64,000 bases of DNA from Mariniflexile gromovii. Its GTDB lineage: Bacteria > Bacteroidota > Bacteroidia > Flavobacteriales > Flavobacteriaceae. Within the stretch, counting starts at the first letter, position 1, and every line of letters starts with the position of its first letter. The notes under the pieces were generated by a model. It had not been told where the DNA came from. It saw only the letters and a program-made list of their open reading frames with translations, and did not search any database. Shown piece after piece: positions 1 to 64,000 of the stretch. The stretch spans positions 62,001 to 126,000 of the forward strand of contig NZ_JAGJCB010000007.1 in NCBI RefSeq assembly GCF_017814435.1, written 5' to 3'. Both the position numbers and the translations under genes were made by a program.

Positions 1-1414
1 CCTCATTTAAATATATTGGCAAATAATAAGATTCTTTCTCAGAATAATAACTTAAAATTTGCTCATAATCGTCCGGTCCGGCTTTCACTGTTGCTAAATC
101 TAACATAAGATACTGATTCTCAAAATTATTACGTTTAGCAAAGCGTAATAAATCGTACCATCTTTTTCCTTCAAATGCAAGTTCTTTTTGGCGTTCCAAC
201 AATAAAGCATTTAGCAATTCGCCTTCTGTTGAGATAGGATCTAAAGGTGCTCCAATAGCACGCTCATGCACTTGGTTAATAAGATTGTAAGCCTTAATTA
301 AATCTTTATTTGTTGTAGAAAGTATATAGGCTTCAGCTTGCATTAATAAAATATCGGCATATCTGTAAAAAATGAATGTGTTATAAAACTGGTTTTGTCC
401 TCTATAAAGACCTGATGCATCTACCCCAGCATATTTAAAAACCGAATTTTGAGACATACCAAATGTTGCTAAATTTCCTCTTACATCATTAGGAAACTGG
501 TTATATAATTGAAATATTTGATTGTAGGGTGCATAAATAGGATTACCTACATAAAATGAATTTCTTAATGTAACATTGATATCGCTAAACTGAAGTTCAA
601 AAATACCTTCATCTGAATTACCTTCGAAGAAGATATCGTTAAACCAATCCGCACCATCTACCAAACGGTATTTATTCAAGTTTACTAATCGTGTAGTTAC
701 ATCTATACAGTTGTCATACTGCTCATCCCACAAATAAATATCTGCCAATATTGCTAATGCTGCTCCTTTGGTCATTTTTCCTTTATCGTGAGCTGGCGAT
801 TGTGCAAATCCTAGATTAAGGTCATTTACAGCCGCTTCAAGATCTGTTGTTATTTGAGCAATAATTTCATCTTCTGTGCTTTTTGCTGGATAAAAATCTG
901 TATCTGTGTTAGCTGTAGCCGTTAATATTAATGGTACCTCTTTAAAGTTTTTAACCAATATAGAGTAAACTAAAGAACGAATGGTTATGGCCTCGGCTTT
1001 AATTCTTCTTAGTTCTTGTTCTGTAAAAGACAAATCGTTTGCTTGTGCTTGATCGGCAAAAGTTAATACCAAGTTACAATGGTTAATGGTTTTGTAAAAT
1101 TGGCTCCAGTCTACAAAAGAATTGCTAGGGAACATATAGTTCTTAAGCATATTGTTTTGGTTGTTTCCCGCTCTTAAGGAAACCAACATGTCTCCTCTTA
1201 GTTCTCCCCACAACAATACTTTATCTGTAAAACCAGACTGGTTCATAGATGCATAACACCCTGCAAGCGCAGCAGATACCTGTTCTTTATTTTTCCAGAA
1301 CTCTTGTTGTATTAAACTATCTTGTGGTTCCAATTGTAAATAACTATCGCATGAAAACAATGTTATAAATAGTATTGGAATGATGGCGTATATTTTAATT
1401 ATGTTTCGTTTCAT
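1..1414 (-). CDS. SusD/RagB-like outer-membrane glycan-binding lipoprotein, 3' end outside window
   Basis: The minus-strand frame opens with ATG at 1414 and stays open to the window edge, so about 471 residues are visible and the C-terminus is missing. The N-terminus is basic, then hydrophobic, and ends in a lipobox (LFITLFSC, then D-S-Y-L), followed by the early SusD pattern with an 'EQVSAALAGCYASM' helix and a 'LWGELRGD' segment. SusD proteins sit on the outer-membrane surface as a lid on the SusC channel and bind oligosaccharides. It lies 23 bp downstream of the SusC-like gene, the normal SusC-SusD order. The glycan bound cannot be read from the sequence. Confidence 0.93.
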   Translation of the reverse strand, partial: MKRNIIKIYAIIPILFITLFSCDSYLQLEPQDSLIQQEFWKNKEQVSAALAGCYASMNQSGFTDKVLLWGELRGDMLVSLRAGNNQNNMLKNYMFPSNSFVDWSQFYKTINHCNLVLTFADQAQANDLSFTEQELRRIKAEAITIRSLVYSILVKNFKEVPLILTATANTDTDFYPAKSTEDEIIAQITTDLEAAVNDLNLGFAQSPAHDKGKMTKGAALAILADIYLWDEQYDNCIDVTTRLVNLNKYRLVDGADWFNDIFFEGNSDEGIFELQFSDINVTLRNSFYVGNPIYAPYNQIFQLYNQFPNDVRGNLATFGMSQNSVFKYAGVDASGLYRGQNQFYNTFIFYRYADILLMQAEAYILSTTNKDLIKAYNLINQVHERAIGAPLDPISTEGELLNALLLERQKELAFEGKRWYDLLRFAKRNNFENQYLMLDLATVKAGPDDYEQILSYYSEKESYYLPIYLNE

Positions 1415-1437
1415 AATGTTTTATAAATTTTTACAAT

Positions 1438-4400
1438 TTAGAATGACAGATTTACCCCTAAAGTTATCTGTTGAGACCTTGGTGTTTGATTGGTATCGTA
1501 ACCAAGTTTTTTCCAATCACTACTACCTCCAGTTTCTGGATCTGGACCAGAATACTTAGTAAACGTAAGCAAATCTGTACCAGTAACAAAAAGCGATGCA
1601 CTATTAAAGTTCAGTTTTTGAATAAATGTTTTTGGTAAATCGTATTTAAGGGTTATGAACTTCATTCTTAAAAAAGAGGCGTCTTCAAGAAAACGATCGG
1701 AAGCCAGTGTATTTACAGGGCTATTTAAAACAGCTCTTGGAATATCGGTAACATCGCCCTCAAACCTCCATCTACGTAAAACCGCAGTGTTTTGGTTATC
1801 AAAATTATCCATACTTTCAGTTTCCATTCTTGCAAGGTTAATAACCTTTTGGTTGTACCTAAAGTTAAAGAATGCATTAAAAGATAAGTTTTTATATCTA
1901 ACCGTTGGTCCAAAACCACCATACAATAAAGGATTGGCATTACCTAAATAAACAACATCCAAACGGTCTATACTACCGTCATTATTTACATCCTCGTATT
2001 TAGCCTCTCCTGGTTGAAACAAACGTCTACTTGGACCAAACGCCATACCTTTTGGCGTACCATTTAAATCGTATATAATATTGCCATTTTCATCACGTGC
2101 CACTAACTCCTCAGTAGTACTATACACGCCTAGGTATCTATATCCATAAAATGACCCAATTGGGTTATTTTCTTGAATTCTTTTAAGATACCCATTTGGT
2201 CCTGTAGCAAAAGGATCACCATCTTCAACATCTTGTGCCTCAGATATTTTTGTAATAAGATTGGTATTACGTGCTATGTTGAAATTCACTTCCAATGAAA
2301 AATCATTGTTTTGAATTAATTTTGTTCTAACACTTAATTCAAATCCTTGGTTCGAAATATTTCCTAAATTAAGAAAAGGTAAATTTGAAAAACCTGATGA
2401 TGAAGGAATTGCAGTATCCTTTCCTAATAAATCTTTAGTTTCTTTTTTATAAAATTCTAAATCTCCACTTACACGATTATCAAAAAATGAATATGTAAGA
2501 CCTAAGTTACTCTGTATGATAGTTTCCCATCTTAAATCGGTTAACTCCATGTTATCTGGATATACCGGACGCTCACCAAGATAATCATAATTATAGGTAG
2601 AATAGGTGTTGTACTGCCCGTAGTTAAAGTTTGGCGAGTTACCGTTTACACCATAACTGGCTCTTAAACCTAACTCATCAATAAAGTCATACGATTCCAT
2701 AAAAGGCTCGTCAGAAAGTATCCATTTAGCTGCAATACTAGGGAACGTACCGTATCTATAACTACTACCAAATCTAGAGTTTCCTTCAGAACGAATACCA
2801 CCACTTAAGATATAGCGATCTAAGAACTGGTAATTGAACATAAAGTTATAAGCTATGGATCTGTTTTGTGAAAAACTAGAGCCCAAACTGTTACCAGATC
2901 CTTCTATTCTTGTTTGTGCAATAGGCGTTTGTATTAAACTACTTGGGGAATTACTTGTTATAGCAGAATATCCTTGACTTGTTTTATCATAAGTTTGAAT
3001 GGTTCCACTAGTAAAAATAGAATGGTTATCGCCTAAATTAGGATTCCAAATAAGTTTGTTTTCTGTACGCATTACAAAAAATTCGGCATCAGCAAATCTT
3101 GATAAGTTAGCAGCAGAATTTGTCCACGATGCTCCAAATGCTGCTTCCGGTATGAAATTAGACTGCTTATCCGTGTTAACATCAAACGCAATATAACCAT
3201 CATATGTTAACTGTTTTAAAGGCTTATAATTAAGCCTAAAAGTAGGCGTAATTCTATTATTCTCTACATTGGTAGTAGATAATTTAGCCATGGCAACCGG
3301 ATTATAATAAGATAAACCACCTCCTTGAAATGCATCTACAGGTGTAAAATACACTTCGGTTGGGTTACCAAACTCATCCAATTCATAAATGGATTGATTT
3401 GGCATTTTTCTAAGAGCGAGCTCCCTAATTTTATCAAAAGACTTATCTAAAGACCCATGGGTATATGCCAACTCTGTAGAAATACGCAATTTATTAGAAA
3501 TGTTATAATCTAAAATGGTTCTAGTTGTAAAGGTTTTTAACCCACTACCAATGGTAGTACCTTGTTGGTTTTTATAACTGGCAGATACACGGTAAGCCGA
3601 TTTTTCTCCACCTCCTGATACACCTAAAAAGTGTTCGTGTGTGTAACCTAATTGCGTTATTTCATCTACCCAATTAACATTCTTGTTATAAAGATTGTAT
3701 TGCGCATAATTTGGATCGTACTCAATTTGAGGTTGGCTAGTTGTATTATTAACCGCCGTAAGCTCATCTTTAATTAGAGTAGAGTATTGGTCTCCATTTA
3801 GCATAGGCATTCCTTCAGGTTGCCATCCCACACTACCTCTGTAACTGTAAGAAAATTGAGCTTTACCTTTAGCTCCTCTTTTTGTTTTAATAAGCAAAAC
3901 TCCATTTGCTGCACGCGAACCGTATTGAGCTGTAGCAGCGGCATCTTTTAATACTGAAATTTCCTCAATATCATTTGGCGATACACCAATTAAGGCAGCA
4001 TATTGTTGTTCATCGGCAGAACCAAAATCGAATAATGCATCAATTTCTGTTTCAAAAGGCACACCATTGATAACAATTAATGGTTCAGAAGAAGCATTTA
4101 GTGATGATGTTCCACGTATTCTGATGGACATACCAGCTCCGGGCTCACCTGAACTTGCAACAATATCTACACCACTTAAGCGTCCTTGTAGCTGATCAAC
4201 AAGACCTGTAGAAACGGTTTCACTAATATCTTTCATATCAATGGTTTCCATAGCTGTAGCTATACGGCGTTTGTCCATTTCAAAATCTCCAGTAAACACC
4301 TTCTTTGTGCCTCGAATTACGATGGCGTCTAATTCTGAAATGTCTTCTTTTAATGCAATGTTAAATTGCGTTTGTTTTCCTGGAACCAATTGTTTGGTAA

Positions 4401-4680
4401 CAAAACCTACATAGGAAAACGTTATTGTATTATTTGGATTTGAGACTTTTAATGAATAATTTCCATTAAAATCTGCAACAACACCATTAATAATACGATT
4501 GTTTTTATCTTTTTCAGCTATCGTAGCTCCGGTTAAGGGTAGTCCGTCTGATTCGGCGGTAACTACACCTGTAATAATAATAGATTGCGACTGTGCTGAC
4601 ATGTTGTACATTGAAAACAATGCAAACACTATCATTAAGGCATAGGAATATGACTTGTGTTTATCCTTCATACTTATCAA
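1438..4680 (-). CDS. SusC/RagA-family TonB-dependent outer-membrane transporter
   Basis: The 1080-residue protein has a signal peptide (cleavage near SAQSQS), a carboxypeptidase-D-like beta domain (about residues 35-115), a plug domain with 'LQGRLSGVDI' and 'SIRIRGTSSLNASSEPLIVINGVP', and a long beta-barrel with the C-terminal 'TPRSQQITLGVNLSF' strand. This is the usual SusC layout and length. It imports oligosaccharides across the outer membrane with TonB energy, paired with the SusD-like protein that follows. There is no extra N-terminal anti-sigma-interacting domain, so regulation through a FecR/sigma pair is unlikely. It starts 15 bp after the FAS1 gene, so the three genes are probably co-transcribed. 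An in-frame ATG at codon 4 is an alternative start. Confidence 0.95.
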   Translation of the reverse strand: MISMKDKHKSYSYALMIVFALFSMYNMSAQSQSIIITGVVTAESDGLPLTGATIAEKDKNNRIINGVVADFNGNYSLKVSNPNNTITFSYVGFVTKQLVPGKQTQFNIALKEDISELDAIVIRGTKKVFTGDFEMDKRRIATAMETIDMKDISETVSTGLVDQLQGRLSGVDIVASSGEPGAGMSIRIRGTSSLNASSEPLIVINGVPFETEIDALFDFGSADEQQYAALIGVSPNDIEEISVLKDAAATAQYGSRAANGVLLIKTKRGAKGKAQFSYSYRGSVGWQPEGMPMLNGDQYSTLIKDELTAVNNTTSQPQIEYDPNYAQYNLYNKNVNWVDEITQLGYTHEHFLGVSGGGEKSAYRVSASYKNQQGTTIGSGLKTFTTRTILDYNISNKLRISTELAYTHGSLDKSFDKIRELALRKMPNQSIYELDEFGNPTEVYFTPVDAFQGGGLSYYNPVAMAKLSTTNVENNRITPTFRLNYKPLKQLTYDGYIAFDVNTDKQSNFIPEAAFGASWTNSAANLSRFADAEFFVMRTENKLIWNPNLGDNHSIFTSGTIQTYDKTSQGYSAITSNSPSSLIQTPIAQTRIEGSGNSLGSSFSQNRSIAYNFMFNYQFLDRYILSGGIRSEGNSRFGSSYRYGTFPSIAAKWILSDEPFMESYDFIDELGLRASYGVNGNSPNFNYGQYNTYSTYNYDYLGERPVYPDNMELTDLRWETIIQSNLGLTYSFFDNRVSGDLEFYKKETKDLLGKDTAIPSSSGFSNLPFLNLGNISNQGFELSVRTKLIQNNDFSLEVNFNIARNTNLITKISEAQDVEDGDPFATGPNGYLKRIQENNPIGSFYGYRYLGVYSTTEELVARDENGNIIYDLNGTPKGMAFGPSRRLFQPGEAKYEDVNNDGSIDRLDVVYLGNANPLLYGGFGPTVRYKNLSFNAFFNFRYNQKVINLARMETESMDNFDNQNTAVLRRWRFEGDVTDIPRAVLNSPVNTLASDRFLEDASFLRMKFITLKYDLPKTFIQKLNFNSASLFVTGTDLLTFTKYSGPDPETGGSSDWKKLGYDTNQTPRSQQITLGVNLSF

Positions 4681-4695
4681 GCTTTTGTTGGTTTT

Positions 4696-7011
4696 CTAGT
4701 TTAAATAATTTTCAATTTCGTGAATCACTACTCTTCTGGACAGTAAGTTTGTCACGGCTCCTGTTTCGGTAATTACCTCTCCAGTTGCTGGTTTTTTTAT
4801 TGTTAGATTTGATGTTGCATGGTTATTTTCGAATAAGTATTCATCGTAAACTGGTACAAAATCAATAACTTTTCCAAAGTACATAGATGCGTATGAACCT
4901 GCTGTTATACCATCTGTTGGAATAGCTTGTTGTATAAAATGCTTTTTAGCAAAATTTAAAAGATCTTGTTTAGCAATAGCCTGTTCAAGGGCTGGTAAAG
5001 AATTTACTGTACTTGGTTCTACTATAACACCATCACTAATGGCTTGGTTAACGGCATTATTATTTGGCGCTAATAATGTAAATGTTCTTGACAAATTTAA
5101 GAAACTTACCAATTTATCATTATTATTATTAGGTATTGCAACAAAACCTCCCGTAGATTCCATGACTTCAATAAATCTTGAAAATGTTGCTGAATTATCT
5201 ACTAAAGCCCCATAAGTAAACTTCAAAGGTCTTTCTATAGCCCGAGACATTTCATAAAACTTACCGTTATCTGTATCTCTAACAGAAGTAACTAGTGCAG
5301 GATCGTTTATATTACCACCGCCTGACACTTTAGTGCCCTCAGATACATAAATAAACTCACCACTTTTTGTAGCATAGTAATTATTACTACTAAGATCTAC
5401 CGCTTTTTCTACTATTTGGTTAAGGACAATATCTTTTAATGTATTTGTTACATAAGCTACGTCTGCAGAAGTAGGACTATTTATATCTAATGGATAACGA
5501 CGGTTGTTTGCTGCTACAGGATCTCCTGTCACTTCTATTTGTATTACTGATAGATCTGCTGTATAAGCAACTATACTTATTTTTCTTGAATCACTGTTGG
5601 GGTCGGCAATATTTACATATTGATCATTCTTAATTCCGAATACTGAAAATTGAGAACCTCTACTTTGCAAAGCAACATCAATCCCTAAATCTTTCACCGC
5701 TTTTAACATGATAGTATAATCCGGGTCTAATAATAAAGGTCCTAAAATTGTTGAAAAGTTAGCATTAGTATATACTTTATCTATACCAACAAATAAACCA
5801 TTAGTACACATTTTTACGTCTACAACATCATTTATATTATAATCAACAAGTTGCAAACCAACATTTAAAGTTTCGCCTTGGTTACTAGGGCAAAGTGTCC
5901 AAAAGTGTGTAAAGAAAAATGTACTAATAAATTTACCAAGAACATCCAATGGCATATCATCATAAGAATCATAAAACTGCCCAAGAATACTATCTCCTTG
6001 CAGGTATGCCTCCAAAGCATCATTAGTAGGTACCACCAACCCTGTTGCATTAGCTAAAGTTCTATCCACAGAATTAAGTAAAAGCGGATATGATTCATCA
6101 TAAGGGTTGAAGGGTAAATAGTTATTTGTTACACCTGTTAAAAAATTTAAATAGTAAAGTGGTTCTATCTCTCCTGTTGCTTCATTAGGCAAATTACCCC
6201 TAAAATCCATATATGCAAAACGCTCTAACAATTGCTTAAAACGTGTATACTTACCACCATATTCTTCTGAAGTAAGGTTTTTGTATTGAGTATTTCTTGG
6301 TTCAATCACCTTGTCTAAAGCATAAATCATTCCGTTCTCAGCAACAATATTAGTTTCTGATACGTTTGCCTCAAATACTTTCATACCATTGTCTGTAAAT
6401 GTTTCACCAGGAAACATAAAGGCATAATCCGATGTTTGAAAATCAGCTTTAGTATCAAAATAAGACTGAAGGAAATATGTTGTAGGTTTAATTTTCCCGT
6501 AACTTTGATCAATCCTATATACACCTGGAGGCGGTGTATTAGCAGTTTCATATAGGTTATAATCTTCGGTATTAATTGTTGCAATAGTATCTTGATACTG
6601 TGTACGACGTTTAAAAGCACTACCCGCATAAAATTGGCTTGGGTAATAAGTCAGCGTTGTTGTATTCCATCCACTAGTTATTATTGAATACTGCACAATA
6701 TGCAATAATCTACTAGAAGGGATATCATCAACAGATGTATAACCTTCTGCTTGCATAAACTTTTCAAAAGCTTCATCTGTTGGAGCAAAAATAGTCCATG
6801 ACCCTCCTTTTACTAAGGGATCTTTATACTCAGTTTTATCAATGCATTGTAAATAATAATTAAAGTTCCCCATGGATTCTAGCTGGCTATAAATAGTACC
6901 AGCCAAATCATTTGGTCGAGCAAATTCGAGAGGATCAGGCTTGCAGCCAAAAGTTGATATAATTATAAATAACATAATTATACCCATTCTATGCGTCATT
7001 TTTTTTACCAT
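4696..7011 (-). CDS. Surface lipoprotein with several fasciclin (FAS1) domains
   Basis: This 771-residue protein has a lipobox signal peptide (hydrophobic stretch ending STFGC-K). FAS1-type motifs recur: 'WTIFAPTDEAFEKFM' near residue 75, 'VVPTNDALEAYL' near 325 and 'FTLLAPNNNAVNQAI' near 665, with 'YALDKVIEPR' closing the first domain. FAS1 domains are adhesion or binding modules. As the first gene of the SusCD operon it may act as an accessory surface glycan-binding protein; that role is inferred from position only. The middle third (about 420-640) has no motif I recognise. It is led by a long intergenic region containing the shared PUL repeat. Confidence 0.85.
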   Translation of the reverse strand: MVKKMTHRMGIIMLFIIISTFGCKPDPLEFARPNDLAGTIYSQLESMGNFNYYLQCIDKTEYKDPLVKGGSWTIFAPTDEAFEKFMQAEGYTSVDDIPSSRLLHIVQYSIITSGWNTTTLTYYPSQFYAGSAFKRRTQYQDTIATINTEDYNLYETANTPPPGVYRIDQSYGKIKPTTYFLQSYFDTKADFQTSDYAFMFPGETFTDNGMKVFEANVSETNIVAENGMIYALDKVIEPRNTQYKNLTSEEYGGKYTRFKQLLERFAYMDFRGNLPNEATGEIEPLYYLNFLTGVTNNYLPFNPYDESYPLLLNSVDRTLANATGLVVPTNDALEAYLQGDSILGQFYDSYDDMPLDVLGKFISTFFFTHFWTLCPSNQGETLNVGLQLVDYNINDVVDVKMCTNGLFVGIDKVYTNANFSTILGPLLLDPDYTIMLKAVKDLGIDVALQSRGSQFSVFGIKNDQYVNIADPNSDSRKISIVAYTADLSVIQIEVTGDPVAANNRRYPLDINSPTSADVAYVTNTLKDIVLNQIVEKAVDLSSNNYYATKSGEFIYVSEGTKVSGGGNINDPALVTSVRDTDNGKFYEMSRAIERPLKFTYGALVDNSATFSRFIEVMESTGGFVAIPNNNNDKLVSFLNLSRTFTLLAPNNNAVNQAISDGVIVEPSTVNSLPALEQAIAKQDLLNFAKKHFIQQAIPTDGITAGSYASMYFGKVIDFVPVYDEYLFENNHATSNLTIKKPATGEVITETGAVTNLLSRRVVIHEIENYLN

Positions 7012-7169
7012 GTTTTAATGTAATTGAGATTAGTAAAAATTTTCATTTAATTAGTTTTTAATTTACTGTTAATATTTAGTTTAATTTAAGTTAGCAATAT
7101 CTTAACATATGGTTCTTAGATATGTTAATATTTGTTAACGCAATTAATAAAAAACTAGGTCTTTAATTA

Positions 7170-7199
7170 ATAAATTATGGTTCTTTAATAATAAATTAT
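7170..7199 (-). promoter_or_regulatory. Direct repeat ATAAATTAT x2, 21-bp period: candidate PUL activator site
   Basis: ATAAATTAT occurs at 7170-7178 and again at 7191-7199, exactly 21 bp apart, about 160 bp before the FAS1-SusC-SusD start. Read in the gene direction, the proximal half is CCATAATTTAT. Similar arrangements occur before other PUL transcription units (30031, 33214, 34918, with single half-sites at 40425 and 24095). A 21-bp period fits a dimer of an AraC-type DNA-binding domain, as in hybrid two-component PUL regulators. The 624-bp gap 7012-7635 holds this repeat, AT-rich sequence and the terminator at 7537; I see no gene in it. Confidence 0.5.
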
Positions 7200-7536
7200 C
7201 GCCCTTTTTATGTATTTTTTATGGAAAAAACCTAGTATTTACCTTAGCTGAGGTGCTTTTAAGGTAATTTCTTACTCTTCTAGTTGTTTTAATTAAAGCA
7301 ATTAAATTTTAAAAGTTTTATATATGTATACAAACTATTAAGGAGGTTTTGAGGTATCTTAATTTAAGCAATTATCTTCATTTTACAAACATTTTTTAGC
7401 CCCTTAACCATTAAGTACATATGAATGGTATATACTTATATTTCGTGGTATTAAGCAAAAGCTAAACTTATACAAATTCCCTTAGCGGTTTTTAATGGTG
7501 TTTAAAGAAAAAATACGTCTAAATTCGTTTGTAAAA

Positions 7537-7566
7537 AAAAAGGCGGGTTAAAAAACCCGCCTTTTT
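7537..7566 (-). terminator. Rho-independent terminator of the fucose/uronate catabolic operon
   Basis: A perfect 13-bp stem (AAAAAGGCGGGTT / AACCCGCCTTTTT) around an AAAA loop, with A/T runs on both sides, lies 70 bp after the ManA stop codon. It can end the minus-strand operon that starts at 18347, and it separates that operon from the FAS1-SusC-SusD operon. The symmetric runs mean it could work in both directions. Confidence 0.85.
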
Positions 7567-7635
7567 AATTACTTCATTTTAGAAAACTTCTAAAAGCTTT
7601 TTATACTACTCTATATTGTATCTTGTAAGTATGAA

Positions 7636-8607
7636 TTAATAATAAACCTCTAATACATCGGCGTTACTAGACTTTAATTCAACATTCTTAATTGCAGCTG
7701 GCAAAAACAAGGTTTCACCTTTTACTACTTTATAGGTTTTGCCTTCATAAACTAAATCTAAAGAACCTTCTACACATATGTATATAACAAACGAATCTAA
7801 ATTTGAATAATCCTTTTTAATTTCGCCTTTTATATTTAATATATTGGTTTTAAAGTAAGGAGAATGTACTAAGGTATTTGTTTCATTTTCAGCTACTACA
7901 TAATCAGTTTTGTAATTGCTATCAAAACTATAATCTATAACATCTACAGCTAAATCAGTATGTAATTCTCTAGTTTTACCTGTTGTTGCATCAACACGAT
8001 CGTAATCGTAAATTCTATAAGTGATATCCGATGTTTGCTGAATTTCAGCTAACATAACACCTGCACCAATGGCATGAATACGACCCGTTGGAATGTAATA
8101 CGTATCGCCTTTAGAAACGGTATCATTATTTAATACTTCCAAAATTTTACCTGAATCCAATGCTTTTATATAGGATGCTTTATCAACTTTTTGATTGAAA
8201 CCTACAATTAATTCAGCATCTTTTTCAGCTTCCATAACATACCACATTTCATTTTTACCAAATGAATTGTGACGCTGTTTAGCTATTTCGTTACTTGGAT
8301 GTACTTGAATGGATAAAGGTGTTTTAGCATCAATAAACTTAATTAGTAATGGAAATTCCTCACCAAATTTTTTGTAAACATGAGCCCCAACAACATCTTC
8401 TTTAAAGTCTTTAATTAAATCTCTTAACGATTTTCCTGCTAACGCTCCTTCACTTACCAGTGTTTCATCACCTTTTACATCTGAAATCTCCCAAGATTCG
8501 CCTATATTCTCTTCAGTATAATTTTTATTTAAAACTGTTTTCAACTTATTCCCACCCCAAATTCTATATTTATAAAGGGGCGTGAATTTTATTGGATATA
8601 ATGTCAT
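7636..8607 (-). CDS. manA: Class I mannose-6-phosphate isomerase
   Basis: The 323-residue cupin enzyme interconverts mannose-6-phosphate and fructose-6-phosphate in the cytoplasm. The zinc-ligand pattern is present: Gln101 and His103 in 'IQVHPSN', Glu120 in 'KNEMWYV' and the later His in 'GRIHAIGAG'. 'WEISDVKGDE' near residue 39 is typical of the short bacterial/Bacteroidota form. It is the last gene of the catabolic operon, just before a strong terminator. This position suggests that the target glycan, or a co-degraded one, contains mannose, but the gene could equally serve GDP-sugar synthesis. Confidence 0.93.
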   Translation of the reverse strand: MTLYPIKFTPLYKYRIWGGNKLKTVLNKNYTEENIGESWEISDVKGDETLVSEGALAGKSLRDLIKDFKEDVVGAHVYKKFGEEFPLLIKFIDAKTPLSIQVHPSNEIAKQRHNSFGKNEMWYVMEAEKDAELIVGFNQKVDKASYIKALDSGKILEVLNNDTVSKGDTYYIPTGRIHAIGAGVMLAEIQQTSDITYRIYDYDRVDATTGKTRELHTDLAVDVIDYSFDSNYKTDYVVAENETNTLVHSPYFKTNILNIKGEIKKDYSNLDSFVIYICVEGSLDLVYEGKTYKVVKGETLFLPAAIKNVELKSSNADVLEVYY

Positions 8608-8624
8608 ACTTATGCTTTTTGTTA

Positions 8625-9812
8625 TTAATTAAACACAACTTCAATGGGATTATTGATTTTACGACTAAAGTCGCTAAGGTATTTCTCCCAATACCTTTTA
8701 GTTGGGTATTGATTGGCTTCTTTCCACGCAAAACCAGCGTAATAAACCACTTTACCATCTTCAACTTTTAATTGCGCATACAAATTACTTCTATCCTTTT
8801 GAGGTGTTACATAGTATTCTGATGACAACATGGTTCCTTCCTTAGCTACAACAGCTGTTCCTAGTTCTGAATTGAAATAATTAGGTTCCCAATAAGAAAT
8901 CCAACCCTTATCAGGGTTTTCTGTTATTTCGCCATCATTTTCATGAAGCGTTAATCCTACAGATAACACATCTGCACCCGTAGTATGTATTTCAAATCTG
9001 GAAAGATTGCTTCCATAATCCAACGAGATATATTTTTTTTCTGTAATAACTTGTCCATCAGCATCCCAATCAGCATATTCCAAAACGAAACTTGTTCTAA
9101 TTGGTCCTGTTGTAATGGTTTTCCAACCTGTGAAATTTTTAGAAATGTAATACGTAGAATCTTTTTTTACTGCTGTTCCGCCAACACCTCTACTAGAACC
9201 TACATGAAAATTATCTAAACCTTCACCGTGATCGATATGATAAAATCCTGGATCTTTATCATTTTCTGCATACCATTTATTAATAATGGGGTAGTCTACT
9301 TTTTTTAACCATGCATCAATTCCAGAAGACAATGTACCACCTGGAACAGAATCTTCAATCATTTTTTGTGCTGTTGGTCCATAAGTTCTAAAAGCTACTT
9401 TGTTATTTTCCCAAGCATAATCGTCTGTACGTTCAGGAACAAATCTTGAGTAACAATGCATTGTTGCTGTAGGTTTAGCCCCTTCTCCTAACATAACCAA
9501 TTCATATTGCTTCTCAGAGTTTGGATCTAATTTAGGTTGAAACAATAACACATCGGCTGCTCCATCACCATCTTTATCTACAAATTGAGAAACAACAAGT
9601 ACATCTTTTGAAACATCTTGTACCTGAAGATCTTCAAAATTTTGGTCTTCAGATAAATTTAAATCTGCTTTTGAAATTTCAATCGTTTCAAAATTTCTTG
9701 GTAAATCCAAATTGTTCTTTAAAGTAATTACTGTTTTTCCTTTTTGCTTAGCACCACAACTCACTAATATTGTAAATACTAAAGCATATACATAAACTAC
9801 GCTTTTTTTCAT
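8625..9812 (-). CDS. DUF4861-family secreted lipoprotein
   Basis: This 395-residue protein has a lipobox signal peptide (LVFTILVSC-G) and matches the DUF4861 family in the features I can see: 'DKDGDGAADVLLFQP' early, a central 'YHIDHGEGLDNFHVGSSRGVGG' region, and 'GWISYWEPNYFNSELG' near the C-terminus. The family is common in uronic-acid PULs (alginate, pectin), but its reaction is not established to my knowledge. Here it sits 1 bp after kduD and upstream of manA, so it is co-expressed with unsaturated-uronate metabolism. Its lipoprotein signal places it in the periplasm or outer membrane, unlike its cytoplasmic neighbours. A carbohydrate-active role is plausible. Confidence 0.75.
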   Translation of the reverse strand: MKKSVVYVYALVFTILVSCGAKQKGKTVITLKNNLDLPRNFETIEISKADLNLSEDQNFEDLQVQDVSKDVLVVSQFVDKDGDGAADVLLFQPKLDPNSEKQYELVMLGEGAKPTATMHCYSRFVPERTDDYAWENNKVAFRTYGPTAQKMIEDSVPGGTLSSGIDAWLKKVDYPIINKWYAENDKDPGFYHIDHGEGLDNFHVGSSRGVGGTAVKKDSTYYISKNFTGWKTITTGPIRTSFVLEYADWDADGQVITEKKYISLDYGSNLSRFEIHTTGADVLSVGLTLHENDGEITENPDKGWISYWEPNYFNSELGTAVVAKEGTMLSSEYYVTPQKDRSNLYAQLKVEDGKVVYYAGFAWKEANQYPTKRYWEKYLSDFSRKINNPIEVVFN

Positions 9813-9813
9813 C

Positions 9814-10608
9814 TTAATTTTCGTTTGAAGGTTTTCCTATAGTTGCCAAAATTCCACCGTCTACATATATTACATGTCCGTTTACAAAATCGCTAGCTTT
9901 AGAGCTTAAAAAAATAGCTGCACCAGCCAAATCGTTTGGATCTCCCCATTTCGCAGCTGGGGTTCTGTTGATTATAAAGTCGTTAAATGGATGTCCATCA
10001 ACACGAATAGGTTCTGTTTGCGAAGTAGCAAAATAGCCTGGGCCTATACCATTAACTTGAATGTTATGTTTTGCCCATTCTGTTGCCATGTTTTGCGTTA
10101 ACATTTTAAGTCCTCCTTTAGCAGCAGCATATGCCCCTACACTATTTCTACCCAATTCACTCATCATAGAGCATATGTTAATTACTTTCCCCTGTTTTCT
10201 TTTTACCATGTTTTTTACTACATGTTTAGAAACAATAAAAGGACTTACTAAATCGACATCAATGACTTCTTTAAAATCTGCCACTTCCATTTCTAATAAT
10301 GGCGTACGCTTGATGATACCTGCGTTGTTGATTAAAATATCTATAGGACCTACTTCTGCTTCAATTTTAGCAATAGCTTCTATTACAGCCGCTTCATCCA
10401 CCACATTAAATTTAGAACCTACAGCTTTAATACCCTCTTTTTCATATTCTATAATAGCCGCATCAATTTTTTCTTGAGAAGAATTACCATTTACAACTAT
10501 GGTAGCTCCTGCCAATCCTAAACCTCTGGCCATTGCCATACCTAACCCATGTGTGCTTCCTGTTACTAGGGCTACTTTTCCTTTTACATCAAATAAATTT
10601 AAACTCAT
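9814..10608 (-). CDS. kduD: 2-dehydro-3-deoxy-D-gluconate 5-dehydrogenase (SDR)
   Basis: A 264-residue classical short-chain dehydrogenase with the nucleotide-binding glycine motif at 17-23 (GSTHGLG), NNAG at 94-97 and the active-site Tyr160/Lys164 pair (YAAAK). Together with the adjacent KduI it makes the KduI/KduD pair. KduI isomerises 4-deoxy-5-keto-uronate to 3-deoxy-D-glycero-2,5-hexodiulosonate, and KduD reduces that to 2-keto-3-deoxygluconate (KDG). The 5-bp gap to kduI and 1-bp gap to the DUF4861 gene indicate an operon. KDG kinase and aldolase are not in the window. It is expected to process the unsaturated uronate released by the two polysaccharide lyases. Confidence 0.92.
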   Translation of the reverse strand: MSLNLFDVKGKVALVTGSTHGLGMAMARGLGLAGATIVVNGNSSQEKIDAAIIEYEKEGIKAVGSKFNVVDEAAVIEAIAKIEAEVGPIDILINNAGIIKRTPLLEMEVADFKEVIDVDLVSPFIVSKHVVKNMVKRKQGKVINICSMMSELGRNSVGAYAAAKGGLKMLTQNMATEWAKHNIQVNGIGPGYFATSQTEPIRVDGHPFNDFIINRTPAAKWGDPNDLAGAAIFLSSKASDFVNGHVIYVDGGILATIGKPSNEN

Positions 10609-10613
10609 ATCTT

Positions 10614-11456
10614 TTATCTTAAATCGGTTATTTTAGCAACATCCATATCGCCATAATCTAAATTTTCTCCTGCCATTCCCCAAATAAAGGTATAATTTGA
10701 CGTACCTGAACCTGAATGAATAGACCAAGGTGGAGAAATAACAGCTTGATCGTTTTGCATCCAGATATGACGTGTTTCTTGCGGTTCGCCCATAAAGTGA
10801 CAAACAGCTTGATCTTGAGGAATATCTAAGTAATAATAAATTTCCATTCTACGGTCATGAACGTGTGCCGGCATGGTGTTCCATACACTACCTGTTTTTA
10901 ATTCCGTCATACCCATTTGCAATTGGCATGTGGTAACAATACCACCAATAATCATTTGGTTTACCGTACGGTGGTTGGCTGTTTCCAAAGAACCCAGCTC
11001 TAATTTATTGGCTTCAGCTTTACTCACTTTTTTTGTTGGATAATTGGTGTGTGCCGGTGCAGAGTTAAAGTAGAATTTAGCCGGATTTTTAGCGTCTTGA
11101 CTAGCAAAAACAACTTCTTTATTGCCCATACCTACATAAAGTGCATCCTTTAAACCTAATGGATGTACAATACCATCAACAATAACGGTACCATTTCCGC
11201 CTACATTTATAATACCTAATTCTCTACGCTCTAAAAAGTAAGGAGCCTTTAATGGATCAATTGTCTCCAATGTTAATGTTCCAGCAACAGGAACGGCTGA
11301 TCCTGCGATGTAACGATCGTAATGTGTATATGTTAAAATGATTTTATCTTTTTGCATTAAGTTATCGATTAAAAACTCATCGCGTAACTCTTTGGTGTCG
11401 TACTTTTTCACCGCTTGCGGACTTGATGCATAACGGCTTTCATAAATTGTACTCAT
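10614..11456 (-). CDS. kduI: 5-dehydro-4-deoxy-D-glucuronate isomerase
   Basis: The 280-residue protein has the normal KduI length and the typical N-terminus (YESRYASSP). It also has the cupin metal site 'MPAHVHDRRMEIYYY', with two His and a Glu as probable zinc ligands, and the 'SIHSGSGTSNYTFIWGMAGEN' C-terminal motif. It converts the linear 4-deoxy-5-keto-uronate formed from unsaturated uronic acid ends. The partner KduD follows 5 bp later. About 100 bp of non-coding sequence separates it from the mutarotase upstream, so an internal promoter is possible, though no clear box was found. Confidence 0.95.
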   Translation of the reverse strand: MSTIYESRYASSPQAVKKYDTKELRDEFLIDNLMQKDKIILTYTHYDRYIAGSAVPVAGTLTLETIDPLKAPYFLERRELGIINVGGNGTVIVDGIVHPLGLKDALYVGMGNKEVVFASQDAKNPAKFYFNSAPAHTNYPTKKVSKAEANKLELGSLETANHRTVNQMIIGGIVTTCQLQMGMTELKTGSVWNTMPAHVHDRRMEIYYYLDIPQDQAVCHFMGEPQETRHIWMQNDQAVISPPWSIHSGSGTSNYTFIWGMAGENLDYGDMDVAKITDLR

Positions 11457-11555
11457 GTTGTGTTGTTTTTATTTTTGTTATTATTAATTCTGTTTAATAA
11501 TTTGATTTGGTTTTGATTCCCAAAATTGAGAATAATTTCTTTATTAAATTCGTTT

Positions 11556-11885
11556 TTATAATTTAAAAATACAATCCATTAGCTTCCATTTTTCACCTGG
11601 TTTGGAATTCGGCAATGCCTTTTGATAATTCCACATAAGGGTTTCCCATTTTTGAACGGTTTCATTTTTAGAATCCATTTCACCTTTTTTTTCTAAAGAA
11701 AAGGAATCATCTGCTTCAACTATCATAAATAAGCGATCTTGAACTAAATAGATTTCAGCATCAATAATTCCAGAATCTTTGATACTTTTCAATATTTCTG
11801 GCCAAACATTTTTATGGTAACTTACATATTCATCTATTAAGTTTTGATCGTTTTTAAGATCGAGTGCAAAGCAATAACGTTTCAT
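11556..11885 (-). CDS. L-rhamnose/L-fucose mutarotase family protein (DUF718)
   Basis: A 109-residue protein of the RhaM-type ferredoxin-like fold: 'RYCFALDLKND' opening, 'YHKNVWPEIL' helix, 'AEIYLVQDRLFMIVEAD' strands and a Trp-rich C-terminus ending 'WKLMDCIFKL'. Such enzymes speed the alpha/beta anomer exchange of L-rhamnose or L-fucose. The neighbouring FucP symporter favours L-fucose, and DUF718 proteins are found in bacterial non-phosphorylative fucose clusters such as the one in Campylobacter jejuni. It probably supplies the anomer used by the sugar dehydrogenase. Rhamnose cannot be excluded from sequence alone. Confidence 0.85.
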   Translation of the reverse strand: MKRYCFALDLKNDQNLIDEYVSYHKNVWPEILKSIKDSGIIDAEIYLVQDRLFMIVEADDSFSLEKKGEMDSKNETVQKWETLMWNYQKALPNSKPGEKWKLMDCIFKL

Positions 11886-11911
11886 TAATTGTTGTTTTAA
11901 ATTGTTTTGTT

Positions 11912-13243
11912 TTAGTTGTTAGATATTACGTCATCTGAGGTTTCATGTCTTTTAAAAACCCTTAAACCATACCACGCAATATATATAAAACAGATAAGTG
12001 GTAAAATAAATGAGAAATTAACTTCTGAAACGCCTGCGATTTTTATTTCATTAACACCTGAACCTCCTAAATCTATGATGGAACCTTGCCACTGTGGCAT
12101 TAAAGCACCACCAACAATAGCCATAACCAAGCCTGCTGCACCAATTTTTGATTCTTCTTCATTAAGTCCGTCCAAGGCTATACCGTAAATAGTAGGGAAC
12201 ATTAAAGACATACAGAATGAAACCCCTACCAAACAGTATAAGCCCACCACGCCATTTATCCAAATTGTTCCTATGGTGCAAAACATGGCTAAAAGCGCGA
12301 AATACATTAGTAGTTTACCAGAACTAAAAAAGCGCAACAAATACGTTCCAATAGCACGCCCCACAAGAAATAAAATAAAAGCTACAAATTGATAATTCGC
12401 GGCCGTTTCACTATCAATGCCCATACCTTCAGCATATTGGTAAATATAGGTCCAACACATAATTTGTGCACCAACATAAAACACTTGCGCCAAAACCCCT
12501 AAAGTATACTTATTGTTTTTTATTAATGAAGAAAATGTTGCTTTGATGCTAGGTACTCCACCTTCATCTTTTGCTTGAGGCATTTTATTTATGGCTATTA
12601 AAATAAAAACACCAATAATAACTAAACCTAGCACAACATATGGATTTCTTATCACCATTAAATCGGCCGTTTTTATCATTATTTTTTTTGCTTCAGCCAA
12701 TTCACTAAAATTCGCATAATCATCTGACTGCAAATTTTTCAAAACAAATTGTTGCGCCACTAACAACCCTAAAAGCAAACCAACAGGGTTAAATGCTTGC
12801 GCTAAATTTAAACGTTGGGTTGCGGTATCTTTAGCTCCCATTGCTAAAATATAAGGGTTGGCGGTAGTTTCTAAAAAAGCCAATCCGAATGTTAAAATAT
12901 ATAAGCCTAAACAGAAAAACCAAAATTGTTCTGTTATAGCCGCTGGGTAAAACAATAAGGCGCCTATAGCATAAAGTGCCAAACCTATTAATACGCCTGT
13001 TTTATAAGAATATTTACGCACAAATAATGCTGCTGGTAGAGCCATACAGAAATACCCTCCATAAAATGCCATTTGAACCCATGCTGCTTGTGAGTTACTA
13101 AGTTCTAAAACTTTTTTGAAAGCCTGAACCATGGGATCGGTTACTGCATTTGCAAATCCCCATAAAGCGAATAATGATGTTACTAGAATGAATGGTACTA
13201 ATACCTTTTTTGAAACAACTGGAGATTTATGAATGTTTTCCAT
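11912..13243 (-). CDS. fucP: FucP-like L-fucose:H+ symporter (MFS)
   Basis: This 443-residue, 12-helix major facilitator protein aligns by eye with E. coli FucP. The TM1 Asp is kept (ANAVTDPMVQAF), as is the 'FLETTANPYIL' motif holding the Glu that couples proton movement, followed by 'RLNLAQAFNPVG' and 'YVGAQIMCWTYI'. It brings L-fucose, or a close sugar, into the cytoplasm. It lies between the mutarotase (26 bp) and the sugar dehydrogenase (37 bp). It is the strongest reason to call the pathway a fucose pathway rather than a rhamnose one. Confidence 0.88.
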   Translation of the reverse strand: MENIHKSPVVSKKVLVPFILVTSLFALWGFANAVTDPMVQAFKKVLELSNSQAAWVQMAFYGGYFCMALPAALFVRKYSYKTGVLIGLALYAIGALLFYPAAITEQFWFFCLGLYILTFGLAFLETTANPYILAMGAKDTATQRLNLAQAFNPVGLLLGLLVAQQFVLKNLQSDDYANFSELAEAKKIMIKTADLMVIRNPYVVLGLVIIGVFILIAINKMPQAKDEGGVPSIKATFSSLIKNNKYTLGVLAQVFYVGAQIMCWTYIYQYAEGMGIDSETAANYQFVAFILFLVGRAIGTYLLRFFSSGKLLMYFALLAMFCTIGTIWINGVVGLYCLVGVSFCMSLMFPTIYGIALDGLNEEESKIGAAGLVMAIVGGALMPQWQGSIIDLGGSGVNEIKIAGVSEVNFSFILPLICFIYIAWYGLRVFKRHETSDDVISNN

Positions 13244-13280
13244 ATATTTTTTTAATTAGTTTAAGTTGGGTTTAATTTAT

Positions 13281-14063
13281 TTATTCGATTGATCTATCTA
13301 AATGGGTATAACCACCATCTACATAAAGTAACTGCCCTGTGGTATGGCTAGATTTGCTTGATAGTAAAAAGGCTACGGTGTCGCCTATCTCTTCAGCAGT
13401 AGTCATTCTTTTTTCAAAAGGAATGTGTTTTGTTATAGCCGCTAGTTTTTCTTCTTTATCAGGAAATGTGCTTATCCATTTTTCATATAAAGGGGTATAA
13501 CACTCGGCTACAATTAAGGCATTTACCCTGATGCTGTATGGCAGAAGCTCTACAGCCCACTCTCTGGTTAAGGCATTACGACCTCCATTTGAAGCTGCGT
13601 ACCCCGAAGTACCTCCTTGCCCCGTATCGGCCGTTTTTGAACCAATATTCACTATGGCACCTTTGCTTTTCTTCAATTCTGGTAATGCATAATGCGCCAT
13701 TAAATAATAATGAACCAAATTTCGTTTTAATGAAGACATGAAACCTTCTAAATTACCATCTTCTAAACCAACACCATCATTCACCCCTGCATTGTTTACA
13801 AGACCATCAATACGGCCGTATTTGGCAACAACTTCATCTACTGCTCTTTTACACTGTTCGGCATCAGTTAACTCTGCTAGTGCATAAAACACATCGTGAC
13901 CTTGCTCATTAAATGTCTCTAAAACCTCTATAACACTTTCTTTGTTTCTTGTAACAATTACAGGAATGGCATTTTCCCTTAATAAAGATTCTACGATACC
14001 TAAACCAATACCTTTAGAGCCACCTGTTACTATAATTACTTTATTTTCTAATTGTAAATCCAT
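13281..14063 (-). CDS. SDR-family L-fucose (sugar) dehydrogenase, catalytic Lys replaced by Asn
   Basis: A 260-residue SDR with 'TGGSKGIG' at 13-20 and NNAG at 90-93. The expected active-site block reads S142 ... Y155-A-A-S-N159, so the usual YxxxK lysine is an asparagine (codon AAT). The C-terminus has 'VAECYTPLYEKWI' and the SDR 'LYVDGGY' motif. By context it oxidises L-fucose to L-fuconolactone, the first step of the oxidative route, like the SDR in the C. jejuni fucose cluster. The reading frame is intact, so the Lys-to-Asn change looks like a subfamily feature rather than decay. Substrate is inferred from neighbours. Confidence 0.8.
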   Translation of the reverse strand: MDLQLENKVIIVTGGSKGIGLGIVESLLRENAIPVIVTRNKESVIEVLETFNEQGHDVFYALAELTDAEQCKRAVDEVVAKYGRIDGLVNNAGVNDGVGLEDGNLEGFMSSLKRNLVHYYLMAHYALPELKKSKGAIVNIGSKTADTGQGGTSGYAASNGGRNALTREWAVELLPYSIRVNALIVAECYTPLYEKWISTFPDKEEKLAAITKHIPFEKRMTTAEEIGDTVAFLLSSKSSHTTGQLLYVDGGYTHLDRSIE

Positions 14064-14075
14064 TTTGTATACTTA

Positions 14076-14906
14076 TTATCTTTTAATGTTATAGATTCTT
14101 ATTGCATTTTCTCCCATCACCTTTGCACGGTCTTCTTTAGAAAAATCAACAAAATAATTTTGAACTATTTCTAGTACTTTTTGATATTCGGCAGCCAATA
14201 AACATACTGGCCAATCGGAACCATAAAGTAATCTGTCTACACCAAACGCTTCAACAACTGCATCAATAAATGGTTTGAATACCGCTTCATTACCTTGAAA
14301 ATTTTCGACTTCGGTTACTAAACCTGAAATTTTACAAGCTACATTTTGATGGGTTGCTAAGGTTTTAATATTATCCAACCAAACAGCATCTAAAGCTTCA
14401 GACATTCTTGGTTTGGCTATATGATCTAATACAAATTGCTGCTTCGGAAATTTTTGTACCAACTTAATGACATTTTCTAGATGATGTGGAAACACCAAGA
14501 TATCGTAAACCAGTCCAAACTGTTCTAATTTACCAATACCATTTTGAAAATCGGGTCTTAAAACAAAGGTTTCACTTTCGGCCTGAACAATATGGCGAAC
14601 ACCTTTAAACAGTTTATTTTTTGAAAAATGTTCTAGTTGGGTTTCAACGGAATTTGAAAGTAAATCTACCCATCCTACAACGGCCTTGATAAACGGATTT
14701 TCTTCAGCACATTGCAATAAAAACTCAGTTTCTGCTTCAGATTGATCTGCTTGTACAGCAATACAACCATCTACCCCATTTGTTTCTAAAATAGGCTTTA
14801 AATCTGAGGGTAAAAAATCTCTTCTTATAATAGTCATAGAATCATTGATCCAGCTATCTCTAACTGGATCATAATTCCAAAAATGCTGATGCGCATCTAT
14901 AACCAT
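14076..14906 (-). CDS. Amidohydrolase-family sugar lactonase (L-fuconolactonase type)
   Basis: The 276-residue protein has the amidohydrolase_2 signature: 'IDAHQHFWNYDP' at the N-terminus with the metal-binding HxH-like pair, 'FVLDHIAKPR' mid-protein, and 'RLLYGSDWPVCLL' near 235 with the catalytic Asp. It belongs to the COG3618-type lactonases, which open L-fucono- or L-rhamnono-1,5-lactone. It is 2 bp from the diketo-acid hydrolase and 12 bp from the SDR, so translation may be coupled. Role as second pathway step is inferred from family and context. Confidence 0.85.
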   Translation of the reverse strand: MVIDAHQHFWNYDPVRDSWINDSMTIIRRDFLPSDLKPILETNGVDGCIAVQADQSEAETEFLLQCAEENPFIKAVVGWVDLLSNSVETQLEHFSKNKLFKGVRHIVQAESETFVLRPDFQNGIGKLEQFGLVYDILVFPHHLENVIKLVQKFPKQQFVLDHIAKPRMSEALDAVWLDNIKTLATHQNVACKISGLVTEVENFQGNEAVFKPFIDAVVEAFGVDRLLYGSDWPVCLLAAEYQKVLEIVQNYFVDFSKEDRAKVMGENAIRIYNIKR

Positions 14907-14908
14907 AA

Positions 14909-15766
14909 TTAAGCTTTGTAGTTTTTACAAACTTGCTTAGAAGTTCCTAAACCTTCAATTCCTAATTCCATCACATCACCTTCTTTTAAATATACTGGTG
15001 GTTTTAAACCTAAACCTACGCCAAAAGGTGTTCCTGTTGAAATGATATCACCAGGTAAAAGGGTCATGAATTGACTGATGTGACTCACAACGTGTTGTAC
15101 GTTAAAGATAAAATCGGAGGTGCTGCTATTTTGCATCATTTTCCCATTTAACTTTAACCATAAATTTAAATTATTAGGATCTTTAATTTCGTCTTTAGTT
15201 GCAATAAAAGGACCTACAGGTGCGAACGTATCACAACCTTTACCTTTACACCATTGCCCTGAACGTTCAATTTGAAAAGCACGCTCACTAACATCATTAT
15301 GCAATACGTAACCAGCTATATGGTCATTGGCATCTGCCTCTTCAACATACGATGCTTTTTTTCCAATTACAATGGCTAATTCTACTTCCCAATCAGATTT
15401 TGTACTTCCTTTTGGTATTATTACATCATCATAAGGACCCACTAAAGCTGTTGTAGATTTAAAAAATAACACAGGCTCTTTTGGAACTTCCATACCTGCT
15501 TCTGCTGCATGTTGTGCATAATTTAACCCAACACATACAATTTTTGAAGGACGCGTTAAAGGCACTCCTAAACGTGTGCTTTCTGGAATTACTGGACAGC
15601 TTTCTTGATTTTCTTTTAACCAATTCGCTAGTTTTTCGATACCATTATTTCCGAAGAAGGTTTCATTATAATCCAATCCAAATGCTGATACATCTATTTT
15701 AGTTCCATTTTCTAACTGCACCCCTGGTTTCTCGTTTCCTACAGCGCCAAATCGTATTAGTTTCAT
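14909..15766 (-). CDS. Fumarylacetoacetate hydrolase-family 2,4-diketo-3-deoxy-L-fuconate hydrolase
   Basis: A 285-residue FAH-fold protein with 'VGLNYAQHAAEAG', the metal-ligand segment 'SDWEVELAIVIG' (two Glu), 'NDVSERAFQIERSGQW' and 'ISTGTPFGVGLGLKPP'. In the X. campestris-type fucose pathway, and the analogous rhamnose pathway, a FAH hydrolase splits the 2,4-diketo-3-deoxy acid into pyruvate and L-lactate. It therefore gives the final step of this operon's route and makes a 2-keto-3-deoxy aldolase unnecessary. The start codon lies inside one of two near-identical 29-bp leader repeats (see 15761-15879). Confidence 0.87.
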   Translation of the reverse strand: MKLIRFGAVGNEKPGVQLENGTKIDVSAFGLDYNETFFGNNGIEKLANWLKENQESCPVIPESTRLGVPLTRPSKIVCVGLNYAQHAAEAGMEVPKEPVLFFKSTTALVGPYDDVIIPKGSTKSDWEVELAIVIGKKASYVEEADANDHIAGYVLHNDVSERAFQIERSGQWCKGKGCDTFAPVGPFIATKDEIKDPNNLNLWLKLNGKMMQNSSTSDFIFNVQHVVSHISQFMTLLPGDIISTGTPFGVGLGLKPPVYLKEGDVMELGIEGLGTSKQVCKNYKA

Positions 15767-15879
15767 GTGTATATATTTATTATTTTTTAATGGTCACATG
15801 CTGTTTGCTATTAATCATACCATTGTGTGATAATGCTTTTAACATGCTCGTTTCATGTGTTTTTATTTATTATTTTTTA
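15761..15879 (-). repeat. Duplicated leader segment around a probable gene-deletion scar
   Basis: A 29-bp segment (TTTCATGTGT, then an AT-rich stretch, then TATTTTTTA) occurs at 15761-15789 and 15851-15879 with two mismatches. The first copy contains the start codon and ribosome-binding region of the FAH gene. The second contains an ATG at 15853 followed by only five codons. Between them a minus-strand frame (15845-15780) reads like the tail of a protein, ending QHVTIKK-stop. I infer that a gene once stood here and was lost by internal deletion, leaving its start and last codons. Confidence 0.4.
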
Positions 15880-16656
15880 GTTTCCGTTTAATGTTACAAA
15901 TCCGCCATCAATTGCATAATTGGACCCTGTGATAAAGCCTGCTTCATCTGAACATAAAAACAAAGCCAAATCTGCCATTTCCTGTGGTTTTCCCATACGG
16001 CCAATTGGTTGTGTTTTTGATAGTTTATCAAACATTTCTGCTTCTTGTCCTGGATAATTTTTACTAATAAACCCATCAACAAAAGGTGTATGAACACGCC
16101 CCGGAGAAATGCAGTTGCAACGAATTCCGTCTGCAATATAATCTTTTGCTATGGAATATGTAATAGTTAGAACCGCTCCTTTTGTCATAGAATACGCAAA
16201 ACGGTTATTTATGCCAACAGAAGAGGCTATGGATGCCAAATTTAAAATAACACCTTTACTTGCTTTTAGTGCTGGCAAACTTGCTTTAATACAGTTGTAA
16301 ACCCCTTTTATATTTACGTTATACAATCGATCCAAATCGGCTTCTTCTACTGCTTCAATATTACCAATATGGGCAATCCCTGCATTATTGATTAAAATAT
16401 CTATGGAATCATTTTTAGTGATGGATTCTACAATATCACTTACATTCGTTTGGTTTGAAACGTCGCATTTGTGGGCTTCAGCAGCTTCACCAAGTGCCTT
16501 AATTTCTGCAACGGTTTCTTCAGCACCTTCCATATTAAAATCTAAGATATGTACTTTGGCACCTTGCTTTGCAAACGTTAAAGATATAGCTTTACCAATA
16601 CCACTTCCACCACCTGTAACAAGTGCTACTTTATTTTTTAAACTGAATTTTGTCAT
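15877..16656 (-). CDS. SDR-family 2-keto-3-deoxy-L-fuconate dehydrogenase
   Basis: A 259-residue classical SDR with 'TGGGSGIG' at 14-21, NNAG at 90-93, and a complete catalytic set, S142, Y155 and K159 (YSMTK), in contrast to the other SDR of this operon. 'CNCISPGRVHTPFV' and 'GSNYAIDGGFVTLNGN' close the fold. By pathway logic it oxidises C4 of 2-keto-3-deoxy-L-fuconate to the 2,4-diketo acid, which the FAH enzyme then cleaves. It follows the dehydratase gene by 29 bp. Confidence 0.83.
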   Translation of the reverse strand: MTKFSLKNKVALVTGGGSGIGKAISLTFAKQGAKVHILDFNMEGAEETVAEIKALGEAAEAHKCDVSNQTNVSDIVESITKNDSIDILINNAGIAHIGNIEAVEEADLDRLYNVNIKGVYNCIKASLPALKASKGVILNLASIASSVGINNRFAYSMTKGAVLTITYSIAKDYIADGIRCNCISPGRVHTPFVDGFISKNYPGQEAEMFDKLSKTQPIGRMGKPQEMADLALFLCSDEAGFITGSNYAIDGGFVTLNGN

Positions 16657-16685
16657 GTTTAATCAATTATTTTTATGAAATTATT

Positions 16686-18347
16686 TTATAAAGACATGCC
16701 TCGTTTCCAAGGAATAAAATCGTCTTGTCTTAATTGTCTTGCTTTCGTTTGTTTTCCACTAGCTACTTCAATAACATAGTCTAATAAATCTTCACCCGCT
16801 TTTTCAATGGTTGATGAACCTTCTATAATAGTACCCGTGTTAAAGTCTATAATATCAGGCATTTTATTAAACAATTTAGAGTTTGAAGATACTTTTATAA
16901 CAGGCGTAATAGGGTTTCCGGTTGGTGTACCTAAACCTGTTGTAAACAAAATGATGTTACATCCAGAACCTGCCAAACCTGTTGTAGATTCCACATCGTT
17001 ACCCGGTGTACATAATAAGTTTAAGCCGCTTTTTGTAACCTGCTCGGTATAATCCAGTACATCTTCTACGGGTGAAGTTCCACCTTTTTTAGCTGCTCCG
17101 GCCGATTTTATGGCATCGGTAATTAAACCGTCCTTTATATTTCCTGGTGACGGATTCATTGAAAACGCTGCTCCTAAAGCTTCCGCTTTTGAATTATACG
17201 TAGACATTATATGTGAAAATTTCGTTGCTTTTTCAGGACTTGTACATCTATTAATAAGTTCCTGTTCCACACCGTTAAGTTCTGGAAATTCCGACAATAC
17301 TGTAGCACCACCTAAACCAACAATTAAATCGGATACATAGCCTAAAGTTGGATTTGCTGAAATACCTGAAAACCCATCAGAACCACCACATTCCAATCCA
17401 ATAACCAATTTTGATAAAGGTGCCGGTTTACGTTCTATTTTATTGGCTTCAATTAAACCTACAAAAGTTTTCTTAACCGCTTCGGCTAACAATTCTTTTT
17501 CTGAGACCGCTTGTTGTTGCTCTAAAACATACACCGGTTTTTTATTGTCGGCAGCCATTCTATTCAATGCATCTTGCAAAATACTGGCTTGAGCATGTTG
17601 GCAACCTAAACTTAATACGGTGGCGCCTGCTACATTGGGGTTGTTAATATAACCTGCCAATAAATTACATAAAGTAACAGCATCTGAAGTAGCACCACCA
17701 CAACCGCCATCGTGGGTTAAAAACTTGATACCATCTACATTTGGGAATAGTGGGTTTTTAGACTGATCTTCACCTTCTACTAAAATATTTTTTTCTAAAA
17801 TGGCATCTGTTGATGCTCCAGATTTGTAATCGTTAATTAACGCATCTACATCTAAACCTAAATGTTGTTTTTTTCCATAGCCTAATTTTTCAACCAAAGC
17901 CTGTTTCAAAACTTCTACATTTCTATTTTGGCAGAAAACCAATGGAATAATTAACCAGTTATTCTCTGTACCCACTTTACCGTCTGCACGGTGATAGCCT
18001 TTAAATGTTTTGTTTATAAAGTTCGATACATCTGGTGCTTGCCAAACTTCTTTTTCTTTTGAATCGTTAACAGCATATTCCTCGGTATCATGTACTAAGT
18101 TGGTTGTGCTTATAAGATCGCCTTTGGCAATAGCTTTTTTTGCTTTACCAACCAATACACCATACATGTAAACCGAATCGCCTGGAGCCAAATCCTCGGT
18201 TACAAACTTATGCTTCGCAGCTATGTTGCTTTGAAGTGTATACTCTTTGTTTTCAAAAGAAATGGTAGCTCCTTTTTCCAAATCGGTTAAAGCTACAAGC
18301 ACATTATCTTTTGCATGTATTTTCAATACCTTCTGTTGATCTTTCAT
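16686..18347 (-). CDS. UxaA-family (altronate dehydratase-like) dehydratase, probable L-fuconate dehydratase
   Basis: This 553-residue protein joins an N-terminal SAF-type domain (about 1-90, 'APGDSVYMYGVLVGKA') to the UxaA catalytic region. The latter has 'FLTHDGGCGG', 'VLSLGCQHAQ', 'GLECGGSDGFSGISANPT' and 'LLCTPGNDVESTTGLAGSGCN', whose Cys residues fit an iron-sulfur enzyme. The family dehydrates sugar acids such as altronate. In the C. jejuni fucose cluster UxaA-type proteins are the proposed fuconate dehydratase; X. campestris uses an enolase-family enzyme instead. Being first in the operon with the lactonase and KDF dehydrogenase, it most likely makes 2-keto-3-deoxy-L-fuconate. Altronate is the alternative substrate, but no uxaB/uxaC is nearby. 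Confidence 0.82.
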   Translation of the reverse strand: MKDQQKVLKIHAKDNVLVALTDLEKGATISFENKEYTLQSNIAAKHKFVTEDLAPGDSVYMYGVLVGKAKKAIAKGDLISTTNLVHDTEEYAVNDSKEKEVWQAPDVSNFINKTFKGYHRADGKVGTENNWLIIPLVFCQNRNVEVLKQALVEKLGYGKKQHLGLDVDALINDYKSGASTDAILEKNILVEGEDQSKNPLFPNVDGIKFLTHDGGCGGATSDAVTLCNLLAGYINNPNVAGATVLSLGCQHAQASILQDALNRMAADNKKPVYVLEQQQAVSEKELLAEAVKKTFVGLIEANKIERKPAPLSKLVIGLECGGSDGFSGISANPTLGYVSDLIVGLGGATVLSEFPELNGVEQELINRCTSPEKATKFSHIMSTYNSKAEALGAAFSMNPSPGNIKDGLITDAIKSAGAAKKGGTSPVEDVLDYTEQVTKSGLNLLCTPGNDVESTTGLAGSGCNIILFTTGLGTPTGNPITPVIKVSSNSKLFNKMPDIIDFNTGTIIEGSSTIEKAGEDLLDYVIEVASGKQTKARQLRQDDFIPWKRGMSL

Positions 18348-18375
18348 TTTAAAAAAAAATTATAAATTGATTACA

Positions 18376-18383
18376 CAAAAATA
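18376..18383 (-). promoter_or_regulatory. Possible Bacteroidota -7 box for the catabolic operon
   Basis: Read on the minus strand, 18383-18376 is TATTTTTG, matching the TAnnTTTG consensus, about 30 bp before the ATG of the UxaA-family gene. No convincing TTG -33 element was found at the usual distance. The PUL direct repeat seen before other units is absent here, so this operon may be controlled separately. Confidence 0.35.
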
Positions 18384-18481
18384 ATATAGATATCTATGAA
18401 TGTCTTCTAAAACTCATGCCATTACTAATACTATTTTTGCCCAAATAGAACTAATCACTTAAAAAAGTGTTCGTTATATCA

Positions 18482-19246
18482 CTACTTTTTTAATTTATAT
18501 ACCTTGAAATTATCTGCTGTCATGTGGTTTTTTACAGTTCTAAACCCAAAATAACCAGATGTGTAGGGGTTTGCATCTTCGAGTTCTGCCAACAATTGAT
18601 TGTCTCTAAAGTAATGAATAGTCCCGTTATTTGCAATAATTTTGATATGATAGGTTTTATTAGGTTCTAACATATATTGAGAATCAGTTAAATCGTGCTG
18701 CGGAAGCAATGGTCTTTCACCGTTACCAACATACCTTCTAAAACGCGTTGTACCATTATCATTTCCGCCAACACCCATATAATAAAGTTTCAACGAATCG
18801 TAGTTTGAAAATTTTCCGCCACGTTTTTCAGAATTTGCAAACAGATTGTTTGGGTTTTCAGGGTCAGTGGCCATCCAAAAACAGTTTAAATCGGAAACAC
18901 GATCATTTGGCCCTCCGTTTTTAATCATAAATACATCGTATTCAATCATAATGGGCCCTTCAAACTTTTTATTTAACCAAACGGTACAACCGGCAACGTC
19001 ATCAATTTCCAATTTACTATTTTTTACTTCTACAGTTCCTTTTGGCATTTGCTCCACGATCCAGTTCTCTAAACCATTATCAAAATTTTCCTGAAAAATC
19101 AACTCGGTTTTTAATGTTTCACCTTTAATATTTACCGTGCTTTCTTTACTAGAACAAGCACTTAAACAAAGCAACAAAAGAGCCACTGCAACTATAGCGG
19201 CTCCCTTAATTTTAAACGGATACTTTTTAAATTTTAAATAATTCAT
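18482..19246 (-). CDS. DUF6250-like secreted lipoprotein (concanavalin-like fold likely)
   Basis: A 254-residue protein with a lipobox (LLLLCLSAC-S). The mature part starts with 'ENFDNGLENWIVEQ' and continues with 'LNCFWMATDPENPNNLF', 'LYYMGVGGNDNGTTRFRRYVG' and a C-terminal 'GYFGFRTVKNHMTADNFKVYK'. This looks like the DUF6250 type of jelly-roll domain found in PULs. It is the last gene after acetylesterase, GH30 and GH39, and its start overlaps the old GH39 stop by one base. A carbohydrate-binding or lyase/hydrolase role is possible; no catalytic residue is recognised. Confidence 0.65.
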   Translation of the reverse strand: MNYLKFKKYPFKIKGAAIVAVALLLLCLSACSSKESTVNIKGETLKTELIFQENFDNGLENWIVEQMPKGTVEVKNSKLEIDDVAGCTVWLNKKFEGPIMIEYDVFMIKNGGPNDRVSDLNCFWMATDPENPNNLFANSEKRGGKFSNYDSLKLYYMGVGGNDNGTTRFRRYVGNGERPLLPQHDLTDSQYMLEPNKTYHIKIIANNGTIHYFRDNQLLAELEDANPYTSGYFGFRTVKNHMTADNFKVYKLKK

Positions 19247-20900
19247 TATTTTATTTGTTTAATTAACACCACACTCCATGGAGTAAGTTCTTGATTTATG
19301 GTTAGCACACCATTTTTATCTGCTTTTAGATACTTTGTATCCATGGTGTTTGCGAAAGTTTTCATTACTTTTATTTCTTCACGTGTTGGGGGTTCTGGTT
19401 TCCCCATGGCTTCCCAGAAATTATGAATATTACCGTGGTCTTTATCTAAAATTTCAACCATAAAATTACTTTCTGCTTTTAATCCTGTTAAAGTGAAATT
19501 AAGTTTTTTAGACGTTCCTGTTTCACGTTTATCCGAACCAGAAGGTACCGCATTTCGTATTCTTTAGGATAGTTATAAGCTAAAGCAACAATGTTATTAT
19601 TTTTAGAATTTTTACTAACGAAAAGATAATCATCTTTATATAACTTTTCCTCACCCAACTGATGCAACATACGGTACGCGTGATAGGATGGTTTTACCAA
19701 GCCTTGAAAATTAATCATTCCAAAACCACCATGAAAAATACTGGAAGCACCACCTTTTTCTTCAAAAATATCGGTAAATGTCCATAATGCCAATGAGTTT
19801 GTTAACCCAATACACTCTAAATTGGATTTTACAATATAGGTTGCTGCCGGTAAACGATCGTGCATGTGATCGCGACTGCTTGGGCTGGTGTGCCACTCGG
19901 TAAGGTGCAATTCCACATTCGGGAAATCGCTTTTAGCAATGGTGTTTTTTAACCACTGCAAATCATCCTTAACGGAATGCACGTAACGCGTTAAACCTTT
20001 TCCTTTTCCGGTTTCTGGGTTAAAGGCATAATCGGTTGGATATGGGTGTGTACTCACAAAATCTACCGGTAAATTTTCTTTTTTACAGTATTTTAGAAAA
20101 TCCTCGATCCATACGCCATGCCATTTTAAACTATTGATGTCTTTTGTGTTGAACACAGCTTCAGAAGCTTCATCGTTTGTTTTTTCACCATCAAAACGCG
20201 TATCGGGTACAAAATTACTGGTTGATGGTCCGCCGACTTTTAAACGCTTATCAACAGATTTAACGGCCATCGCTGATTGTTTGTACAACTCAAAATACTG
20301 AGATTTGGTACCATCCCAAAAGAATGGATACAGATTTGGCTCATTCCAAACCTCAAAATACCAAGTTAACACCTCATCAATCCCGTAACGATCTACACAA
20401 TGCTGGGTGAATGCTTTTACCAAATCGTGGAATTTTTCAAAAGAATCTTCCGCTGGTGTAATATTGGCTTTCCACCAAAAAACAGTTTTAGAATTTTCTG
20501 CCGCCATACTCGATGGAAAGAATGCCAATTCCACAAAAGGTTTTACGTTTAAATCCAGCATTCTATCAAACAAATCGTCTATATATTGCCAGTTGTAAAC
20601 AAGCTTTCCTCTTTCTTCCACAATTGGGAACATATCATCATGAAAAAGTCCGTGGAAACGCACGTATTGAAATCCACAATTTTCTTGAACCTGTTGTAAT
20701 TGCTCTAACCAACCAGCACGCAACCCTTCATTGGCACGACCAGCACCAACCATTTTGCTCCAATAGTGGTCAAATTTTTCACCTTTGCTATTCGCATCAA
20801 TAGTCACTACTTTTTGAGCCAATACATTTACGCTACTCAATACAGCTAAACTTAAACAAAGGATTCCTGTTTTTATGCCGTAAAGTTTATGTTTTATCAT
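19246..20900 (-). pseudogene. GH39-family glycosidase (beta-xylosidase/iduronidase type) with a C-terminal frameshift
   Basis: The first 470-residue frame (20900-19488) has a signal peptide and a GH39 TIM barrel. Acid/base Glu187 lies in 'WNEPN' and nucleophile Glu335 in 'HLTEW', both intact. After 'NYPKEYEM' the frame slips at about 19548-19550. The next frame gives 'VPSGSDKRETGTSKK' and joins a second open piece (19461-19246) ending 'ELTPWSVVLIKQIK', the natural C-terminus. Restoring one G would rebuild a full protein of about 551 residues. So it is either a very recent frameshift or a sequencing error; the barrel could still be active. It sits between GH30 (15 bp) and the DUF6250 gene. Likely substrates are xylosides or iduronides. 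Confidence 0.85.
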
Positions 20901-20915
20901 GTTTTTTATTTTGAA

Positions 20916-22364
20916 TTATTTATTGAAAATTACTGTATTAATAGAGGTTGGTTGCACTTCTACAGCCACCTTCTGGCTCCCTACTTTTAAGTTGATTATT
21001 TTTAGTTCTTTTTCTGGGTTATTCACCAATACAATCACACGACCGTCTTTTAACTGAAATGCTATATGGTTTTTTCCTTCAGAAGATTTTAAAAAATGAT
21101 CGCCTGGTTGCACAAAATGCGATACGTGTTTAAACAAATAAAACTCATTGGTAAACTTTATGTTTTTGGTGTTTTTATCAATAACCACCATGGAGTTTTG
21201 TGGCCATCCCCAAGCGCTTTTCCCTGTTTCATCAAGCACCATGTTCCAGTACATGTACGAACCAGCCCCATTGTTGAAATAATGAACCAAATCGCTCCAA
21301 GATCTTTCAACCGAAGTCCAATCGTTTTCATGTTCACCACACTTGTTTTCAGTTTGCATCAATTTTAAATCTGGAAATTCTTTATGTACCGTTGGAATTG
21401 ATTTGGCACCACCCCATTGGAACCCTACTCCAGAAATATATTTAGCTGCCGATTTATATTTTAAAATTGTTTTTACATAATTAGGATCGCTTGAATTTAC
21501 CGTACCCAACCAAATTTCTGTATTTAATTTATCTGTTTCAAATTGAGGCCCCAAAAACCCATTGATAAAATACGCCATATCTTCTGGTCTCCATGTACAA
21601 CTAGGCCAGTTTGGTTGAAAAGCTATCTCGTTTTGAGGCATGATAGCGAACAAAGGCACACCCGCTTTGGCATACGACTGTACAAATTTTGAAAAGTACA
21701 AGGCATAGGCTTTTAAATAGCGTTCTTGCATTTTAAAAGCAGTGGCGTTGTTGTTTATTTCTGCACCAACATGCATTTTATTACCTTCTATGGCGTTTTC
21801 AAAATTGCCACTTCGCATGGCATAATGCTCGTTTACTTTCATCCATGCTGGTGGCGACCAAGGTGATGCCCAAATTTGTAAATCTGGACGTGCTTGTAAG
21901 GCTGCTTTTAAATACGGAATTAAGATATAACGATCTCTGTCGATATTAAAATCGCGCATTTCGAAATCTTCCGGAACATCGTTACTTGAATAATAACTTA
22001 AGGCATAATCTGAAGCTCCTAACGGAATTCGGCACATAGAAAAATTACAACCTTCTTTTGAAAACAAAGCATCTATAACTTCTTTTGAACCTTTAGCGTC
22101 CAATGATTGGATGGCATCCCAACCTAACTCGTTAAAAGCACCTCCAACACCATCAATTTTTTGTAATAAACTATCGGTATAAACCGTAATATCTATGTTT
22201 GAACTGCCACTATCTTTTTTTAGAAACTTTTTTGGCTTTTCCCAGCGTTTCGATTCGGTGGTATAAATTAACTCTACTTTTTGCGCAAAAAGTTGCGTAC
22301 TAAAAAAACCAAGACAAAATAACAAAGCTGTACGTGTTAAGGTTCGTCTATAATTGTTTTTCAT
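20916..22364 (-). CDS. GH30-family secreted glycosidase
   Basis: This 482-residue protein has a signal peptide (cleavage after QLFAQ), an early beta-strand and a TIM barrel with 'KIDGVGGAFNELGWDA', 'MCRIPLGASDYALS' and 'WASPWSPPAWMK'. The acid/base Glu246 lies in 'MPQNEIAFQ' and the nucleophile Glu339 in 'LMQTENKCGE', followed by the C-terminal beta-sandwich. These are GH30 features. Known GH30 activities include beta-glucosidase, xylanase, fucosidase and glucuronidase-type enzymes, so the substrate is open. It lies in the acetylesterase-GH30-GH39-DUF6250 operon. Confidence 0.9.
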   Translation of the reverse strand: MKNNYRRTLTRTALLFCLGFFSTQLFAQKVELIYTTESKRWEKPKKFLKKDSGSSNIDITVYTDSLLQKIDGVGGAFNELGWDAIQSLDAKGSKEVIDALFSKEGCNFSMCRIPLGASDYALSYYSSNDVPEDFEMRDFNIDRDRYILIPYLKAALQARPDLQIWASPWSPPAWMKVNEHYAMRSGNFENAIEGNKMHVGAEINNNATAFKMQERYLKAYALYFSKFVQSYAKAGVPLFAIMPQNEIAFQPNWPSCTWRPEDMAYFINGFLGPQFETDKLNTEIWLGTVNSSDPNYVKTILKYKSAAKYISGVGFQWGGAKSIPTVHKEFPDLKLMQTENKCGEHENDWTSVERSWSDLVHYFNNGAGSYMYWNMVLDETGKSAWGWPQNSMVVIDKNTKNIKFTNEFYLFKHVSHFVQPGDHFLKSSEGKNHIAFQLKDGRVIVLVNNPEKELKIINLKVGSQKVAVEVQPTSINTVIFNK

Positions 22365-22396
22365 TTCTTTATGATAATATTTATTCTAAAAATCAA

Positions 22397-23992
22397 TTAA
22401 TTTTCAGTTGAAAAAACCGCTGCCGGTAATCCTTCCTTGTTATACAAATTGGCACCTTCCGGAATCCCCGACCATGCATAGCGCACATTAACGGGATTTG
22501 CTACCGATGTGTTCCAAACTTCAATGTTGTTTTTTGAAATTATTTTAGCTTCGGCCGGTTTCCATTCGCCATCTGCACCAACAATTTCAAACCATTTTAA
22601 AGGTTCGTTCACCTTAACCGCAGCATCTAAAAGATGTTTATTAGCAACCATTAAACCAGAACCCACTTCGGTAAACTGAATCTGTACTTTGTTTCCTTTC
22701 ACTTCATGTGATTTGTATAAAGGACCGCTTACCGCAGCTACTTTTTTATTGTAATCTTTTGCCAAAGCCCAAAGTGCCAAACGTTTTCCTGCATCCATTT
22801 TGTTGTGCGGGTGTATATCGCTTGCTTCACCTATATCGTACAAAACAGCCATCCCTGTATTTGGTAATTTTAAGGATTTACGTAATTTATCATTTACCGT
22901 TGCCCAACCTTTATCGGCTTCATCATTGGCTCTTCTGCAACCTGCCAATTGCACCCAGTAAAACGGGAAATCGCCTTGGTTCCAATCGGATCTCCAACCC
23001 TTTATCATGGCAGTAAAATGGTCTTCGTATTCATTGGGCATATAAACCGCATTGCTTTCGCCTTGATACCAAATAGCGCCTTTTATAGCATAAGGAATTA
23101 TGGCGTTAAGCATGCCGTTGTACAACGTTGCTGGAAGTTGCATATTATCTTTTGGATGTGTAGCTGGTTTTGGTTTGTTGCCTTTTTCCCCTTTTTCTTT
23201 CCAAGTGGCTAAAGCACGCTCGTAATCGGCATCTACATAATCTTCAGCATCCATTATTTTTATGGTTTCATTGATTTCCTTTCTGCTAGCTTCAAAATAT
23301 GCTTTTAAGTTTTCATCTGCTAAATAGGATACTTCAGAAATCCAAGGTTCTACACGTGTGCCTCCCCAAGAACATTCCACCAAACCTATTGGCACGTTTA
23401 ATTGTTTGCGCAGTTCTTTAGCAAAGAAATAGCCTGTAGCTGTAATTTTTTTAACATCGTTTGGTACAGCGCTTATCCACTGCCCTTTAAATTCGGTTTG
23501 CTTTTCAAATAAAGAGGTGTTTTGAAGCACTTCTATATGCCTAAGTTGATTGTCGTTAGCATTGGCAACTTCATTTCTTATATAGTCTACCAAAGGTTGG
23601 TATTGGGGCTCTTTGGAATCGTTCAGGAATTTACCTAAGTCAAAATCCATATTCGATTGCCCTGTACACAACCAAACTTCACCCGATAGCACATCGTTTA
23701 TTTCAATTTTATTGTTCCCTGAAATGGTAATTATAAAAGGCCCACCTGCTTTGGGTGTTTGTAAATCTACACGCCAGGTGCCATCTGCTCCGGTAATGGT
23801 GCTTGCGCTTTTACCCCAGCTTCCTGTTACTACTACTTTTTCGTTAGGATCTGCCCAACCCCAAACGGGTATTTTTGTATCGCGTTGTACCACCATGTGG
23901 TCAGAAAATATGGCATTCACTTTTACATTAGCATACAATGCTATTGGCGATACCGCCACTATAAAAAGTAATATTTTGAATTTTAATTTCAT
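22397..23992 (-). CDS. Secreted sialate-O-acetylesterase-type (SASA) carbohydrate esterase
   Basis: A 531-residue protein with a signal peptide, an N-terminal beta domain ('FSDHMVVQRD ... VWGWADPNEKV'), then an SGNH-like esterase. The nucleophile Ser113 is in 'LCTGQSNMDFD', with 'GALIWYQGESN'-like block II (here 'AIWYQGESNAVY') and a C-terminal Asp/His pair in 'ASDIHPHNKMDAGKR'. Such PUL esterases remove acetyl groups from glycans rather than sialic acid. As first gene of its operon it points to an acetylated polysaccharide. A half-site of the shared PUL motif lies about 100 bp upstream. Confidence 0.88.
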   Translation of the reverse strand: MKLKFKILLFIVAVSPIALYANVKVNAIFSDHMVVQRDTKIPVWGWADPNEKVVVTGSWGKSASTITGADGTWRVDLQTPKAGGPFIITISGNNKIEINDVLSGEVWLCTGQSNMDFDLGKFLNDSKEPQYQPLVDYIRNEVANANDNQLRHIEVLQNTSLFEKQTEFKGQWISAVPNDVKKITATGYFFAKELRKQLNVPIGLVECSWGGTRVEPWISEVSYLADENLKAYFEASRKEINETIKIMDAEDYVDADYERALATWKEKGEKGNKPKPATHPKDNMQLPATLYNGMLNAIIPYAIKGAIWYQGESNAVYMPNEYEDHFTAMIKGWRSDWNQGDFPFYWVQLAGCRRANDEADKGWATVNDKLRKSLKLPNTGMAVLYDIGEASDIHPHNKMDAGKRLALWALAKDYNKKVAAVSGPLYKSHEVKGNKVQIQFTEVGSGLMVANKHLLDAAVKVNEPLKWFEIVGADGEWKPAEAKIISKNNIEVWNTSVANPVNVRYAWSGIPEGANLYNKEGLPAAVFSTEN

Positions 23993-24094
23993 GTGAATTA
24001 AATTTTAGATTTGATTAATAATACAAATGATTTGATAGACTACGCAATTTTGCAAAAAATTAAGACTAAGTGTATAACTAATTATCCATATACT

Positions 24095-24105
24095 ATAAAC
24101 GATGG
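24095..24105 (-). promoter_or_regulatory. Half-site of the PUL motif upstream of the esterase operon
   Basis: ATAAACGATGG at 24095-24105 matches the ATAAATTATGG half-site before the FAS1-SusC-SusD operon in 9 of 11 positions, and the following GTTC is also shared. It is 103 bp before the esterase start. The second half at 21 bp is not clear here. The motif assignment rests on comparison within the window only. Confidence 0.35.
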
Positions 24106-24184
24106 TTCATTTGGCTATGACTCACTTTATAATTGCCTTTTTTAAGAAACTTTCTAATTAAGAGTCTATTTTGAATGAAATAAA

Positions 24185-24219
24185 AAAACCCGTTTCAACA
24201 TATCATTGAAACGGGTTTT
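24185..24219 (-). terminator. Terminator after the clan-A glycosidase gene
   Basis: A 14-bp perfect stem (AAAACCCGTTTCAA / TTGAAACGGGTTTT) with a 7-nt loop, flanked by an A run that reads as a T tract on the minus strand. It lies 25 bp after the stop codon at 24244 and separates that transcript from the esterase operon. Confidence 0.85.
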
Positions 24220-24243
24220 AAAAGAGTGACTAATTCTAAAAAT

Positions 24244-26940
24244 CTATTGCTTTACAATACGTTTTGTAAATTCAGCATCATCCACTTTTACTTTAAATAA
24301 ATAGATACCCGAAGCTAAGTTTGAAATATTAATTTCCGAAGATGTTTCATTAATATTTCTATTCAATAAAGCTCTACCATTTAAGTCGTAAACACCAACG
24401 CTTGCGTTATTAAGTTGTTTGCTTTTTATAGTTACAAGACCGTTTGTTGGGTTTGGGTAAACTTCTACATTATTTTTTTGAAACTTTTTATTAGAAAGTA
24501 TGGCATCCACACCATACACCTCCACTTCAGCTAAGGTGATATCGCGTCCATCTGCTTTTGAAATTTTTACAACTTTCCCTATTACGCCACCAGTTTCTAT
24601 TGACATGGAAGGGTTTGGATAGGTTGAAAAAAACTGAGTAAAAGTTACGGTTCCCTCAGAATCAAATACCTCAACCGTAAAATCGATAAGCCTTTCACTG
24701 TAATTGCTACCTGTTCTATTAAAAATGGTAATGTTTTCAATATTATAATCGGCTTGCAAATCTACCTGCCACCATTTTGCATTACCATCGCCATTATTTG
24801 TATGCGAAACAGAGCCGTTATTGTAATTTCCATCCGTGTTACCATCAATAGCCAAGGATGCGTGGGCTGCTGCATAGGTTGATGATTGCGTAGCAACACT
24901 ACCATGTGAAGCCAAAGCTAGATTGGGAATGGATGGCGTTGCTTTGATGAAATTAGATGTGATGACGTTAGACGAAGCATCTGTAACCTCTACCCAATAA
25001 TAATACGTTTCACCATTGCTTACGGTGGCATCGGTATAATTGGTACCGCTCACATTTTCGGCAATTAATGTTTTGCCCGCTTTACTTAAATAGGCGTTTC
25101 TATAAATATTTTGAGTTCCTAATGTTACATTTTCCAACGTCCAATTTAATGCAACCGAACTGTTTGCTGTTGAAATATTCAAAGCTACGGATGATGGTGC
25201 TTCTTTCAGCTGAAACCAATTCACATTAAAAAGACTCCCAGAAGCTCCAGTAAAAACGAAATACAAATCTTTAACGCCTGTAAGTTTTGTGATAGTTGCG
25301 CTAACCGTTTTCCAGTTTTGCAAACCTCCTGTATTGGTTACGGCCAAAGTTCCCACTAAAGTTCCTGTTGGGCTATCGGTTCTAAGTTCTATACTTCCAC
25401 CCGTTGTATTACTAGAAACTCGGGCACTAAATTGTGTAGCGCCACTACCTAAATCGATAGCTTCAAATTTAAGCCAATCGCCATTTTCAATGCTAGTTAC
25501 ATTATCTGTTCCTTCTGTGCTTGGTTCTGTTTGAACACCCAACATGGTATTGTAACATTCTGCCTCAATTAATGAAGTTGGTGCCAAATTGCATGTATCT
25601 ACGGCATCTTCAGTGACATTAAAAATATAGCAATTCATACTTTCACCTTTTACAGTCGGTATGAAAGTATTACCAGAAGCTGTATAAGTTGTTGTAGAAC
25701 CTTCAATAGGCGTATCATTCGTCCAAAAATGTGTAGCCACTTGACTTGTTATGGTGGATTGATCCATTTTAATTGGTAATGTATACTCGGTGCTACTTTT
25801 ATTTATAACCCACAATACCATTTTGTTGTTTTCTCTAAAGGTGATAGTCCAAACATTGGAAGCTGCATTCACCGTAGATGTCATATAAGTATGATTCAAA
25901 ATGTTATTAGCAAATTGTTTCATGATGTAATAGCCTTTAACACGTCTACCTGTACCGTTGGCTGGATAATAAATAGCGCGTGTTTCTTTATCAATACCTC
26001 TCGACCAAATTTCAAAAAATATTTCACCACTTAAACCTGCTTCATAAGCAATAGCTTTATCAATATAAACACCTATGGGTTTAGACATGGCTGGTTCAAC
26101 ACCATAAGTGGCAGCTCCAGAACCTGTACTAAACTCGTCGTTGTAAAGTTTTTTACCCAATGCGTTGGCTTTTGAAATAATGGTAGCCCATTTGGTGGCG
26201 CCTTCATTTTGGTAATCGTGACTGCAAAAAGATTCGTATTGGTTTTGAGAACCGCGTACTGCCACATCATCAATAAAATTAATGCCTTGGGTAATACTCC
26301 AAAAACCTTGCTCAGAAATTAAAGGCATAGTAATACCTCTTGTTGCACATTGCGCCCTTAAAGACGTAGTAATATTATCCGACCGTCTTGCATTTACAAA
26401 TGAGGTCCATTCTTTGGTAATGGACATGGTATGGATTGCCACACCTTGATTTTCCATAAACTCCAAATAATCGGCTAAAAAGGTAGCATACTTATCAATT
26501 TCCACATCTTTGGTTGTATAATTAACAATCCAATCAGGCATGTTGTTATCGTTTCCAAAACCATCGTAATCGGTTCGCATGGTGGCAAAAAACTTAATAT
26601 TTGGGTTTATAGCTTTAATTTGTTGCATGGTAGCCACCTGCTTTGTGTAAAAATTCCAATTTTTAACACCTTCAACCATTTCTTGGTTTTTATCGAACTG
26701 CACGCGACAGTAATTAAAATTGATATCGCCAAAACCCCAATTGATAATTTCCGCTTTGTTTTTAGCATTTTGAACAGCAATGGAATTGCGTTCTATATCG
26801 CCACCCATCATATCGATGGTTTGTTTGTAATTGGTAGAATTTACAGTAATTGACTGTGCCGTTACTACAACACTAGACATAAATAACACAATACAAAGAA
26901 TGCTATTTATAAAACGACATGCTTTATTTTGAATTTTCAT
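24244..26940 (-). CDS. Clan-A (GH30-like) glycosidase with CBM6, fibronectin-like, F5/8C and T9SS tail
   Basis: This 898-residue modular enzyme has a signal peptide and then a catalytic barrel to about residue 430. The barrel opens with 'IDMMGGDIERN' and holds Glu residues in 'SITKEWTSF', 'ISEQGFW', 'YNDEFSTGSG' and 'IFFEIWSRG'. A CBM6-type module follows (about 460-590, 'LIEAECYNTMLG ... ENGDWLKFEAIDLG'), then a fibronectin-like module, an F5/8 type C (CBM32-like) domain (about 675-815, 'KWWQVDLQADYNIENITI') and a T9SS sorting tail ('VEVYPNPTNGLVTI ... FTKRIVKQ'). It is secreted or surface-attached by type IX secretion. The barrel resembles GH30 and agarase-type clan-A enzymes, but I cannot fix the family. 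It lies 15 bp after the first lyase gene, so they are co-expressed. Confidence 0.72.
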   Translation of the reverse strand: MKIQNKACRFINSILCIVLFMSSVVVTAQSITVNSTNYKQTIDMMGGDIERNSIAVQNAKNKAEIINWGFGDINFNYCRVQFDKNQEMVEGVKNWNFYTKQVATMQQIKAINPNIKFFATMRTDYDGFGNDNNMPDWIVNYTTKDVEIDKYATFLADYLEFMENQGVAIHTMSITKEWTSFVNARRSDNITTSLRAQCATRGITMPLISEQGFWSITQGINFIDDVAVRGSQNQYESFCSHDYQNEGATKWATIISKANALGKKLYNDEFSTGSGAATYGVEPAMSKPIGVYIDKAIAYEAGLSGEIFFEIWSRGIDKETRAIYYPANGTGRRVKGYYIMKQFANNILNHTYMTSTVNAASNVWTITFRENNKMVLWVINKSSTEYTLPIKMDQSTITSQVATHFWTNDTPIEGSTTTYTASGNTFIPTVKGESMNCYIFNVTEDAVDTCNLAPTSLIEAECYNTMLGVQTEPSTEGTDNVTSIENGDWLKFEAIDLGSGATQFSARVSSNTTGGSIELRTDSPTGTLVGTLAVTNTGGLQNWKTVSATITKLTGVKDLYFVFTGASGSLFNVNWFQLKEAPSSVALNISTANSSVALNWTLENVTLGTQNIYRNAYLSKAGKTLIAENVSGTNYTDATVSNGETYYYWVEVTDASSNVITSNFIKATPSIPNLALASHGSVATQSSTYAAAHASLAIDGNTDGNYNNGSVSHTNNGDGNAKWWQVDLQADYNIENITIFNRTGSNYSERLIDFTVEVFDSEGTVTFTQFFSTYPNPSMSIETGGVIGKVVKISKADGRDITLAEVEVYGVDAILSNKKFQKNNVEVYPNPTNGLVTIKSKQLNNASVGVYDLNGRALLNRNINETSSEINISNLASGIYLFKVKVDDAEFTKRIVKQ

Positions 26941-26955
26941 ATGGTTTTATTAGAA

Positions 26956-29916
26956 TTATAATTTCACTATTTTTTTAGGAATGCTTTTAGAAGTATCATT
27001 TATTGTTAAAAGATAAACACCTCTGCTTAGTTTAGACAGATCCATTTTAACATTATTGGTATTGAACTTAGTTTCCATTACTTTTTGTCCGTTTAAGGTA
27101 TATAAAGCTATTTTAGTATCCTTTATATTTAAATTGGCCGAATCCAATGAAATATTAAGCTCATCCGATACCGGATTAGGGTACATGTCTATTTTAACAT
27201 CTTCGGAAGCAACACTTAATGATGCATTAGAATATTCTATAACCAGCACAGGAGCCACACTACCTAATTCAAACTCTTTAGTTCGAAAATCGACACCAAT
27301 ACCGCTAGTAACTGGGTCTTTAATCACCATAGAAATCATTTTATCGCTAGCATATTCTTGAGCTACATATGATGACACATCCCATTCGCACCAAGTTGCT
27401 TTATTTGTTAAACTGCTAGCGCGTGCATCTCCAAAGGGAGGTTTGTTAATCCATTTTAATTCCGTTTCTGTCCAACTATCGTCAGCCACATCATAAACAA
27501 CACGGGTGTCCTGAAAATTAGTCCTTTGGAATACCCTAAGTTTTGCTGAAATTATAGAACCTGGTACCGAGTTTAAATCGAATTTTAAAAAGGCATAACG
27601 ACCAGAAACTTTTGTTACCATACTTGCATCCGTTCCGTAATTTGTGCTTGACGCCCCATCATTTACATAGGTATCGGCAACGGTTATAAGGTTAAGTGAA
27701 CCATCTACTGCATTTACTACATGTAATTCTTGCGTAGCACCAGGAGCAGCATTGTAATAAGTATTACCTGCTTGTGTAGCGGTAATTGTGGTAGTACCCG
27801 TACCTACAATATGAATTTTTCCATTTACAATAGTTGCAACTGCCGTATTTGAACTTGTAAAATTTACTGGCAATCCAGAACTTGCGGTTGCTTCAGCTTC
27901 AAAATCTGTACTGCTTATCAATTTAACAGGAATTGTAAAAAACTTTATGGTTTGGTCCTCTTTTACGATACCTGATTGTGTTAATGTAAAATTATCAAGT
28001 TTGAATGATCCTGAAATGCCCCCAAAAGTTATTTTCAAGCTTTGAACCCCTTTATTTAAAATGACGTCATTTGAAATAACATATTCTTTCCAATCGGTAT
28101 CTCCTGTTGAGTTTGGAGTACCAAACGGAACAGCTAATTCAATAGTTTTATCTTCTCCACCCGCGCTAAATTTGATAGTACCACCAGCTTGAGAAGCGGC
28201 ATAACGAATAGTAACACCATAAACCGCAGTTTCTGGAGCCGAAATGGTATAAGTAAGCCATTCGCCTGATTCTATAGAAGTAAGGTTGTAACCGCCTGCT
28301 GATGTAGACTCAATATCTACATCCTCCCTTGTACGATACGCCCCATTTAAATTACCGCTTGAATTATCATGATATGTTCTCCCCTCGCCATCTGCTGAAA
28401 AATAATCGAAATTTTCAGCTTCTATAGTCTCTGGTAATACCTTCATAGAATACACAGGAAGCCCCGAAGCAAAACCACTGATGGGATCGCCGGCACAACC
28501 TATAGGACGACGAAAAGTTAAACCTCCCCAACCTGGGGCATCTGTTCCATCTCCTTTTTCATAACCATTAACACCTATGGCAAACTCTCTTGCCCTAGTT
28601 GTCCACAAAGCGTTGCTAGCTTTGTTTTCTCTAACAGTAAAATGCGCTACAGCCAATTCATAAATCGGTCTTAATATAACGCCTGCGCCTCTACTATTTC
28701 TAGTTAAATCTGCGCCTACCCAAGGGTTTATTTTTAAAGATTTCCAACGTCCGGTTCTGGTTGTATATTGATAAAAAACGGGTGGCTCCCATGCCGTTGT
28801 TTGATCTGGATACGATTGAGCAGAAGATAAATTATACTTAGTTGTAAATTCTAAACCTTTCAAAACTCTGTCATCCAAAAAGCTGTAAAGGTCGGTGCCT
28901 TGGTTCCAAGCTACTTCCATCATTTCTGCAATGGTACCTATGCCCAATGAAGAATGAACTTGATCCCTGCTACTTTCTTGACACTGCCCATTATCATAAA
29001 TATAATGTTGAATTTGATCGTCAAAACCATAATCCTCAATAGTATTTTCTCTACCTAATAATTGAAACTCGTCATAATATTCATTTGAAGATGCTAAGGG
29101 TGTTGGATTTGTAATTGCCGGTCCAGATGGATACGGAATATCGTCCGCTCTATGCGGTAAGCCCTGTATTTGGCGTAATGCGCGATCGTAAATAATTTCA
29201 TTATCTAAAAAAACACCAATAGCCATAACAGTACGCCATGCCAATAGACCTTGATTTCCATGTCTACCAGGATCTCCCATAAAGGTTCTCCAATAAAAAG
29301 TAACGTTATCGTTGTTGATATCAGTTTGCGGTATGGTGGTATTCGAATACCCAGGATACACCAACATGTCTTTAAATGCTTGAATATCGTTAGCTGCCCA
29401 ACCTGTATAAGTGCTTTTAATTATTTCAGCTGCATTTATTAATGGGGCACCATATAAACCCGCACAAAGAGGCTCGGTTCCGCCACCAAAAAAGCTTACT
29501 AATTTACTCCATGCATTTAAAATTTCGATAGATTTTTCGGCATGACGGGTATCTCCCGTAATATACCACATCAAGGCATTTTGATAGGCCGCTAAAGCAT
29601 CCGATTCATATTGATAGCGTTGGTGTGATGGATTCTCGCGGGACAGTGTATGATCGTTCGGGTCTTTTCGCACAACATAATCATAACTGGATTTTCCATC
29701 CGATTTCAGATTATTATATGATGAAATATACGGATCAACATTGGCTTCTATCATATATTTCATACGGTCCAAATCGGACTTTTTATGCCATAGTCCTGGA
29801 TGTACAAATTGTGCCTGAACGGAACCTATCATTAAAAACCAAAAGAACAGAATACTGCATATTTTCTTATTTAAGATTGATTTTCCAAAATGATTTTGAG
29901 TAATTTTTTTAGTCAT
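26956..29916 (-). CDS. Alginate-lyase-fold polysaccharide lyase (PL5/PL38-like) with CBM6, CBM96-like and T9SS tail
   Basis: This 986-residue secreted protein has a signal peptide (SVQAQ) and an alpha/alpha-toroid lyase domain (about 36-470) with 'FVHPGLWHKKSDLDRMKYM', 'GDTRHAEKSIEILNAW', 'GRHGNQGLLAWRTVMAIG' and 'GQCQESSRDQVHSSLG', the last likely part of the active site. Next are a CBM6 ('IEAENFDY ... SIESGEWLTYTI', about 498-640), a Big-like linker domain, a DNRLRE/CBM96-like domain ('ADTYVNDGASSTNYGTD ... YAFLKFDLNSVPG') and a T9SS tail. Enzymes of this fold cleave alginate or glucuronan by beta-elimination, giving unsaturated uronates that KduI/KduD can use. It is a paralog of the next upstream gene. 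Confidence 0.85.
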   Translation of the reverse strand: MTKKITQNHFGKSILNKKICSILFFWFLMIGSVQAQFVHPGLWHKKSDLDRMKYMIEANVDPYISSYNNLKSDGKSSYDYVVRKDPNDHTLSRENPSHQRYQYESDALAAYQNALMWYITGDTRHAEKSIEILNAWSKLVSFFGGGTEPLCAGLYGAPLINAAEIIKSTYTGWAANDIQAFKDMLVYPGYSNTTIPQTDINNDNVTFYWRTFMGDPGRHGNQGLLAWRTVMAIGVFLDNEIIYDRALRQIQGLPHRADDIPYPSGPAITNPTPLASSNEYYDEFQLLGRENTIEDYGFDDQIQHYIYDNGQCQESSRDQVHSSLGIGTIAEMMEVAWNQGTDLYSFLDDRVLKGLEFTTKYNLSSAQSYPDQTTAWEPPVFYQYTTRTGRWKSLKINPWVGADLTRNSRGAGVILRPIYELAVAHFTVRENKASNALWTTRAREFAIGVNGYEKGDGTDAPGWGGLTFRRPIGCAGDPISGFASGLPVYSMKVLPETIEAENFDYFSADGEGRTYHDNSSGNLNGAYRTREDVDIESTSAGGYNLTSIESGEWLTYTISAPETAVYGVTIRYAASQAGGTIKFSAGGEDKTIELAVPFGTPNSTGDTDWKEYVISNDVILNKGVQSLKITFGGISGSFKLDNFTLTQSGIVKEDQTIKFFTIPVKLISSTDFEAEATASSGLPVNFTSSNTAVATIVNGKIHIVGTGTTTITATQAGNTYYNAAPGATQELHVVNAVDGSLNLITVADTYVNDGASSTNYGTDASMVTKVSGRYAFLKFDLNSVPGSIISAKLRVFQRTNFQDTRVVYDVADDSWTETELKWINKPPFGDARASSLTNKATWCEWDVSSYVAQEYASDKMISMVIKDPVTSGIGVDFRTKEFELGSVAPVLVIEYSNASLSVASEDVKIDMYPNPVSDELNISLDSANLNIKDTKIALYTLNGQKVMETKFNTNNVKMDLSKLSRGVYLLTINDTSKSIPKKIVKL

Positions 29917-30000
29917 ACTTTATTAATTTAGTTTAGCTGGTTGTTGGATTCACTTGGCAAAGAGGATACTACTGTTGAAAACTAGTCTTTACCATGTTTA

Positions 30001-30060
30001 CAATACTATTACTATATCTATAAAAAAAATATAAATTATAAAGCTATTGTTATAAATTAT
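30001..30060 (-). promoter_or_regulatory. PUL direct repeat and possible -7 box before the first lyase gene
   Basis: ATAAATTAT occurs at 30031-30039 and 30052-30060, again exactly 21 bp apart. About 23 bp nearer the gene, 30008-30001 reads TAGTATTG on the minus strand, one mismatch from TAnnTTTG. This geometry (activator repeat just upstream of the -7 box) resembles the sulfatase promoter at 40396-40435. Confidence 0.45.
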
Positions 30061-30113
30061 AATTCATTTTAGAATGCCAAAAGCCTTAATTTCTTGATTA
30101 GCCTTATAAACAA

Positions 30114-30146
30114 AAAAGTTCCACAATTTTATTAAGTGGAACTTTT
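30114..30146 (-). terminator. Terminator after the second lyase gene
   Basis: An 11-bp perfect stem (AAAAGTTCCAC / GTGGAACTTTT) with an 11-nt loop and a T run on the minus strand, 62 bp beyond the stop codon at 30209. The two lyase genes are therefore separate transcripts. Confidence 0.8.
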
Positions 30147-30208
30147 AATCATCATAAATTATTCACAAATAATTTATACTTATTTAGCTATTAATCATTT
30201 AAGATAAA

Positions 30209-33157
30209 TCACAATTTCACAATTTTTTTAGTAATACTTTTAGAAGTATCATTTATTGTTAAAATATAAACACCTCTGCTTAGTTTTGATAGATCCATTT
30301 TAGCAGTATTGGTTTCTAACTTTGTTTGCATTACTTTTTGCCCGTTTAAGGTAAATAAAGTTATGTCCGTATCCTTTATGTTAAAGTTGGCGGTATCCAA
30401 CGAAATATGAAGGTCGTTTTGTACAGGATTAGGATACATATTTACTTTAATATCTTCAGAAGAAATACTTAATGGTTCACTAGAATACTCAATAACCAAT
30501 ACGGGTGTAAAATTACCTGAATCAAACTCTTTAGGGTAAAAATCAATACCTTTTGCAGTAGGTATTGGATCGATTGGGTCTCTAACAACTACGGTTATTA
30601 TTTTATCATTGTTATATTCTTGGGCAGTGTATGAAGAAACATCCCATTCATTCCAAGCTGGATTCGTAGTAATACGAGCTCGTTCATTTTCAAAAGATGG
30701 TTTGTTGTTCCAAGTAATTCCTGCTTCTGTCCAGCTATCATCGGCAACATCGTAAACACTGCGTAGATATCTAAAACCTGTTCTTTGATACACCCTTAGC
30801 TTTGCTGAAACTATGGGACCTGGTACTGAACTTAAGTCGAACTTAAAATATGCATAGCGTCCCGTAGAAGCTGTTACCAAATTATCTGCCGTACCGTAAT
30901 TAGTTGTTATGGCTGATTCGTGCACATAAGTATCAGCAATAGTTAAAAGGTTGATAGATCCATCTACTGCATCTACAACTCTTAATTCCTGGGTTGCGTC
31001 TGGAGCTGCGTTGTAATTTGCGTCACCAGCTTGCGTAGCCGAAATAGTTGTAGTTCCTGTACCTACTATATGTATTTTACCATTTACAATAGTTGCTACC
31101 GATGTGTTTGAACTTGAAAAACTAATAGGCAAACCAGAACTTGCTGTTGCTTGCGGGTCAAAATCTGCACTACCCACAACTTTATTTGGGATTGCAAAAA
31201 ACTTTATAGTTTGGTCCTGTTTTACGATACCTGTTTGAGTTAAAGTAAAATTATCAAGCTTAAAAGATCCTGAAAAACCACCAAAAGTTAATTTTAAACT
31301 TTGAACGCCTTTATTTAAAATGATATCATTTGCAATAACATACTCTTTCCAATCGATATCTGATGTTGAGTTTGGAGTTCCGAACGGCACAACCAAATCA
31401 GTTGTTTTATCTTCACCGCCAGCGCTAATTTTAATAGTTCCTCCTGCTTGAGAAGCCGCATAGCGAATGGTAAGGCTATAAACAGCTGTTTCGGGAGCTG
31501 AAACGGTATAGGTAAGCCATTCGCCCGATTCTATAGATGTCAAGTTATATCCTCCTCCAGCAGTAGCTTCAATATCAACATTATCCATGGTACGGTAAGC
31601 CCCTCCTGTATTACTTCCACTTAAGTCGTGATAGATACGACCTTCTCCATTATTAATAGGGTCGTAATCAAAATTTTCGGCCTCAATCACATTTGGAATC
31701 ACATTCATATTATATACTGGTAAACTATTGGTATCGAAACCACTAATAGGGTCTCCATAACAAAATGCAGGTCTGCGTGCACTGAGGCCGCCCCAACCAA
31801 TAGCATCATTAGTCCAACCTGCCTTTTCATAACCGCCTACTTCAATAGATTTATCGCGTGCACGTAGTGTCCATTTTAAATCGGCTTCTGTTTTAAAACC
31901 TCTGCCTATAAAGTGGGCAACGGGCATTTCAAACACGGGTCTACTATTAGGAAACCCTCCTACGGCATCAGGACTGATTGCTTTTGAAAACCAACGCTCT
32001 GTTCTATCAAAACGTTGTATAAATTCACCCGAGCCCACTGTTGGCACCCATGGGGTTGGTTGGTCTGGGTACGATTGAATTGCTGAAACGTTATATCTCA
32101 TATTGTATTCAAGCCCCAATAACAACCTATCGTTAGCATGACTGTATAAGTCTACCCCTTGATTCCATGCCATTTCAGACATGGAAGTAAGCAACCCAAT
32201 ACCAAAGGCTGTATGCGCTTGGTCTCTTGAACTTTCTTGACATTGGCCATTTTCCCAAATATAATTGGTCATCACTTCATTAAAACCGTAATTAGCGATA
32301 CTATTACCTCTATTAACGTTGTAATCGTCAGCATATTCATTAGACTTCTCTGGATTCAGGGTTGTATGTGTGCTTGGACCTGCTGGATAAGGTATATCAT
32401 TCAAATGAGACGCTAAATCTCCTTGTATATATTTAAGCGCACGATCGTACATTTTTTCATTATCTAAAAATATACCCATAGCCATTACGGTACGCCAACC
32501 CGATAAGCCTTGATTTCCATGACGTCCTGAATCTCCTTGATACGCCATCCAATAAAACGTTTTGTTCGGCCCTGTAACTGGTGTTGTTGAAGAATATCCT
32601 GGATACACCAACATATCTTTAAAGGCTTGCAAATCGGCAGGTGCCCAACCTGTGTAAGTACTTTTAATGATTTCGGCAGCTTCAATCATGATATAGCCTA
32701 TACCACCACTTAACGCATCGGTACCACCACTGGTAACCGACGTAAGGTTACTCCACGCTTTGAATATTTCAATCGATTTTTCAGCATGCCTCGTATCTCC
32801 AGTTACATACCATCTGATAGCGTTATAGTAGGCTGCTCTAATATCGCTATTCCAAGCACTTTCATTCACACCTGAATCTCTACCTAATTCTGTAAAACTT
32901 GCATCACCCCGTACTACATAATCGTAACTCGACTTACCATCGGCTACCATGTCTTGATATGATGTATACCAAGGGTCAATTTGTGCCTCAACCATATATT
33001 TTATACGGTCTAAATCGGACTTTTTGTGTGTAATTCCAGGATGTACAAATTGCGCATGAACAGAACCTATCATTAAAACCAAAAAAGCTATAAAACTGAT
33101 TGTTTTTATCTTAAATTTAGGATAGGTTAATTCCTTTTGAGTAATGTTTTTATCCAT
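30209..33157 (-). CDS. Second alginate-lyase-fold polysaccharide lyase (PL5/PL38-like), CBM6 + CBM96-like + T9SS
   Basis: The 982-residue protein has the same domain order as its neighbour: signal peptide (SVHAQ), toroid lyase with 'GRHGNQGLSGWRTVMAMG' and 'GQCQESSRDQAHTAFG', CBM6 (about 500-640), Big-like domain, DNRLRE/CBM96-like domain and a T9SS tail ending 'SKSITKKIVKL'. By eye the accessory half is much more alike between the two proteins than the lyase half. That suggests duplication followed by divergence of the catalytic site, perhaps for different linkages or sulfation patterns. It is flanked by its own repeat-bearing promoter and terminator, so it is a single-gene transcript. Extracellular cleavage of a uronic-acid backbone is expected. 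Confidence 0.85.
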   Translation of the reverse strand: MDKNITQKELTYPKFKIKTISFIAFLVLMIGSVHAQFVHPGITHKKSDLDRIKYMVEAQIDPWYTSYQDMVADGKSSYDYVVRGDASFTELGRDSGVNESAWNSDIRAAYYNAIRWYVTGDTRHAEKSIEIFKAWSNLTSVTSGGTDALSGGIGYIMIEAAEIIKSTYTGWAPADLQAFKDMLVYPGYSSTTPVTGPNKTFYWMAYQGDSGRHGNQGLSGWRTVMAMGIFLDNEKMYDRALKYIQGDLASHLNDIPYPAGPSTHTTLNPEKSNEYADDYNVNRGNSIANYGFNEVMTNYIWENGQCQESSRDQAHTAFGIGLLTSMSEMAWNQGVDLYSHANDRLLLGLEYNMRYNVSAIQSYPDQPTPWVPTVGSGEFIQRFDRTERWFSKAISPDAVGGFPNSRPVFEMPVAHFIGRGFKTEADLKWTLRARDKSIEVGGYEKAGWTNDAIGWGGLSARRPAFCYGDPISGFDTNSLPVYNMNVIPNVIEAENFDYDPINNGEGRIYHDLSGSNTGGAYRTMDNVDIEATAGGGYNLTSIESGEWLTYTVSAPETAVYSLTIRYAASQAGGTIKISAGGEDKTTDLVVPFGTPNSTSDIDWKEYVIANDIILNKGVQSLKLTFGGFSGSFKLDNFTLTQTGIVKQDQTIKFFAIPNKVVGSADFDPQATASSGLPISFSSSNTSVATIVNGKIHIVGTGTTTISATQAGDANYNAAPDATQELRVVDAVDGSINLLTIADTYVHESAITTNYGTADNLVTASTGRYAYFKFDLSSVPGPIVSAKLRVYQRTGFRYLRSVYDVADDSWTEAGITWNNKPSFENERARITTNPAWNEWDVSSYTAQEYNNDKIITVVVRDPIDPIPTAKGIDFYPKEFDSGNFTPVLVIEYSSEPLSISSEDIKVNMYPNPVQNDLHISLDTANFNIKDTDITLFTLNGQKVMQTKLETNTAKMDLSKLSRGVYILTINDTSKSITKKIVKL

Positions 33158-33213
33158 ATAATCTTTATGATTTAGTTTATGAGTAATTTTACGATTTTTT
33201 AAGAAATAAGATT

Positions 33214-33243
33214 ATAAATTATGGTGCTTTGACTTCAACTTAT
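33214..33243 (-). promoter_or_regulatory. PUL direct repeat before the second lyase gene
   Basis: ATAAATTATGG at 33214-33224 is identical to the half-site at 7170. A weaker copy (TCAACTTAT, 33235-33243) begins 21 bp further on. The repeat is only 57 bp before the lyase start codon. Confidence 0.45.
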
Positions 33244-33338
33244 AACCCTTATCCCATCCCAAAATATTAGTAAACTATGCTTTTTGAGCAAAGAGAACGT
33301 CTAAATGATTTTTATTGACTAAATTTCTAAAAACAAAA

Positions 33339-33373
33339 AAAAGCACTGTATTCAACTAAGAAACAGCGCTTTT
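33339..33373 (-). terminator. Terminator of the sulfatase gene cluster
   Basis: An 11-bp stem with one mismatch (AAAAGCACTGT / ACAGCGCTTTT), 13-nt loop, followed on the minus strand by a run of eight T. It lies 22 bp after the last sulfatase's stop codon. Confidence 0.8.
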
Positions 33374-33394
33374 ATATAAAAAACCTATTTCATT

Positions 33395-34864
33395 TTAATT
33401 AACTTTTGGTTGATTCCATAATCTATAAGGATCATCATTAGCAATCATTTGTTCCAACAACAAAGCTTCCATTTCCGCTAGTTTATCGGCATATTTTGGG
33501 TTATTCGCTAAATTGGTTTCCATCTCGCCCGTTTTATGATGCTCTGGCAAATATTCATTTGGATTTTTTGCTAAATTAAAAAGCTGTGTTTCATGAATGG
33601 TACCATCCATCACATCATACTTTATTAGTTTCCAATCGCCTTTTTTCACGGTACGCATGCCTGGTTTTGTTCCGCCAGCATAAACGCCATACATGACGTC
33701 TCTAACAACTTCTTGTTTTCCTTTAAGAATAGGCACAATACTCTTACCTTCAACTGTTTTAGGAACTTCAATGCCTGCCAAATCGCATAAGGTAGGCAAC
33801 ACATCTAGAAGGTACATATTTCCTTTCACACGCTTTCCTGCTTCAATACCAGGACCTTTAACAATAAAAGGAACACGCCATGTATGCTCGTAAAGATTTT
33901 GTTTTCCTTGTAAACCATGACGTCCTATAGCCATTCCATGATCGGATGTATAAATAATGTAGGTATTATCCAATTCGCCCATAGCCTCTAACTTTTTAAG
34001 CACTTTAGCCAATTGAATGTCAATGTTTTCAGAACAAGCAAACTCTCTACCTAGTTCGTTTCTAATGGTGTTTTCGTCTCTATTTTTCCATACACCACTT
34101 ACACGCACCTCGTCTCTTAGATCTGGATGTCCATGAAAAAACGGGTGTTTTTCTAAATAATTTGGAGGAAGCTGCGGTTGCTTATCATTTAATGCCGGAA
34201 GGGTATTTTGGTCTTTATGGTTTACAGCCCCGTATTTTTCTAATAATTGTGGGGTTCCATCACGCGTATCATGAGGATGCGAAAAACCAAAGTAGATAAA
34301 AAACGGATCTTTTTCTTTTCCTTGTTCTCTATCCCCTAAATAGTCCAAGACTTGTTTGGCATGCCATGCGCTACCACTTTCCTCGGTTCCGCCACGTTTG
34401 GTAGCATCATGCACAACTGTAAACTGTTTATTAGCACCTGGGTATGAATTTCCTTTTTTACAAGTACGCATGGTTTTATAACCTGCTCTGTTAAAAACAG
34501 CGCCAATAGTTTGGTCGTCCAACGGATGCGGATCGGTTTGCTTTTGAAATTCTGCACTTGGTGGTAAATGCCATAAGGTACGCCCGGACATAATCATGTG
34601 TCTTGAAGGTGTGCAAACAGCCCCATTCATAGACCCCATATGGCGTGCTTGCTCTACAACAATACCATCGCTTGCTAATTTGCTAATGGTTGGGGTTTGC
34701 AAAATTGAATTGGCATCATAAACTTGCAAATCAAATGGTGATTGATCATCAACCAATACGAATAAAAAGTTGGGACGTTTTTCTTCTTTTGGTTCACTTT
34801 TAGCATTTTTACAGCTAACAATGAGCAAAATCAATACTAATGGGATAATTTTAAAGAGCTTCAT
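33395..34864 (-). CDS. S1-family sulfatase, lipoprotein (CTPSR active site)
   Basis: A 489-residue sulfatase with a lipobox (LLIVSC-K). The metal-binding 'FVLVDDQSP' is near 36-43 and the formylglycine motif C84-T-P-S-R is followed by 'HMIMSGRTLWHLP'. Later metal/substrate segments are 'FIYFGFSHPHDTRDG' and 'YIIYTSDHGMAIGRHGLQGKQNLYEHTWRVPF'. The general type resembles iduronate-2-sulfatase-like S1 enzymes of ulvan and fucan PULs. Cys84 must be oxidised by a maturase that is not in the window. It has its own repeat-bearing upstream region (34918) besides read-through from the upstream sulfatases. Confidence 0.9.
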   Translation of the reverse strand: MKLFKIIPLVLILLIVSCKNAKSEPKEEKRPNFLFVLVDDQSPFDLQVYDANSILQTPTISKLASDGIVVEQARHMGSMNGAVCTPSRHMIMSGRTLWHLPPSAEFQKQTDPHPLDDQTIGAVFNRAGYKTMRTCKKGNSYPGANKQFTVVHDATKRGGTEESGSAWHAKQVLDYLGDREQGKEKDPFFIYFGFSHPHDTRDGTPQLLEKYGAVNHKDQNTLPALNDKQPQLPPNYLEKHPFFHGHPDLRDEVRVSGVWKNRDENTIRNELGREFACSENIDIQLAKVLKKLEAMGELDNTYIIYTSDHGMAIGRHGLQGKQNLYEHTWRVPFIVKGPGIEAGKRVKGNMYLLDVLPTLCDLAGIEVPKTVEGKSIVPILKGKQEVVRDVMYGVYAGGTKPGMRTVKKGDWKLIKYDVMDGTIHETQLFNLAKNPNEYLPEHHKTGEMETNLANNPKYADKLAEMEALLLEQMIANDDPYRLWNQPKVN

Positions 34865-34917
34865 TTGGTGGTTTAATTTTTAATAAAGTTGATAAACAGA
34901 ATTTTTTTTTAAGAATT

Positions 34918-34947
34918 GTAAACTATGATACTTTCATTGTAAATAAC
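34918..34947 (-). promoter_or_regulatory. Variant PUL direct repeat before the last sulfatase
   Basis: GTAAACTAT (34918-34926) and GTAAATAAC (34939-34947) are 21 bp apart, and the first is followed by GATACTTT, close to GGTTCTTT at the FAS1-SusC-SusD operon. This is a degenerate but correctly spaced copy of the PUL motif. Confidence 0.35.
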
Positions 34948-34969
34948 AATACATCATTATACTACATTT

Positions 34970-36550
34970 TTAATTTAGGGTCATCCAAGTTAATTGCTCC
35001 CAATTATCTTTAACAAACGGCTGTGGTTTTCCATCTGTTGAACGCCCATTTTTTATGATGTTGGTAATTCTATCCTTTAATCGATTTACAATTTCAGGAT
35101 GTTCAAAATATAGATTTGTTGTTTCTCCTGGGTCGTTTTCCAAATCATACAATTCAAAAGGTGCTTCTCCTGGTTTAGGCTCAATAATCACTGGGTTTAA
35201 CGAACCCCCAGAACCACGAAGCATATTCAATTTCCATTTTCCTTCGCGAATGGCAAAATGTCCTGTAAAGGAATGATTAATAACAGGTCTATCTGGATTT
35301 TGATACACTTTCGTATCTTTCATCATGGGCAACAAACTATAGCTGTCTTCACCTGCATTTTCTGGAAGTTTAGCGCCAACAATATCTGCAACCGTTGCCA
35401 AATAGTCTGTTTGGCATACTGGCGCATTTACCTTTCCTCCTGCTTTTATAACTTGAGGCCAACGCATTAAAAATGGCACACGATGGCCACCTTCATAAAT
35501 ATCACGTTTTCCACCTTTAAAATTCATACAACTGTAATGTTGATAGGTATCTCGTTGATATTCATAATTGCTCTCAGCACCATTATCCGACGAAAAAATA
35601 ACCAGGGTATTTTCTTCTAAACCATTGGCTTTTAAAGCATCCAATACTTGTCCTACACGATAATCGGTTTCCTCCATAAAATCGCCATAGTTACCACAAT
35701 TGCTTCTTCCTTGAAAATCGGGATGCGTACAGTGTGGTAAATGTGGACTCGTTAAAGGCATGTATATAAAAAATGGTTTGCTCTTATCTGCTTTATTGAT
35801 ATAATCTACCGTTTTGTTTGTTAAGGTTTCCAACACCAACTCATCATTGAATGATGGTGCTACTTCTACATAGCCTTTCTTATGTTCTGTTTCGTAAGGC
35901 GGTGTCATTCTATAAGTGCGCGGTGTTACATCCATTTTCTTTTTGGTGAACATCGTTGGCGGATCGAGTACGCGGTCGTCCTCCAAATACGTTAAAATTC
36001 CGTAATTCATAGAAGCAGCAATTCCGAAGAAATAATCGAAGCCTTTTTCAATAGGGCCATCGGTGAATGGTTTAGACCAATCGCGATCGCCGTCCTTTAC
36101 ATCGCCCACAAATTCCATTTGAAGATGCCATTTACCAATCATAGCGGTGTTATAACCGTTATCTCTAAGCAGAGAAGCAATGGTCATTCTATCTTTTTCA
36201 ATTAAACAAGGCCCATCGGCATGCAGCACATTTTCTTTCAGCGAGGTTCTCCAACTGTAACGACCTGTTAACAAACTGTATCGTGAAGGTGTACAAACCG
36301 CATCACTACTGTGGCCATCGGTAAATGTTAGCCCTTCGTTTACCAACCTATCCATATTAGGGGTTTTGAATTTTGCTTCTGGATTTAATGCACTTACATC
36401 ACCATATCCTTGATCGTCTGTATATATAATGACTATATTTGGTTTGGTTTGAGTTGGTTTGGTTTGGCTTGAAGACGAACCACAGCCAACATAAAAAACA
36501 ACACTATTCAACATTAAAAAAATGCTGATATATTTCATTTTTAGATACAT
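34970..36550 (-). CDS. S1-family arylsulfatase, lipoprotein (CTPSR active site)
   Basis: The 526-residue protein has a lipobox (VVFYVGC-G), 'IIYTDDQGYGD' metal site, formylglycine motif C86-T-P-S-R followed by 'YSLLTGRYSWRT', 'GKWHLQMEF' and 'VIFSSDNGAE'. It is an arylsulfatase-A-like S1 enzyme acting on exported or surface glycans. The linker after the lipid-anchored Cys is Ser-rich and then a short QTKP repeat, encoded by repeated GGTTT units. The true start is probably the Met at codon 5 (36538), directly before the basic/hydrophobic signal. It follows the upstream sulfatase by 30 bp. Confidence 0.9.
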   Translation of the reverse strand: MYLKMKYISIFLMLNSVVFYVGCGSSSSQTKPTQTKPNIVIIYTDDQGYGDVSALNPEAKFKTPNMDRLVNEGLTFTDGHSSDAVCTPSRYSLLTGRYSWRTSLKENVLHADGPCLIEKDRMTIASLLRDNGYNTAMIGKWHLQMEFVGDVKDGDRDWSKPFTDGPIEKGFDYFFGIAASMNYGILTYLEDDRVLDPPTMFTKKKMDVTPRTYRMTPPYETEHKKGYVEVAPSFNDELVLETLTNKTVDYINKADKSKPFFIYMPLTSPHLPHCTHPDFQGRSNCGNYGDFMEETDYRVGQVLDALKANGLEENTLVIFSSDNGAESNYEYQRDTYQHYSCMNFKGGKRDIYEGGHRVPFLMRWPQVIKAGGKVNAPVCQTDYLATVADIVGAKLPENAGEDSYSLLPMMKDTKVYQNPDRPVINHSFTGHFAIREGKWKLNMLRGSGGSLNPVIIEPKPGEAPFELYDLENDPGETTNLYFEHPEIVNRLKDRITNIIKNGRSTDGKPQPFVKDNWEQLTWMTLN

Positions 36551-36580
36551 AGATTTGATTCTATTTATTGAAAATATTCT

Positions 36581-38383
36581 TTATTTTTTTTCCACATACA
36601 CATAATATGCTGGATGCACTCTGCCTGCCTCATCTATTAATTGCGCTTCCATATCGTATTTTCCAGCAGGAATGTTTCCTGTAAAGGTTACCTCATCCTG
36701 TCCTTCTTTAATTTCTATAGCTTTAGAAATATTAGCGACATATAAAAAAGCTTCTTTAAAGTCCGTTTTTACACTTGCTGGTGATGTTTTATCATATTCA
36801 ATAGCTTCTTTTTGAGCTGGAAACGTTTCATTGATGGCTAAGTTGATTTCCCTTGGGAACCTACGAAGACTAATCGTGTATTCCCCATCTTCAACAAATT
36901 CAATTTTCCATTTACCAGCCGCTTGAGCACCTTGAATGGCACCATTTTGATGCCATGCCTCGCTGTATTTACCAATAATCATATCGTGGGCTGAGATGCG
37001 TGTTGGGTTTTCTTTTGGCGACCCCACTTTTATATAGGCATATTTTTCATTAACACCTTCATCTACAAACGATTTCCACCACTTTTCATAACCAACTGCT
37101 AAACGCGCCGCCACTTCTGGATACGAGTCTATCACATTGTTTTCTTGACCTAAATCTTTACTCATATCATACAGTTTATCGCCATCAACCAAGCGCCAAT
37201 TATCATCCATAACCGTATAATTTCTGTATTTTATTAAGTTTTGTTGCCTTTGGGTATCCATGTATAATATTCTGTTTTCCCAGGCTACTTTCTCGTTTTT
37301 AAGAAAAGGTTTTAAGCTTTTTCCATCCAATGGCTTTACTGGATTAAAGTTTAAACCAAGTAAATCTACAAAGGTTGGCAACAAATCGTAATGGGCTACC
37401 AAAGCATCAATATCTTTTCCGCCAGTTAATTGTCCGTTAGGCCATCGGATATACAATGGAACACGGTGACCACCTTCGTACTGACTACCTTTTCCACCTT
37501 TCATACCAGCATTGAAAATACTACGTCCTGCCGCTGTACCATTATCGGTAGTGAAAATCACAATAGTGTTATCAGCTATTCCTAAGGCTTTTAGTTTGTC
37601 TTCCAGTTTTTTTAAGTTATCATCAATATTCGTAATCATTCCATAGAAACGCAACGTTCTTTCATTGATATCTTTATACTTGTCGCCTTTGTATAAATCA
37701 AAATATTTTTTTGGTAAGTTATACGGCGAATGTGGCGCATTGGTAGAGATGTAGCAAAAGAATGGCTTATCTTTATTTTTATCGATAAAATTTAATGCTT
37801 CCGAAAAGAAAACATCGGTGCAATAACCTTCGTATTTCTGTAATTTTCCGTTGTGCCAATAGGTATCATCAAAATAATCGTTCCCCCAATAATCGGGTCC
37901 TTGACCTAAACCACCACCACCATGACGGATAACTTCATGAAACCCCCTGTCTTCAGGACGGTACGGATAATTATCGCCCAAATGCCATTTACCAAACATG
38001 GCATTGGTATAACCATTTTGAGCAAATACTTGAGCTAGCGTTACTTCATCTTCAAACAAAATAGAGCGTCCGTTTATGGTATGGAATACGTTTACACGGT
38101 TACTGTGTCTCCCCGTCATTAACGCACCTCGGGTAGGCGCACATGTGGTAGATACGTGGTAATTTGTAAAACGAACTGCGTTATTATATAGCTTATCTAA
38201 ATTTGGTGTTTTTATATAAGGGTTTCCCTCGCAAGCCAAATCGCCTTTTCCTTGATCATCTGTAATAACGATAATGACATTCGGTTTTTGTTTTGAACTT
38301 TGCTTGGTTTGTGCAAATAATCCATCAACTTGTGATAGTATCGCAATTAAAACCAAGAATATTGAGAAGTTTCTGTTATTCAT
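36581..38383 (-). CDS. S1-family sulfatase, secreted (CAPTR active site)
   Basis: A 600-residue sulfatase with a cleavable signal peptide (GLFAQ), 'VIVITDDQGKGD', formylglycine motif C81-A-P-T-R followed by 'GALMTGRHSNR', 'MFGKWHLGDNYPYRPEDRGF' and 'IVIFTTDNGTAAG'. The C-terminal 130 residues form an extra beta domain after the usual S1 fold. It is a close paralog of the next upstream gene, sharing the KWHLGDNYP block and length. This subtype is common in fucan and ulvan PULs. Sulfation position specificity cannot be predicted by eye. Confidence 0.9.
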   Translation of the reverse strand: MNNRNFSIFLVLIAILSQVDGLFAQTKQSSKQKPNVIIVITDDQGKGDLACEGNPYIKTPNLDKLYNNAVRFTNYHVSTTCAPTRGALMTGRHSNRVNVFHTINGRSILFEDEVTLAQVFAQNGYTNAMFGKWHLGDNYPYRPEDRGFHEVIRHGGGGLGQGPDYWGNDYFDDTYWHNGKLQKYEGYCTDVFFSEALNFIDKNKDKPFFCYISTNAPHSPYNLPKKYFDLYKGDKYKDINERTLRFYGMITNIDDNLKKLEDKLKALGIADNTIVIFTTDNGTAAGRSIFNAGMKGGKGSQYEGGHRVPLYIRWPNGQLTGGKDIDALVAHYDLLPTFVDLLGLNFNPVKPLDGKSLKPFLKNEKVAWENRILYMDTQRQQNLIKYRNYTVMDDNWRLVDGDKLYDMSKDLGQENNVIDSYPEVAARLAVGYEKWWKSFVDEGVNEKYAYIKVGSPKENPTRISAHDMIIGKYSEAWHQNGAIQGAQAAGKWKIEFVEDGEYTISLRRFPREINLAINETFPAQKEAIEYDKTSPASVKTDFKEAFLYVANISKAIEIKEGQDEVTFTGNIPAGKYDMEAQLIDEAGRVHPAYYVYVEKK

Positions 38384-38515
38384 TTTTGATAAAAATTAGA
38401 CTGTGTTTATGAATCTCGAAAATAAAGAAAATTAAAAACTCCTTATTGTTTTTTCGACCAATGCAACATAAACCTTTGATTACTTATTTTTGAAGCAACA
38501 TAAATAAAGTTTCAT

Positions 38516-40348
38516 TTATATTTTTTCTATGGTTGCATAATATGCACCTAACTCTTCTTTATTATCTAAAGTAAACCAGGTTTCAAGGTGTGTTTCTCCT
38601 TTTTCAAGATTAACTTCAAACTCAACATATTCATCATTTGGATTTACACCTTTGGTAAGTTCTATATCCTGAATTTTTATTTTAGCCTTCTTGATTATTA
38701 ATGCTTTGCTTTTTTTACTTTCAGTAACACTGGTTCCGGGAATTGCTGGACGTAATGGGGCTTTGGCATTTAAAGCTAAATGTGTTTCTACTGGCCAACG
38801 ACGAAGTTTTATAGTATAGGTACCAGCTTCGACTGCTTTAACACGCCAAAAACCATTATTAATTTGCCCTTCTCTGATATGATTTTGTTGCCAAGGTGTG
38901 AAGTCATCACTATGCCAATCATGACAAAACAAGGTGGTTGGATTTTCTGCTTTATCCCCAATAATGAAATATGGTTTTTCTACGAAAGTAGGCGATATTT
39001 CTGCCCACCATTTATCGTATGCCGCTTTGTATTCTTTTACTTTTTCAGGATATTGATCTGCAATGTTTGTACGTTGTTCTGGATCCGTTTTCAAATCATA
39101 TAATTCAGTGCCTTCAACCAATCGCCAATTACGATGCATCAATGCCGTTCTTTTCCAAGGCACAGGATCTGTTGAAAATTGGGTGTTAACGTATACAATT
39201 CTATCTTCAAATTTAGAAGCATCACCTTTCATTAAGGGCACTAAACTAGAACCATCAAATTTTATATCTTCTTTAACATCTAACTCACACAAGTCAATCA
39301 ATGTTGGTAAAATATCATAGTGAGCCGTTAAATCATTGATATCTTTCCCTACATTAATGCCTCCATTTTTCCAATGAATGAAAAACGGAACACGGTGTCC
39401 GCCTTCATACATACTCGCTTTTACACCACGCATGCCAGCATTATTTCCTTTTGCAATGAAACCATCCAATCGGTCTTGTCCTTCTTCCATTTTATTTCCG
39501 GCAGCAGAACCATTATCAGCAGTAAAAATAATAATGGTATTATCCATCAAATTGATAGATTTTAAATAGTCTTGCAACTTACCAAGGTTTTCATCAATAT
39601 TAGCAATCATGCCATAAAAGGCAGCATTGGGGATGTTTTCATTGTCTTTATAAGGGTCGGAGTACTTGTCATCAACCCAATATGGCGAGTGCGCCGCATT
39701 GGTTGAAAGGTAACAGAAGAATGGCTTGTCTTTTTGTTTTCCTATATATTGCTTTACGTTTTCGAACCATACATCGGTAGCGTAACCTTCAAACTTTTCC
39801 AATTCACCATTGTGGATGTAGGTGTCATCAAAGTAATCATTATCCCAATAATCCATGGTTTGCCCCACACCACCACCGGCATGCATCAAGACTTCATCAA
39901 AACCTTTATCTTGAGGACGGAATGGATAATTATCACCTAAATGCCACTTACCAAACATGGCTGTACTATAGCCATTGTCTTTAAATATTTGAGCCATGGT
40001 TATTTCTTTTTCAAGAATAAGTGAACGCCCTTTTATGGTAAAAAACACACCTGTTCTATAGTTGTGATGCCCCGTCATGATAGCTGCCCTTGTAGGCGCA
40101 CAGGTAGGACTTACGTGATAATCGGTTAAGCGTGTACTTTCAGCATATAATTTATCAATGTTTGGTGTTTTAATCCATTCATTGCCATGTGCTGCTATAT
40201 CGCCATAACCAACATCATCGACCATAATTAGGATGACATTTGGCTTTGTGGTCTCATTTGTTTTAATTTCAGATTTACAAGACGCATACAATAATACACT
40301 TGATAAAATTGATATATAAAATACTTTTTTCTTTAAATTACGTTGCAT
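38516..40348 (-). CDS. S1-family sulfatase, lipoprotein (CAPTR active site)
   Basis: The 610-residue protein has a lipobox (LLYASC-K), 'LIMVDDVGYGD', formylglycine motif C83-A-P-T-R followed by 'AAIMTGHHNYR', 'MFGKWHLGDNYPFRPQDKGF' and 'IIIFTADNGSAAG'. The usual TGR after the motif is TGH here, a small departure from the sulfatase signature that its paralog downstream does not share. It is the first gene of the four-sulfatase cluster, behind a promoter region with the PUL half-site. A 132-bp gap follows before the next sulfatase. Confidence 0.9.
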   Translation of the reverse strand: MQRNLKKKVFYISILSSVLLYASCKSEIKTNETTKPNVILIMVDDVGYGDIAAHGNEWIKTPNIDKLYAESTRLTDYHVSPTCAPTRAAIMTGHHNYRTGVFFTIKGRSLILEKEITMAQIFKDNGYSTAMFGKWHLGDNYPFRPQDKGFDEVLMHAGGGVGQTMDYWDNDYFDDTYIHNGELEKFEGYATDVWFENVKQYIGKQKDKPFFCYLSTNAAHSPYWVDDKYSDPYKDNENIPNAAFYGMIANIDENLGKLQDYLKSINLMDNTIIIFTADNGSAAGNKMEEGQDRLDGFIAKGNNAGMRGVKASMYEGGHRVPFFIHWKNGGINVGKDINDLTAHYDILPTLIDLCELDVKEDIKFDGSSLVPLMKGDASKFEDRIVYVNTQFSTDPVPWKRTALMHRNWRLVEGTELYDLKTDPEQRTNIADQYPEKVKEYKAAYDKWWAEISPTFVEKPYFIIGDKAENPTTLFCHDWHSDDFTPWQQNHIREGQINNGFWRVKAVEAGTYTIKLRRWPVETHLALNAKAPLRPAIPGTSVTESKKSKALIIKKAKIKIQDIELTKGVNPNDEYVEFEVNLEKGETHLETWFTLDNKEELGAYYATIEKI

Positions 40349-40395
40349 ATAACTAATATTTTAAACGGTTGAGATTGTGAGGTTCTATTTTTTAA

Positions 40396-40448
40396 CAAAA
40401 TTATTTTTTTAATACTACTGAATCATAACTTATGGTTCATTATAAGTT
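40396..40448 (-). promoter_or_regulatory. Promoter region of the sulfatase cluster: -7 box plus PUL half-site
   Basis: On the minus strand 40403-40396 reads TAATTTTG (TAnnTTTG). Just upstream, ATAACTTATGG (40425-40435) followed by TTCATT matches the PUL half-site. AACTTAT (40428-40434) and ATAAGTT (40442-40448) also form an inverted repeat. Spacing between half-site and -7 box is 22 bp, close to that before the first lyase. Confidence 0.45.
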
Positions 40449-40559
40449 GTTAACTCTTTTATAAAGTATATTACTAAAATTCGGAAATAAACCAGTATGG
40501 ATTGGAAGTTCATAGCCTTAAACAAAAGAATGAATTTTTTTTTAATATTAGTTAAATAT

Positions 40560-40950
40560 TCAGTTGCCTTTTTCCGAATTGGGTTTATCCTTGCGATGCT
40601 CAAGATATTCTTGAACCATTTCATCTGTTATCTTACCCGTACTCTATACACCATAACCAACAGCCCAAAAATGACGACCCAAATACTGCTTGTTTAATTT
40701 TGGAAATTCTTGTTGCAAAAGACGAAATGAACAATCTTTTAATTTTTTTAGCAAATTGTTCACACTCAATGATGGCAAGTACTCAATATGAATATGATCC
40801 TTACTTACAACACCCTTTAGAACAGGAACATATTCAGAATTACATATCCGAATCAACAAATCTCGACAGCGATTTTGAATAACTCCTTGTAAAACAGCAT
40901 AACGATATTTTGTTTATCAACCTAAATGATATCTTAACTTACTACAAAAC
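40560..40950 (-). pseudogene. Decayed IS200/IS605-family Y1 transposase (tnpA)
   Basis: The central frame (40859-40644) has the TnpA hallmarks 'GVVSKDHIHIEYLPS', 'LLQQEFPKLNKQYLGRHFWAVGYGV'. The next codon, normally Trp, is TAG (40646-40644). Beyond it the same frame continues as 'STGKITDEMVQEYLEH' to a natural stop near 40560. Upstream, 'TKYRYAVLQGVIQNRCRDLL' continues the family pattern, but two stop codons interrupt it before 'KLRYHLG'. The element is inactive. An imperfect hairpin at 40970-41007 may be what remains of its end. Confidence 0.8.
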
Positions 40951-41204
40951 TAAAATATTTATAAAAACTAAAGGAATTGCAATGAAATTGCAGGGTTTTA
41001 ACCTTTAACTTGAAAATAAACATATTTTATTTATAAAATACCTTTTACTTCAAATATAACAGCATATCTAATTAACATAATTTCGACGTAAGAAATCTAT
41101 AATTTTATTAAGAAAAAGTAGAATAATCAGTAAATTGTAGGCTTCCCAAAAAAAAATGACAGTTATAAATTCAAGTTTATTAACTTTAAATTTAAAATGT
41201 CATA

Positions 41205-41467
41205 ATGAAAAACAGCAAATTTATTGAGAATCAGATAATCAAAACTCTCAAGAAAAAAGAACAAGGAAGATCTGTAGGTGATTTATCCATAGAATTAGGA
41301 ATAGATAAAAGCACGCTTTATACTGGAGCAAGAAGTATGGCGGCATGGAACAGCAACAGCTTAAAAGGCTTAAGGAACATGAAGAGGAAAATAATAGACT
41401 CAAACTGATCTATGCAGACGTTAGCATAAATAATAAGATGTTAAAGGACGTTCTATTGACGTCCTAG
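41205..41467 (+). pseudogene. IS3-family OrfA remnant with a frameshift
   Basis: The frame begins 'MKNSKFIENQIIKTLKKKEQGRSVGDL', the usual start of IS3/IS407-type OrfA with its helix-turn-helix. Near 41321-41325 one base is missing. The following frame reads 'SKKYGGMEQQQLKRLKEHEEENNRLK' and 'NNKMLKDVL', the OrfA leucine-zipper region, and stops at 41467. No OrfB (DDE transposase) follows, so this is a solitary broken fragment. With the IS200 remnant it marks a recombination-prone junction between the PUL and the galactose genes. Confidence 0.8.
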
Positions 41468-41511
41468 AATGGCATCACACTTAACACCAATTGATTTATA
41501 TCGCTAACAAA

Positions 41512-43158
41512 TTACCAAAACAAGCAATATAGAGCCGCCGTAATAATGCATACTAAAAACGACCCGATGTTGAACAATGGTGTGGTTTTAAATAAATCTT
41601 TGGACAAACCTATGCCCTTTTCATCATCTTTTCCTTTGTTCTGAAGGTAGCTCAATATTACTATCACTAACATGGTAAATACCGCGGTCAGTCCCATTTG
41701 GTGCATCCAAGGTTCTAAAGCTGCTATTGGAATATATTTTAACAGTAATGCTATTGGAATCGATAAAAGCGCTCCCCAAATAGCGGCATTATTGGTTGTT
41801 TTTTTCCAGAACAAGCCTAAAATAAATACGGCCAATATACCAGGGCTCACAACACCAGTCCATTCCTGAATAAACTGGAATGCCTGATCGATGCCTCCTA
41901 AAAGCGGTGCCATTATTACGGCAATTATCAATGCCACGGCTGCCGAAATACGTCCCACATTTACCGTGGTTTTATCGTTCGCATTTTTATTGATGTACTG
42001 CTTATAAATATCCATGGTGAAGATGGTTGACGTAGAATTTAACATGGATGCCAATGAAGAAACAATGGCAGCAGCTAAAGCAGCAAAAGCCACACCTTTA
42101 AGTCCTGTTGGCAAAAATTGCAACAACCAAGGATATGCTTTATCCGCTTGCCCAGTAGTAGGCATATTCAATTGTCCTGCTTCACCTAGACCTGCCATGA
42201 TGGATGGGTCGTTAACCATCACGTAAGCTGCTATTCCTGGAATTACAACAATTAAAGGAATTACTATTTTTAACCCTGCTGCAAGCAAAATACCCTTTTG
42301 GGATTCTTTTAAAGATTTAGCCGCTAAAGTTCTTTGGATAATATATTGATTGAAGCCCCAATAGTAAATATTGGCTACCCATAAACCTCCAATAAGTACC
42401 CAGATACCTGGCAAGTTCAAATAATTTGGATTTGTGCTTCCATCAGCATCAAATTCATCTAATATCATATGGAATTTTTCTGGAGCTGCTTCAACTACTT
42501 TAGAAAAACCTGCTAGCATTCCTTCGCCTCCCGATACTGTATTCAAAGCCAAATAAGTGGTAGCCAAACCACCTAAAACTAAAAACACGACTTGTATCAC
42601 ATCTGTCCAGGCAACAGCGGATAATCCACCGTACAATGAATAAGCCGCAGCAAATAATGCCAGACCTATTACGGCATACATCATATCCACGCCCATGATT
42701 GTTTCAATAGCCAAACCTCCTAAGTATAATACAGAAGCAAGATTTACGAATACGTAAAGCGCTATCCAAAATACAGCTAATATGGTTTTAAGATTGGTGG
42801 AGAATCGTTTCTCTACAAATTCCGGAATGGTATAAAGTCCTTTTTCAATAAAAATGGGCAAAAAATATTTACCTACTATTATTAAAGTTATAGCTGCCAT
42901 CCATTCGTAAGAGGCTATGGCCAATCCCAATGCAAATCCAGAACCGGACATACCAATAAATTGTTCTGCCGAAATATTTGCCGCAATTAGCGAGGTACCA
43001 ATAGCCCACCAAGGCAATGATTTACTTGCCAAAAAATAATCTTCAGCATTTTTTTCATGCCCTGCCTTATCGCGAGATACCCAAAGGCCTACACCCAATA
43101 TTAATATAGCGTATGCCACAAATACAGCATAATCCCAAAATTCAAATCCGTTTGTCAT
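41512..43158 (-). CDS. Sodium/sugar symporter (SSS family), vSGLT-like galactose transporter
   Basis: This 548-residue, about 14-helix protein is strikingly like Vibrio parahaemolyticus vSGLT along its whole length: 'EDYFLASKSLPWWAIGTSLIAANISAEQ', 'GLWVANIYYWGFNQYIIQRTLAAKS' and 'FAALAAAIVSSLASMLNSTSTIFTMD'. vSGLT carries galactose with Na+, and this gene diverges from a regulator-galK-galT cluster, which supports the same role. It acts in the inner membrane. No mutarotase is nearby. Substrate is inferred from family resemblance and context. Confidence 0.88.
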   Translation of the reverse strand: MTNGFEFWDYAVFVAYAILILGVGLWVSRDKAGHEKNAEDYFLASKSLPWWAIGTSLIAANISAEQFIGMSGSGFALGLAIASYEWMAAITLIIVGKYFLPIFIEKGLYTIPEFVEKRFSTNLKTILAVFWIALYVFVNLASVLYLGGLAIETIMGVDMMYAVIGLALFAAAYSLYGGLSAVAWTDVIQVVFLVLGGLATTYLALNTVSGGEGMLAGFSKVVEAAPEKFHMILDEFDADGSTNPNYLNLPGIWVLIGGLWVANIYYWGFNQYIIQRTLAAKSLKESQKGILLAAGLKIVIPLIVVIPGIAAYVMVNDPSIMAGLGEAGQLNMPTTGQADKAYPWLLQFLPTGLKGVAFAALAAAIVSSLASMLNSTSTIFTMDIYKQYINKNANDKTTVNVGRISAAVALIIAVIMAPLLGGIDQAFQFIQEWTGVVSPGILAVFILGLFWKKTTNNAAIWGALLSIPIALLLKYIPIAALEPWMHQMGLTAVFTMLVIVILSYLQNKGKDDEKGIGLSKDLFKTTPLFNIGSFLVCIITAALYCLFW

Positions 43159-43217
43159 AGTAAAATAATTTAGCTGGTTTATTTTTTAAAATTTCAAATA
43201 TTGAAAACAAAATTTGT

Positions 43218-43287
43218 CAAATATATATAAAATATTTAAAAACATACCAGTACCTACTAGTTTTATTTGGTATTTTTTATACATTTG
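43218..43287. promoter_or_regulatory. Divergent promoters and candidate GntR operator between the symporter and regulator
   Basis: For the plus strand, TACATTTG at 43280-43287 matches TAnnTTTG. For the minus strand, 43225-43218 reads TATATTTG. Between them TACCA (43245-43249) and TGGTA (43268-43272) form an inverted repeat, and AGTA-CC-TACT (43250-43259) is a shorter one inside it. A regulator binding here could control both directions. The plus -7 box ends only 4 bp before the ATG at 43292, so that transcript would have almost no leader. Confidence 0.4.
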
Positions 43288-43291
43288 CCAC

Positions 43292-44290
43292 ATGAGCATG
43301 ATTCGTGTTAAAAAACAAATAGGTACACCTAAATACAAACAAATTATAGCTTCCATTGAAGATGCTATCGTTTCTGGTACTTTAAAAAAAGGCGACCAAC
43401 TGCCGTCCTTAAACAGTATTAGAGATGCTCACAAACTTTCTAGGGACACGGTTTTAATGGCTTTTAACGAATTGAAAAACAGAGGCATCATCCAATCTGT
43501 AGTTGGAAAGGGCTATTACCTTATAAATGACAACATTGAAGTTTCCCAAAAAGTATTTTTGTTATTTGACGAGCTCAATTCGTTTAAAGAAGACTTGTAC
43601 AATGCCTTTATCAGCAACCTTGGAGAAAACGTTCGGGTTGATACTTATTTTCACCATTTCAATGAAGACATGTTCAGTAAATTGATTCAGGAAAACCAGG
43701 GCGTTTACAACCATTACGTTATCATGCCAGCCAATTTAAAGAACACACATTTGGTTTTGGAGGCACTACCTAAAGACAAAGTTTACATTCTGGACCAAAC
43801 ACACCCCGAACTATCTGAATATGCAGGTATCTATCAAAATTTTGAAAAAGATATTTTCAACAACCTCAATATGGCTTTGCCTTCAATTCAGAATTACAAA
43901 AAAATAATATTGCTTTTCGACCACAATAGGCAGCCCCAAGGCATGCTTAAAGGGTTCAAAGATTTTTGTCAATTAAACGCTATCGCAAACGAAGTTATTA
44001 ACTCCTTACAAAATAGAGACTTAAACAAAGGTGAGGTTTACATAATACCCGATGACAAAAACCTTTTAATAGCTATCAAAAAAATTAAGGAAAAAGAATT
44101 TACGCTTTCAAAAGATATAGGAATCATCTCTTATAATGACACCCTTTTGAAAGAAATTGTTGAAGGTGGCATCACAACCATCTCTACCGATTTCAACAGT
44201 ATGGGAGAACGTTTGGCAAAAATGATACTTAACAAAGAACAACTTCAAATTGAAAATACCAACAACCTAATACTTAGAAATTCATTGTAA
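43292..44290 (+). CDS. GntR-family transcriptional regulator with LacI-like sensor domain
   Basis: The N-terminal winged helix reads 'PKYKQIIASIEDAIVSGTLKKGDQLPSLNSIRD', then 'LSRDTVLMAFNELKNRGIIQSVVGKGYYL', the GntR pattern. The remaining 250 residues resemble a periplasmic-binding-protein (LacI-type) sugar-sensing domain ('KIILLFDHNRQPQGMLKGF', 'DIGIISYNDTLLKEIVEGGITTIS'). I chose the ATG at 43292 because GntR homology starts right after it. The frame is open further upstream (to 43214), but that would put the promoter box inside the gene. It probably senses galactose or a derivative and controls the symporter and galK/galT. Confidence 0.87.
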   Translation: MSMIRVKKQIGTPKYKQIIASIEDAIVSGTLKKGDQLPSLNSIRDAHKLSRDTVLMAFNELKNRGIIQSVVGKGYYLINDNIEVSQKVFLLFDELNSFKEDLYNAFISNLGENVRVDTYFHHFNEDMFSKLIQENQGVYNHYVIMPANLKNTHLVLEALPKDKVYILDQTHPELSEYAGIYQNFEKDIFNNLNMALPSIQNYKKIILLFDHNRQPQGMLKGFKDFCQLNAIANEVINSLQNRDLNKGEVYIIPDDKNLLIAIKKIKEKEFTLSKDIGIISYNDTLLKEIVEGGITTISTDFNSMGERLAKMILNKEQLQIENTNNLILRNSL

Positions 44291-44308
44291 CTAATTATAA
44301 AATGCAAC

Positions 44309-45457
44309 ATGAACAAAACATTAACCAATACCATAAAAAACAGCTTCATTAAGAAGTTCAAAGCTGAACCTCTTATGATATTTTCACCAGGACGTATCAA
44401 TATCATTGGAGAACATACCGATTACAATGATGGTTTCGTGTTTCCCGCTGCCGTTGATAAAGGCATTGTGACTGGCATCCAAAAAAGTAATGCCAACACC
44501 TCTATGGCTTATGCCGTGGATAAAGAACAAACCATAGAGTTTTCTCTTGACAAACTGAAACCATTAGCACAGGGCAGTTGGCAAAATTACATACTGGGGG
44601 TGGTAGCCGAAATTCAAAACAGAAGCAAAACCTTGGGCAATTTCAATATTGCTTTTGGCGGCGATATACCCGGAGGAGCAGGCATGTCCTCTTCCGCCGC
44701 CTTGGAGAACAGTGTGGTTTTTGGGCTGAATGAGCTTTTTGGTTTAGGGTTGACCAAGCACGAAATGATTTTGATCTCTCAAAAAGCAGAGCATAACTAT
44801 GTTGGCGTTAAATGTGGTATCATGGACCAATATGCCAGCATGTTCGGTATTGAAAACCATGCTCTGTTACTGGATTGCAGAACCGTAAAATCGAAGCCTT
44901 TTAAGATTGATTTTAAAGACCACGAACTTATTTTAATAAATACCAACGTGAAACACAGCTTATCCGATAGTGCCTATAACGATAGACGTTCCGTTTGCGA
45001 ATCGGTAGCTGAAATGTTGAATGTAAAAGCCTTAAGGGACGCTACGGAATTTGATCTGGAATCCATAAAAGATAAAATAACGCCCGAAAACTATCAAAAG
45101 GTATTGTATGTCATCCAAGAAAACGAGCGTGCCGTTCAAGCTTCCATAGCCATGCAAGAAAATGATCTGGAAACACTTGGAAAACTTATTTACGCTTCGC
45201 ACAACGGGCTGCAGCACCAATACAAGGTGAGTTGCGATGAACTGGATTTTCTTGTAGAGCAGGCCAAACTGAACGGCCATGTTTTGGGCGCTCGCATGAT
45301 GGGCGGCGGTTTTGGTGGCAGCACCATTAATTTAATTGAAAAAACGGAAACCGAATCTTTCAAAACCTTTGTTGCAGAAGCTTACAAGACCCAATTCAAC
45401 AAAGAATGCTCCATATATAGCGTTAAACTATCTGAAGGCACACATTTAATAAAATAA
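44309..45457 (+). CDS. galK: Galactokinase
   Basis: The 382-residue GHMP kinase has the galactokinase signature 'GRINIIGEHTDYNDGFVFPAA' near residue 28, the ATP-binding 'GGDIPGGAGMSSSAALE' near 118 and the C-terminal 'GARMMGGGFGGSTINLI'. It phosphorylates galactose with ATP to galactose-1-phosphate, the first Leloir step. It lies 18 bp after the GntR gene and 21 bp before galT, so the three are one operon. Length and motifs are normal. Confidence 0.96.
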   Translation: MNKTLTNTIKNSFIKKFKAEPLMIFSPGRINIIGEHTDYNDGFVFPAAVDKGIVTGIQKSNANTSMAYAVDKEQTIEFSLDKLKPLAQGSWQNYILGVVAEIQNRSKTLGNFNIAFGGDIPGGAGMSSSAALENSVVFGLNELFGLGLTKHEMILISQKAEHNYVGVKCGIMDQYASMFGIENHALLLDCRTVKSKPFKIDFKDHELILINTNVKHSLSDSAYNDRRSVCESVAEMLNVKALRDATEFDLESIKDKITPENYQKVLYVIQENERAVQASIAMQENDLETLGKLIYASHNGLQHQYKVSCDELDFLVEQAKLNGHVLGARMMGGGFGGSTINLIEKTETESFKTFVAEAYKTQFNKECSIYSVKLSEGTHLIK

Positions 45458-45478
45458 TTAAAATTTATATCAAACAAA

Positions 45479-46498
45479 ATGAATACGGATTTACAGGACT
45501 ATTCACATAAAAGGTACAATATTTTAACGGGCGAATGGGTTTTAGTATCACCACATCGTGCCAAACGTCCTTGGCAAGGACAAAATGAAGCAGTATCAAA
45601 TGAAACAAGACCAACACACGACCCCAGTTGTTATTTGTGTGCCGGAAATACCAGGATTAATGGTGAAATAAACCCGAATTACGAAGATGTGTTCGTTTTC
45701 ACCAATGATTTTGCCGCTTTACAGACTGATTCCAAAACCTTTCAGGTTGAAGATGGTTTACTTTTGGCACAAAGCGAACAGGGTATCTGTAAAGTCATTT
45801 GTTTCAGTCCGGACCACTCCAAAAGTTTGGCGGACATGCAGCCTTCAGAAATAGAAAAAGTGGTTTTTGCTTGGCAACGGGAATACAAGGAGCTTGCAGC
45901 CAACAAACTAATCAATTACGTTCAAATATTTGAAAATAAAGGCGCCGTTATGGGCTGTAGCAATCCGCATCCGCATGGGCAGATATGGAGCCAAACCAGT
46001 TTGCCCAATGAGGTTGATAAAAAAGACAAACACCAATTAGCGTATTACAATAAAAACAAGAGCAGTCTTTTAGGGGATTACCTTAACCAGGAACTATCAA
46101 AAAAAGAGCGTATCATTTTTGAAAATGATGCGTTTGTGGTATTGGTTCCTTTTTGGGCCGTTTGGCCATTTGAGGCAATGATCGTTCCCAAAAGACAGCA
46201 ATCAAACATTCTTGAATTAAAAGATAACGAATCGTTCCTTTTTGCCGAGGCTATTTCAGTATTGACCAAAGCTTACGATAAATTGTTCAATACCTCATTC
46301 CCCTACTCTAGTGGCATACACCAAGCACCAACTAATGGAGAGGATAACAGCCATTGGCATTGGCATATGAGTTTTTATCCGCCTTTGTTAAGAAGCGCAA
46401 CCGTTAAGAAATTTATGGTAGGATATGAAATGTTCGGGTCGCCTCAACGCGATATTACCGCGGAAATTGCTTGTAATAAATTGAAAGAACTTATTTGA
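45479..46498 (+). CDS. galT: Galactose-1-phosphate uridylyltransferase
   Basis: A 339-residue HIT-superfamily enzyme with the nucleophile motif 'CSNPHPHGQIW' near residue 160, the zinc-site region 'CYLCAGNTRINGE' near 51, and 'HWHWHMSFYPPLLRS' near 298. It exchanges UMP between UDP-glucose and galactose-1-phosphate. It completes the two Leloir steps present; galE is not in the window. It is the last gene of the operon; a weak hairpin follows at 46504. Confidence 0.96.
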   Translation: MNTDLQDYSHKRYNILTGEWVLVSPHRAKRPWQGQNEAVSNETRPTHDPSCYLCAGNTRINGEINPNYEDVFVFTNDFAALQTDSKTFQVEDGLLLAQSEQGICKVICFSPDHSKSLADMQPSEIEKVVFAWQREYKELAANKLINYVQIFENKGAVMGCSNPHPHGQIWSQTSLPNEVDKKDKHQLAYYNKNKSSLLGDYLNQELSKKERIIFENDAFVVLVPFWAVWPFEAMIVPKRQQSNILELKDNESFLFAEAISVLTKAYDKLFNTSFPYSSGIHQAPTNGEDNSHWHWHMSFYPPLLRSATVKKFMVGYEMFGSPQRDITAEIACNKLKELI

Positions 46499-46503
46499 TT
46501 TTA

Positions 46504-46528
46504 GCTAACTTCTTAAGGTTCAGTTAGC
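46504..46528 (+). terminator. Weak hairpin after galT
   Basis: GCTAAC (46504-46509) pairs with GTTAGC (46523-46528) over a 13-nt loop, 6 bp after the galT stop, but the run that follows is A-rich rather than T-rich. It may be a weak terminator. The rest of the gap to 46800 is AT-rich and holds nothing I recognise. Confidence 0.3.
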
Positions 46529-46800
46529 CAAAAATGAATGTAAAATGTTGTTAAGTTTTTGCTTTTGGGCTTAAGCAACACAATCTGTTGAACGACGGCC
46601 AAAACATCAAACAAACTTTTCATTGATAAACATAGTTAAATAAAATTCGATTTAAATTATAATTGAATCTATATAAGGTTCTTTTTAATTATATTTATAA
46701 CACGAAAGTTAATTAGACAGATTTTATAATAAAGCAAGGTTCACAAATCGTCAACAAAAATTACAACAATTAGCAAAACCCTTTATATGACAGGCAAATG

Positions 46801-46830
46801 CATAATGGGTTCGAATCCCAGCCCGAATCG
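46801..46830 (+). other. tRNA 3'-end fragment, likely attachment (att) site remnant
   Basis: 46806-46820 reads TGGGTTCGAATCCCA, a T-arm with the GTTCGAATC loop, followed by GCCCGAA as a possible 3' acceptor strand. No D-arm or anticodon arm can be folded upstream, so it is not a complete tRNA gene. It sits 15 bp from the end of the integrase gene. Integrases of this class often use tRNA 3' ends, and the fragment then marks one edge of the inserted element. A second copy was not found in the window. Confidence 0.55.
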
Positions 46831-46844
46831 AACCTAAATTCCCT

Positions 46845-48107
46845 TTATGAATTCAGATTTACTTTGGCTTCATTAGTATTTCTGTTAATTTGATTATTTA
46901 ATTTATTACTTAACGTCTTCATGTCTACACTCACTTTCTCTTCTATTACTCTAGCATAAACCTGTGTTGTTGAAAGTTTGGAATGCCCCAATAACTTTGA
47001 AACGGTCTCTATAGGTACACCGTTGGATAGAGTTACCGTGGTGGCAAAGGTATGACGCGCTGAATGAAAGGTTATATTCTTTTTTATTTCAAGTAGTGCT
47101 GTGATTTCTTTTAGGTAGACATTTAATCTTTGATTTGTATAGACCGGTAACAATCCAGAATCACTTTCAATATTCCCGTTATATTTTTTGATAATATTCA
47201 ATGCTTTTTCTAAAAGCGGTATTTTAACAGACTGCGCTGTTTTTTCGCGTTGGGTAAAAATCCAATAATCTCCATCTATACCTCTTACGATATTATTATC
47301 TGTAAGTGACCTAACATCTGTATAGGACAATCCTGTATAACAAGAAAAAATAAAGATATTCCTTGTCTTTCTATGGACTTCCTCTTCCAACATAACCTGT
47401 TCAAATCTTTGAAGTTCCATTTTTGATAAGTAATCTCGTTGATGTTTCGTGAATTTTAGCTTGAAACGAATAAAAGGGTCTTTTTCTATCCATTCTAAAT
47501 TAAGTGCTAGATTCATCATTTTTTTTAGGCGTTCCAAATGCTTCATAACACCATTGTTACGTAATGGTTGTCCTTTGTTAATAGTAGGCCCTTTTCTAAG
47601 GAACTGTTCAAAATCAATAATAAAACCATAGGAAAGTTGTTTTAAGTAAATATCACTCGACTTTATTTTTGCTTTTAGAAACCTTTTTAAATAGCGCTCT
47701 GTGGTATAATAATTCTTCAAGGTTCCGAACTTCAAAACGGCCTTCATAGTTGTGTTATGATAATCAACCAAATACAACAGTGTTTTTTGGTCGTCGTCCT
47801 CCCCTAAATATCTAAATTTAATTGCTTGTGCCGTTACCAGTTTAAACTCCGATTGCAATTGTCTCTGACACTCCAATAAATCAGCGTACACTTGGTCTAA
47901 ATATGCATTCAGGGCTGAAGCATTCGGAGTTCTTGGTTTTGCCCTTTTTGATTTCGGATCCCAATAGGTAACCGATAGGTAACGCTTCAAACTGATTTCT
48001 GCTCGTTTTCCGTTGACAGTTACGCGAGCATAAAGTGGGGCAATATCGTCCTTTTTTTTGGCTGCATTCAACCAAAAATGAACACTAAAAGTCATTGAAG
48101 TCTGCAT
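46845..48107 (-). CDS. Tyrosine recombinase/integrase, CTnDOT-like
   Basis: This 420-residue protein has an N-terminal arm-binding domain (about 1-100, 'RYLSVTYWDPKSKRAK'), a SAM-like core-binding domain (about 110-220) and a catalytic domain. In the last I see 'FSCYTGLSYTD' where the first catalytic Arg would usually be, then 'HSARHTFAT' and 'LGHSKLSTTQVYARV' with the tyrosine nucleophile. Loss of the first Arg is also known from IntDOT of Bacteroides. It probably integrated the segment that follows, using the tRNA-like sequence at 46806. Upstream repeats of TAGGTAAC may be its arm sites. Confidence 0.92.
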   Translation of the reverse strand: MQTSMTFSVHFWLNAAKKKDDIAPLYARVTVNGKRAEISLKRYLSVTYWDPKSKRAKPRTPNASALNAYLDQVYADLLECQRQLQSEFKLVTAQAIKFRYLGEDDDQKTLLYLVDYHNTTMKAVLKFGTLKNYYTTERYLKRFLKAKIKSSDIYLKQLSYGFIIDFEQFLRKGPTINKGQPLRNNGVMKHLERLKKMMNLALNLEWIEKDPFIRFKLKFTKHQRDYLSKMELQRFEQVMLEEEVHRKTRNIFIFSCYTGLSYTDVRSLTDNNIVRGIDGDYWIFTQREKTAQSVKIPLLEKALNIIKKYNGNIESDSGLLPVYTNQRLNVYLKEITALLEIKKNITFHSARHTFATTVTLSNGVPIETVSKLLGHSKLSTTQVYARVIEEKVSVDMKTLSNKLNNQINRNTNEAKVNLNS

Positions 48108-48659
48108 GTTCTCTCACTTTAAATGAATATTCGATTTGTTAACGAAAGTCAAATCGAAGCGAAAGTCATTGCTACTGCACTACCAATATAGTGAAAAATT
48201 TTGCAACTTTTTAGGTAACCGAATAGGTAACCTTTCAATTGATTTTAAAGCTTATTTTATAAAATCAAAAAAAAATGCAAATATTTGATTTTCATAAAAT
48301 TAACTATTTTTTGATATCCATTGATACCCTAAAAGTCGGGATGACAGAACTAACTACGGATTTTTAAGTTACTGTTTTTCAGTATTTCAAGTGATTTAAT
48401 TTCAGTAATTCACCGAATTGCACACTAAAGTCAATAAGAGCTATTTAAAAACAAAATTTAATTTGTTTTTTTTTGATAAATATACAAATTAATTTGAGTA
48501 AAATCAGTATCGTAATTTAATACTTATTTTTGATTTATAAATTTAGTAGTAAAAGATAAAAAAAAGATATAATTGTGGCAGAAAGACCTTCCTCAACTTA
48601 ATTTTTTAATATTCAAATAGTTACAAATATATTTACAGCTTGTTAACCGAATAGGTAAC
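47965..48659. repeat. Five TAGGTAAC repeats in and upstream of the integrase gene
   Basis: TAGGTAAC occurs at 47965-47972, 47976-47983, 48212-48219, 48224-48231 and 48652-48659. Two pairs are spaced 11 and 12 bp, about one helical turn. A 16-bp form, TAACCGAATAGGTAAC, is identical at 48216-48231 and 48644-48659. The pattern fits arm-type integrase sites, although the two copies inside the gene also encode a conserved protein segment. The rest of the 930-bp gap 48108-49037 is AT-rich and shows no gene. Confidence 0.5.
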
Positions 48660-49037
48660 TTTATTGAGAACTTTTGTTTCATTTTGATGTTAAAATCCTA
48701 ATTTTATAAAAAAATACTAATTCTACAGCTTTAATAATATTTGAAATTTGCTAAATTTCTTTTCTTTATTTCACCTTTTCGTAATAAATATAAATTAACT
48801 TTTAAAATCTGTACCAAACCTTAATCTATAGGTTGAACAACAGTAATGCTTGCATTAAAACTGCCGACTTTATTCAATTTTTGAAATGCTTAACCAATAA
48901 ATACCCTTAAAAAATTACCCTCTTCACATTACATTATTTTTTATTGGAAACCTTTCTTCTAATGCAACATTCTTTCTGTTCTATTTTTTTAGTGTATGCT
49001 GTGAGTCCATTTATCTATTATTAAGTCTGATAAATTA

Positions 49038-50339
49038 TTATTTTAAAATTGGTTTTAAATTTTCATCCAAAGGAGTCATGTGCGGCATTAATAAATGAAC
49101 AAAGCCAAGTATGATTAAATAACAGGAGCCTGCTATCATAAACGCCCAAAAATAACCTGAATTGCCGGCTGAATCTAATACAGAACCTAAAGCGTAATCG
49201 GCTACGATACCTGCAACAGCACCAACCATTCCGCCAATACCAACAACGGATGCGGTTGCTTTTTTAGGAAACACGTCTGAAACTAATGTGAAAATATTAG
49301 CTGACCAAGCTTGATGACCTGCCGCTGCAAAACCTATAAGAAAAATGGCTAGCCATTTGCTATCTGTTATAGCAACAAAACATACTGGTAAAATGATTAA
49401 AGCACAGATTAATAAAGTGATTTTTCGTGCCTTATTAACCGTCCATCCTTTTCTCATAAAATAGCCAGATAAATACCCTCCTAGTATACTACCACCATCT
49501 GCCATAATATAAATAACAAAGAAAGGAAGTGCTATATTATGAATATTAACCCCAAAAGTGTCAGCCAAAAATTTAGCTCCCCAGAACAGGTAGAACCACC
49601 AAACGGCATCAGTAACTTTAGCTAAGGCAAATGCCCAGGTTTGACGTTTATCTAGCACACTTTTCCATGGTAATTTCTCTTCACTTTCTGCTCCAGCAGA
49701 ATCACTTTGAATATAGGCCAATTCTTCTATACTTACATGGGGATGTATTTCTGGTTTTTTGTACATTCTAAACCATAAAAATACCCATAAAGTACTTAGA
49801 ACACCTGTAATTAAAAATGGTATTTGCCAGTTTTCACCATCTTCATGTACAATCCAGCCAACAACAAACGGTGCTGCAATAGCTCCAATACTTGTAGCGG
49901 CGTTAAAAAGTCCAGTAGCAAACGCTCTATCTTTTTTTGGAAACCATTCTGCGGTAGTTTTAATAGCAGCTGGAAAGTTACCTGCCTCACCAAAACCTAA
50001 TCCAAATCGCGCTGCGGCAAATCCAATAACACTAAACCCTGGACGGACCAAAGCATGTAACATGCCGAAAACACTCCAAATAGCAATGGAAACTGTATAA
50101 CCATTTTTGGTACCCAATCGATCAATTAAACCACCCATAAAAAGCATACCTAAAGCATAAGCAACCTTAAAGGCTATCATAATATTGGCATAATCCTTAT
50201 TTGTCCAGCCAAACATTTTTTCTAATGTTGGAGCCATCACTCCAATAATGCTTCTATCAAAATAATTGATGGTAGTTGCGAACATTAAAAGGGCAAGAAT
50301 CCTATAACGATAGTTCCCTATTTTTTTAGAATCAATCAT
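49038..50339 (-). CDS. ExuT-like hexuronate MFS transporter (ACS family)
   Basis: A 433-residue, 12-helix MFS protein with features of the anion:cation symporter group: 'TINYFDRSIIGVMAPTLEKMFGW' in TM1, 'RFGLGFGEAGNFPAAIKTTAEWFPKKDRA', and a C-terminal 'LLMPHMTPLDENLKPIL'. ExuT members import glucuronate, galacturonate and related uronates with protons. It could feed uronates from the lyase products to KduI/KduD, although it lies 30 kb away, just inside the integrase side of the junction. The long 5' neighbour gap holds no recognisable promoter. Confidence 0.87.
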   Translation of the reverse strand: MIDSKKIGNYRYRILALLMFATTINYFDRSIIGVMAPTLEKMFGWTNKDYANIMIAFKVAYALGMLFMGGLIDRLGTKNGYTVSIAIWSVFGMLHALVRPGFSVIGFAAARFGLGFGEAGNFPAAIKTTAEWFPKKDRAFATGLFNAATSIGAIAAPFVVGWIVHEDGENWQIPFLITGVLSTLWVFLWFRMYKKPEIHPHVSIEELAYIQSDSAGAESEEKLPWKSVLDKRQTWAFALAKVTDAVWWFYLFWGAKFLADTFGVNIHNIALPFFVIYIMADGGSILGGYLSGYFMRKGWTVNKARKITLLICALIILPVCFVAITDSKWLAIFLIGFAAAGHQAWSANIFTLVSDVFPKKATASVVGIGGMVGAVAGIVADYALGSVLDSAGNSGYFWAFMIAGSCYLIILGFVHLLMPHMTPLDENLKPILK

Positions 50340-50509
50340 AACTTAATTGTTTAGTTGGTATTGGTTTAATTTTTCTTGTTTAATTAAAATTTAAAATAGT
50401 TTTTGCATTATTATAGCTAATGTGCTTGTTGTACTAGACTAGGACATAATTGAATTTTGCTTTCAGTTCAAGCAAATGGGAATCAGTGCAATCCAAGTTG
50501 TCATTTGTT

Positions 50510-51196
50510 TCATAATGTGTTACACGCTTTTTTCTTATAATAGTTCTTAATGATTTCAATAAGCATGGGTAATAAAGACAACAGTATAATTCCGAAGATT
50601 ACCATTTCAAAATTATTTTTCACAAAGGCTAAATTTCCAAAAAAATAGCCAAGAAAAACCAAGCTAAAAACCCATATAAATGCTCCAACTACATTATAGC
50701 GAACAAATTTAGCATATGGCATTTCTGCTATTCCTGCTATAAAGGGTGCAAAAGTTCTAATAATAGGCAAGAACCGAGCGATAATTATAGTTTTGGGTCC
50801 ATAAAGTTTATAGAATTCATTTGTCTTTAGTATATATTTTGGATTTACGATTAGCTTTTCTTTAATTTTCAAGTTAAGTATTTTTAGACCGATATTCTTA
50901 CCGAGATAATAATTAATACCGTCTCCCAGTATTGCAGCTATAAACAATAGTAGAAGCGTCATCAAAAGATTTAATTCTGCTGTTTGTCCCATATCATTTT
51001 GCACGCCTGCGCAAAAAGTACCAGCGGTAAATAATAGAATATCTCCTGGCAAAAAAGCCATAAACACAAGGCCAGTTTCCATAAATACTATCAAAAATAG
51101 AATAACATAAATCCATATACCATACTCTAAAACCAATTCAAAAAGATGATGGTCAAGATTTAATACCAAATCCAAAAGATTATTAATGATTTCCAA
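50510..51196 (-). CDS. DedA-family membrane protein
   Basis: A 228-residue integral membrane protein with DedA/VTT motifs: 'ETGLVFMAFLPGDILLFTAGTF', 'GDGINYYLGKNIG', 'IIIARFLPIIRTFAPFIAGIAEMPYAKFVRYNVVG' and 'FGNLAFVKNNFE'. DedA proteins are thought to move lipids (such as undecaprenyl phosphate) across the inner membrane and affect envelope stress tolerance. It is a paralog of the second DedA at 56079, sharing the RFLPI-RTFAP block. It appears as a single gene transcript. Confidence 0.9.
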   Translation of the reverse strand: MEIINNLLDLVLNLDHHLFELVLEYGIWIYVILFLIVFMETGLVFMAFLPGDILLFTAGTFCAGVQNDMGQTAELNLLMTLLLLFIAAILGDGINYYLGKNIGLKILNLKIKEKLIVNPKYILKTNEFYKLYGPKTIIIARFLPIIRTFAPFIAGIAEMPYAKFVRYNVVGAFIWVFSLVFLGYFFGNLAFVKNNFEMVIFGIILLSLLPMLIEIIKNYYKKKACNTL

Positions 51197-51357
51197 AGTA
51201 TTTTTTTTTTTAAAATTTAAGTTTTACTTGAAAATGAGTTTTCAAGTTTTGACATACAGCAATTGCTTAGTTTTAGCAGTGTTAACTATAACCAAACCTT
51301 AATCAATAAACTTTACAAAGATTAAGGTAGGTTATGGTTTTTATAGTAAAAGCTTAA

Positions 51358-51864
51358 TTAAGCGGCCTTTATTCGGGCTACTGCATTAGTTTTACTTTGT
51401 ATAATAAGGGACTTCCATTTTTCAGCACGTTTCATTTCCAGATATTCAGAAAATTCTTCGTTTACGTCATAAAAACGAAGCGTAATGGTCTCATTTTTAA
51501 ATAAAAATGCCAACTCTAAATCCACTGATTGTAATTCGGTTTCTATTTTCTTTTCCTTTTTAAAATCTCTTGTTTTTCTATTTATATGACAACTTTTTAG
51601 TTGGCTAAGATCAATTTTAGAAAAAGAAGCTTCTTGGTTGGTTAGTTTTATGAACATCAGTATATTTTGAGATTCATTAAGTCCGATGAAATTATTATTC
51701 CAATATTCTTCAATATTGAAAGACATGTTTTCTTTTTTTATAACATCCTTAAATAATTTCTCGTTTTTTTTGGTATTATTTTTTCCAATAAATATGAACC
51801 ATATATAGGGTAATATACAGAATAAGGTAGTGAATATAATCATTACCGAAATTGATATTTTCAT
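51358..51864 (-). CDS. Hypothetical membrane-anchored protein
   Basis: I do not recognise this 168-residue protein. It has one N-terminal transmembrane helix (residues 4-27, 'ISVMIIFTTLFCILPYIWFIF'), then a charged globular part with 'IEEYWNNNFIGLNESQNILMFI' and a Lys-rich middle. It may be a cytoplasmic or periplasmic domain tethered to the inner membrane. It is followed at lower coordinates by the DedA gene, 161 bp away, in the same direction. Codon use looks like its neighbours. Confidence 0.65.
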   Translation of the reverse strand: MKISISVMIIFTTLFCILPYIWFIFIGKNNTKKNEKLFKDVIKKENMSFNIEEYWNNNFIGLNESQNILMFIKLTNQEASFSKIDLSQLKSCHINRKTRDFKKEKKIETELQSVDLELAFLFKNETITLRFYDVNEEFSEYLEMKRAEKWKSLIIQSKTNAVARIKAA

Positions 51865-51961
51865 TGTATTTATGTTTTAAGTTTTAAATTGAAATAGTAA
51901 AAGTGAATATGTATTCCCAATAAATAGGAATAAATTCAAAAGAAACAATAAAGCAATTTTT

Positions 51962-52330
51962 TTACGTAAAACAGTGGAAGGGAAAGATGAGCGTACTTGA
52001 TGTTAATTTTAAAGGAATGTTTTTGCCAATCTCTAAATAAAGGAGTTTAAAATCATAGGATTCGGCAATAGACAGCAATACCTTATAATTAATTGGGATG
52101 AACGGTATTTTAAATGTTTTAAATGACCAATTAGCCTGATTGATTTCGAGATATCCATCAACGATTAAGGCTTGATGCTTGTTGCCGTTTGAAGAAGTAA
52201 TACTATCTACTTTGATATCAATATTTGAGGAAGCCCCATAAAATTCTTGTGGAGAACTAAAGGACAGCCATAAAAATAGGCTGCAAATAAAATACTTAAA
52301 ACCAAGCATTTTGAAAAAATTATTACACAA
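51962..52330 (-). CDS. Hypothetical small secreted protein
   Basis: A 122-residue protein of unknown function. A signal peptide is visible ('MLGFKYFICSLFLWLSFSS', cleavage possibly near YGASS), which favours the Met at codon 8 (52309) as the true start. The mature part is beta-rich with 'IDIKVDSITSSNGNKHQALIVDGYLEI' split by short turns. It diverges from the PiT-like gene. No family assigned. Confidence 0.55.
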   Translation of the reverse strand: MCNNFFKMLGFKYFICSLFLWLSFSSPQEFYGASSNIDIKVDSITSSNGNKHQALIVDGYLEINQANWSFKTFKIPFIPINYKVLLSIAESYDFKLLYLEIGKNIPLKLTSSTLIFPFHCFT

Positions 52331-52416
52331 ATGTAAAACTATTATTTGTTAATAAATTCATAAATTTATTTTTAAAAATCTTTATTGAGGAATATTTTTT
52401 TAAACCAATTTCCTCC

Positions 52417-52424
52417 TACATTTG
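52417..52424 (+). promoter_or_regulatory. -7 box of the PiT-like gene
   Basis: TACATTTG matches TAnnTTTG, 22 bp before the ATG at 52447. No -33 TTG at the normal distance was seen. Confidence 0.45.
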
Positions 52425-52446
52425 TTCTACTTTTATCAAAATTATT

Positions 52447-53397
52447 ATGGAACTAGTTATAGGTTATATTGGTTTTATTATTTCTGCTTATTCGGTAATT
52501 GCCAATGATGTTATTCAAACACTTGGTACGTTTATCTCTTCAAATTTTAAAATAAAGTGGTGGTGGCTTTGGCTTTTTTCCATTAGTATTCTATCGATAA
52601 CGCTGTGTTATGGATGGTATATCAATGATGGTGATGTTTCATATGGCAGATTAGCAAATATACCTTTGCCTGAACCTCTAGAATGGTGGTATCTTTTAGC
52701 CCCCATTGCTTTATTAGTCATTACTCGATACGGAATACCTGTGAGTACTACGTTTATGATTTTAAGTGTTTTTTCTTCAGGCATTATTATAGAAAAAATG
52801 ATTTTAAAATCTGTGTATGGTTATGCAATTTCCTTTGTTTTTGCCATAGTTGTATATGTTGTTATTTCAAGGCGATTTGAATCTAATTATTCCTTGGATA
52901 AATTAGACAAACAGAAAAAGAAACATTTTTGGCTAATGGCACAATGGTTTTCTACTGGATTTTTATGGTCTCAATGGCTTATTCAAGATTTTGCAAATAT
53001 TTTTGTTTTTCTTCCTAGGCAACTCTCCATCGAGCACCTCTTAATATCCTTGACTTGTATTCTTCTAATTATGGCATATATTTTCAGGAAACGAGGTGGT
53101 AAGATTCAGGAAATTGTCAATCAGAAATCCAATACCAAGAATATTCGTTCTGCCACTATTATAGACTTAATCTATGGCATCTTCTTGTTTGTATTTGGTA
53201 ACCTTAATTCGATCCCCATGAGTACCACTTGGGTTTTTATTGGTATTTTGGCTGGACGGGAATTGGCTATAACTTATCTACTGAATAAAAAGAAAATAAA
53301 ATACACTTACATCATTATTGCTAAAGATTTTGGAAAAGTAAATATCGGGCTTGCTGTCAGCTTAGTGATAGCTTTTTTTATGCAGTATTTGAAATAA
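52447..53397 (+). CDS. Divergent PiT-family-like membrane transporter
   Basis: The 316-residue protein has about nine membrane helices and two inverted half-repeats reminiscent of inorganic phosphate (PiT) transporters. 'SVIANDVIQTLGTFISS' corresponds to the GANDVANxxG motif; 'YGIPVSTTFMILSVFSSG' and 'IPMSTTWVFIGILAGRELA' correspond to the two PVSTTHxxxG motifs. It is shorter than usual PiT proteins. Phosphate or another anion is a reasonable guess, but the motif changes (Asp and Ser-Thr-Thr kept, His lost) may mean a different substrate. It has its own promoter. Confidence 0.65.
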   Translation: MELVIGYIGFIISAYSVIANDVIQTLGTFISSNFKIKWWWLWLFSISILSITLCYGWYINDGDVSYGRLANIPLPEPLEWWYLLAPIALLVITRYGIPVSTTFMILSVFSSGIIIEKMILKSVYGYAISFVFAIVVYVVISRRFESNYSLDKLDKQKKKHFWLMAQWFSTGFLWSQWLIQDFANIFVFLPRQLSIEHLLISLTCILLIMAYIFRKRGGKIQEIVNQKSNTKNIRSATIIDLIYGIFLFVFGNLNSIPMSTTWVFIGILAGRELAITYLLNKKKIKYTYIIIAKDFGKVNIGLAVSLVIAFFMQYLK

Positions 53398-53550
53398 ATA
53401 AAATATTATTTATTTAAGAAAATAGAATATAATTCTAGTGGTTGGCTTTTCGATGTTTTTTCTTTTGAAGTTTCATTTTATGTTGCTCATTGCATTGTGC
53501 GTTTAGATATCTTGTAATTCTTAGGGTATGGTATCGGTAAAGAATTACCG
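53392..53550. other. Gap with two hairpins between the PiT-like and CNNM genes
   Basis: The 325-bp gap 53398-53722 has no gene. AAATAAATA / TATTTATTT (53392-53400 and 53407-53415) overlaps the PiT-like stop codon and may be a weak terminator. CGGTAA-agaa-TTACCG (53535-53550) is a compact hairpin without a T run. The convergent gene orientation fits a termination region. Confidence 0.35.
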
Positions 53551-53722
53551 TGGCATTCTACCTTAAAATACACATGAAATTATAGGAAAAATCACTAAAT
53601 GTGGTTCTTAGGCAAACACATTTTTCAAAAGCTGCTATAGTTTTTTTAGTATTTTTTAAAAAGCCAAAAATCTTATCATTATTATTAATTCTCTCTAAAA
53701 ACTAATTGAGATATTTTAATAT

Positions 53723-54787
53723 TTAGCTCATTTCTTCTTCTTCATTTTTCAATAGTTCATATTTCTTTTGTTTTTCTTGCCACCTTTTTAAAGCATATTG
53801 TTGCATATCATCTACCTTATCTTTCTCATCTAAAATTTCAAAACCGAGAAGGGTTTCTATTATGTCTTCAAGTGTTGTAACACCATCCATACCGCCATAT
53901 TCATCAATTACTAGAGAAATGTGTTCCTTTTTATGAAGTAGTTCTTCCCACGCATCAAATAGGGTTATGTTATTAGAGAATACCACAATATCACGTTTAA
54001 TATCCTTTAGTTTCAAATGAAACTGGTCTTCTGCCAATTTTTCAAAGACCAATTCTCTAAAAACATAACCTGAAATATTATCTCTATTGCCTTGGTATAT
54101 TGGAATTCTTGAAAAATGTAAAAATTCTTTGTTTTTTAAAAACTCTTGCAAAGTCATCTCTTCATTTGCTGTAATGACCACAATTCGAGGGGTCATCACG
54201 GTTTTGATTCTAAGGCTTTTTAGCTTTATTAAATTCTGAATAATTTTGTTTTCTTTATCAGCAAAAACACCTTCTTGGGTTCCAATACTTGCCAAAGCCG
54301 AAATCTCTTCCCTACTGGTTGTTAGTTGTGGTTTTTTTCTTGATAGCATTTTTGTTAGGATAGAAGACAACCAAACCAGAGGGTAGACTATAAAAACCAT
54401 CCCTTTGATTAATTTAGAGGTGATACCTATTAATTGTCTACTATGGCTTGCTCCTAAAGTTTTAGGTATTATTTCGGTAAGTACTAAAATCAAAATGGTT
54501 AGAATGGCAGAAACTACACCAAAATAAGCATCTCCAAATACCACTGTTGCTTGAGCACCTACACCTGCCGCTCCAACAGTGTGAGCCACTGTATTTAAAG
54601 ATAATATTGCTGATAATGGTTTGTCTATATTTTCTTTAAGCGTAATCATTGCATCTGCATTTTTATCGCCCAAGTTAGATTTGGACTTCAAAAATGAAAT
54701 TGGCACCGATAGCAAAACCGCTTCCATAATAGAACACACAAAAGAAACGAAAAGTGCAAGAAATAAATATATTAATAAAAGTGTCAT
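53723..54787 (-). CDS. CNNM/CorC-type membrane protein with CBS domains
   Basis: A 354-residue protein with a DUF21 (CNNM) membrane domain of four helices (about 1-135, 'SLNTVAHTVGAAGVGAQATVVFG', 'LTEIIPKTLGASHSRQL'). Two CBS domains follow (about 195-315, 'RIKTVMTPRIVVITANEEMT', 'ISLVIDEYGGMDGVTTLEDIIE'). The C-terminal CorC/HlyC transporter-associated domain is absent, so it is shorter than standard CorC-type proteins. The family is linked to Mg2+ or other metal efflux. It is probably in an operon with TerC (40 bp), the zinc-finger protein and DedA. Confidence 0.88.
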   Translation of the reverse strand: MTLLLIYLFLALFVSFVCSIMEAVLLSVPISFLKSKSNLGDKNADAMITLKENIDKPLSAILSLNTVAHTVGAAGVGAQATVVFGDAYFGVVSAILTILILVLTEIIPKTLGASHSRQLIGITSKLIKGMVFIVYPLVWLSSILTKMLSRKKPQLTTSREEISALASIGTQEGVFADKENKIIQNLIKLKSLRIKTVMTPRIVVITANEEMTLQEFLKNKEFLHFSRIPIYQGNRDNISGYVFRELVFEKLAEDQFHLKLKDIKRDIVVFSNNITLFDAWEELLHKKEHISLVIDEYGGMDGVTTLEDIIETLLGFEILDEKDKVDDMQQYALKRWQEKQKKYELLKNEEEEMS

Positions 54788-54827
54788 TTTGAATTCAAGT
54801 TATTTTTATAGTGTTCCTTGTTGTTTC

Positions 54828-55772
54828 TTATTCAGTTTGATTTTTTTTTATAAATTTTGAGGCAAGCATTCCTCCAGCGAGAGAAATCAAGATAACTCCA
54901 AGTGACAACCATTCAGGAATTTCTCCTTGATGAGAAATTATCATTTTTATGCCAACAAAAGCTAGAATTACAACTAAACTATAGTTGATGTACTTGAATT
55001 TGTCTAACATACCAACAACTAAAAAGAACATAGACCTTAATCCCATTATTGCAAGAATGTTAGAGCTGAAAACGATAAACGGATCTGCTGTAATTGCTAA
55101 TATTGCAGGAATGCTATCAATAGCAAAAAAGACATCGGTTAATTCTATTATTATCAGTGCTACGAATAATGGCGTAACATATTTGACACCATTTTTCATA
55201 ATGAAAAACTTATCACCTTCAACTTTGGTTGTAACTGGATATACATTAGAAATCCACTTATAAATTTTAAAATCGTGTGGGTCTTTTTGCTTGCTATGAC
55301 TAAATAACAATTTAAGAGCGGTTAAAATTAGGAATACTCCGAAGACATAAATCATCCAGCTAAATTTCGTAATAAGAGCTACTCCAAAAAGAATCATCAA
55401 TGCCCTAAAAACAATTGCACCCAAAACCCCATAAAAGAGTACTTCGTGTTGGTATTTCTTAGGAATTCCAAAAGAAGAAAAGATAAGTGCAATGATAAAA
55501 ATGTTATCAACACTCAATGAGAGTTCAATTAAATACCCTGTAATGTATTTTAATACTGCATTTGTGGGTGTTAAATTTGTAGGGTTCGCAATCCAATTAT
55601 TTTGAAAGGAAAGATAAACTATTCCCGAAAAAAGTATGGCACAAGTTACCCAAACACCTGTCCAAATGGCGGCCTCTTTTGTTTTTATTTCGTGGGGTTT
55701 GCGGTTAAATACGCCTAAGTCTAAGACTAAAGCAAAAACCACTATTACAATAAATACTGTCCAAACTATCAT
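54828..55772 (-). CDS. TerC/Alx-family integral membrane protein
   Basis: This 314-residue, about nine-helix protein has TerC signatures: 'SLSVDNIFIIALIFSSFGIPKKYQHEVLFYGVLGA', 'IELTDVFFAIDSIPAILAITADPFIVFSSNILAIMGLRS' with the conserved acidic residues, and 'GIKMIISH'. TerC/Alx proteins are implicated in manganese export and in metalation of secreted proteins, and in tellurite resistance in some clusters. No other ter genes are here. Its neighbours (CNNM, DedA) suggest a metal/envelope function. Confidence 0.9.
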   Translation of the reverse strand: MIVWTVFIVIVVFALVLDLGVFNRKPHEIKTKEAAIWTGVWVTCAILFSGIVYLSFQNNWIANPTNLTPTNAVLKYITGYLIELSLSVDNIFIIALIFSSFGIPKKYQHEVLFYGVLGAIVFRALMILFGVALITKFSWMIYVFGVFLILTALKLLFSHSKQKDPHDFKIYKWISNVYPVTTKVEGDKFFIMKNGVKYVTPLFVALIIIELTDVFFAIDSIPAILAITADPFIVFSSNILAIMGLRSMFFLVVGMLDKFKYINYSLVVILAFVGIKMIISHQGEIPEWLSLGVILISLAGGMLASKFIKKNQTE

Positions 55773-55824
55773 AAGTTATTTTATAAATTGTGGGTTAACT
55801 TTGTTTAAAAATCAAATAAATCGC

Positions 55825-56052
55825 CTAAAATCCCTTATTTTTATTATGGTAGTTGTTTTTTTCGGCATAATAGCGTTCCTTATCAAGATAGTTGTTTCTC
55901 TTTGGATTTGATGGTTGCTGAACTGAGCGTTCGATAATCTTATCCAGTTCACTACGGTCTAACCAAATACCTCGACCATTAGGACAATAATCAATTTCAA
56001 TTCCATTACGGTCTGCCATTACCAAGGCTACATTACATGTTGGACATTTCAT
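55825..56052 (-). CDS. zf-TFIIB-type small protein, fourth zinc ligand replaced
   Basis: The 75-residue protein follows the zf-TFIIB pattern: 'MKCPTCNVALVMADRNGIEID' supplies the first CxxC pair, then 'YCPNGRGIWLDRSELDKI'. The second pair is normally CPxC; here it is C-P-N-G, a single-base change from TGT to GGT. The C-terminal half is polar and low-complexity, rich in Asn, Tyr and Lys. Zinc binding may be weakened or lost. Function of the family is unknown. It lies between DedA and TerC, all in the same direction. Confidence 0.8.
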   Translation of the reverse strand: MKCPTCNVALVMADRNGIEIDYCPNGRGIWLDRSELDKIIERSVQQPSNPKRNNYLDKERYYAEKNNYHNKNKGF

Positions 56053-56078
56053 AGTTTTCTTTTTTTATATTCAATTGT

Positions 56079-56729
56079 TTAATTATTTGCTTTCTTTTTA
56101 ATGTATAATTTTATGATTACCGGCGCAGTAACGATTATTACCAAACCTATTAAAATATATTCCAAATTACTTTCAACCCAAGGAACATCGCCTAAAACAT
56201 AACCTAATAATGTGATACTACCTACCCATACAATTGCACCGATAATATTGTAGAACGCAAACTTTTTGAAATTCATCTCTACTGTGCCAGCAATAATTGG
56301 AGCAAAAGTTCTTACTATGGGCAAGAAGCGCGCGATAGCAATCGCGAAGGCTCCTCTTTTTTCATAAAAATCGTGTGCCGTTTGAATATGTTTTCGTTTT
56401 AAAAACCAAGTGTCTTCTTTTATGTTAATTACCTGTTTGAATTTATAGCCAAACCAATACCCAAAGAAGTTCCCTAGAATAGTGGATCCTGTAAACAAGG
56501 TCATCCAAAACAAAAGGTTAATAGATTGGTCAGTAAATGGATATGGAGTTTCGTTGGCAGAGGCAATCACTATTCCCGAAATAAACAAAAGAGGATCTCC
56601 TGGTAGAAAAAAACCAATTATTATCCCTGTTTCAATAAATAAGATCAATAAGACCAAATATAATCCACCATTTTTCATTATCCAATCGGGGTGTAATAGG
56701 TATTGGAGCGATTCTAATATAACATCCAT
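56079..56729 (-). CDS. DedA-family membrane protein (second copy)
   Basis: A 216-residue DedA/VTT protein: 'ETGIIIGFFLPGDPLLFISGIV', 'GNFFGYWFGYKFKQV', 'AIAIARFLPIVRTFAPIIAGTVEMNFKKFAFYNIIG'. It shares the RFLPI-RTFAP signature with the gene at 50510, but its N-terminus and loops differ. It is the first gene of the DedA - zinc finger - TerC - CNNM run and diverges from the TetR gene across a palindromic operator, so it is the probable target of that regulator. Confidence 0.9.
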   Translation of the reverse strand: MDVILESLQYLLHPDWIMKNGGLYLVLLILFIETGIIIGFFLPGDPLLFISGIVIASANETPYPFTDQSINLLFWMTLFTGSTILGNFFGYWFGYKFKQVINIKEDTWFLKRKHIQTAHDFYEKRGAFAIAIARFLPIVRTFAPIIAGTVEMNFKKFAFYNIIGAIVWVGSITLLGYVLGDVPWVESNLEYILIGLVIIVTAPVIIKLYIKKKANN

Positions 56730-56779
56730 TAATTTATTTTTAGTTTTTTTGACTCACAAAAGTAGCAATACAATTTTAA

Positions 56780-56830
56780 ATAATAGCATTACTATTATAA
56801 ATAAACGTTAAACTTTTTTACTTATCTTTG
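56780..56830. promoter_or_regulatory. TetR operator palindrome and -7 box in the dedA/tetR divergent region
   Basis: ATAATAG-CATTA-CTATTAT (56780-56798) is a perfect 7-bp inverted repeat with a 5-bp centre, a typical TetR-family operator shape. TATCTTTG at 56823-56830 matches the -7 consensus for the tetR gene, 33 bp before its ATG. The palindrome is 51 bp before the DedA start, where it could block or control both promoters. Confidence 0.6.
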
Positions 56831-56862
56831 TCAGCAAATATTTCGGGCAGGAAACATTTATT

Positions 56863-57540
56863 ATGGAAGTTGAGTTTAAAATAAAAATGAATGAAGGTTT
56901 ATATCTTCGCAACCCAGAAGATACGGAGTTGGGAAGAAAAATTCTGAAACACAGCGTAGAGCTTATTTATAAGTTGGGTTTTGAAGCCTTCACATTTAAA
57001 AAACTTGCGGAAGATATTGGTTCAACAGAAGCGGGGATTTATCGTTATTTTGAAAATAAACATAAATTATTGATTTATATTACTGCCTGGTATTTTGGGT
57101 GGGTTGAATTTCAAATAAGTTTTCAAACCAATAATATAGAAGTTCCTAAAGTTAAACTTCAAAAAATAATAAGTTTATTATCGTTCCCAATTGAGGATGA
57201 TATACAAACGAGTTATATAGATGAAAGCTTGCTTCATCCTGTGATTGTTGCAGAAGGCTCCAAAGCTTATTTAACGAAGCAAGTTGCGGAAAATAACAAA
57301 TTACAATTTTTCCAACCGTATAAAGATTTATGTACATTGATTGGCAATGTCATTTTAGAATATAACCCTAAATACAAATTTCCTAAATCGTTAGCTTCTA
57401 CGATTGTTGAAATAGCACACTTTCAAAACTTTTTTATGCACAATCTTTCATCACTTACCGATTTTGGTAAAAGGGATAAAGAGACTGAAATAGTTGAATT
57501 TTTAAATGATTTAGTTTTTTCAAGTATAGACAAAAGTTAA
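56863..57540 (+). CDS. TetR/AcrR-family transcriptional regulator
   Basis: This 225-residue protein has an N-terminal TetR helix-turn-helix: 'ILKHSVELIYKLGFEAFTFKKLAEDIGSTEAGIYRYFENKHKLLIYI' spans residues 27-74 in broken form with the classic Y-R-Y-F-E-N-K recognition end. The rest is a helical ligand domain without recognisable specificity. It is transcribed away from the DedA/TerC/CNNM genes. The shared palindrome suggests it regulates itself and that operon. The ligand is unknown. Confidence 0.9.
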   Translation: MEVEFKIKMNEGLYLRNPEDTELGRKILKHSVELIYKLGFEAFTFKKLAEDIGSTEAGIYRYFENKHKLLIYITAWYFGWVEFQISFQTNNIEVPKVKLQKIISLLSFPIEDDIQTSYIDESLLHPVIVAEGSKAYLTKQVAENNKLQFFQPYKDLCTLIGNVILEYNPKYKFPKSLASTIVEIAHFQNFFMHNLSSLTDFGKRDKETEIVEFLNDLVFSSIDKS

Positions 57541-58459
57541 CTATTGAAAACTATTTAATTTGCAAAGTTGACATATTTTGTGCTACCTATTGGAAGCCTA
57601 CAGGCAACGTTTATTTAGGAAAGTTGCATATTTGTGTACGAGGCTTTTAGAAGTAAAATCTAATATAACAAAGGGGGCTCGGACTCTTTGGTTAATCACT
57701 AATTTGAGCATTATTTTTATACGGTTAGACAGCTATTTAACATTCAATATTAACCGTTACTGAAATGCTACAAATTCCAACTGTTAAAAAAATCAGTCCG
57801 ACCAGTACTGTAAAATTAAACTAAAAATATTAATTTTTTTTATTTTCCAATAACGAATTTTTTAGGTTCTTTTGGATCACATATAATCTCAATCTGTATA
57901 TCAATATTCTTTAATAAGTTCGAATTTTACTTTAATGATAGCATGTTTTTTCTTAACTTGAATTCCATTTTTTAGATGCTAATTCGACAGTTAGTGTTTT
58001 ATGTCCGTCAGTGTTTGGTTCGTCTTACAGAAGAGGTGTGCTTAATAAATATATCTTTGATAAAATTGCTCAAACCAGAGAATAAACACAAATACGGATT
58101 ACCAGATTATATTTATCATAGACCACATGAATTGGATAACACTCTACATAGAAACAGAAGTATTATTTTAGAAGTTTTGGAAAATTAAATAATCATAAAA
58201 AAGGAGACCAATAAATTCGGCACATTACCCTGCATTGCGCGAAAAGCTGCATTTCGGAAAAAGAGCTTCATTAAAAAAATCTTACATGATTTCAAACTTT
58301 TTAGATTTATTCTTCGTATTTTCAATTCTTATTACAGAAAAGACATTACATTTTTGGAAATAATAGTATTTTTTTGTCCTGATATATCGGGATGAAAAGG
58401 ATTTCCATGATAAAAACAATGAAAAAATGAAAAATTTAAGCCCAAAAAAAACAATACAA
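57541..58459. other. Gene-poor gap with a possible decayed coding fragment
   Basis: This 919-bp AT-rich stretch has no convincing intact gene. At 58030-58188 the plus strand reads, across one frame change, 'YRRGVLNKYIFDKIAQTRE' and then 'NKHKYGLPDYIYHRPHEL ... RNRSIILEVLEN'-stop, which looks protein-like and may be the tail of a lost gene. I do not recognise the family. Sequence after 58190 up to the IS110 element shows nothing clear. Confidence 0.3.
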
Positions 58460-59455
58460 TTAAGCGACACTTTTTTGATATGGCTTTTGCCTTTTAATAA
58501 CAGCACAAACTCTCAAAATGAGTTTGTTTCTTACATTATTAAGGATAAGCATTTTATTTTTTCCTTCATCAGCCTTACGTTTATAGTAAATTTTAAGTTC
58601 TGGGTCATATCTGACCGCAGACAAGGCACACATATGCAAGTGCCTTTTCATCGTTTTGTTAGCCATGTGGTGCACTCTGGATCTTTTTTGTACGGAAGAG
58701 CCAGAAGTATGCTCAAAGGGTACAACACCACAATAGCAAGCCAGTTGTTTGGCTTCTTGATACCTGGTAAAGAAGTTTGTAAAAATAATGAGATATAAAG
58801 CCGTCATGATACCAATTCCTGTAACTGAAGTAACAAGTCCTACAGTTGTATTTAGCTTTTCATCAGCAAGAATGAAAGCTTGTAAATCTGCTTCTATTCG
58901 TTTAATCTCATCATCGAGGCATTTGTTGGTCTTTCTAATCTGTTTTTCGGCAAGCTTTCCCAGCTCAGGAGCAAAATGGTTTACTTCATTTGGGTATTTA
59001 TTTAAATCCGCTTTGAAGTTCACAAGTTGTTCCCTTGCTTTGATAAGAATCTTTATTTTTTCAAGAATTTCAGGAATTGGTTTGTACATTTCCATCTCAT
59101 TACAGTTTTTAACTGCATATTGGGCTATACGAATGGCATCTATTTTGTCGTTCTTACCGCGTTGTATTCCTAAACTACGGGTAATTCTTAAAGACATCTC
59201 CACACAGAAAACAGCTTCTGTTTCTAAAAGTTTTGTGATAAGTAAGTTTCCGTATATACCTGTATGCTCCATACAAATAAGAGTCTCATTTAAAGGCATT
59301 CGCTGGTTTTTTAGCAGTTTTAAAAATGCTTTGACACCTTTGATGGAATTGTCAAATAAAAATGATTTTATAGTCTCTCCATTGATGATAGCGACATCGA
59401 ATGTGTGTTTGGATACATCTATCCCAACAAAGTACAGAAAGTCTGATTTTTTCAT
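58460..59455 (-). CDS. IS110-family transposase (DEDD recombinase)
   Basis: An intact recombinase of 331 residues from the Met at 59455 (the frame is open 14 codons further, but 'MKKSDFLYFVGIDVSK' is the family start). The RuvC-like DEDD domain shows D13 in 'GIDVSK', the Glu in 'CMEHTGIYGN' and the two Asp in 'GKNDKIDAIRIA'. The C-terminal Tnp domain has 'SVTGIGIMTALYLI' and 'YCGVVPFEHTSGSSVQKRSRVHHMANK', with the catalytic Ser region. It should cut and join DNA guided by a bridge RNA encoded in its own non-coding end. In the IS110 subgroup that end lies 5' of the gene, where two structured repeats are found. Confidence 0.93.
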   Translation of the reverse strand: MKKSDFLYFVGIDVSKHTFDVAIINGETIKSFLFDNSIKGVKAFLKLLKNQRMPLNETLICMEHTGIYGNLLITKLLETEAVFCVEMSLRITRSLGIQRGKNDKIDAIRIAQYAVKNCNEMEMYKPIPEILEKIKILIKAREQLVNFKADLNKYPNEVNHFAPELGKLAEKQIRKTNKCLDDEIKRIEADLQAFILADEKLNTTVGLVTSVTGIGIMTALYLIIFTNFFTRYQEAKQLACYCGVVPFEHTSGSSVQKRSRVHHMANKTMKRHLHMCALSAVRYDPELKIYYKRKADEGKNKMLILNNVRNKLILRVCAVIKRQKPYQKSVA

Positions 59456-59502
59456 AATAGAAGGTTTAAAAAATGTAACATGTAAGATTAAACACAACCA
59501 AG

Positions 59503-59653
59503 AATCTGAGGTATCATCTAATCCCTAATAATAGGTCTGTAAACCTGAATTTCCATTTGATGCCAATTCAGATATAACCGATAAAGGATTTAATCCGACC
59601 TTATAAGTCCGAAACTTTGAAGAGCAATTAATTCTCCTTTATCGGTTTGGTTG
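59503..59653 (-). ncRNA. Candidate IS110 bridge RNA, copy A
   Basis: Read on the minus strand (the transposase direction), it has a 13-bp stem AACCGATAAAGGA / TCCTTTATCGGTT closing a loop of about 46 nt that holds an inner CTTATAAG hairpin. A second domain is closed by TCTGA / TCAGA, with CTGAATT / AATTCAG and CCTA-TTAT-TAGG hairpins inside. Two stem-closed internal loops 5' of an IS110 recombinase fit the known bridge RNA plan (one loop for target, one for donor DNA). It begins about 50 bp before the transposase start. Guide bases cannot be assigned without the element ends. Confidence 0.6.
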
Positions 59654-59788
59654 CTATTCATAATTATTGAAGGTATAATATAGGATAAAAAACAATCCAA
59701 CCTTCTATATGAACAACAATATAGACCTGTTAAATACTAGTAAGTATTTAAAGATTAATTTTTTTGATATGATGTAAACACAATTTAT

Positions 59789-59932
59789 AATCTGAATTAT
59801 CATCGAAACCCTAATATTAGGTCTTAAAGCCTGTATTTCCATTTGATACGATTCAGAGATAACCGATAAAGAAATTTAAAAGTATAAGCCCAAAGCTTTA
59901 TTCGCGTTTAATTCTTCTTTATCGGTTGGTTG
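59789..59932 (-). ncRNA. Second, diverged bridge-RNA-like element, copy B
   Basis: It aligns with copy A from end to end. The main stem is AACCGATAAAGAA / TTCTTTATCGGTT, so the fifth-from-last pair positions changed together (GG/CC region to GA/TC), keeping pairing. The second domain is closed by TCTGAAT / ATTCAGA and keeps the CCTAATATTAGG hairpin and a shared 'ATCAAATGGAAAT' segment. The loop sequences differ most, as expected if guide sequences differ. It may be the remaining left end of an older IS110 copy or a second working guide RNA. Confidence 0.55.
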
Positions 59933-60040
59933 TAATTTACAATTACGGAGGGTTTTCTTAAGTAAAAGATAAAGTTCATTTTAAGGAACGATTATCTTAA
60001 AAGAAAGCTCTATGTAAATGACATTGCGAATCTAAGGGAA

Positions 60041-60084
60041 GAGCAAGAGCAAGAGCAAGAGGGTAACACGCTACGCGATGTTAC
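60041..60084 (+). repeat. Short GAGCAA tandem repeat and adjacent hairpin
   Basis: GAGCAA is repeated three times (60041-60058), followed by an inverted repeat GTAACA / TGTTAC (60063-60068 and 60079-60084) with a GC-rich centre. It lies in the gap between the IS110 end and the BfmA-like gene. It is too short for CRISPR; it could be slippage sequence or a nick/transfer-related structure. Confidence 0.35.
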
Positions 60085-60210
60085 TTATTTCCATCTGTTT
60101 GGTTTTCAGTCGATTAAATCGTTAATTTTCTTTGCCTATTTTTAAAATTGCGTTAACTTGAACGCTGAGACCAATAGAATCAGCGTTTCATTGTAACAAT
60201 CTCATAAAAT

Positions 60211-60750
60211 ATGGACGATTTTAATACCATTCGGCTAAGGAAAAAGACCATCAATAATTTTAAGGAATATTCGAAAATGATAAGCCCCAACTATTCGGAA
60301 ACCCTGGATTATATGATTGCCTACTTTAAGGACAACAACATTTCGCCCTACGACCTACCAAATAAGTTTGGCCTAAAGCCTCTCATTAATGACCTCAATA
60401 AAAGAACGAATGCCATTGCTACCATATTAAGGGACATTGAGAAAAATCAACTTGAACCAACTAGACAAAGATTGGAATCGCTCTTCGATGCTATGGACGA
60501 GATAAAGGAGCCCATTTACATCGCTAAAAGCCTGCCGGAGATTGAAGCTTCAAAATCTGATACAGAAAGGATGCTGGATTATTATTCCAATGCGTATGAA
60601 AGTAAAAATAGAGAGCTACACCTTGTTAAGACCGAACTTAAAAACCTTGTGAAAAATTTATCTTGTGTAAAGAATACATTTGGCAAAGATTATTTCAGAC
60701 TGGATATGTCTAAAGAAAAATTAGAAGATATCAAGACCAGGTTGCTTTGA
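60211..60750 (+). CDS. BfmA/BtgA-like mobilization protein
   Basis: A 179-residue protein with a ribbon-helix-helix-like start ('FNTIRLRKKTINNFKEYSKMISPNYSETLDYMIAYF'), then 'NNISPYDLPNKFGLKPLINDLNKRTNAIATILRDIEKNQLEPT' in broken form and a coiled-coil tail. This matches the BfmA/BtgA family, accessory DNA-binding proteins of Bacteroides mobilizable elements. The relaxase gene that normally follows (BfmB/BtgB) is missing, so the mobilization module is incomplete. It would bind the transfer origin and help relaxosome formation. Confidence 0.82.
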   Translation: MDDFNTIRLRKKTINNFKEYSKMISPNYSETLDYMIAYFKDNNISPYDLPNKFGLKPLINDLNKRTNAIATILRDIEKNQLEPTRQRLESLFDAMDEIKEPIYIAKSLPEIEASKSDTERMLDYYSNAYESKNRELHLVKTELKNLVKNLSCVKNTFGKDYFRLDMSKEKLEDIKTRLL

Positions 60751-60922
60751 TGTTATTTTACAAGCCTAAATGATGTATCCTGTTACTTGATTTCCTCCTT
60801 CTCCAAAAACACTTCATAGTATTAGTTCGATAGATATTGGGGCTTTTAATCCGTAAAAGAATTGAAATGCCAACATTAAACGTACTCACTTTTATTATTG
60901 ATCAGAATTTTTAAATTTGTAA

Positions 60923-61126
60923 ATGGATCTTACCAATAGACAAACTAATATTATAAACATAGTTACCACTCTAGAAAAGGCAAGCTTGTCCACAATTAGA
61001 GCATTATTGGAAGAGCCTATTAGTATCCCAACTCTTAATAGGGAAATAGAGAAACTAATTTACCATAAGATACTTTATCAAATTGGCAGGGGAAGAACCA
61101 AAGCCTATGCCCTATCTCCCAATTAA
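60923..61126 (+). CDS. Small winged-helix DNA-binding protein
   Basis: A 67-residue protein that is almost entirely a winged helix: 'LTNRQTNIINIVTTLEKASLSTIRALL', then 'SIPTLNREIEKLIYHKILYQIGRGRTKAYAL', with the wing ending in R-G-R-T-K-A-Y. It resembles the N-terminal wHTH found on some ATP-binding or Fic-type regulators but stands alone here. It may be a regulator or the remaining domain of a larger protein. A perfect 16-bp direct repeat begins at its stop codon. Confidence 0.65.
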   Translation: MDLTNRQTNIINIVTTLEKASLSTIRALLEEPISIPTLNREIEKLIYHKILYQIGRGRTKAYALSPN

Positions 61127-61160
61127 AATTGAAAATATTATTTTAAATTGAAAATATTAT
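61126..61160 (+). repeat. Perfect 16-bp tandem direct repeat AAATTGAAAATATTAT
   Basis: The unit occurs at 61126-61141 and 61145-61160 with a 19-bp period, directly after the small winged-helix gene, whose stop codon shares its first base. It may be a replication-slippage product or a binding site. Confidence 0.5.
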
Positions 61161-61165
61161 AAAAA

Positions 61166-61267
61166 CTACCGCACTCGCTTTGGTCGAGCTTGGTTCATTT
61201 TTAAAGCGAAGGATTCCCCAGGCTCAAAATCGGAGTCATATAAAAATTCGTTTTTAAAAAGCCAATC
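61166..61267 (-). pseudogene. Possible C-terminal fragment of a lost coding sequence
   Basis: On the minus strand an uninterrupted frame from 61267 reads 'DWLFKNEFLYDSDFEPGE' and then 'SFALKMNQARPKRVR' before a stop at 61166. There is no start codon, and a stop codon precedes it. Base composition is richer in GC than the surroundings. It looks like the tail of a decayed mobile-element gene; I do not recognise the family. Between 61268 and 61394 nothing else is evident. Confidence 0.35.
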
Positions 61268-61394
61268 TTAAATCCATCCCTTTAAAAACGGATTACCCCG
61301 TATGGCGTGAAATACCTTGCCACTTGCCGACTATGTACATTGCTTAATCCATTGTGGTTAGAATGCATCTAATATATTTACCTTAGCTTTTCTT

Positions 61395-61745
61395 TTAGTT
61401 ATCCTTCTTTTTGTTCTTTGAAAGGATTTCAGTGACCCTGTCCATGCAGAACATCTGATCATGTGGCAAGAGGTCGATGACCATTTCGAGTACCTTGGTC
61501 ACACTACTTATTGGTGTTTTATTGCTATGCTTGGGGTAAACAAAAGTTCCATTGCCATCCAAGGCATAATAACATACTTCCAAGAGTGCCGAAATGCTGC
61601 TTGTAATGTCCTCATTATCGAATACCTCAAATCCGATGGTCTTTCGTATCCTATTCCCATAAGCTTCCGTGTTTACTCCAGGGAAGTTTTGAATGTGCTT
61701 CTTAATTGCTTTCAATTTCTTTTTATATTTCTTTTTTTCTTTCAT
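61395..61745 (-). CDS. Small protein related to the C-terminal domain of the upstream HEPN protein
   Basis: The 116-residue protein is Lys-rich at its start ('EKKKYKKKLKAIKKHI'), then has a globular part ending 'VTKVLEMVIDLLPHDQMFCMDRVTEIL'. That ending matches 'IKEVLGYVLDMIPHNEMKLLDVIKDLV' at the C-terminus of the neighbouring 387-residue protein, and 'SALLEVCYYALDG' matches 'LLKVCIIAMESDYY'. So it is a free-standing paralog of that domain. The start overlaps the upstream stop as TAATG, which implies translational coupling. A partner or modulator role is inferred; no function is known. Confidence 0.75.
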   Translation of the reverse strand: MKEKKKYKKKLKAIKKHIQNFPGVNTEAYGNRIRKTIGFEVFDNEDITSSISALLEVCYYALDGNGTFVYPKHSNKTPISSVTKVLEMVIDLLPHDQMFCMDRVTEILSKNKKKDN

Positions 61746-62908
61746 TAGTCTTTTGTTTCTGGTTCTAAAACTAAATCCTTGATAACATCCAACAGCTTCA
61801 TTTCATTATGGGGTATCATATCCAAGACATATCCTAAAACCTCTTTAATGTTATGGTCTGGCTCAGGTATAGAACGTGTTGAGTAGTAGTCCGATTCCAT
61901 GGCGATAATGCATACCTTTAAGAGATTTGAAATCATAAAAGAGGTTTCTAAATAGCCTTCCGTAACTATTCCAATGGTATAATGTCCCTTTTTAAAGGGA
62001 TAGGGTATTAAAAAAGAGAAATCCTTTTTGGACAGGGATTTAATAAAACTTAATAAGTCTGTGTCTTTGGGTTCAAAACTTTGTTGCTTAGGAACTTTTA
62101 TTTCTTTAGTATTTGATACTTCAACAATACAGGCATCCCATTTATTTTTAAACAATGATGTAGCCAATAATTTCATTTTATTGGCTTTCTCCAATATTCT
62201 ATGGGTTTGTTCCAAGTTGATATGGTAATTGTTTTCATAACGTGTAGTTATATATGCATCATCCAATAATTTTAAAAGATGTTGCTCCTCCTGTATTTCT
62301 GTATTAAAAAGGTTTCCCAGTTCTGGAGTAAATGTTCTTATATAGGTTTGAAGCTCCTTAATACTATGGCTTTTACGTTCCTTGCCCATTGTAAATAGAG
62401 AGACATATCTAAACCATAGTTCTATATGTTGGTGCAGCATATAAGCGGCATGGGACAGATTATTTTTTTCAATAAAAAAAGTCGTTCCATCCAGAAATGC
62501 AGCTATTTTATCTCGTTCCCTTTCGAAAAGGGATTGGATATTTTTTTTTGTTTTTTCAGTAGCATAATACTCATGAAAACTGTCCAATTCTGTGTCAGAA
62601 TTTTGAAAGATTAATTTGTCCCCAGTGCATCCATGAACAAAGAACAGGTTCTCTTCTTTTAACTGCTGATGGGCATATTCAAACGATAATATCCTGTATA
62701 AGAAATCCGTTTCTTCCTGAAATATTTTTGCGACCATAGAGGATAATTCTTTGGTTAAGGAAGAACTGTTTCCTTTCAAAACGACAATTAATAGGGATTT
62801 GTTATAGTCATCAAACTTAAGGTCTGACTGGTAGATGTATTTTACCTCGAGAAAAGTTGTAAGCTTATTTACGACCATTTCCATATGTGAATTAGTCTCT
62901 TGATTCAT
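61745..62908 (-). CDS. HEPN-domain protein with nucleotidyltransferase-like N-terminus
   Basis: A 387-residue protein. Residues 1-115 have a pattern reminiscent of nucleotidyltransferase-like domains ('SLLIVVLKGNSSSLTKELSSMV', 'RILSFEYAHQQLKEENLFFVHGC'), without a clear GSxxxxxxD triad. Residues 130-260 form a HEPN-type helical domain ('NNLSHAAYMLHQHIELWFRYVSLF', 'RKSHSIKELQTYIRTFTPELG'). The C-terminal 90 residues are shared with the small coupled protein downstream. HEPN proteins are often RNases or partners in defence and toxin-antitoxin systems. It diverges from an Xre regulator, in a mobile region, which fits a defence or stability role, not proven. Confidence 0.7.
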   Translation of the reverse strand: MNQETNSHMEMVVNKLTTFLEVKYIYQSDLKFDDYNKSLLIVVLKGNSSSLTKELSSMVAKIFQEETDFLYRILSFEYAHQQLKEENLFFVHGCTGDKLIFQNSDTELDSFHEYYATEKTKKNIQSLFERERDKIAAFLDGTTFFIEKNNLSHAAYMLHQHIELWFRYVSLFTMGKERKSHSIKELQTYIRTFTPELGNLFNTEIQEEQHLLKLLDDAYITTRYENNYHINLEQTHRILEKANKMKLLATSLFKNKWDACIVEVSNTKEIKVPKQQSFEPKDTDLLSFIKSLSKKDFSFLIPYPFKKGHYTIGIVTEGYLETSFMISNLLKVCIIAMESDYYSTRSIPEPDHNIKEVLGYVLDMIPHNEMKLLDVIKDLVLEPETKD

Positions 62909-63063
62909 GATTTTTGGAAATTTAAGTTAATATATTCAGACATACAGTTCATATAATCGGAACTAATGTACACATAATATGATAAAATAACAAACTAAAG
63001 TTTAGAAAATCGGAAAACTTTATCTTAAATATTAACTTTATATACTGAAAATAGGATAAAAAC

Positions 63064-63282
63064 ATGACTCAATTAGGACTCTACTTTGCTAAAAAATCAA
63101 TAAACAGATCAGATGTGTCTCGTAAAACTGGTATTAGCAAAACAAGATTAAGTGAACTTGCTAATAACATAAATACACAATTGAAGGTAAAAGAGTTGTA
63201 TTTGATTTCACTTGCTGTAGACGAAGACCCTGGTGAATTATTAAAGGAAGTTTGTAAAGACTTAAAACTACCAAAGGAGTAA
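63064..63282 (+). CDS. Xre/Cro-CI-type helix-turn-helix regulator
   Basis: A 72-residue single-domain HTH: 'LGLYFAKKSINRSDVSRKTGISKTRLSELAN' holds the two recognition helices, followed by 'LKVKELYLISLAVDEDPGELLKEV'. It is transcribed away from the HEPN gene across 155 bp that contain AAACT-AA-AGTTT (62992-63003), a short inverted repeat that could be its operator. It may control the HEPN pair, as antitoxin-type regulators do, or itself. Confidence 0.85.
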   Translation: MTQLGLYFAKKSINRSDVSRKTGISKTRLSELANNINTQLKVKELYLISLAVDEDPGELLKEVCKDLKLPKE

Positions 63283-63434
63283 ACCTTCTTGAAATAGAAA
63301 TAAATTTCTTATTTAGTATTGCACAAACCTAGTGAACAAAGCTTTCTAAAGTTTGGTTCTATCAAACGAGGGCGAATTTCACCTACAAAAACAAAACGAG
63401 AGTAAAAAATTGCTATATTTACGCTTGAATATAA

Positions 63435-63459
63435 AACAAGGGCAAAAAACACCCTTGTT
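63435..63459 (+). terminator. Hairpin upstream of the fic gene
   Basis: AACAAGGG (63435-63442) pairs with CCCTTGTT (63452-63459) over a 9-nt A-rich loop, ending 13 bp before the fic start codon. No T run follows, so it is better seen as an operator or mRNA leader hairpin that could affect translation of fic than as a true terminator. Confidence 0.4.
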
Positions 63460-63472
63460 CAAGATTACAAGT

Positions 63473-64000
63473 ATGAATAGCAAATCAATATATAATCCAG
63501 AAATACCATATAACAGTTTACCTCTATTGCCACCTAAAATGGAAATAGAAAATATGGTCATTCTAAAAAAAACTATCAGTGCTAGTAGAGCCTTGTCAGA
63601 GCTAAAAGGAGCTATAACCAATTTGCCTAATCCGACGTTATTTATTGACACCATCAACTTACAAGAAGCACAGGCCAGTTCTGCCATTGAAAACATCATT
63701 ACCACCCAAGACGAATTATTCAAAGCTTCCATAGCCGAAAAGAGAAATGATAATCCAGCAACTAAAGAAGTTATGCATTATAAAGATGCATTATGGTATG
63801 GGGTGGAGCAAATTGAAAAGCGGCCCATTTTAAACACGAATCTATTCATTGCTTTAGCACGGATTATTAAAGAAAATCAGTCTAGTATTAGAAATGCACC
63901 AGGCACACAATTAAAAAACCCTGCAAATAATACGGTGGTTTATACACCGCCCGAAGGAGAGAACGTCATAAGAGAAAAACTAAAAAATTTAGAAGACTTT
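63473..64000 (+). CDS. Fic-family protein, N-terminal part (truncated by window end)
   Basis: 176 codons are visible from ATG 63473 and the frame runs off the window. The sequence has the Fic N-terminal layout: 'PYNSLPLLPPKMEIENMVILKK', then the inhibitory helix 'INLQEAQASSAIENIITTQDEL' in broken form, with S69-x-x-x-E73-N74 matching the [S/T]xxxE[G/N] autoinhibition motif. 'NTVVYTPPEGENVIREKLKN' is the usual segment before the Fic core. The HxFxDGNGR catalytic motif lies beyond the edge. These enzymes usually AMPylate target proteins, held off by the inhibitory Glu73. Confidence 0.85.
   Translation, partial: MNSKSIYNPEIPYNSLPLLPPKMEIENMVILKKTISASRALSELKGAITNLPNPTLFIDTINLQEAQASSAIENIITTQDELFKASIAEKRNDNPATKEVMHYKDALWYGVEQIEKRPILNTNLFIALARIIKENQSSIRNAPGTQLKNPANNTVVYTPPEGENVIREKLKNLEDF

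What the first reader, a model, noticed from the sequence alone, without database searches (positions are those of the whole stretch)
59503..59932. Tandem, diverged bridge-RNA-like elements upstream of an intact IS110 transposase
Two copies of about 150 nt (59503-59653 and 59789-59932) align end to end. Both keep a 13-bp stem (AACCGATAAAGRA with its complement), and where the stem sequence differs both strands changed together. The main differences are in the internal loops, where IS110 bridge RNAs hold their target and donor guides. A single IS110 normally carries one such RNA. Two could mean a second target specificity, or the left end of an older IS110 insertion at the same site.
Basis: partly seen in the sequence, partly recalled or inferred. 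Interest (0 to 1): 0.82.

Follow-up and report, generated by a model that had tools for sequence, protein, structure and literature searches.

The report
IS110 element with two bridge RNAs
A jumping gene that is normally steered by one guide RNA here carries two related ones: one matches the sites where it lands, while the other has been kept through long evolution but no longer matches those sites, which hints at a second job.

Summary
On the minus strand, two paralogous bridge-RNA-like elements (A 59502-59676, B 59788-59955) lie upstream of an intact IS110 transposase (58460-59455). Both lie inside ONE element (58400-60037), not in an older insertion. The doubling is conserved: nine distinct elements, the window's included (69-100% transposase identity), have it; six at 62-64% identity have one RNA. 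It probably arose once (moderate tree support). All 10 two-RNA insertions seen sit in one REP-like palindromic repeat, after TTGCTNNTC. Copy A's left target guide matches that site at 9/9 positions in seven of nine elements and 8/9 in two. Copy B is conserved like A (mean identity 0.78 vs 0.79; spacer near random) and its stems show compensatory changes, so B is unlikely to be a relic. Yet B's target guide is hypervariable and matches the site at 0-5 of 9 positions; core-pairing bases kept in all nine A copies are changed in all nine B copies, while B's donor guide ATGGAAAT is intact in nine of nine. Best reading: A is the working bridge RNA; B is a retained, non-targeting paralogue acting as donor-side partner or brake (inferred, untested). 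My searches found no printed report of an IS110 with two natural bridge RNAs.

The parts
58400..60037 (-). whole IS110 element, 1638 bp, between the core TC copies (left junction core 60038-60039; right junction core 58400-58401)
   Evidence: junctions fixed by comparing copies and empty target repeats
58460..59455 (-). IS110 transposase (recombinase), 331 aa, intact
   Evidence: Pfam PF01548 and PF02371; NCBIfam NF033542 above cut-off; aligned to ISCro4 and IS621 chains
59502..59676 (-). bridge RNA copy A
   Evidence: model R1 hit 191.1 bits (R1 includes this sequence)
59788..59955 (-). bridge RNA copy B
   Evidence: model R1 hit 170.5 bits (R1 includes this sequence)
59619..59627 (-). left target guide of A, TTGCTCTTC, identical to the left target at 60038-60046
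59900..59908 (-). equivalent stretch of B, AACGCGAAT, matching the target at 0 of 9 positions
59547..59556 (-). left donor guide of A, ATGGAAATTC
59833..59842 (-). left donor guide of B, ATGGAAATAC
58400..58408 (-). right end of the element (left donor), ATGGAAATC, matched by both donor guides with one extra base in the RNA
60038..60046 (-). left target, host repeat sequence TTGCTCTTC
60063..60084 (-). left palindrome of the REP-like target repeat
   Evidence: read; the same repeat is found elsewhere
58376..58393 (-). right palindrome of the target repeat
   Evidence: read

Best explanation
This is one mobile IS110-group element whose left end carries two bridge RNAs made by an old tandem duplication. 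SHOWN by sequence: A and B both lie within the element; A's left target guide equals the host target beside the element; both RNAs keep a donor guide matching the element's right end; B is conserved like A; B's target guide does not match the target, and its core-pairing bases differ. INFERRED: A directs insertion into the REP-like repeat as a normal bridge RNA. B still loads the recombinase and pairs with donor DNA but is poor at strand exchange at this target, so it acts in trans: either it supplies the donor-binding half of the synaptic complex (in IS621 the target and donor loops probably come from two different RNA molecules), or it is a brake that occupies recombinase and donor ends. I put these two versions about level.
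For: Both RNAs inside one element. Tandem pair in nine distinct elements of at least three genera, single RNA in six relatives just outside. A guide equals left target at 9/9 in 7 of 9 elements and 8/9 in 2; among 7 lineages 5 match exactly, reached by 96 of 5040 permutations. B conserved like A: mean pairwise identity 0.78 vs 0.79 while the B-A spacer is 0.54 against 0.49 shuffled; 7 of 37 B pairs changed on both sides, 0 of 500 shuffles reach this. B's left target guide 0.57 identity against 0.90 in A. Target core TC in the left target guide: A 9 of 9, B 0 of 9; GAT at the right target guide: A 9 of 9, B 0 of 9; donor guide ending TC: A 9 of 9, B 0 of 9; donor guide body ATGGAAAT: B 9 of 9, A 6 of 9. 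Two-molecule model of IS621: PMC11208158, sections 5 and 9 read.
Against: No transcript or binding data. The RDG base that differs between A and B (GATT vs GTTT/GGTT) is also not GATT in 4 of 4 single RNAs tallied, so that one feature alone does not show loss of function, and L104's single RNA is found at targets that mismatch its core. A's own donor loop looks intact, so A seems not to need B. B's target-loop scaffold is conserved too, which a pure donor-loop RNA would not need. In B 485 of 500 shuffles had as many pair types as observed, two helices are only 60% and 74% paired, and one slid control has 4 two-sided pairs. Which of partner or brake holds cannot be told from sequence.
Confidence: 0.55

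Rival explanations
1. B gives a second target specificity: its hypervariable left guide reads other sites, so the element has two landing programmes.
For: Guide hypervariability is what retargeting would give; B's guide is identical in the distant pair L096 and L157 (GGCGCTAAAT) although the RNAs share 148 of 180 aligned positions; in L096 8 nt of it match the bottom strand of its own flanking palindrome.
Against: 0 of 10 two-RNA insertions are at a B-type site. B lacks GAT and TC at the target-loop core positions in 9 of 9. Matches of the other B guides to their flanking palindromes are 3-6 nt.
Confidence: 0.2
2. B is the guide for excision (making the circle), A the guide for insertion.
For: How IS621 excises is stated to be unclear (PMC11208158, passage seen); B keeps the donor guide.
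Against: B's right target guide shows no clear complementarity to the left-end sequence CCTTAG (by eye), and B's left guide shares at most 5 nt with either donor end.
Confidence: 0.1
3. B is a decaying relic of the duplication with no function.
For: Its target guide runs free (0.57 identity against 0.43 shuffled) and its core positions differ.
Against: Scaffold as conserved as in A while the spacer is near random; compensatory stem changes; donor guide intact in 9 of 9; kept in nine of nine elements of the clade that I found.
Confidence: 0.1

Closest known systems
IS621 and its bridge RNA (IS110 group; PMC11208160, PMC11208158)
   Same: RNA in the left end upstream of the transposase, target loop then donor loop, target guide matches the left target, donor guide matches the right end, REP-like target, DEDD/serine recombinase.
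   Different: One RNA in IS621, two here; core TC rather than CT; second RNA with non-matching target guide.
REP-targeting IS110 elements such as ISPa11, ISPpu9, ISPpu10 (PMC1525189, passages)
   Same: Insertion into palindromic extragenic repeats.
   Different: Other repeats and hosts; I saw no second RNA mentioned in the passages.
seekRNA of IS1111 and IS110 elements (PMC11187229, passages)
   Same: RNA from the long non-coding end guides target choice.
   Different: One RNA per element in the passages seen; 'two seekRNA', 'second seekRNA' and 'tandem' do not occur in the main text.
TIGR-Tas (PMC12045711; title, counts and start of abstract seen)
   Same: Tandem guide RNAs beside a protein related to IS110 recombinases.
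   Different: There the guides form arrays; here two full bridge RNAs lie inside a transposable element. The transposase scores 23.2 bits against a cut-off of 100 for the TIGR-Tas model.

Membership tests
IS110 group of the IS110 family | DEDD (RuvC-like) plus Transposase_20 transposase | tested here: met
IS110 group of the IS110 family | long non-coding left end upstream of the transposase, short right end | tested here: met
   left end 582 bp (59456-60037), right end 60 bp (58400-58459), from the junctions
IS110 group of the IS110 family | site-specific insertion into a conserved target | tested here: met
   17 of 18 junction sets share the CTTGCT left target; L101 has another palindromic site; empty repeats
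Bridge RNA: copy A | target loop matches the target and donor loop matches the element end | tested here: met
   left target guide and left donor guide; the right target guide fits poorly by eye
Bridge RNA: copy B | donor loop matches the element end | tested here: met
   ATGGAAAT in 9 of 9; the last two bases are AC or CC instead of TC
Bridge RNA: copy B | target loop matches the target | tested here: not met
   0-5 of 9 positions, core TC in 0 of 9
Bridge RNA: copies A and B | transcribed and bound by the recombinase | not testable with these tools
   needs small-RNA sequencing and pull-down

The most novel reading that the evidence does not exclude
A natural two-RNA bridge recombination system: after duplication, A kept the target-choosing role, while B became a dedicated RNA that pairs with the donor ends but is barred from strand exchange at the target, serving as donor-side partner of A or as a built-in brake on transposition.
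Probability: 0.4. Interest if true: 0.85.

Novelty: new variant of a known kind. Interest (0 to 1): 0.66.

Why it matters
Bridge RNAs are a new class of programmable guide, described as one RNA per element. A lineage that has kept two for a long time, one of them with a free-running target guide and altered core pairing, is a natural test of whether the target and donor halves are supplied by different molecules, and of whether such elements carry their own RNA brake. Either answer would be of use to those who engineer bridge recombinases.

Tried and rejected
Rfam gave nothing at gathering thresholds. Viral contigs gave no relative; plasmids gave one distant one (49.7% identity). A second real core for B (AC instead of TC) was considered: 8 of 9 B copies are self-consistent (AC with GT, or CC with GG), L157_B is not, and the same bases could also pair within the RNA, so it is left open. 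Matches of B's guide to the flanking palindromes reach 8 nt only in L096 and were not used as evidence of function. A copy of the left-end leader in the B-A spacer was tested and not supported. L020 and L064 looked like two-RNA cases, but each has a second IS110 gene beside the second RNA. A sigma-70 promoter scan found 6 sites against 3.7 +/- 2.1 in shuffles, uninformative. MFE folds of single sequences disagree on the donor loop, so structure was judged on alignments. Structure prediction was not used. Rows dropped: near-identical copies L105, L106, L107 in the trees, L099 and L100 as well; L102_S and L161_S failed the module pattern, so the S tally covers 4 of 6 single RNAs (their left guides were added by hand there); the pattern shifted L103_B's guide by one base and it was reset by hand (2 or 1 of 9 matches). 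L013-L016 (same genome as L012) were not given, which searched 82 loci. L157, L159 and L161 were found after and are not in those trees.

Full report
OBSERVATION. On the minus strand, in the sense of the transposase gene at 58460-59455 (Pfam DEDD_Tnp_IS110 and Transposase_20; NCBIfam 'IS110 family RNA-guided transposase', 154.6 bits against a cut-off of 140; aligned with the ISCro4 and IS621 chains of the PDB), copy A lies next to the gene and copy B upstream of A. Trimmed to the modelled RNA they are 59502-59676 (A) and 59788-59955 (B). The window's genome has no second copy of the stretch, only a 30-base partial match.

RELATIVES. One scan of genome contigs gave 79 loci, the best of 108. Samples of whole genomes were searched with the protein: 3 of 397 family genomes at E 1e-115, 6 of 71 of the genus of G403 at 1e-100, 1 of 6 of the window's genus at 1e-90, 7 of 395 of a second family draw at 1e-110, 2 of 393 of the order at 1e-110. 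The draws overlap, and the window's own genome is among the hits. RNAs were counted with a profile of A and B and with a covariance model R1 built from 20 of them. Two tandem copies lie upstream of one transposase in nine distinct elements: the window's (L083), L096 (= L004), L097 (= L010), L098 (= L005), L099 (= L006), L100 (= L007), L103 (with a second genomic copy, L105), L094 and L157, at 69-100% transposase identity to the window. One copy lies upstream in six distinct elements at 62-64% identity: L095, L101 (= L008), L102 (= L009), L104 (with L106 and L107), L159, L161. Among the other loci given to no further tandem pair belongs to one transposase: L020 and L064 have a second hit, but a second IS110 gene lies next to it in each; many remoter relatives have one hit at the usual place, some only weak.

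ONE DUPLICATION. On a tree of 21 transposases (8 of the 9 two-RNA elements) the two-RNA state needs one change (support 75/71; one change in 72% of 200 bootstrap trees). On a tree of 24 RNAs the eight A rows and the eight B rows each form one group (67/81 and 58/76; 72% and 64% of bootstrap trees). Support is moderate. Diagnostic bases agree: all nine A copies carry ATTGC at the guide, GAT at the right target guide and TC at the end of the donor guide; none of the nine B copies has GAT or TC there.

ENDS AND TARGET. The two G427 copies share 1626 bp, and copies in G440 share 1361 bp, limits that include some shared flank. The pattern CCCTCTTGCTNTNC has 31 matches in seven genomes. Reading them: 7 are the left junctions of elements of this family, 1 (L121) is another IS110-like left end, 1 (L123) does not look like the repeat, and 22, in six genomes, are empty repeats. 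A typical empty repeat (L139) reads GTGATGGCGCAATTTGCGCATCACCCTCTTGCTATTC|CTTCGTCCCGCAAGCGGGAC. In elements the left half precedes the left end CC(C)TTAG and the right half follows the right end CATGGAAATC. The element thus inserts after TTGCTNNTC, and the window element is 58400-60037. In one search, 17 of 18 junction sets have this left target; L101 has another palindromic site. Two-RNA copies measure 1585-1682 bp (10 copies) and single-RNA copies 1321-1356 bp (8 copies). Both RNAs are therefore inside one element. The likely core is TC; in L104 and L107 the left junction reads AC and the right junction TC, which fits cleavage after the core on the top strand as described for IS621 (PMC11208158, passages).

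COPY A IS THE TARGET GUIDE. The nine bases before the AAAG hairpin of A match the left target at 9 of 9 positions in seven elements (window TTGCTCTTC, L097 TTGCTTCTC, the other five TTGCTATTC) and at 8 of 9 in L096 and L094. Among seven distinct lineages 5 match exactly; 96 of 5040 permutations of partners reach this. Single RNAs match at 6-7 of 9, except L101 with 3. Donor guide: ATGGAAAT against the right end ATGGAAATC, with one extra base in the RNA; the three closely related L098, L099 and L100 A copies have ATGGAAGT. The right target guide fits poorly by eye, except L101 (CCCCCGA against TC|GGGGG) and L157 (CTAAGA against TC|TTAG).

COPY B IS KEPT BUT DOES NOT MATCH THE TARGET. Mean pairwise identity among seven lineages is 0.79 for A and 0.78 for B; 0.80 and 0.91 (A) and 0.83 and 0.87 (B) in the two target-loop arms; 0.91 and 0.92 in the left donor guide. 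The large exception is the left target guide, 0.90 in A and 0.57 in B; smaller differences are the hairpin (0.86, 0.78) and the right donor guide (0.88, 0.75). The spacer between B and A has 0.54 against 0.49 shuffled; the B guide 0.57 against 0.43 shuffled. B's stems have 7 of 37 pairs changed on both sides, which 0 of 500 shuffles reach; slid versions reach up to 4, the number of pair types is not raised (485 of 500 shuffles as high), and two helices are only 60% and 74% paired. A's stems are 97% paired, with 2 such pairs, which 109 of 500 shuffles reach. B's guide matches the target at 0-5 of 9 positions. Of four core-pairing features, A has each in 9 of 9 and B in 0 of 9: TC ending the left target guide, GAT in the right target guide, TC ending the left donor guide, GATT in the right donor guide. 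Three of these are also usual in the four single RNAs tallied (3, 4 and 4 of 4), but the fourth is not (0 of 4), so it is A's own trait rather than B's loss. The donor guide body is intact in B in 9 of 9. All 10 two-RNA insertions are at the A-type site.

MECHANISM. Published for IS621: the target and donor loops of one synaptic complex probably come from two different RNA molecules, and separate loop RNAs work in vitro (PMC11208158, sections 5 and 9, read); each guide includes the core (PMC11208160, passages). From this B can be expected to load the recombinase and pair with donor ends, but to be poor at strand exchange at this target. It may supply the donor half in trans, or be a brake. The core changes lean towards the brake; the intact donor guide and the two-molecule model lean towards the partner. 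Sequence alone does not separate them. Second targeting is less likely and a relic unlikely, but neither is excluded.

NOVELTY. Searches of the open-access paper library (listings) and passages of PMC11208160 and PMC11187229 gave no IS110 with two natural bridge RNAs; the one 'two bridge RNAs' in PMC11208160 concerns designed guides. Subscription papers and preprints were not searched. REP targeting by IS110 is known (PMC1525189, passages). Verdict: a new variant of a known kind.

Noticed in passing
window 60211-60750 (+): BfmA/BtgA-type mobilization protein (NCBIfam NF041200) on the left-end side of the element; a similar gene start lies on the left-end side of the single-RNA element L095 (by eye), so two lineages may have landed in the same repeat by the same gene.
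   Followed up: partly
L111/L121 (G000:C39:2057-2089): Another IS110-like left end (TTGCTGTAC then CCCTTAG) in a nearly identical repeat of the window's genome; R1 hit at E 0.11, no transposase of this family found in the locus by tblastn.
   Followed up: partly
L157 right flank: The flank after the right end begins TTAGATTCGC, like the element's own left end, and A's right guide there (CTAAGA) matches TC|TTAG: perhaps insertion beside an older left end.
   Followed up: no
window 60038-60060 (-): The left target is expanded here to three extra TTGCTC-type units, unlike the other insertions.
   Followed up: no
window 61745-62908 (-): HEPN-domain protein (Pfam PF05168) followed by a small gene 61395-61745 (-) without NCBIfam match.
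   Followed up: no
L020 and L064: Each carries two different IS110 elements side by side, each with its own bridge-RNA hit.
   Followed up: yes
window 59735-59764: 30 bases of the B-A spacer match G000:C5:972-1001 at 90% (E 5e-4).
   Followed up: no
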